Below are positions 1-23,564 of a stretch of 23,564 nt of DNA, one piece after another. A model generated the notes under the pieces. The model saw only the letters and a list, made by a program, of their open reading frames with translations. It ran no database searches and was not told where the DNA came from. The stretch's first letter is position 1. The number at the start of each line of letters is the position of its first letter. The stretch is from positions 1 to 23,564 of IMG/VR virus record IMGVR_UViG_3300030329_002471, one strand, 5' to 3'. Source of the stretch: a virus. Position numbers and translations under genes: made by a program.

Positions 1-217
1 CAGCGACGCGGCGCGAAAATTTGCCGAGCGTGACCTCGGCTCGATCTGCCGCGCGGTTAATGTCGCCGGGTTTTCGGATTCGGATGAGCTTCATCACAAG
101 CCGCTTCTAATTACGACGCGACAGAACGGCCAGTGGGTGAACATAAAAGCCTACGCGCCAGTCGGCACCGCAGCCCCGGCACCCGCCGCACCCGCTGCAA
201 AGAAACCTTGGGAGTAG
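1..217 (+). CDS. DUF669-like phage recombination protein, C-terminal part (5' cut off by window)
   Basis: An open frame enters from the left edge (first full codon at 2) and runs 71 codons to TAG at 215-217. The last residues form an Ala/Pro-rich linker ending in KKPWE, preceded by a basic stretch containing QWVNIKAYAP. This layout, a small domain ending in an N/K-rich strand, then an Ala/Pro linker and a short terminal Pro-Trp motif, is what I know from DUF669 proteins. Those sit beside ERF/RecT recombinases and nucleases in phage early operons and are thought to act with single-stranded DNA. The next gene, a RecB-like nuclease, starts only 3 nt later, and its Shine-Dalgarno (GGGAG, 210-214) lies inside this gene. 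Only the C-terminus is visible, so the family call is tentative; a different SSB-like protein would also fit. Confidence 0.5.
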   Translation, partial: SDAARKFAERDLGSICRAVNVAGFSDSDELHHKPLLITTRQNGQWVNIKAYAPVGTAAPAPAAPAAKKPWE

Positions 218-220
218 CAG

Positions 221-1252
221 ATGCCTGCCGCAGAACAAACTCTCGCGCGGATCGACGCGGCCATCGAGGGCGACCAGTCTAGGCGGCAACGCGCGCATCT
301 AGGCTGGTCGGTGATCGGCAACGAGTGCGAGCGCGCGCTCTGGTATGGCTTTAGGCACGCGACGCCCATCGACCACCCAGCGCGGTTGCTGCGGATTTTT
401 CGCAGGGGCAACGCGGAGGAGCCAGTCTTCTACGACATGCTGCGCGCCGCTGACATCACCGTGTGGGATGAAGACCCCGACACAGGCGGTCAATGGATGG
501 TGAGCGAAATCGCTGGACACTTTGGCGGGAGCCTCGATGGCGTAGTTAAGGGCTTGCCGGAAGCGCCCGAAGAAGCCCACGTCCTTGAACTTAAAACGAG
601 TTCGGACAAGGCATTTCGGGCGCTGCTGAAATCCGGCAGCGTGCAAGATGCGCGGCCGGTGCATTACGCACAAATGCAGGGGTACATGCTGCAGATGCAG
701 ATCGAGTGGGCGCTCTACATGGTCGTTAATAAAAGCGACGACTCCATATATATGGAGCGCGTGCCGCTCGACCGCGAGTTCGCACAGACCCAAATCGACA
801 AAGCGCGAAGGGTCATCACGTCGGATTGGCCTCCGGTCGGGGTCAGCGATGACCCCGCATGGTTCGAGTGCCGCTTCTGCGATCACAATAATGTTTGCCA
901 CGGGCAGCGCGCCCCCCAGGTGAGTTGTCGGACATGCTCGTATGCCACACCAGAAATGGATGGCGACGGGCGCTGGACGTGCGGCCGCGATGGTCACGAC
1001 CTGTCAGCCGAAGATCAGCGCATTGCGTGCGATCAGCACATCTTCATCCCGTCACTGTTTGAGTGGGCAGATATCGAGGACGGCGACAAGACGTTTGTCG
1101 AATACCGCACGAAGAGCAACGGCCACGTGTGGCGCAACGGCAAAGACGGATATTCGAGCCGAGAGATTGCCGCAGCTGACGATCTCAACGCACTGGGCCA
1201 TCCTGCGGTTGATGCGATACGAGATCACTTTGATGGCGAGGTGGTCGGATGA
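221..1252 (+). CDS. PD-(D/E)XK nuclease, RecB/Cas4-like, with Cys clusters
   Basis: This 343-aa protein is a probable phage recombination exonuclease. The core of the PD-(D/E)XK fold is readable: D106 in GGSLDGVV, E123 and K125 in VLELKTSS, then a QxxxY-type helix at 151-155 (QMQGY). C36, before the catalytic core, plus C217, C220 and C226 after it, match the one-plus-three cysteine arrangement that holds a 4Fe-4S cluster in Cas4 and AddB-type nucleases. A second group follows (C236, C239, C254, C270, with H273 close by) and looks like a zinc site. The gene sits directly behind a DUF669-like gene and shares ATGA with the next one, so it belongs to the early recombination operon. The role, trimming DNA ends for single-strand annealing, is inferred from the family and context. 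Confidence 0.85.
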   Translation: MPAAEQTLARIDAAIEGDQSRRQRAHLGWSVIGNECERALWYGFRHATPIDHPARLLRIFRRGNAEEPVFYDMLRAADITVWDEDPDTGGQWMVSEIAGHFGGSLDGVVKGLPEAPEEAHVLELKTSSDKAFRALLKSGSVQDARPVHYAQMQGYMLQMQIEWALYMVVNKSDDSIYMERVPLDREFAQTQIDKARRVITSDWPPVGVSDDPAWFECRFCDHNNVCHGQRAPQVSCRTCSYATPEMDGDGRWTCGRDGHDLSAEDQRIACDQHIFIPSLFEWADIEDGDKTFVEYRTKSNGHVWRNGKDGYSSREIAAADDLNALGHPAVDAIRDHFDGEVVG

Positions 1253-1395
1253 GCAAAGTGACCATCCATCTGAACGACGACGAGGTCGAGGAGTTGCTCA
1301 GCATCGTGCGCGACATGTCTGTGTCGTTAGCTCAGCAGACAGAGATGCTGAGCATCTTGATCGATGAGCAGGCAGAGCGCCGTGACGCTCATTAG
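1249..1395 (+). CDS. Small acidic protein of unknown function (48 aa)
   Basis: The ATG at 1249 overlaps the TGA of the nuclease gene (ATGA), which points to translational coupling. The product begins MSKVTIHLNDDEVEELLSIV, giving a beta-strand followed by amphipathic helices rich in Glu, Asp, Leu and Ile, and ends in RRDAH. There are no cysteines, membrane segments or recognisable motifs. Short strand-plus-helix proteins of this kind are common in phage early operons and are often oligomeric. I do not recognise the family. Support comes from the exact start/stop overlap and from the way the next gene begins inside its last codons. Confidence 0.6.
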   Translation: MSKVTIHLNDDEVEELLSIVRDMSVSLAQQTEMLSILIDEQAERRDAH

Positions 1396-1540
1396 CACTA
1401 CGAGCGAATACCCGGCGTGCCGTTATTGCACGTGGCTTGTTTTCACGTGGTGCGTGAAGTACGAAGCGGAAGTGCCCCGCGATTTTTTATCGAAAAAGAA
1501 CGAATGCGAATTGTTCGAGGACGGACTGAATGAATCCTAA
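1382..1540 (+). CDS. Small Cys-containing, probable zinc-binding protein (52 aa), GTG start
   Basis: The frame opens at GTG 1382, inside the end of the preceding gene (stop at 1393-1395), and runs to TAA at 1538-1540. C13 and C16 form a CRYC knuckle; C24 follows in a Trp-rich stretch (TWCVKYEAEVP), and C42 lies near the end. The run 'WC, then an acidic stretch and VP, then C' is familiar from small phage Zn-ribbon proteins of unknown role. The start is the least certain point: no ATG is available, and the GTG overlaps the upstream gene by 14 nt. The next gene starts 11 nt before this one stops. Function unknown; metal binding is inferred from the cysteines. Confidence 0.55.
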   Translation: MTLISTTSEYPACRYCTWLVFTWCVKYEAEVPRDFLSKKNECELFEDGLNES

Positions 1541-1691
1541 TACCACCATGCCCTGCGTGATGCACTGCGGACGTCGTGTGCTGACTCACACGCAGGTGTG
1601 CAAAGAGTGCAGGCGCGAATACCGCATCGGCGATGTCGAAATGTTCTGCGCGAGTCTTCGACAGCCGTGGCTATCGAGGGCGTGGACATGA
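1530..1691 (+). CDS. Small zinc-finger-like protein (53 aa)
   Basis: This frame starts at ATG 1530 within the end of the previous gene and stops at TGA 1689-1691, where it shares ATGA with the next gene. Four cysteines (C9, C13, C24, C27) in the pattern C-x3-C-x10-C-x2-C make a plausible zinc finger or treble-clef knuckle, followed by the basic run RRE and an Arg/Trp-rich tail. Of its 53 residues, the first 30 carry the metal site. The DNA or RNA target, if any, is unknown. The frame choice rests on the chained start/stop overlaps on both sides. Confidence 0.5.
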   Translation: MNPNTTMPCVMHCGRRVLTHTQVCKECRREYRIGDVEMFCASLRQPWLSRAWT

Positions 1692-1876
1692 TCGAGATCG
1701 ATGCAGCGGTCCGCTTTTGTGAAGATCTAGAACTCAGTCACTGCGAGAGCCAGATCGTCATCAACGCTTGTCGCTGGCGCGACGGCAACCACGGCGATGG
1801 CAGTGTGACAGCATTGCGAGAGATCGTGCGATGCGCGCAGACACTCATAACAATCGCAATGGAGGACGAAAAATGA
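1688..1876 (+). CDS. Small hypothetical protein (62 aa)
   Basis: I place the start at ATG 1688, overlapping the TGA of the preceding gene; an earlier in-frame ATG at 1598 would run through most of that gene and has no supporting overlap. The product begins MIEIDAAVRFCEDLELSHCE and is largely helical, with four scattered cysteines (C11, C19, C28, C49) and no membrane segment. It ends in MEDEK. Its 3' end carries GGAGG (1861-1865), a good ribosome site for the next small gene, and the two share ATGA. Function is not recognised. Confidence 0.55.
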   Translation: MIEIDAAVRFCEDLELSHCESQIVINACRWRDGNHGDGSVTALREIVRCAQTLITIAMEDEK

Positions 1877-2001
1877 AGCCGCAGTGGTTTCTGCGCAAGC
1901 GTGAGTGGGGACGCAATAACCCCGACAATACCGACTTCTTCACGACCTGGCTCGTGATCGGCGTGTTCGTCAGCGCATTGGTGTTCGCATGTCAGAACTA
2001 G
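1873..2001 (+). CDS. Small single-span membrane protein (42 aa)
   Basis: ATG 1873 overlaps the previous stop as ATGA and is preceded by GGAGG about 8 nt upstream, a strong site. The protein has a positively charged N-terminus (KPQWFLRKREWGR), an NNPDN turn, then one hydrophobic segment, residues 24-40, rich in Val, Leu, Phe and Ala, and ends ACQN. This predicts one transmembrane helix with the basic end in the cytoplasm. Tiny membrane proteins in early operons can act in host takeover or superinfection exclusion, but nothing here shows which. The excisionase-like gene starts 13 nt before this one ends. Confidence 0.6.
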   Translation: MKPQWFLRKREWGRNNPDNTDFFTTWLVIGVFVSALVFACQN

Positions 2002-2228
2002 AACTCGACTACGACGAACTTGCAAAGAAAATTGCCGAGCAACTGGCGCGTCAAGCTCGCGCAAGCGATGTGATGTGGAACAGCGCGGAATGCGCTGATT
2101 ATCTCCGCATCTCCCGTCGGCATTTTATGGGCAGAATCAAAACGCTCGCATCTTTTCCGAAGTCATGCGCAACCGGCGGACTGTGGCTGCGCAGTGAAGT
2201 GGTCAGATGGGCGAAAGCGAACCACTAG
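1989..2228 (+). CDS. Excisionase-like small HTH DNA-binding protein (79 aa)
   Basis: The 79-aa product has an acidic helical N-terminus (1-27) followed by a compact winged-helix/HTH domain: SAECADYLRISRRHF at 32-46 gives the helix-turn-helix, then SFPKSCATGGLWLRSEVVRW, where the wing leads to a final helix. This pattern is typical of AlpA/MerR-like excisionases and phage helix_turn_helix_17 proteins. It lies tail-to-tail with the integrase, and the two frames overlap by 4 nt. From family and position I infer a recombination directionality factor that bends the att arms and favours excision. A small transcription regulator of the same fold is the main alternative. Confidence 0.7.
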   Translation: MSELELDYDELAKKIAEQLARQARASDVMWNSAECADYLRISRRHFMGRIKTLASFPKSCATGGLWLRSEVVRWAKANH

Positions 2229-3235
2229 AGCAGTTCAGCGAGTTCTGTAACGTCTCTGTCGTAATAGATCATTAAATTCTGCACTTTTCGATGTCCGGTA
2301 ATTTTCGCCAAGTCGAGGACGTGTACCTTTTGAGCCATGCGCGTTGTCGCTTCGTGCCTGGTGTCGTGGTAGTGCAGATTTTCAATTCCGACTTTTTTTG
2401 TGGCTTTGCCAAACGAGAGCGCAAGCGTGTCTGGCGATATGTCGAGGATCTGTTCGTGTTTTTCACCTCGCGGTAGTTGTTCGATCAATTCGATGGCTTT
2501 AAGCGATAGCGGCACATTCCTGGAGTACCCTGTCTTTGTTTTTTGACCGGGCAGGTGGATGTATCGTTTGTCGGTGTGAACATCACCCCAAACCGTCTGG
2601 AGAATTTCACCGCGGCGCATCGCCGTCTCAATCGCAAAAAGAAACGCCCAGCCCGTGAGTTGCTTCTTCGTGGTTAACTGCGCGCCGTTCCCGAACCACT
2701 CTGGTCGGTAGCCAAGCTCAGCCGTCAACGCGTCGATTTCTTCCTCGCTAATTCGACGGTCGCGTGGCTCGCTGTCTTCAGGCATCTCTACGTGCGCCAT
2801 CGGATTGTGCATGTTCGACATCATTCGCCAGCGCCGCGCCATTTTGAATACGTGGCTAATGATGTGTAGATCGCGCAAGACCGTTGCATTCTTTACCCCG
2901 GTGCCAAGTCGAACCTCGATGTAGTGTTCGATGTCTTCGCGCTGCAGGCTCTCAAGTTCGCGGTCAAAGAGTTCAGGACACACCCTCTGCATTGTGCGTA
3001 TTTTGCTCAATTGCGCGTAGGCGCTTTTCAGCTTAGACGCATGTTGCTCCGAATACCGTTGGATCGCGTCGCGAAGCGTGCCGCCTGTCGTCACTTCACC
3101 GGTGGCCGACGACACCACTCCGGCGACCCACTGCGTAGCGGCGCGCTTGCTCTCAAAAGTTTTAGATTTACGACGCCCTCGCACCATGACGCTGGCTTCG
3201 ATTTTGTTGCCGCGTTTTCTGTAGCTTCCTCTCAT
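2225..3235 (-). CDS. int: Tyrosine recombinase integrase
   Basis: This 336-aa protein is a complete phage integrase. The N-terminal 45 residues hold the basic AP2-like arm-binding domain (RGSYRKRGNKIEASVMVRG). A SAM-like core-binding domain follows at about 53-150, then the catalytic domain. Catalytic residues can be read: R207 in ETAMRRGE, K234 in KTKTGYSR, H290 and R293 in HYHDTRHE, H315 in ITGHRK and the nucleophile Y324, nine residues after H315 as expected. The start has a G-rich site (GGCGGGGGCG) just upstream. It is transcribed in the same direction as the late genes and faces the excisionase-like gene. It carries out integration and excision between attP and the host attB. No frameshift or missing active-site residue is seen. 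Confidence 0.95.
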   Translation of the reverse strand: MRGSYRKRGNKIEASVMVRGRRKSKTFESKRAATQWVAGVVSSATGEVTTGGTLRDAIQRYSEQHASKLKSAYAQLSKIRTMQRVCPELFDRELESLQREDIEHYIEVRLGTGVKNATVLRDLHIISHVFKMARRWRMMSNMHNPMAHVEMPEDSEPRDRRISEEEIDALTAELGYRPEWFGNGAQLTTKKQLTGWAFLFAIETAMRRGEILQTVWGDVHTDKRYIHLPGQKTKTGYSRNVPLSLKAIELIEQLPRGEKHEQILDISPDTLALSFGKATKKVGIENLHYHDTRHEATTRMAQKVHVLDLAKITGHRKVQNLMIYYDRDVTELAELL

Positions 3236-3272
3236 TTCGACGCCCCCGCCGATTCAAATGTCTGCGCATTGT

Positions 3273-3484
3273 GCCGCAAACTTCCGCAAAACAACACTCA
3301 AAAAGGGTCAAATCATGGCTCGTTGCGCCATCTCGACATGCTGAAATAGGAGCGCAAGGCATTGATTTGTAACATTTTGTGATGCTTTGCGTATCTTATT
3401 AGATATTTAGATCATCGCCCAATCGGGGCGACTGAAACCCGCATTTCTAGTGGCCTGTACGGATTTGGCCGCAAATTTTCCGCA
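3273..3484. repeat. Pair of near-identical direct repeats flanking the int upstream gap
   Basis: On the - strand the motif TGCGGAAAATTTGCGGC (positions 3468-3484) recurs as TGCGGAAGTTTGCGGC (positions 3273-3288), 195 nt away in the same orientation. Each copy itself contains TGCGG twice in tandem (TGCGG, 5-6 nt, TGCGG). One copy sits just upstream of the integrase start and the other just after the endolysin stop. Repeated short sites on both arms of attP are what integrase or Xis arm-binding sites look like, but binding is inferred only. Confidence 0.55.
3415..3431. terminator. Small perfect hairpin, possible weak end of the late transcript
   Basis: TCGCCC (3415-3420) pairs perfectly with GGGCGA (3426-3431) across a 5-nt AATCG loop. 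On the - strand it would follow the endolysin gene, where the late transcript should end, but the bases after it (TGATCTAAATA) are A/T-mixed rather than a U run. It could be a weak or factor-assisted terminator or part of the att structure. Confidence 0.3.
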
Positions 3485-3489
3485 TTTTT

Positions 3490-3912
3490 TCAGAGTTGGC
3501 GCTCGCCCGTCCGAATCATCGCGGCGACAGTCTGAGCGCGTTGCCCGACTTGGCGCGCCCATCTTGAATCAAGTGCTTCGGTGGCTGCGTCGTCAAATCG
3601 TGACTCTGCGAGCGCAGCAATCATGTTCTGAAATTGAGCCAGTCGGCTGATTCCCAAGTTGAACGTCATGTCGATGATTGCGTCCTGGCGCACAGGATCG
3701 AGGTCATCAAACCAAGGGTAACGCTCTGCTAGTTCATGTTCGCAACGCGCGATGTCGTTGGCGAGCAGATATGCAATCTCGTCGTCAGACAGACCGATGC
3801 CGGAATCCGAAATGTTACGACCGACCCCGATGGTTTCGTAGCCCTCGCTGCACAGGTAAACCTTCGACCGCACACCCTCATGCAGCCTCAGTTGTTCGAT
3901 TAGCTCGTTCAT
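3490..3912 (-). CDS. Endolysin, T4-type lysozyme (GH24)
   Basis: This 140-aa muramidase cleaves the MurNAc-GlcNAc bond of peptidoglycan. The catalytic signature E-8aa-C/D-5aa-T is intact: E12 in RLHEGVRSKVY, C21 in place of the Asp of T4 lysozyme, and T27 in YETIGVG. Cys at the second position is well known in this family. Further conserved parts are LDPVRQDAIIDMTFNLG (about 71-87) and the C-terminal helix SRWARQVGQRAQ. It is slightly shorter than T4 lysozyme (164 aa). There is no signal peptide or signal-anchor segment, so it should stay in the cytoplasm until the holin encoded upstream opens the membrane. Its start (ATG at 3910-3912, with GGGAGGG close upstream) lies within the last 35 nt of a small gene. 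Confidence 0.93.
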   Translation of the reverse strand: MNELIEQLRLHEGVRSKVYLCSEGYETIGVGRNISDSGIGLSDDEIAYLLANDIARCEHELAERYPWFDDLDPVRQDAIIDMTFNLGISRLAQFQNMIAALAESRFDDAATEALDSRWARQVGQRAQTVAAMIRTGERQL

Positions 3913-4054
3913 TCGCCCTCCCTATTGCACGCAGCGCAGCAGTTCGTGCGACGGCTGCATCGGTTGCAAAAAATACCGCCAAAGGTAACGACGCCACAAT
4001 GGCGCGATAGACCCCGCCCTCGATCTCTTCGACCGTGATGCCGTCCTGGCTCAT
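3878..4054 (-). CDS. Small lysis-cassette protein of unknown function (58 aa)
   Basis: The ATG at 4052-4054 overlaps the stop of the holin gene as ATGA, and the frame runs 58 codons to TGA at 3878-3880, overlapping the endolysin start by 35 nt. The product starts MSQDGITVEEIEGGVYRAIV, has a moderately hydrophobic, Ala/Val/Phe-rich middle (about 16-36, SLPLAVFFATDAAVA) and ends in a basic, polar tail (RANERANRTTEAA). The middle could be a weak membrane-associated helix. Its place between holin and endolysin suggests a lysis helper, but there is no recognisable spanin lipobox or long coiled coil. A longer frame across 3909-4145 overlaps the holin gene heavily and looks like a shadow. Confidence 0.5.
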   Translation of the reverse strand: MSQDGITVEEIEGGVYRAIVASLPLAVFFATDAAVARTAALRAIGRANERANRTTEAA

Positions 4055-4521
4055 TTCTGGTGGCTCGCGCCGTAGTAGAACGAAATGATGCTGCTGACGA
4101 TCCCCCCCAGATATCCCAGCACCAGATTGACGATGCCGTCATCATTGGCGTCCGGTGGCTGGATCGTCACCAGTGCGATGTAGCCGCCGAAAAAACAGAC
4201 ACACATCAACGCGATCACCTTGGGCGTCCAATCGGTCCCGAACCTGGCGCGCGCATCGGCGCGGTCTTTGTTTTCGAGCGCGAAGATATCCACGTCTAGC
4301 TCTTTCATCCGCGCTTGAAAATCAAGTTCTGCTTTTTTGATCTCCGTCAATTGTTCAGGTGTAGCTTTCTGAACTGCGGCGGTGATGCTTTTCTCATCGG
4401 TCGCACATCCGAGCGCCCCAGCGATTGCTTGCGCTGCTGCGCCGCCGAGCGGTCCTCCGAGCGCTTGCCCAATCCCAGGCGCTACTGCCCCGAGCAGACT
4501 TTTGATTGCGCCGAATTTCAT
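4051..4521 (-). CDS. Holin, three-segment GTA type (GTA_holin_3TM-like)
   Basis: This 156-aa protein has the layout of the holin family known from gene transfer agents. A Gly/Ala-rich hydrophobic N-terminal segment (about 9-38) is followed by a charged, helical stretch (42-97, KKAELDFQARMKELDVDI). Two clear transmembrane helices then appear at about 101-119 (VIALMCVCFFGGYIALV) and 129-150 (IVNLVLGYLGGIVSSIISFYY), with an NDDG turn between them. It would form lesions in the inner membrane that let the cytoplasmic endolysin through. It is coupled by ATGA to the genes on both sides. The family call rests on architecture and the DxxPK/NDDG-type features rather than a search. Confidence 0.75.
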   Translation of the reverse strand: MKFGAIKSLLGAVAPGIGQALGGPLGGAAAQAIAGALGCATDEKSITAAVQKATPEQLTEIKKAELDFQARMKELDVDIFALENKDRADARARFGTDWTPKVIALMCVCFFGGYIALVTIQPPDANDDGIVNLVLGYLGGIVSSIISFYYGASHQK

Positions 4522-4712
4522 TCCTTGCTCTCCTTATCGAGTTGCCTCGCGTGTTTCACGTGAAGCCTTATCGCAGCGGCACCTGCGACGATGCCGACCA
4601 GCGCAGCGAGCATCTGCAACCACTCCGTCACGAGCGGCACGTTGGCGGCGACCGCGCCAAGCATGCTGGTCACTGCTAACGAGTCCGCGGTGGTGCTTGT
4701 CATTTCGTCCAT
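4518..4712 (-). CDS. Small membrane protein of the lysis cassette, possible second holin or antiholin (64 aa)
   Basis: The 64-aa product starts MDEMTSTTADSLAVTSMLGA. One strong hydrophobic helix covers about 33-49 (MLAALVGIVAGAAAI), a weaker hydrophobic stretch covers 13-28, and the tail is highly charged (HVKHARQLDKESKE). This matches small class II holins or holin partners in size and topology. The start may instead be the second Met (M4). It ends in ATGA overlap with the three-segment holin gene. Two adjacent membrane proteins of this sort often make a holin/antiholin pair, but which does what cannot be told from sequence. Confidence 0.6.
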   Translation of the reverse strand: MDEMTSTTADSLAVTSMLGAVAANVPLVTEWLQMLAALVGIVAGAAAIRLHVKHARQLDKESKE

Positions 4713-4715
4713 CAG

Positions 4716-5183
4716 TCAGCTATACCAAAATGCGAAAAAAGCCCAGAGCGAGAGAATCGCGAGCAAAAATACGACCAAAGTGATGCCGAAAATCTGACCT
4801 AATTCTTTCCAGAATTGGATGCGTTTCTTGCGCCGCGCCTTGATCCGCGCGACCTCTTTGGCTGCATTTGCCTCAGCCTCGGCCATTCGCTCCTTGATCG
4901 AGCGATATAAATCGCCCTGGCCTTGAATGAGGCAAACGTCGTGCAGCATCCGGTCGTAATTTGCTACTTGCCTAGAGACGCTCTCAAGCCGCAAAGCCTC
5001 TGAGTAGCTCATTTTCCCAGCGGCCTGAATTTTCTCGCATTCTTTAGCCGCCATAGCGGCTTCGCTCCACGAACCGAGAATCGAGCCCAAATCTCGACCA
5101 TGCCCGTGAGCATCGCGAAGCGACTGGATGCCTTCATTGACCGCCTTTAGGGCTGTGAACGCCGCTGTCAGTTCTGCGATCAT
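4716..5183 (-). CDS. C-terminally membrane-anchored helical protein, unknown function (155 aa)
   Basis: The protein is almost all helix: an N-terminal amphipathic region (1-60), a middle with YDRMLHDVCLIQGQGDLYR (76-94), a charged coiled-coil-like stretch rich in Ala, Glu, Lys and Arg (95-123), and one transmembrane helix at about 130-153 with an aromatic end (WAFFAFWYS). The basic KARRKKR before the helix suggests a cytoplasmic body and tail anchor. I have the impression of similar proteins beside the fiber and lysis genes of aquatic phages, but know no assigned function. It starts at a TGATG junction with the gene before it and ends 3 nt before the next. A part in lysis timing is inferred from its neighbours only. 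Confidence 0.65.
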   Translation of the reverse strand: MIAELTAAFTALKAVNEGIQSLRDAHGHGRDLGSILGSWSEAAMAAKECEKIQAAGKMSYSEALRLESVSRQVANYDRMLHDVCLIQGQGDLYRSIKERMAEAEANAAKEVARIKARRKKRIQFWKELGQIFGITLVVFLLAILSLWAFFAFWYS

Positions 5184-5413
5184 CAGACCGATATCAGCAC
5201 GGTCGACGGCGACGACAAGAGCTTATGCATCGACACCCGACCATCGCGCAGCGTATAGATGGATGCCTCGCTAACGGTCTCGACGCGTCGCGTTTGACGA
5301 ATAGCCGAATCCTGTCCGGTCGCTGCGACCTCGAGGCGGTCCGTTTTCAGTTGCGCATGTACGGCCCAACTGATGGGCTGATGCGCTGCGGGGCCGATGG
5401 TCGGTGATGCCAC
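5183..5413 (-). CDS. Hypothetical protein (76 aa), GTG start
   Basis: The frame is open upstream of GTG 5411-5413 but offers no ATG, so GTG is the best start; a non-standard start further up, within 5414-5456, is possible. The product is polar, with SWAVHAQLKTDRLEVAAT, ETVSEASIYTLRDGRVSMHK and a hydrophobic C-terminal strand (STVLISV), which suggests a mostly beta protein. It has no cysteines or membrane segment. The stop makes a TGATG overlap with the following gene, which argues that it is translated. Function not recognised; it may belong with the fiber or lysis genes it sits between. Confidence 0.5.
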   Translation of the reverse strand: MASPTIGPAAHQPISWAVHAQLKTDRLEVAATGQDSAIRQTRRVETVSEASIYTLRDGRVSMHKLLSSPSTVLISV

Positions 5414-5456
5414 TGTGACATTCCCATTGCTTAGCGCCCCCGCCTTGCGTTGTGGT

Positions 5457-5633
5457 TTATTCTTTCAGCGATCTCGCAAGTTCTGACTCGCGATGTCGCA
5501 GCAAGATCATCGCGTTTTCGCGTTGCTCGTCGAGCATTGCTAAGTGTTCCTGAAGTTGAGCGATTACGGATGCATGCCGCTGCTGATCTTCAGTCAGGTC
5601 GGTGTACTCGATGCCGTCAATTGTGACGTTCAT
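5457..5633 (-). CDS. Small coiled-coil protein (58 aa)
   Basis: The ATG at 5631-5633 overlaps the TGA of the preceding gene as ATGA, and the frame runs to TAA at 5457-5459. After an initial strand (MNVTIDGIEYTDLTEDQQ) the protein is one long amphipathic helix with heptad-like leucines (IAQLQEHLAMLDEQRENAMI), ending RSLKE. Such short coiled-coil proteins next to phage fibers often form oligomers, possibly with the fiber, but no function is known to me. It was too short for ordinary ORF cut-offs; the overlap and the smooth helix pattern support it. Confidence 0.6.
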   Translation of the reverse strand: MNVTIDGIEYTDLTEDQQRHASVIAQLQEHLAMLDEQRENAMILLRHRESELARSLKE

Positions 5634-5890
5634 GCCGCGACGTACTCCTTGCCGTTAGTGATCGCCTCGTTCGCGGCGGTCATATCCTCAGAACCCCAGT
5701 CTTCAAGAGCAACCATAATTTCAAGATGTTCTACGTTTCTTGAAACGGTCTCTTTCCGTTCTTCGACTGACATATTCTCTTTATAAGCCGGGTCTGAATC
5801 AGTCCTGATGATGTCAATCAGGGAAACGGAGTGCCCCATTGCTTTGTAGTCTTGAGCCTTCTGCTCAGTGGTGCGTGGTTCTGCTGCCAT
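5630..5890 (-). CDS. Conserved-looking hypothetical protein downstream of the S74 fiber (86 aa)
   Basis: The gene starts at a TAATG overlap with the fiber stop and has a GGAG ribosome site inside the fiber's last codons. The 86-aa product is acidic and helical: EQKAQDYKAMGHSVSLIDI at 9-27, then ERKETVSRNVEHLEIMVALE in the middle and a tail with DMTAANEAITNGKEY. The 'ERKETV-RNVEHLE' helix and final 'I-GKEY' motif recall small proteins encoded right behind S74 fibers in other aquatic phages. It may assist fiber assembly or be a coat-side accessory, but that is inference from position. No membrane segment or cysteines. Confidence 0.65.
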   Translation of the reverse strand: MAAEPRTTEQKAQDYKAMGHSVSLIDIIRTDSDPAYKENMSVEERKETVSRNVEHLEIMVALEDWGSEDMTAANEAITNGKEYVAA

Positions 5891-8457
5891 TATATTTTCT
5901 CCTTGATCTCTTTGAGTTCTGCCGAAAGTTCCTGAATTGCCGTAACCAGTATTGGAATGATCGCCCCGGGAGCGACCCTCTGCCTACCATCAGCTTCGTC
6001 TTCTGACCACATGTCAAACCCGTCAGCTATTTCTGGATGCGCGTCAATGACGGCCTTAACCTCTTGGGCTATGAAACCGTGATTAGTTTTGTCGTTCATT
6101 TCGCGTTCTTCAGAATCTTCATAGGCAAAATGATCTTTCGGCAAATCTTTTTTCTTTTTCCAGTTGAAGGTTACGGGTCGCAAGTCATTGATGAAACTTA
6201 GCCCTGCCTGCTGATCTTCAATGTTTTCTTTGTAGCGAACATCTGATGGGGCGGTTATTGAAGTTGCACCGAAAGCAATTGCAGAGTCTGTTGATCCGTT
6301 TCCAAAGCACAAAGAGTCATCTGCGTTGCCCGTAACATCTCGCCCTAAAACGATTTGATTATTACTGTCGCCCGCACTGGTTCTAGCACTTCTACCAATG
6401 ATTACGTTGCTGTCTCCAGTCGTCAGAGGCACAGTGTCTTGACCTGCGTTACCTCCGATAATTACATTGCTCGTTCCGAGAGAGACGCTATATCCCGCCT
6501 GATATCCGAGAGCCACGTTATAAATATAAGTTGCAGAGGTCGTGTAATCGGAGGAATACAAGGCTCTGTAGCCAACAGCGGTACTGCCGTGGTCATCTTG
6601 ATTGGACCTTAGCGCGTTGTCGCCCACTGCGACGTTGTAAATACCCGTGGTATTGCTGGTCATGGCTCGATAGCCAATGGCCGTATTGTCTGCCGAAGTG
6701 GAAAGTTGCAGCGCAGCACCACCAACTGCCGTACTGTTAGAAGCTGTGGTCGAGCTTTCAAGCGACCCAAAGCCCAGCGCGGTATTACCCGCAGCGGCTC
6801 CTTTAATTTTTGAAAGAGCGTTTCTACCTACAGCAGTGTTGTAATCACCTGTCCCGGCTAAGTCAGCGGCCCCTCCACCAGATTGGTGGCCGACGTAGGT
6901 GTTGTAATCTCCGGTCGTTAATTCTTTTCCTGCTCTGCCCCCGATCATCACATTTTGAGTACCAGAGGTCAGCTTCTCCCCTGCAAAAGTCCCTAGAGCA
7001 TTGTTGTAATCCCCAACAACATTGCCATCCTCCATCGCATAGTTTCCGATGGCGACATTTTGCGTTCCTGTAGTGATGCCACGACCTGCGTGCATCCCTA
7101 CGCCTACGTTGTCCGTGTCCTCAGTTGAGGACTGATTTACTTGAAACAGGGCCTGCCAACCAACCGCAGTATTTCTATCGCCTACAGTATTTCCATTAAG
7201 AGCTTGAGTGCCGACCGCTGTGTTCATGTTCGACGTAGTAACCGCCTCTAACGCGCGGTAGCCGATGGCAACATTTTGATCGGATGTAGTAGAAGCCTCT
7301 CCTGCCTCTATGCCTATATAGACATTCTTGGTGCCAGTGGTGTGGTTTGTTCCAGAGGCGTAGCCCAAGAAGATGTTGTCTTCGCCGCTGGTAAGACGGG
7401 CACCTGCATCACTCCCTACGGAGATGTTATGAGTTCCTGTCATAGCCGCTGCTGAAGACCCTCCACCAGCGCGGTAACCTACTGCGATGTTGTTGCTGCC
7501 TGTGGTTATTTCGTCCGCAACAAGGCCACCGATCAAAACATTCTGAACCCCGGTGGTTAAATCGTACCCAGCACTAAGACCTATTGCCACGTTGTATGTA
7601 TCAACGTTGCTATCAGGGTTCGCGGCATAAAGAGCTTTGTGACCGATAGCTACGTTCCGGTCTCCGTTGACATTGCTTAAAAGAGCGAAAGAACCTATAG
7701 CAACATTAGTATCAGCAACCGTTGCTGCCTGAAGAGCTTTGTAGCCAACTGCTGTGTTGGAGTCTCCTGTTGTTGCTGCTGCTGCAGCCCCTCCCCCCGC
7801 TCTGTAACCTACGGCAGTGTTGTAGTTGCCAGTCGTAAGTTCCTTTGCAACTTCACCGCCTATTAGGGTATTAGCCGCTCCGACGGTTAGATCGTACCCA
7901 GCGTTATAGCCTAACGCCGTGTTGTACATATCTGCGTTAGAAGTAGGATTCATGGTGTAGAGAGACTGATAGCCCACCGCCGTATTTCTATCTCCAACGG
8001 TGTTGGCCGCAAGGGCCCTGCCACCTACAGCTATGTTCGTGTTGCCTGTAGTATTGGCAAGCAAAGCCGACTCGCCTACAGCAGTGTTAGACCCGCCGGT
8101 GGTTAGGGCGCTTAAAGCGTTGTGTCCAATTGCAGTGCTGCTATCAGACGTAGTGATTGCATCAAGCGCGTTTACGCCTAAAGCCGTGTTGTAAGAAGCG
8201 GAACTTGTGGTTCCAGAAGGATCAGAACCAATCCAGATTGAACTATTTTCTTTAAGCGCCGGGTCAAGGACGTTGAGTTCTGCTGCGGTTGATGTCACAG
8301 CGGTACTACCCAACGTTAGCGAACCCGAGAGCGTCACGTCCGTCAAACTGAGCGCGCCGTCGACCTTGACGCGCACATTCCCGCCAGATCGAACAGCGAT
8401 TAGGCTGTCGGTCGATTGAAGGCTAGAGCCATCACTAAGTTCTGAGATTTTGGACAT
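5890..8457 (-). CDS. Tail fiber with beta-roll repeats and S74 intramolecular chaperone
   Basis: This 855-aa protein is a probable trimeric receptor-binding fiber. Residues 1-70 form the attachment end and are followed by roughly 34 short repeats (about 88-715) on the pattern (N)TAVGY-AL-TTGD. This is the left-handed beta-roll repeat of YadA-head-like proteins, with Asn and Gly at fixed turns. From 738 on lies a Peptidase_S74 domain: S738-D-V-R-Y-K743 carries the Ser/Lys pair that cuts the chaperone off just before the Ser, followed by INDLRPVTFNWK, HGFIAQEVK and a C-terminal coiled coil (ILVTAIQELSAELKEIKEKI). The mature fiber would therefore end at about residue 737. AGGAGG precedes the start, and the gene follows the J-like gene by 1 nt. 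The repeat array suggests variable length and binding surface. Confidence 0.9.
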   Translation of the reverse strand: MSKISELSDGSSLQSTDSLIAVRSGGNVRVKVDGALSLTDVTLSGSLTLGSTAVTSTAAELNVLDPALKENSSIWIGSDPSGTTSSASYNTALGVNALDAITTSDSSTAIGHNALSALTTGGSNTAVGESALLANTTGNTNIAVGGRALAANTVGDRNTAVGYQSLYTMNPTSNADMYNTALGYNAGYDLTVGAANTLIGGEVAKELTTGNYNTAVGYRAGGGAAAAATTGDSNTAVGYKALQAATVADTNVAIGSFALLSNVNGDRNVAIGHKALYAANPDSNVDTYNVAIGLSAGYDLTTGVQNVLIGGLVADEITTGSNNIAVGYRAGGGSSAAAMTGTHNISVGSDAGARLTSGEDNIFLGYASGTNHTTGTKNVYIGIEAGEASTTSDQNVAIGYRALEAVTTSNMNTAVGTQALNGNTVGDRNTAVGWQALFQVNQSSTEDTDNVGVGMHAGRGITTGTQNVAIGNYAMEDGNVVGDYNNALGTFAGEKLTSGTQNVMIGGRAGKELTTGDYNTYVGHQSGGGAADLAGTGDYNTAVGRNALSKIKGAAAGNTALGFGSLESSTTASNSTAVGGAALQLSTSADNTAIGYRAMTSNTTGIYNVAVGDNALRSNQDDHGSTAVGYRALYSSDYTTSATYIYNVALGYQAGYSVSLGTSNVIIGGNAGQDTVPLTTGDSNVIIGRSARTSAGDSNNQIVLGRDVTGNADDSLCFGNGSTDSAIAFGATSITAPSDVRYKENIEDQQAGLSFINDLRPVTFNWKKKKDLPKDHFAYEDSEEREMNDKTNHGFIAQEVKAVIDAHPEIADGFDMWSEDEADGRQRVAPGAIIPILVTAIQELSAELKEIKEKI
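7432..7986 (-). repeat. Higher-order 110-residue (330-bp) duplication inside the fiber beta-roll
   Basis: Residues 158-232 and 268-342 of the fiber align without gaps, 110 residues apart. By eye 47 of 75 residues are the same, including a unique long turn (YTMNPTSNADMY at 167, YAANPDSNVDTY at 277) and a poly-Gly/Ala insert after AVGYRAGGG. A third, more diverged copy begins near residue 438 (FQVNQSSTEDTD) and a fourth trace near 634. The basic 16-17-residue roll repeats were evidently copied in blocks. Confidence 0.7.
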
Positions 8458-8458
8458 A

Positions 8459-11320
8459 TCAACGTCCTCCTATAATTACGCCGCGAATAGTGTTGATGTG
8501 AATGCTGTCGTACTGTCCATTACCTGTGACCTGACATGTCAAAACAAAGTCAGTGTCGGTCGTGACGTTGCCGCCAGCCCACGTACCGGTGATGCTTAAG
8601 CCTCGGAATTCAGTGCCGGAACTTGTCATGCGACGTTGCACGTGCCTGTCGGAGCAAGTTCCGCCTGTGACAGAATCCTTGCGCCATCGAAAAATCGCAG
8701 TGCCGTCCTGCGGCACGGATGACTGAAACGTAAATTCTAAATTCGCCAACATGATTGGCAACAACCCGAGCGAGTTGCCTGGAAGCGTCACGGTCTGAAT
8801 TGCTGTCTCGCCGTCGCCCTGAGTCACAACGATTGAAGGAATCGGCAGCACGCTAAACTGCTGATAGGTCGACACATCTCCGGTGATGTTGCTCGCTTGA
8901 AGGTTCGTCACGCTGACCTGCGACGCGTCAATCGTTCCAGAAACGATGTTATCTGCGTCTACGTTCGTCACGTCCACCTGCGACGCATCTATCGTTCCAG
9001 AAACGATGTTATCTGCGGTCATGTTCGTCACGTTGACGGTCGATGCATCTATCGTGCCGGTGGTTATCAGGTCGCCGTTAATCTGCACGTCGGCAGTAAA
9101 TTGCGCTTTTCCTCCGCCGATGCTAAACGGAACAATAGGCGAACTGCTGGTCGAATTCGGATCGACGACGCCGAACCTGTCGGCGACGATGACAAACTCA
9201 GACGTCGGCGTGCTTGTGTTCTCGGTCGAGAGATTGCCCCAGCCGGTCACGCGCTGATTGTCATCGACCTTGATGATGTACTGATCGCTGACCCTACCAG
9301 CAACATCTGACTCTCCTTGACTGTCGAGAATGCCGGACGTTTCGAGCGTCACATCCGCACCGGTCTCCGTCTCAATATTGATGACGCGATTCGGCAGACT
9401 GCGCGACTCAATGCCGGTGTCAGAGTCGGGATTTCGAGTCGATAGGTTGCCTTCTTCATCGACTGCACGAATCCAGTACGCGCGAGATTCAACGCCGCCG
9501 AGTTCGTCTCGATATTTTGAGCCGTGGACGCGCGCCAGTTCTGATGCACCCGAGAATGCAGTGCCTGCGGCTGCGCTATAAATGATGATGTCTTGCCAGT
9601 TGTTGACCGGAGGCTCGCTCCAAGCAAGCTCGATGGCTTCTTCGGCTGCCGTCAGGGTCAGCGAACTGGGCGCAGACACCGGAGGATCCGCGAACGTGAT
9701 CGTTCCCGCCAGCGTCCTTGTGGAATAGTCGCTGACAGCAGGATCAGCGTATGCGCTCGCTGAATCAGCGCGCAGCGTTAGCTGAAAGCCTTTCTCGAGG
9801 TCGAAGTCCCATTTTTCGACTACGAACACCTTCGCCGTCCAGCTGAGTTCTGCAACGGTCAGCGTGATGCGATCACCGACTGCCGCCTTCAACGCGGTCC
9901 AATTGAACGGAACCACCGCACGCAGTTGCTGATTGTTGCGAAGCAACCGCTGATAGCCAAGCCGCTGCGCTTGGTATTCGGAGGCAACCATAGGCATGGA
10001 CGGATCGAGCGTCAGCGTCTGGCCTGCGTCTCGGGTTGTCTTTAAGGTCGTGTCGACGATTGGCAGCGCTTCAACCTGCGCGTACTTGCTCTCCGGGTCG
10101 ATGTACCTGGGCCGCACCGTGTTAAACCTCTCGGTGCGGGTCAGTTCCGGTTGTATCTGAATCGGACCCGCAACGTCGTCTTCGCTAAACGCCAGCGTCG
10201 GAGCGTCGTAGCTTCCAGCGCGAACACGGAACTTCCCGCCTGACCACGTCAGCCGTCCCGCCATTGTCTGCAATATCGTTGCGATATTGTCTGCGTGGGT
10301 ACTCGCCATGCCGAGCGGCCCGTTGCACGTGAACCGCTTTTCCGTCGGCGAATCAACGCCAGGAATGGAAACCTCGACGTCGCAGACGGTCGCCGCACTG
10401 CCCACCATATCCCAGTCTATGTCTGCGGACGTGATGCCTTCCGCACCCATGCCGACCGTCGCGTCGCGCAGGTAGTCGGCAACGCACAGCGCCGGGTTGT
10501 CGCTCCATTCCCAGGTTGTCTTCGTGTCGACGCGGTGGGTTGCTACACCCAAACTGCTGACGTACGCGCTCGAAGTCGAGTCCTTGCGCGGGTCGTAAAG
10601 CTTCTTTCCTTTCACAAGCGCGCGAATATTCTGCGGCGCTCCGTTCTTCCACACGCCGTTGCCGGTCTCGGTGCCCAGTTGGAACGCCGTTGCAATCCAC
10701 GTGATGCCATTTCCGATGTGGTCAGACGTGATATCAGAAAGCCGCGTGGTGATCGTTTTCGGCGGACTGTCGTTGTCGATCCGCATCACGCTCGCCTGGT
10801 CTCCGAGTGCCTTGAAGGCGAAAACGTGCGACTGACCGTCAATCGGGCCGTATTTTCCCGCGCCGGTCACTGCGCCATCTTGACTACCGGTGCTGCTCTG
10901 CACCCAGTTGATCGAATAGCCGCCGGTGCCGCCTCCGATCTTGTCGCCGTCGAGCCAGATCTCGGTGATGTCTTCGCATTCGTGATAGGCGAGCGCAATC
11001 AGTGTCCACAGTTCGCTGATGTCGGCAGCATGCGCTGCCGGAACTACGTTGGAATAAATCACCGGACCCGAGACACGCGCTTGCCCATAGACAATCTGCG
11101 CAGGCGAGACCCCTGATCGCACTGTGACATCCCTGGGCGCATTACCGGATTTTCGCCGCGCGTCTGCCGCCTGCTTCCTTTTTGTCGACTCCGCGAGGGC
11201 AACGTCTGCGACCAACGCAACCGCCATGATCGCCGTATGCGCCGTCGTTCCGGCCGTTACCCCGGTTGCCCCAAGGACAAAACTGGCAATCGCGGAAGGC
11301 ATGCTAAATCGCCCACCCAT
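8459..11320 (-). CDS. Tail tip / host specificity protein, lambda J-like
   Basis: This 953-aa protein forms the tail tip that meets the host surface. An N-terminal hydrophobic Ala-rich segment (8-45) is followed by a J-like hub region (about 60-540, with AQIVYGQARVSGPVIYS, ITEIWLDGD and DPRKDST), a fibronectin-III-like domain (545-630, with ESRAYWIRAVDEEGN), a DUF1983-like domain (about 678-730, with SEFVIVADRFGVVDP) and three 20-residue repeats with DNIVSGTIDASQV (about 755-813). A beta-rich C-terminal domain completes it. The listed frame starts with ATG 11320, overlapping the previous gene by 17 nt. The ATG at 11302, 1 nt after that gene's stop and with GGGTGGG upstream, is an equally good or better start. 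It follows a GTA-like tip cassette and precedes the fiber. Confidence 0.88.
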   Translation of the reverse strand: MGGRFSMPSAIASFVLGATGVTAGTTAHTAIMAVALVADVALAESTKRKQAADARRKSGNAPRDVTVRSGVSPAQIVYGQARVSGPVIYSNVVPAAHAADISELWTLIALAYHECEDITEIWLDGDKIGGGTGGYSINWVQSSTGSQDGAVTGAGKYGPIDGQSHVFAFKALGDQASVMRIDNDSPPKTITTRLSDITSDHIGNGITWIATAFQLGTETGNGVWKNGAPQNIRALVKGKKLYDPRKDSTSSAYVSSLGVATHRVDTKTTWEWSDNPALCVADYLRDATVGMGAEGITSADIDWDMVGSAATVCDVEVSIPGVDSPTEKRFTCNGPLGMASTHADNIATILQTMAGRLTWSGGKFRVRAGSYDAPTLAFSEDDVAGPIQIQPELTRTERFNTVRPRYIDPESKYAQVEALPIVDTTLKTTRDAGQTLTLDPSMPMVASEYQAQRLGYQRLLRNNQQLRAVVPFNWTALKAAVGDRITLTVAELSWTAKVFVVEKWDFDLEKGFQLTLRADSASAYADPAVSDYSTRTLAGTITFADPPVSAPSSLTLTAAEEAIELAWSEPPVNNWQDIIIYSAAAGTAFSGASELARVHGSKYRDELGGVESRAYWIRAVDEEGNLSTRNPDSDTGIESRSLPNRVINIETETGADVTLETSGILDSQGESDVAGRVSDQYIIKVDDNQRVTGWGNLSTENTSTPTSEFVIVADRFGVVDPNSTSSSPIVPFSIGGGKAQFTADVQINGDLITTGTIDASTVNVTNMTADNIVSGTIDASQVDVTNVDADNIVSGTIDASQVSVTNLQASNITGDVSTYQQFSVLPIPSIVVTQGDGETAIQTVTLPGNSLGLLPIMLANLEFTFQSSVPQDGTAIFRWRKDSVTGGTCSDRHVQRRMTSSGTEFRGLSITGTWAGGNVTTDTDFVLTCQVTGNGQYDSIHINTIRGVIIGGR
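8466..8471 (-). promoter_or_regulatory. Strong Shine-Dalgarno for the fiber gene
   Basis: AGGAGG on the - strand lies about 8 nt before the fiber ATG and within the last codons of the J-like gene. It fixes the start at 8457. Confidence 0.7.
8881..9060 (-). repeat. Three 60-bp tandem repeats in the J-like gene
   Basis: Three consecutive 60-bp units (8881-8940, 8941-9000, 9001-9060) encode 20-residue repeats of the form DVTNVDADNIVSGTIDASQV. The two units at 8941-9060 are nearly identical; the leftmost is more diverged. Similar 'I-SG-I-A--I' repeats in tail-tip proteins make a narrow trimeric beta-helix. Repeat number could change by slippage or recombination. Confidence 0.8.
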
Positions 11321-11699
11321 GAGTTGCGTAGCGGATCGGCGCTCTGAAAAACCCGACCTCCCCAGGCACTAGTGCTGATTGTCCTGTATGCACGCCGATA
11401 ATCGGCTCGCGCATCGCCGGCAATCGCATGTGCAATACATCGCCGAGTTCCGTGTCGCCTACATCGAGGGGCTGCGTACCCATTACGTGCGTGATGAGCG
11501 CAGACAGTCCGCCGTGCTGCTCGATCAATGTCGCCGCTTCGGCTTCTGACGAATAGATGATTTCGGGCGCAGGATCATAGCCATGCAGCAGTGTGAACAG
11601 GCGACGCGGCACGGCGCAGCAGTCGAAAGCTCCCCAAGCGAACGGCGCGTTCCCTAGTTCGTTTGCGATTGAGCGGATGGCAGCGCGACGATCCATCAT
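11304..11699 (-). CDS. NlpC/P60-like tail-tip peptidase (DUF6950-like)
   Basis: The 131-aa protein carries the start of a papain-like cysteine peptidase fold: PFAWGAFDCC (19-28) puts the nucleophile C27 at the start of a helix after Asp, followed by an Ala/Glu-rich helix and a beta barrel with LGDVLHMRLP and PIIGVHTGQ (H104). The position after two small tip proteins and before the J-like gene is the same as the NlpC/P60 gene of the Rhodobacter gene transfer agent and of lambda gpK. It probably trims peptidoglycan cross-links as the tail enters, or takes part in tip assembly. Two ATGs overlap the previous stop (ATGATG), so either M1 or M2 is used. The active-site His is assigned by position only. 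Confidence 0.7.
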   Translation of the reverse strand: MMDRRAAIRSIANELGNAPFAWGAFDCCAVPRRLFTLLHGYDPAPEIIYSSEAEAATLIEQHGGLSALITHVMGTQPLDVGDTELGDVLHMRLPAMREPIIGVHTGQSALVPGEVGFFRAPIRYATHGWAI

Positions 11700-12388
11700 G
11701 GCATTCTGTCGTCGATGTCGTCTTTGATTTCATCGACGGTCTTGGTGTCAGGCGTACCACCTGCGCCGGTCTGGTAACGCACGCGCGGCCCACCCCACAC
11801 CACGTTGGCGTCGACCATTTGTGCAGCGAACTGCAACAGTTTGTCGCCGTCTGAAATGATCGAAGTGTTTTGAAGGTCAGCATCTGAGAAGAGCAGACCA
11901 TTGCTTTTTTCAAATCCGATCATGAACGATTCGCAGGTTAGCCGGATGACGCTTTCAGGCCCGATTGCGACCTGCATCGCGTCGATTTTGCCTTTCCACA
12001 ATGACAGTGGCGGGTCGACCAGCACTCGGTCGAGACCGATGAAACCGACCTGAATATAGACATTGCGCAGGACAGCGTTTTTGCTCTCGCTCAAGACCTC
12101 AGCCGCCAGCGTTGCGTCGATTCCAGACAGCGTCAAATCGATCTTGTACGGGGAAAGACCTGACCCCTCTGTCATGGGGCTGATGCCGCCAAAATCGCCC
12201 AGACCGCTCCACGTGCGCGCGGTGCCGCCCCAGTCGGTCGCGTCTGATCCGCTGATCTCGCCGATGTTGTCGTGCAGATATATCGACCCCGTCGGCGAGT
12301 CGAATGCGATCTCGACGAACGTAACAGGCGTGAGCGTCGCACTATCGACCTGCGCCGTGTTCGCCGTTGAGAGGCCGCGCGTACTCAT
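11696..12388 (-). CDS. Tail tip protein, DUF2163-like
   Basis: The 230-aa product has a beta-rich pattern like the N-terminal part of DUF2163/hub proteins. It contains TFVEIAFDSPTGSIYLHD, then a Trp/Gly-rich ARTWSGLGDFGGIS and YKIDLTLSGIDATLA, followed by VYIQVGFIGLDR and LWKGKIDAMQV, each a strand around a barrel. In the Rhodobacter gene transfer agent the equivalent gene lies between the distal-tail gene and the NlpC peptidase, just as here. The protein would connect the tube end to the J-like tip. It overlaps its neighbours by ATGA at both ends. The family name is by pattern and position, not a search. Confidence 0.65.
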   Translation of the reverse strand: MSTRGLSTANTAQVDSATLTPVTFVEIAFDSPTGSIYLHDNIGEISGSDATDWGGTARTWSGLGDFGGISPMTEGSGLSPYKIDLTLSGIDATLAAEVLSESKNAVLRNVYIQVGFIGLDRVLVDPPLSLWKGKIDAMQVAIGPESVIRLTCESFMIGFEKSNGLLFSDADLQNTSIISDGDKLLQFAAQMVDANVVWGGPRVRYQTGAGGTPDTKTVDEIKDDIDDRMP

Positions 12389-12978
12389 GCGATTACGTCC
12401 TCGATTGCCTCAATCGTGAATGACGATGCAATCGGACCGGGTGCGGTTGACCAGGAACTGATGGGCGTCGAAAGCCGAAAGATGCCAGTCGGCGACGACC
12501 TTGTGATCGCTGCATCGTCATCTGGCGCAGACCGAAGTTCTGGTGCAAATGCGATAGTGGCTGCGCCGTCTGATATCGTCGAATCCGCCGTCGCCATTTT
12601 CAGTTCGCCGTTGACGCTGAACAGATCGCCTGCGCGCATGGCGTAAGAACCGAGCCACCCCTTCGTCAGTAGACTGTTGCCAGTTTGATCGGCCCCATCG
12701 ACCAACGGTGTTCCCGAGCCATCAGCGCTCCGAATAAACGCGTGGTCAGTCAAATAGAAATTCTCGCTGAGTCCCTGAACGCGCGCGAGGAATGCCTGCA
12801 AGGTGCGACGCTGCGTCGTCGTTAGATTGTCGAACGTCAGCGAGACCTGCCACCTGTTACCGGTGCGCTGGCTGGTTTGAATCGCACCAGTAAGCGGCGA
12901 GATAAACTGCCGAGCATTGGTCATCAATCCCCAGGACTGCGAACTCGGCGTAATGCTTGGGAATGTCTGAGTAGCCAT
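12385..12978 (-). CDS. Minor tail / distal tail-like protein (197 aa)
   Basis: The first gene after the tape measure encodes a 197-aa protein starting MATQTFPSITPSSQSWGLMT, then QFISPLTGAIQTSQRTGNRWQVSLTFDNL and RRTLQAFLARVQGLSENFYL. This recalls small distal-tail proteins that close the tube and hold the tip, with 'SP-tG-QT-R-G-RW' and 'afla-l-G--n-F-L' motifs. The rest is beta-rich with many Ser, Thr and Asp. It starts by a 1-nt TGATG overlap with the tape-measure stop. Function is inferred from its place, the same as gp12 of the Rhodobacter gene transfer agent, although I do not see DUF2460 itself. Confidence 0.6.
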   Translation of the reverse strand: MATQTFPSITPSSQSWGLMTNARQFISPLTGAIQTSQRTGNRWQVSLTFDNLTTTQRRTLQAFLARVQGLSENFYLTDHAFIRSADGSGTPLVDGADQTGNSLLTKGWLGSYAMRAGDLFSVNGELKMATADSTISDGAATIAFAPELRSAPDDDAAITRSSPTGIFRLSTPISSWSTAPGPIASSFTIEAIEDVIA

Positions 12979-15377
12979 CAGAATCGACCTCGCGCCATCA
13001 AGTCTGCGATCTCTGCTCGCTGATTCCGAAGTTGAGCGGTGAAGAAGGCGCGATCCTCAGCGGTAGCGCCGCCGCTGATGTTGACGACCGGCGCGTAGTT
13101 CATGCCGTTACTAGCCATGTGCCGATTCGGGATAATCGTGCCGTTTTGACGCGGGACGAGTAGTTCCGGCCCTTTTTCTCCGACAATGTAAGGGACGCCT
13201 CCAGTTACTGGTCCGCCATGTTCTCGCGCCGGTAGATTTGCAAATCCGGCGACTTTCTTTGGAAGCGTCGAGTCTATCGTCGTGATGAGTCTCTCGACCG
13301 ATTCGCTCATTTTTGACGAAGACGACGTATCGCTAACTGATTTGAAATCACTTACCAGTCTCTCGACCGATTCGCTCATTTTTGACGAGGAACTCTTGCG
13401 AATCGCCTTGATGGCTTCGGTTGATTTTTTATTCGAGACGATGTGTCCGTTTTGACTTGGTACCAGTAGTTCCGGCCCTTTTTCGCCGACCAAATACGCG
13501 CGCCCTCCGGTGACGGGTCCGCCATTCGCGCGCTTGCTGAACATGGATCCCAGGTTGTAGAAAAACCCGCCATCAGCCTCGCCGCCCGAGCCGCCGCCCG
13601 AGCCGCCGAAGAGTTTCTCTAGTCCAGACATCAGCTTGCTTTTGAGCAGTTCCATACTCATTTGCTGCAGCGTGTCTGCAAACGAAGAAATCATCGCGTC
13701 TTTGCCGTCCGTCACCCCTGCAATCAATGAATCAGCAAGGTTCGAGCGCACGTTGTCCGCGGCGGCTTTGGCCTTGTCCTCGATGGCCGTCATGCCCTCG
13801 TCAATTTCCGGCGGGATCACCTGACCGGGTGCATCAGGCGACTGGAAGCGGTCAACGAAATTGCCGAGCGTATCCTCGAAGGCTTGCCCGGTGTCGGTGT
13901 TGAGTGTTTCACCGAGTTGGCGGCGAATGTTCTCGCCCATTTGCGCAAAAACGCCTTCGTGAAACGAATCAGCGTTGAGCGTTTCCGTCAGTTCGTCCTG
14001 AATGCCCTGACCCATGGACGCAAAGATCGGCTGTTGTGACGATTTTGATTCAAGCGCTTGCGTCATTTGACCGCGAATGTTTTGCGCCATTTTGTTGAAG
14101 ATTGATTTTTGGCTGGTAAAAAAATCGGAGCCGACTTTCACTTTTCCGACCGTAGGTGACCAATCGGTTGTCGCATCAATAAAGGGGACCTTCTTCGCGA
14201 GTTCGTTATAGCCGGCAATGATTTCGGAAGAGAACGTGTTCCACTTTTGCAGAGATGAATTGATGAACTCGCCCGCTGCAGTTCCCACGCTGTCCATGAC
14301 CCCGAATACCGATTCGGCCATGTTCACGAAACCTAGGCGAATCGACAGGATTACGGTTTTGAATCCCGAGGATAAGTCGTGCATTGCAACAGAAGCGGAT
14401 TCCGCGATATTGACGAAACCTAGGCGAATCGAAAGCATCACGGACTTAAAGACGGTTGATAAGTCGTGCATCACGCGAGACGTCGACTCGGCCATGTTGA
14501 CGAAACCGAGACGGATCGACAGCACAATCACGTTCAGACCTCGCATAACGTCGCCCAGGCCATGAAACGCACGAGCAACGAATCCCGCCGCCTTCGATCC
14601 GATATCTCCGAAGCCTTCAGTCGTCAGCGCTAGATGCGTGACCCAGTTGCTCGCTGCCTCGATCATGGGAGAAAAAGAGACAGCCAGCTGGTTGCCGATG
14701 CCCGTGAACACGCCGGTCATCCTCGACGCTGCGTCGTTCGCCTGCTCGATTTTCGCCGCATCCACACGAGACAGTGATATGCCCAGTTGATCGGCTTCAC
14801 TCATCATCGCGCGAAGTGCATCGCCACCCTGGCCAAGTGTGTTGACCAGCGCGACGCCTTCCGAGTCAAACAGCTTCATCGCAAGCCGCACGCGATCAGC
14901 CTGGCTCTCAACGCCAGCCATCGAGTCGGCCACCATGGCCATCTGCTCGTCCAATGGCAAATTTTTCAGCGCCTCAGCGTCAATGCCGAGTTCTTTGAGC
15001 GCGTTTTTTGCTTCGCCGGTGCCCTGGGCAGCTTCAGCGACTCGGCGCGTCATACGCTGCAGCGCCATATTCATTGTGTTAGTACTGACGCCAGTAAGCT
15101 CGCCCGCATGCTGCAAACCCGCTAACGCTTCTGTAGTGGCGCCTATCTTGTCAGCGGTCTTGGCGAGATTATCGATAACCTGCATTCGCATGCCGACAAA
15201 CGCTGCGCCAGCTGCACCCGCTGCCAGTGCCGCTGCAGTACCGATCTTTGCGAACCGACTGGCTGCGCCGGCAATGCCTGCGCCGAGCTTCTTCAATCTG
15301 CGGTTGAGACTTTGAAACGCTCGAGCGGTGTTGTCTTTCGCGAAAAGAGAAAGGACTGTTTCGTACGTGCTAGCCAT
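12978..15377 (-). CDS. Tape measure protein
   Basis: This 799-aa protein sets tail length and travels through the tube at infection. It starts with a helical, basic N-terminus (YETVLSLFAKDNTARAFQSL) and an Ala/Gly-rich hydrophobic stretch (33-66), followed by a conserved helical region with ADKIGATTEALAGLQHAGE (75-93) and MKLFDSEGVALVNTL. Three 29-residue repeats carry LSIRLGFVN (286, 315, 344). Two C-terminal copies of GGPVTGG--Y-VGEKGPELLVP (619 and 721) flank a short doubled SSSSKMSESVERL (662 and 685). At 1.5 Angstrom per helical residue, 799 residues give a tail of at most about 120 nm. Its ATG lies inside the last codons of the gpGT frame. It is the longest gene of the tail block after the fiber and J-like genes. 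Confidence 0.93.
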   Translation of the reverse strand: MASTYETVLSLFAKDNTARAFQSLNRRLKKLGAGIAGAASRFAKIGTAAALAAGAAGAAFVGMRMQVIDNLAKTADKIGATTEALAGLQHAGELTGVSTNTMNMALQRMTRRVAEAAQGTGEAKNALKELGIDAEALKNLPLDEQMAMVADSMAGVESQADRVRLAMKLFDSEGVALVNTLGQGGDALRAMMSEADQLGISLSRVDAAKIEQANDAASRMTGVFTGIGNQLAVSFSPMIEAASNWVTHLALTTEGFGDIGSKAAGFVARAFHGLGDVMRGLNVIVLSIRLGFVNMAESTSRVMHDLSTVFKSVMLSIRLGFVNIAESASVAMHDLSSGFKTVILSIRLGFVNMAESVFGVMDSVGTAAGEFINSSLQKWNTFSSEIIAGYNELAKKVPFIDATTDWSPTVGKVKVGSDFFTSQKSIFNKMAQNIRGQMTQALESKSSQQPIFASMGQGIQDELTETLNADSFHEGVFAQMGENIRRQLGETLNTDTGQAFEDTLGNFVDRFQSPDAPGQVIPPEIDEGMTAIEDKAKAAADNVRSNLADSLIAGVTDGKDAMISSFADTLQQMSMELLKSKLMSGLEKLFGGSGGGSGGEADGGFFYNLGSMFSKRANGGPVTGGRAYLVGEKGPELLVPSQNGHIVSNKKSTEAIKAIRKSSSSKMSESVERLVSDFKSVSDTSSSSKMSESVERLITTIDSTLPKKVAGFANLPAREHGGPVTGGVPYIVGEKGPELLVPRQNGTIIPNRHMASNGMNYAPVVNISGGATAEDRAFFTAQLRNQRAEIADLMARGRF
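14277..14534 (-). repeat. Three 87-bp (29-aa) tandem repeats in the tape measure gene
   Basis: Residues 282-367 contain three copies at an exact 29-residue spacing: VIVLSIRLGFVNMAEST, SVMLSIRLGFVNIAESA and TVILSIRLGFVNMAESV, joined by VMHDLST/AMHDLSS linkers. The match is also clear in DNA (ACGAAACCTAGGCGAATCGA in two copies). If helical, one unit would add about 4.3 nm, close to one tail-tube ring. Confidence 0.8.
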
Positions 15378-15848
15378 TGTCCTCTTCCCTAATTTTGAAA
15401 TACGCCAACCACCCGAGCCATTCTCGGTGGTCTAACTCATTAATCTCTGCGACCGTCTTGTGCAGGTGTTCTGCAAGTTGGAATCTCGCAAACAAGCTAG
15501 GGTCGCTTCTCAGTTTCCCAGCGCGTCATCCTCGGTCGGCGTGTCCTCGTTGATGACTCCGACGATCCGCGCCAGCACATCGGGATCAACCGACCGCATT
15601 AACTCCGTGCGCTCTGCCTTGCGAAACAGCGGCGTGCCTTCCTCATCGACCAAGCGGTAAATAAGCGTCAGCACCATGGCTTCCGCCGATTTCCCACTGT
15701 TCGCCAGTTCCATCACCTCTCCCAGTCGGAGCAGCGATATGGCTGGCTTGATGTAGACGGTCACACCCCACTCAGGAACCTCAAGTGCGCGCGGCTCCGC
15801 GTCCAACTTTGCGCGATAGTGCTCCTGCGCTTTTTGTAACAAACTCAT
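15370..15848 (-). CDS. Tail assembly chaperone gpGT-like, -1 frameshift fusion
   Basis: After the heptamer G-GGA-AAC a -1 shift continues for 47 more codons to TAG at 15370-15372, giving a 159-aa product. The extension starts LRSDPSLFARFQLAEHLHKT and ends with DHREWLGWLAYFKI and REEDNG. The Trp-rich 'EW-W-AYF-I' helix is typical of the T part of gpGT. The frame has no ATG start before it, fills the otherwise empty 132 nt between gpG and the tape measure, and ends inside the tape-measure start (ATGGCTAG). In lambda the G/GT ratio set by this shift matters for tail assembly; here the shift is inferred from sequence. Confidence 0.85.
15510..15848 (-). CDS. Tail assembly chaperone, gpG-like (unshifted product)
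   Basis: This 112-aa protein is the first half of the tail assembly chaperone that keeps the tape measure soluble. It starts MSLLQKAQEHYRAKLDAEPRA, contains VYIKPAISLLRLGEVMELA and a helical C-terminal half (TLIYRLVDEEGTPLF, DVLARIVGVI), and ends in an acidic tail (NEDTPTEDDALGN). It lies between tail tube and tape measure, as lambda G does. GGGGG precedes the ATG. Its last codons form a slippery heptamer immediately followed by TGA, which allows a fraction of ribosomes to make the longer gpGT form (separate entry). Confidence 0.85.
   Translation of the reverse strand: MSLLQKAQEHYRAKLDAEPRALEVPEWGVTVYIKPAISLLRLGEVMELANSGKSAEAMVLTLIYRLVDEEGTPLFRKAERTELMRSVDPDVLARIVGVINEDTPTEDDALGN
15513..15519 (-). 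promoter_or_regulatory. -1 ribosomal frameshift slippery heptamer
   Basis: On the - strand the sequence G GGA AAC (zero frame) is followed directly by the TGA of gpG. It fits the X-XXY-YYZ rule and differs by only the last base from the lambda G-GGA-AAG site. Confidence 0.85.
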
Positions 15849-15869
15849 TCATGCCCCCTTGCATCGCTG

Positions 15870-16253
15870 TTAGATCGTCGCCGTCACAAGAGATCCGGTG
15901 CCGGTGCAGCTGAAACTGACTTCGAGCATCCCATCGAACGAACTGCTAGTGCTGACCGACGTAACCAAAGCCGTGCCGGAGTACTTGGTGCCTGCCGACG
16001 TCCCCTCCGGATATAGAGTCAGGGAGACCGACGCGCCTGCGGTTAGTGCATCTTGAGCAGTGGAATCGTCATCCCAGTAGGCGTCAACGCTGGCAGACCA
16101 GGAAGCTAATCCCACTTGATACGTGCGAGCGGCATCGCCCATCACGCTGTCCTCAATCGTGTCCGCGGTGCTTTCGAGCGACCAGCTGCGGATTTCTGCA
16201 ACCGCATCTGACCCCACATGTACGGTGCCGTCGCTGCCTCTATGATTCGCCAT
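15870..16253 (-). CDS. Major tail tube protein
   Basis: This 127-aa protein should form the stacked rings of the tail tube. It starts MANHRGSDGTVHVGSDAVAE and has the typical run of strands: IRSWSLEST, an acidic IEDSVMGDAARTYQVGL loop, WSASVDAYWDDD, SVSLTLYPEG and LEVSFSCTGTGSL. It resembles short TP901-1/gene-transfer-agent-type tube proteins rather than the 246-aa lambda gpV with its Ig domain. AGGAGG (16263-16268) sits 9 nt before the ATG, the strongest ribosome site in this block, as expected for a high-copy protein. It lies upstream of gpG and downstream of a 59-codon gene with which it overlaps by 14 nt. Confidence 0.85.
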   Translation of the reverse strand: MANHRGSDGTVHVGSDAVAEIRSWSLESTADTIEDSVMGDAARTYQVGLASWSASVDAYWDDDSTAQDALTAGASVSLTLYPEGTSAGTKYSGTALVTSVSTSSSFDGMLEVSFSCTGTGSLVTATI

Positions 16254-16419
16254 CGTCGTCTTCCTCCTGATTTACGTCGTCTATTTGAGTAGCGATCTGC
16301 CACCGTTTAGTTGTTTCGGCAGCGCGCTGCTGCCATCCTTTTGATATTAAGTGCTCCGCCTGGTGGTCCCAGACTTCAATCTCGGAGCCGTTGCGCTCCA
16401 ATATCACTCGCTTGCTCAT
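16240..16419 (-). CDS. Small protein between tail terminator and tube genes (59 aa)
   Basis: ATG 16417-16419 overlaps the preceding stop as ATGA; the frame ends with TAG at 16240-16242, inside the tube gene. The product starts MSKRVILERNGSEIEVWDHQ. A helix-turn with 'A-HLISKGWQQ' follows, resembling the small 'V-----A--LI-KGW' fold seen in several phage head/tail proteins. It ends with a strongly acidic tail (EEDDDGES). It carries the tube gene's ribosome site in its own 3' end, so its translation may be linked to that of the tube. Function unknown; a connector or assembly helper is a guess from position. Confidence 0.6.
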   Translation of the reverse strand: MSKRVILERNGSEIEVWDHQAEHLISKGWQQRAAETTKRWQIATQIDDVNQEEDDDGES

Positions 16420-16856
16420 GCTGCTACCTCGATGTCGTTTTCTAGCGTCTGGTAATCAATCGACACGTCCAGAGTGCCCACCTGCACGGGCTGATCGCCG
16501 TCGTCGGTATAGCTCGATCTGAAGCTCACCACGCGCGTGTCGCGTGCATTGCCACCACGCGTCCGGTCCGTGTACAGCGCCTCCTCGATTTCGACGCACG
16601 CGGTATCAACCACGTCATCAGCCGTCGCGCCGCGTGCATAAATCTCTACCGTGAGCGTGAGCGTTCGCAGTAGCACTCGCGGCGGCTGAATCGTGCTGGC
16701 CTCGATGGTCTCGTCGTTCGTGTATACGCAGAGTCCAGGCAGCTTCCCAGTCGCCAGCGGATAGACTCTGCTCGCGAACACATTCGAGCCGGCGGTGGTT
16801 AAACCAGTCAGCGTCGTCACCACGTTGTCGCGAATACTTTGGCGAACGTGCGCCAT
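16416..16856 (-). CDS. Tail terminator protein, gpU-like
   Basis: The 146-aa protein follows the gpU pattern: an N-terminal helix (MAHVRQSIRDNVVTTLTGL), a strand with FASRVYPLATGKLPGLCVYT, a long conserved strand pair (RTLTLTVEIYARG, then a helix TADDVVDTACVEIEEAL) and a final strand GTLDVSIDYQTL. gpU forms a hexamer at the head-facing end of the tail and stops tube growth. The order FII-like, U-like, tube, G/GT is the lambda order without gpZ. The gene follows the FII-like gene by 1 nt and leads by ATGA into a 59-codon gene. Assignment by strand pattern and position. Confidence 0.72.
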   Translation of the reverse strand: MAHVRQSIRDNVVTTLTGLTTAGSNVFASRVYPLATGKLPGLCVYTNDETIEASTIQPPRVLLRTLTLTVEIYARGATADDVVDTACVEIEEALYTDRTRGGNARDTRVVSFRSSYTDDGDQPVQVGTLDVSIDYQTLENDIEVAA

Positions 16857-16857
16857 G

Positions 16858-17160
16858 CTATGGAGCCTCGAGGACTAGCTGCGTCATGCCGGTTCCGTCG
16901 TCCATCACCACGCGCACGGTATACGTCACGCCGCCTATTGCGAACGAATCGCCCTCGGCTGCGGTAGACACATCAGCCGTGCGACACGTCACACGTGGAT
17001 GGCTCATCACGACAGACACTGCACCACCCGTATCGATCTCCTCATGCTCTCGTTGAAAGAGCGCGGTCAGCGTCGCCGCCGATCCTCCCGACGGAGTCCA
17101 CGTAGCGCTCTCGCCAAAATCCGCCAGCAAAAGGCTACGATCTGTCGCACTTTCGACCAT
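16858..17160 (-). CDS. Head-tail joining protein, lambda gpFII-like
   Basis: This 100-aa protein has the gpFII/Phage_attach layout. A helical start (MVESATDRSLLLADFGES) leads into a beta barrel with SATWTPSGGSAATLTALFQRE, then VVMSHPRVTCRTADVSTAAEGDSFAI and GGVTYTVRVVMDDGTGM. The 'R--DV----GD---IGG--Y-V--V--DGTG' run is the typical second half. gpFII caps the filled head at the gpW ring and is the docking point for the tail. It lies between the short AT-hook-tailed protein and the gpU-like gene. The start has a poor ribosome site and may depend on coupling to the gene before. Confidence 0.75.
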   Translation of the reverse strand: MVESATDRSLLLADFGESATWTPSGGSAATLTALFQREHEEIDTGGAVSVVMSHPRVTCRTADVSTAAEGDSFAIGGVTYTVRVVMDDGTGMTQLVLEAP

Positions 17161-17163
17161 CGA

Positions 17164-17367
17164 TTAGTCAACTTTCTTGCGCGGCCTTCCGCGCTTTTTA
17201 GGCGCAGCGCCAGCGTTGCGGTCAGCCGTTGCGGCAGGCTTGTCGATGGGCATGATGCGCCCCGTTGCCATGAGTTCTTTCGCCTCTTCGGCTGACACTT
17301 CAACGACATCACCGAGCGCACGCGGTTGTCGATCAATCACGCATCGCTTCGTCACTTGGTATTGCAT
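17164..17367 (-). CDS. Small protein at the lambda FI position with AT-hook-like tail (67 aa)
   Basis: The 67-aa product begins with MQYQVTKRCVIDRQPRALGD and EVSAEEAKELMATGRIMPI. This small beta-helix fold of 40 residues recurs in phage head-completion regions. A linker leads to the basic tail KKRGRPRKKVD, whose RGRPRK core matches an AT-hook for binding the minor groove of AT-rich DNA. It lies between capsid and FII-like genes, where lambda has FI, a helper of packaging. A GGAG site precedes the ATG, after a hairpin behind the capsid gene. The same GRPRK motif ends the small terminase of this phage. DNA binding is inferred from that motif only. Confidence 0.6.
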   Translation of the reverse strand: MQYQVTKRCVIDRQPRALGDVVEVSAEEAKELMATGRIMPIDKPAATADRNAGAAPKKRGRPRKKVD

Positions 17368-17385
17368 AGGTTCTCCAGAGGGTTA

Positions 17386-17403
17386 GGGGCGCATGTGCGC
17401 CCC
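17386..17403 (-). terminator. Strong GC hairpin after the protease-capsid gene
   Basis: GGGGCGC (17386-17392) and GCGCCCC (17397-17403) make a perfect 7-bp stem with a 4-nt loop, or 8 bp with a 2-nt loop, in the 54-nt gap behind the capsid stop. No U run follows (TAACCCTC), so it is more likely a processing or stabilising hairpin, or a partial attenuator lowering expression of downstream genes relative to capsid, than a full terminator. Confidence 0.45.
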
Positions 17404-17421
17404 GTCCCCTTGGTTTAGTCG

Positions 17422-19260
17422 TTACCCATCGTTGCCGACGGCGAACGACACTGCGTGGCGTACAGCAACGTCGACGCTTTGCAGGGCGACGATCCTCTGC
17501 GTACCCGAAGTTGCATGACTTGACGTGTCTACGATGATGTCGACACCGCTGCCGAAAAAGCCCACCAGGCAGTCTGCAAAGTTGCCAAAATACATATTCC
17601 CGGCACTGGCTTGGGCGCTGACGATGGCGTTGTAGCCGGCAATCGATCCGTCATTCTCGACCACGAACTGAGCCGTGTTAGTGGCTTTTTCCGTCGTCTT
17701 CAGAGCGCCATACATTGCCGGAGGCACGATGTAGCTCAAATTTCCGAGCAACGCGTTGTCTTCGCTCACGGCTGTTTGCAACGTCACCACCTCGGCGAAC
17801 GTCGGATTCGCAGCGGCGAAGTTCGTCACAGTGTTGACGCCTGTCTGATTCAGGATGCCGGTCGGCTGACCAGAACTACCTGAACCTTCCAGTGCAGCCT
17901 TGTCGATAGCGATGGCAATCGCAGTGGTGAGATCGTCGCGGATCAACCGGTCGACGTCTTCGCTTGATTGAATTAATAGGTCTCGTGTCACATCTGTATA
18001 TGCGCCAAGTGTCTTCATAGAAAGTGAAACCGTGGCGAGCGTCATTTCACTCTCGCTCGTCGCCCCACCTTCAGAGCTTACCCAGCCGGCAGAAGCGCCA
18101 GCGGATTTGCGCGGGATCTTCACATCACCGCTCAAGCCGGTCAGCGTGGTAGCACCTGCGGCCATCACCGACGATGCATTTCGCAAAGCGTCGATGAACT
18201 GATCTCCGCGGTAGTCGTCGGTAATGATCGCCGAATCGTCCGAACTGTTCATATCCCGCACAAGTACCGAATGCGGCATCAGGACGCCCTGTGCGGCTCT
18301 GCCGGATCGTTGGGCGACAGCTTCAGAGACCTCAAACTCATACGCAGCGGCTTCCTGCGCACGTCGGTCCGACGGATTCACCATTGCGCTGATGGCACGC
18401 GCGAGATTGAAGCGCTTCTTGTCTTTTGCGGACAGATCAATGTCTGCATCGTTCGCAGCAACGAGTGCCTGCGTTTCGATCTTCGTCAGAAGGGCGTCGC
18501 GGAATGCCTCGACCTGCTGTCCGGCCTGGATGGCCTCGCGAGCCATGTCGACCTGGTTGTGACGAGCGCCGAGTTCGAGAATCTGCGCGACCTGTTTCTG
18601 TGCTGCTTTCTGCGCATCGGCCAGGGCTTCAGCGCGGACAGCGTCCATATCGATTGCGTTGTTGTCTTCAGCCACAATGGCCTCCGTGTGTTGTGTTTCA
18701 GGTGTGGTAATTTCTGTTTGATTACTGCGACCGACGCCAACGATGTCACTCGTGTCTGCCGGGATACTTACAAGGCTGGCCTCAAGGGGTCGCCATCGGG
18801 TCGCGACAAAATCGTCGCCGTTTCCTTGCCGTTCAAGCTTGTCGATGCTGTAGCCGACCGATATATTCGTGCGGATTCCGTCTTCGACATCTCTCAAAAT
18901 GCTGGTGGCTAACTCACCTCGTCCAAGGCGAGCCGTCGCGCGGAGTCGGCGCGCTTCTCCATCCAGCTTCACGCTCTCAATGACCCCGATCTGCTGACTG
19001 GGATCGTGATCCAACAACAAAGGCGCACGACCGCTGGAAAGGAACTCCAGGTCGATAGCGGCTTCGCTGTGTTCTAGGATTTCGTTGCCAAAACTGCGCG
19101 CGACCGGTTGCTCGCTGCTGATCGACATCTCGATGCGTCGCGCCTCAACGTCAACGCCTCGCGGCTTGATCTCAGCCAGCCGGTGCGTCAGCGTCGCGGT
19201 CATGTCTCGCGCCTCGGCTTGCTCGTCAGTCTGGATTTCAACGGTTTGTGGTTGTGTCAT
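17422..19260 (-). CDS. Prohead protease-major capsid fusion, HK97 fold
   Basis: One 612-aa frame contains both maturation protease and capsid. Residues 22-180 match the HK97-type prohead protease: RSFGNEILEHSEAAIDLEFL, the catalytic-His motif LLLDHDPSQQIG (H85), IRTNISVGYSI and EASLVSIPADTSD with the likely nucleophile S162. A linker with long charged helices (200-310), the place of the delta/scaffold domain, follows. From about 325 an HK97-fold capsid protein can be read: DDYRGDQFIDALRNASSV, KIPRKSAGASAGWVSSEGG, RDLLIQSSEDVDRLIRDDL, ALEGSGSSGQPTGIL and the C-terminal FGSGVDIIVDTSS. Processing after the scaffold-like part would free the mature capsid subunit of about 290 residues. AAGGAGA precedes the TAATG start. 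No frameshift separates the two parts. Confidence 0.88.
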   Translation of the reverse strand: MTQPQTVEIQTDEQAEARDMTATLTHRLAEIKPRGVDVEARRIEMSISSEQPVARSFGNEILEHSEAAIDLEFLSSGRAPLLLDHDPSQQIGVIESVKLDGEARRLRATARLGRGELATSILRDVEDGIRTNISVGYSIDKLERQGNGDDFVATRWRPLEASLVSIPADTSDIVGVGRSNQTEITTPETQHTEAIVAEDNNAIDMDAVRAEALADAQKAAQKQVAQILELGARHNQVDMAREAIQAGQQVEAFRDALLTKIETQALVAANDADIDLSAKDKKRFNLARAISAMVNPSDRRAQEAAAYEFEVSEAVAQRSGRAAQGVLMPHSVLVRDMNSSDDSAIITDDYRGDQFIDALRNASSVMAAGATTLTGLSGDVKIPRKSAGASAGWVSSEGGATSESEMTLATVSLSMKTLGAYTDVTRDLLIQSSEDVDRLIRDDLTTAIAIAIDKAALEGSGSSGQPTGILNQTGVNTVTNFAAANPTFAEVVTLQTAVSEDNALLGNLSYIVPPAMYGALKTTEKATNTAQFVVENDGSIAGYNAIVSAQASAGNMYFGNFADCLVGFFGSGVDIIVDTSSHATSGTQRIVALQSVDVAVRHAVSFAVGNDG

Positions 19261-20726
19261 TATTCGTCTCCTTCAACGCCATCCGCGTCGACCGGCATCT
19301 TCTGAACACCAAACGGCTGAAGGGCGTATGTGATTCCGAATTGCGCGGCGAGGTCTCGATCTCGCGCGATTTGTGCTAACAAGTCCTCGCTGTCGCGGCC
19401 GTAGTGGCTTGCAGCGTCATCGAGCGATTGAATCCCGGCCTGCATGCCCTGAATCAGCGCCTGACTCTCTTTGAGCGGGTCGACCCAGGACCACGTGCGT
19501 CCTCGAAACATCGACGCATCGGCAAATCGCTGGAACTGGCGCAGCGGGATACCGAAGGAGTTCAGTTCCATCGCGGCACCGAGCCAGGCGAGATACACCG
19601 GACGCACCATGTGGTCGATTAGAAAGGCCTGCACGCCGCGGTACATATCGCGTTCTTCAAGCGCACCCTGGCGGATGCTGGAGTAGGACGTGCTTTCGAG
19701 GTCGTTATTCAGTGCGTTATATGTGACGCCTAAACCGCTGGCGATGCCGCGCAGTATGGAAGTCTGGAACGGTCCAATATCCGTACTCGGGAAAGCTGGG
19801 TTCCATTCCTCAAAACCAACACCCGCAGGGAGCTGTTGGAACGACCCAGGGCTTGCGTCGAGTATCGGGACGTTGCCGTCGTTTTCGTCGGATATGAACC
19901 CGTCACCCGCTGGACTGGTGAAAAAGCCCATCTTCGAGGCTCCGACGCGCGCGTTGACTATCGCCGCCTCGCGCAGTCCGTCGAGCATTTTCAGACTCGA
20001 CAACGCCGACGCCATCCACGGCTCGCCGCGCGTTTGTCCTGCGCGCAATTGTCGATAGACGTGGATGACCCGATCAGCCGGTATGCGCTGCGTTTTCGAG
20101 CGAATCGGCGTGACGATGTCGCTATCGCCTGGATGTGCCGTCTTGATGTGATAGGCGACGGGCCGTCGCATGCGATCAAGCTCGACGCCCATGCGAATCT
20201 GATTGCGTCCATCAGACGCCGCGCGGTTCAGGTCTTCGTCTATCTGGTCTGGCTCGATCAATTCGATGGCAAACGAATCGCGCTTCAGTCCCGCACCGCG
20301 GTGCAGAATCAAAAACGCCTCACCGTCTCGCGCCACGCTCTCGATTGTCAGCCGCTGCACGTCAACCCAACTCAACCGGCCATCGACGGTGCAATTCCCG
20401 ACCTGACCCCAGCGCTTGAACGCGGCTTCAACTGCGTTATTGCCGGTATCGAGCCGTCCTACGCTATCGAGCGCTTTAACCTGCAATTTGACGCCATCGC
20501 CGACCACGTTGGTGCCCAGCAGGTCGAGGTAACGCCGCGCGTATTCGTTGTTCCTCGCCAGATCACGAGAGCGTGCGCGAATGCGCGAGAGCGCTGGGCG
20601 CAGTTCTGCATCACTGCTGCGGGTCGAACCGACAAAATCACTAAACAGCCGACCGGTATTGGCTGCGGCATAGTTGCGCCGTTTCGTACTGGCCGGCGTG
20701 CGCTTGAACCAATCGACGACGCCCAT
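19260..20726 (-). CDS. Portal protein, lambda gpB family
   Basis: This 488-aa protein forms the dodecameric ring at the packaging vertex. It shows the gpB family hallmarks: RPALSRIRARSRDLARNNEYARR (43-65) followed by LGTNVVGDGVKLQVK, a conserved VDVQRLTIESVARDGEAF, an LIEPDQID motif (156-163), PADRVIHVYRQLRAGQTRGEP, and RGIASGLGVTYNALNNDLES, which lies in the clip/stem-wing region, then YSSIRQGALEERDMYRG. The ribosome site AGGTGAGA lies 8 nt before the ATG. It sits between the gpW-like connector gene and the protease-capsid gene as in lambda, and ends in TAATG with the latter. Length is normal for the family (lambda 533 aa). Confidence 0.95.
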   Translation of the reverse strand: MGVVDWFKRTPASTKRRNYAAANTGRLFSDFVGSTRSSDAELRPALSRIRARSRDLARNNEYARRYLDLLGTNVVGDGVKLQVKALDSVGRLDTGNNAVEAAFKRWGQVGNCTVDGRLSWVDVQRLTIESVARDGEAFLILHRGAGLKRDSFAIELIEPDQIDEDLNRAASDGRNQIRMGVELDRMRRPVAYHIKTAHPGDSDIVTPIRSKTQRIPADRVIHVYRQLRAGQTRGEPWMASALSSLKMLDGLREAAIVNARVGASKMGFFTSPAGDGFISDENDGNVPILDASPGSFQQLPAGVGFEEWNPAFPSTDIGPFQTSILRGIASGLGVTYNALNNDLESTSYSSIRQGALEERDMYRGVQAFLIDHMVRPVYLAWLGAAMELNSFGIPLRQFQRFADASMFRGRTWSWVDPLKESQALIQGMQAGIQSLDDAASHYGRDSEDLLAQIARDRDLAAQFGITYALQPFGVQKMPVDADGVEGDE

Positions 20727-20727
20727 C

Positions 20728-21384
20728 TCAGAATCTCACCTGGATGGTGGCCGAGCCTTTTTTGCCGCGAGCGAGCAGCGCGTCGTTGCGCTGTTTCGCA
20801 ACCTCGCCCCGAAATTTATCGCGCCATTGCAGAAGTTCGAGAATCGGAATCCGCTGCAGCGACCGCCCCTCGATTGAATAGGACGCGCTGTCGCTCGATG
20901 CGCGATTGCATAGCGTGTCCTCGATAGCGTCGAGCATTTTCTCCGCAAGCGTACGCGGGTCAGCACTCGCCGAGTCAAAGTCGGGGTTAACTGTCCAACG
21001 TCCACGCTCGACGACGGCGCGATTGCTGGTGGCCGTCTCGGTGATTTCGAGTTGCCAGCGGTATTCGCCGGCCACGTAATCAGCGGTCGCTGTGCTGGCG
21101 GCAGAAAACAGAAAATAGCTATCCGTCGTCCCAGCGGCCTGAGCGATCTTGATTTCGGACGTTGTGCCTGCGTCGCTGGAGCAGGATTCGAGTTCAACCA
21201 GGCAGTCTTGCGCGAGCGCATTAACCACCGGGCTTGCGTTCATCAACCGCGCGACGTATTCCGCCGTGTACCCGGTGCCGTAGGTTTGTCGAAGGCTTTC
21301 GCGCTTCCACTGAACGAAGTCGCCGACAACGAACGATTCGGGCTCAACGGAACGCGCGTCAGTAAGACTGAAGACGTTGGACAA
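20728..21384 (-). CDS. gpW-like head-tail connector with extra N-terminal beta domain
   Basis: The 218-aa product has two parts. The C-terminal 75 residues (DPRTLAEKMLDAIEDTL, then YSIEGRSLQRIPILELLQWR and DKFRGEVAKQRNDALLAR) follow the helix-hairpin-helix pattern of lambda gpW (68 aa), which sits under the portal. The first 135 residues are a beta-sandwich-like domain (VVGDFVQWKRESL, YTAEYVARLMN, AGEYRWQLEITET, VVERGRWTVNPDF) like BppU-type or other phage surface domains. The start is TTG (21382-21384); the next ATG in frame is M48, inside that domain. GGCGGTGA at the end of the terminase gene would serve as ribosome site. The location between terminase and portal is the gpW slot in lambda. 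Confidence 0.7.
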   Translation of the reverse strand: MSNVFSLTDARSVEPESFVVGDFVQWKRESLRQTYGTGYTAEYVARLMNASPVVNALAQDCLVELESCSSDAGTTSEIKIAQAAGTTDSYFLFSAASTATADYVAGEYRWQLEITETATSNRAVVERGRWTVNPDFDSASADPRTLAEKMLDAIEDTLCNRASSDSASYSIEGRSLQRIPILELLQWRDKFRGEVAKQRNDALLARGKKGSATIQVRF

Positions 21385-21391
21385 GAATGGA

Positions 21392-23242
21392 TCACCGCCA
21401 GCTATTCACAAAGCCCGCGTTCCCGCGAGCGCCGAGCAAACGCGTCGTGCTGCGCCTGCTGCCGGTGGCCCCCGCCGTTCCTGCTGCCGGTTTCCGCATG
21501 ATATCACTCCGCATTCTTGCGTGTACACCCCCAATATGATAAGCGGCGAGCGCGTAGGCCATGCAGTCGAGGGCTTCATTCCGAGCGCGACTTTTGCGGA
21601 ACTCGCGGCGCGGGAACCCTTTGTGATATCGCGTGACAATCCGCTCTGCGGTCAACTGCGCATACCACTCCGGTTCTAGGCGATCAGAGAAGTGCAGATA
21701 TCCGGGTCCGGGTTCTTCGATTTTCAACCGCGAATACACCTGTTCTTTCAGCGCATGCACCCCGATTGCGAACAGCGGCACCTTCTGGTGATTGTTCCGC
21801 GTCGGGCGCGAGATCATTGTGCGACCTTCGCCGCCGACGCCCTTCACTGCAAAAACGCGAGCCTTGCGCGCAGCGTAAAGATAAGTCGCGTTCGTGTGAT
21901 GTCCGCCCGTGTCGATTGCCGCTGCTGACAATTTCATCGGGTCGCCGGCTTCGGTCTCGAACTCTCCGAACAGCACCTGATCGAGGTCGCCCCATAGCTG
22001 GGTCGTGCTGGGATCGCCGTATATCAGCGCGTGATCGACCACCCACGCCTCATCACTGCCGTTAGCAGCCCAGCCGACCACGGTCACCTCGAGGCGATCA
22101 TCCTGCACGTCGATACCGGCAGTGAGCGCACCAACGGCTTCGGGCACGCGAGCGATGGGTTCTGCGCGTTCCATCAGCACGAAATCGTCGACGGCTTCGC
22201 CTTGCGCCTCGTCCCACGATTCCGCGAGGTAGGTGTTAATCCAGACGCGCAGTTGCCCCGGTTGATTCTTGACGGCCAGGAACTCGCGCGCAGCGTCGCC
22301 GAGTGGAATCCACGGCGAATACAGGCCAGATATCCAAAAACCCGCGATGCCTTTGAATGCTTCACGCGCACGCCACTCGCCATGCCGAATTGACCAGAGC
22401 CGGTTTGCCTCGGTCCAGATCGCGCCGCAATGTTCACACGCATAGGCAGCGTCCTCCGGTCGACCGTCCGGCCATTGAACCTGACCCCAGGCCAGCACCT
22501 GATGCTCGCCGCAGTGTTGGCACGGCACCCAATATTGCCGCCGGTCGCTGCGCTCGTAGGCGTCCTCGATGCGACTCGCGTCGCGATTCGTCGGCGTACT
22601 GACCTGCACGATTTTCCGGTCCCAAAACGTCGAGGACCGTTTGCGAGCAAGTTGCACTGGGTCTCCCTCGCTGCCAGCGCTTGGCGGATATCGGTCGACC
22701 TCGTCGAGTAACACAATGCGCACAGATCTGCTGGCGAGTCCGGCGGGGGAATTCGCACCGCAGACGCTGATGCTGCCTCCAGGGAACCGCTTATGCATCG
22801 TCGTGTTGTTTGCGTCTCGGGTTTTCGCTGCCTTGATCTTGCCATCGAGTGCTGGCGTCGACTCAAACAGTCCGCCAGACAACCGATCCTTCGAGAACGC
22901 CTGCGCCATGTCGAGTGTGGGCTGCACGCACAAAATTGAGGTCGGACTGTGTTCCACATGGAACCCGACCACGTTGAGGATCGCTTCCGTTTTTCCCAGT
23001 TGCGCGCCGCTCATAATGACCACCTCGGCGATGCCGGTGTCGCCGCAGGCGTCCATCATCGCGCGCTGGTATTCCGCACGGCTCGTGTGCCATCGGCCAG
23101 CCTCAGAACTACTGGCTGAGCTTAGTCGCCTTGCGCGGTCGGCCCATTCGCTTACCGTCAGCCGCGCCGGTGGTTTTAGCGCCTGCATTGCCGTCTTTGC
23201 CGCTTTTCGCATTCGCGCGCGTTGCGCTGGTCTCTGGCTCAT
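21392..23242 (-). CDS. terL: Terminase large subunit, GpA family
   Basis: This packaging motor and nuclease is 616 aa from the ATG at 23240-23242. Counting from there, the ATPase has SGAQLGKTEA (Walker A, K84) and IVLLDEVDR (Walker B, D180/E181). A GpA-typical Cys pair set follows (C241/C244 and C269/C272), probably zinc-binding. The nuclease domain begins with the Asp of AGIDVQDDRLEVTVVG (D378) and includes AAAIDTGGHHTN (D444). The frame extends to a TTG at 23260, and both starts overlap the small subunit by 134-152 nt. Later ATGs (23212, 23188) also overlap. The conserved part (LTVSEWADRARRLSS) needs at least about 75 nt of overlap. It generates genome ends, either cos-type or headful; the lambda relation suggests cos. 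Confidence 0.93.
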   Translation of the reverse strand: MSQRPAQRARMRKAAKTAMQALKPPARLTVSEWADRARRLSSASSSEAGRWHTSRAEYQRAMMDACGDTGIAEVVIMSGAQLGKTEAILNVVGFHVEHSPTSILCVQPTLDMAQAFSKDRLSGGLFESTPALDGKIKAAKTRDANNTTMHKRFPGGSISVCGANSPAGLASRSVRIVLLDEVDRYPPSAGSEGDPVQLARKRSSTFWDRKIVQVSTPTNRDASRIEDAYERSDRRQYWVPCQHCGEHQVLAWGQVQWPDGRPEDAAYACEHCGAIWTEANRLWSIRHGEWRAREAFKGIAGFWISGLYSPWIPLGDAAREFLAVKNQPGQLRVWINTYLAESWDEAQGEAVDDFVLMERAEPIARVPEAVGALTAGIDVQDDRLEVTVVGWAANGSDEAWVVDHALIYGDPSTTQLWGDLDQVLFGEFETEAGDPMKLSAAAIDTGGHHTNATYLYAARKARVFAVKGVGGEGRTMISRPTRNNHQKVPLFAIGVHALKEQVYSRLKIEEPGPGYLHFSDRLEPEWYAQLTAERIVTRYHKGFPRREFRKSRARNEALDCMAYALAAYHIGGVHARMRSDIMRKPAAGTAGATGSRRSTTRLLGARGNAGFVNSWR

Positions 23243-23513
23243 AGTTGGCGAGTTCCTCAAGCGCCTCGTAGATTTCAGACTCGACGATCTTGTGACAGAT
23301 GGTCGGCTCGCTCTCTACGCAAATCAGCGGTGCGGTTTTTGTCGGGATTTGCAGTAAACGATTCTTGATAGTCGACACGGTGTCTGCCCAAGCGGCGATC
23401 ACGTCTTCGACTGCGACCAGTTCGCTTTGCGCTTTTGCGAGTTCCAACTCGGCGAGCGCGGCCTGCGCTTCCGTCTTACGCGCCCTGGCGGCTTCAAAAT
23501 CTGGGTTGGTCAT
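23109..23513 (-). CDS. terS: Terminase small subunit, Nu1-like without HTH, with AT-hook-like tail
   Basis: The 134-aa protein starts MTNPDFEAARARKTEAQAAL and continues in the long charged helix typical of the part of Nu1-like TerS that follows the DNA-binding HTH: ELELAKAQSELVAVEDVIA, WADTVSTIKNRLLQIPTKTA, PLI. An in-frame TGA lies 7-9 nt before the ATG, so no N-terminal HTH is encoded in this frame. The last 43 residues are low-complexity (Ala, Lys, Gly, Thr) and contain KRMGRPRKATK, an AT-hook-like core GRPRK (124-128), encoded inside the overlap with the large subunit. Recognition of the packaging site may therefore rely on this tail or on a separate upstream protein not in the window. 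Confidence 0.8.
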   Translation of the reverse strand: MTNPDFEAARARKTEAQAALAELELAKAQSELVAVEDVIAAWADTVSTIKNRLLQIPTKTAPLICVESEPTICHKIVESEIYEALEELANYEPETSATRANAKSGKDGNAGAKTTGAADGKRMGRPRKATKLSQ

Positions 23514-23564
23514 CTGGTGTTTTCAAAAGTCAAAAACTGGCGAAAAGTTGCGCGCTACGTGACC

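Follow-up and report, generated by a model that had tools for sequence, protein, structure and literature searches.

The window analysed here is a stretch of 23,564 nucleotides that forms a fragment of a virus record (IMGVR_UViG_3300030329_002471). Its genes for head closure (PF05354), tail terminator (phrog_4204), tail tube, G/T and tape measure proteins follow the usual order. The G gene sits directly between two neighbours that were identified by Pfam and PHROG profiles, namely the tail tube (major tail) protein upstream at 15870..16253 on the minus strand (PF06199 Phage_tail_2, 4.8e-07; phrog_1407), and the tape measure protein at 12978..15377 on the same strand (phrog_9483 tail length tape measure, 9.2e-83). 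In the translation of the tape measure gene, a segment with ILSIRLGFVNMAES appears roughly three times at 14220-14560 (minus strand). Elsewhere in the window, a single 612-aa ORF joins prohead serine protease to major capsid protein (17422-19260, minus strand; PF04586 and PF05065), and a tail fibre-like protein contains many repeats resembling one another and carries a C-terminal S74 (endosialidase-type) chaperone domain (5890-8457, minus strand). A host search in genome contigs found no relative.

The G gene itself (15848-15510 including its stop, minus strand) encodes a zero-frame product of 112 aa ending in DALGN (15513..15848, with the TGA at 15512-15510). We assign this product as a gpG-like tail assembly chaperone on the basis of the ORF and a match to phrog_344 (tail assembly chaperone) at 1.3e-10. 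Pfam gave no family above the cut-off for the G half, PF16459 appearing only below it; an NCBIfam search returned no match and a PDB sequence search with G no credible one. The AlphaFold2 model of the G protein has a mean pLDDT of 87.6.

The final codons of the G gene are CTG GGA AAC TGA, so that the heptamer GGGAAAC (15519-15513, minus strand) lies in the X_XXY_YYZ phase, as G_GGA_AAC, and touches the stop. An earlier note on this DNA, made from the sequence alone, had reported a slippery heptamer followed by TGA at this position; we confirm both, in phase, and the coordinates it gave are correct, although it left the minus strand unstated. It was equally right about the coordinates and peptide of the extension in the -1 frame, a T half of 47 codons (15513-15373, stop TAG at 15372-15370, minus strand) that encodes LRSDPSLFARFQLAEHLHKTVAEINELDHREWLGWLAYFKIREEDNG and that we recognise by its homologs, purifying selection and profile matches. 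The first T codon is CTG, whose C is shared with the heptamer, and at its other end the T half shares 8 nt with the start of the tape measure gene (ATG at 15377). The earlier note's statement that it lacks a start codon is not quite exact, since T codon 7 is an in-frame TTG (about 15495-15493). Across the window's main ORFs there are 11 in-phase X_XXY_YYZ heptamers (Y = A/T) in 6718 codons, or ~0.0016 per codon, and the GGGAAAC of the G gene is the one among them that lies near a stop. The pattern RRRAAACTRR occurs a single time in the 23.6 kb record, at the cassette.

Three scans of IMG/VR with the fused proteins yielded 145 further loci, of which L152 was left out of the count because it matched in the T half only, leaving 144 for analysis. 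All 144 place T in the -1 frame, and their heptamer, A_AAA_AAC in 110 relatives and G_GGA_AAC in 34, runs straight into the G stop. The query patterns were protein stretches inside G or T that did not require the heptamer, so it was not selected for by the search; the one junction pattern among the queries cannot match a frameshifted gene. The last bases of the G gene, compared over 124 distinct G genes, are always GGGAAAC or AAAAAAC, even though GGA makes up no more than 19% of Gly codons and AAC 44% of Asn codons in these genes. A search with the T half recovered its counterpart in Roseobacter phages CRP-406, 811, 821, 822, 823 and 831 (46-50% identity), with weaker matches in Streptomyces, Sinorhizobium and Pelagibacter phages. 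In each named phage that we read, the G gene ends in an in-phase A_AAA_AAC or G_GGA_AAC and the T half follows in the -1 frame. The extension thus has homologs in related phages, as the reading of the earlier note demanded, and each relative that we found keeps it at the corresponding position. In CRP-406, CRP-811, CRP-823 and DSL-LC06 an unannotated gap takes in all or part of the T half. We also observed that the deposited annotations of Dinoroseobacter phage R4C (L156), CRP-406 (L003), 823 (L004) and 811 (L005) are without it, an omission that would be simple to put right.

Comparison of the window with the relative L100 over the T frame gives a pS of 0.40 and a pN of 0.07, the differences numbering 3, 2 and 14 by codon position and thus falling mostly at third positions. 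Pooled over 28 non-overlapping pairs, the T-frame dN/dS is ~0.16. These substitution patterns indicate that the T frame is under purifying selection. Both other frames hold stops in all 107 distinct T regions.

Profile searches bear out the suggestion that the extension is related to gpT. Lambda gpT matches phrog_337 at 4.7e-07 and so do 20 of 25 T halves (best 1.5e-07), which by these matches places lambda gpT and the T halves in one PHROG family. The window's own T half matches phrog_337 weakly (E 0.013), and the T profile set against lambda gpT gives an E of 3e-4 but a probability of 38%. The T profile aligns strongly to the T half of the Rhodobacter phage RcRhea and the G profile aligns to RcRhea G; profile comparison of G with lambda G detected no similarity.

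RcRhea, RcCronus and RcSaxon (Rhodobacter phages, Cronusvirus; phrog_16513) share with the window both the gene order and a G_GGA_AAC that touches TGA. RcRhea carries an annotated joined CDS with a -1 frameshift at the identical GGGAAACTGA, and this frameshift has been reported (PMC4882933). Both halves of the Rhodobacter family align to the window's family by profile; phrog_16513 against the window T half alone gives an E of 0.2, and it represents a distant sequence from a different phage lineage. The cassettes of the six CRP phages named above and of DSL-LC06 resemble that of the window in having the T half in the -1 frame, but their heptamer is A_AAA_AAC. Lambda gpG/gpGT is like the window in lying between the tail tube and tape measure genes, in its -1 frame, in its G_GGA_AAR/C-type heptamer and in a T half belonging to phrog_337, whereas its T is 144 aa and its heptamer, GGGAAAG, lies 15 nt before the G stop. 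The likeness to lambda drawn in the earlier note therefore stands for GGGAAAG, while its statement that lambda uses this at the same place is only approximate. The corresponding distance is 0 in the window, 3 nt in phi3LM21 and 36 nt in Dryad, and stop adjacency is not kept by all more distant phages. A stop touching the heptamer is the one unusual trait of the cassette, and is common to its near relatives.

We are highly confident that the cassette is a lambda-type G/GT tail assembly chaperone with a -1 frameshift; the gpGT-type reading of the earlier note is supported by the in-phase heptamer, the -1 frame and the T-frame selection in relatives. This is a well-known mechanism among long-tailed phages, and for the exact site there is an annotated precedent, as attested by the RcRhea annotation, by a 2016 review covering the G/GT mechanism and its wide conservation (PMC5009743) and by sites tested by others, two phage tail chaperone sites having shown 6-7% shifting (PMC3711429). 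The haloarchaeal virus HCTV-1 has G_GGA_AAC as a documented G-T shift site, and the shift site of HCTV-2 is A_AAA_AAC (PMC5009743). In E. coli, A_AAA_AAC is far less shift-prone than A_AAA_AAG (PMC5009743), so the efficiency of an AAC heptamer in the window's host is uncertain. We infer that most ribosomes would make the 112-aa gpG-like protein and terminate at TGA, and that a minority would slip one base back with their tRNAs on GGA-AAC and re-pair on GGG-AAA. Slipped ribosomes would no longer read the stop and would add 47 residues to make a GT-like protein of 159 aa. If the analogy with lambda holds, the tape measure protein may be bound by the G part and the tail tube protein recruited by the T part, and the relative amounts of the G and GT forms would be expected to matter.

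Alternatively, the T half might be a separate small protein, made either from an internal start, such as the T codon 7 TTG, or by translational coupling at the G stop. The window does have that TTG in frame, and an ATG, GTG or TTG occurs before T codon 15 in 42/80 distinct T halves; however, 38/80 have no such codon up to that point, and since they lack a start before the conserved core, internal initiation cannot be the general route. Furthermore, conservation of T begins with the codon immediately following the heptamer (LxxDP), ahead of the TTG, and a separate protein gives the invariant heptamer no reason to persist. We consider this explanation very improbable, and give no greater credence to fusion of the halves by transcriptional slippage on the A/G run in place of ribosomal slippage. 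Runs of 6-7 A in the A_AAA_AAC relatives could serve as a substrate for RNA polymerase slippage, but the GGGAAAC of the window has runs of three only, shorter than known polymerase slippage needs, and both heptamer types keep the ribosomal X_XXY_YYZ phase in all cases. Least credible of all is that T is left over from a broken gene, or that a sequencing or assembly error interrupts a continuous one. Although this is a metagenomic contig in which a single base would restore one frame, the idea is already refuted by conservation, 144 independent metagenomic contigs as well as isolated phages having the same frame relation and heptamer, and it is opposed by the purifying selection on the T frame.

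For the proposed -1 ribosomal frameshift, candidate stimulators were considered on both sides of the heptamer. The MFE fold of the window contains a 6-bp stem (GCGACC/GGTCGC) that begins 6 nt past the heptamer, with z between -1.6 and -3.2 according to the stretch folded; L100 retains the stem and L002 part of it, and the raw pair count is 3.62/6 compared with 1.3-2.3 for slid partners. A weighted scan against column composition showed almost no excess except at one column, so the pairing follows from coding constraints and we dropped the stem as evidence. The downstream mRNA folding to which the earlier note had pointed is, in the window, explained in this way, and a downstream stimulatory RNA structure is unsupported for the window itself. 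Among 42 representatives, compared against synonymous recodings with statistics that ignore phylogeny, fold stability after the heptamer averages z -1.33 in A_AAA_AAC members against -0.42 in control stretches, and z +0.34 in G_GGA_AAC members (p = 0.0007 between the heptamer groups). On these predicted folds, a downstream hairpin seems to be selected in A_AAA_AAC and not in G_GGA_AAC members, and stimulators may differ between the two types of heptamer. The folding difference is located at T codons 3-14, for example in L004, L025, L046, L114 and L116.

On the upstream side, a Shine-Dalgarno-like GAGGA (15529..15533, minus strand) lies 9 nt before the heptamer and is a candidate stimulator; the published spacing for -1 stimulators is 9-14 nt (PMC5009743). 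In the pooled set GAG is favoured over GAA before the heptamer (69:17 against 162:252). With one representative per cluster the Shine-Dalgarno-like effect is weak (mean z -0.30 for the A type and -0.12 for the G type), and within the G_GGA_AAC group a GAGGA-type signal shows no excess over synonymous recoding.

Published shift sites on average stand further from the stop than does the heptamer of the window, at a mean distance of 26 nt in the SEA-PHAGES set and 36 nt in the Xu set (PRFect, PMC10274946), and a plant virus with a stop 3 nt from its shift site illustrates that nearby stops can matter (PMC5009743). If the stop is a functional part of an N_NNA_AAC signal, the G:GT ratio could depend on how release factor and slippage compete at a stop-limited site, rather than solely on the heptamer and RNA structure; A_AAA_AAC members would then add a downstream hairpin, and G_GGA_AAC members, including the window, would do without. 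We offer this as a tentative proposal that we think somewhat doubtful.

What is new here is a further member of a conserved recoding site, in a mostly uncultured phage group. A T half overlooked by annotation is present in many alphaproteobacterial and uncultured phages, and the stop-abutting heptamer, invariant among the relatives recovered, makes this a simple system in which to ask whether the speed of termination tunes bacterial -1 frameshifting.
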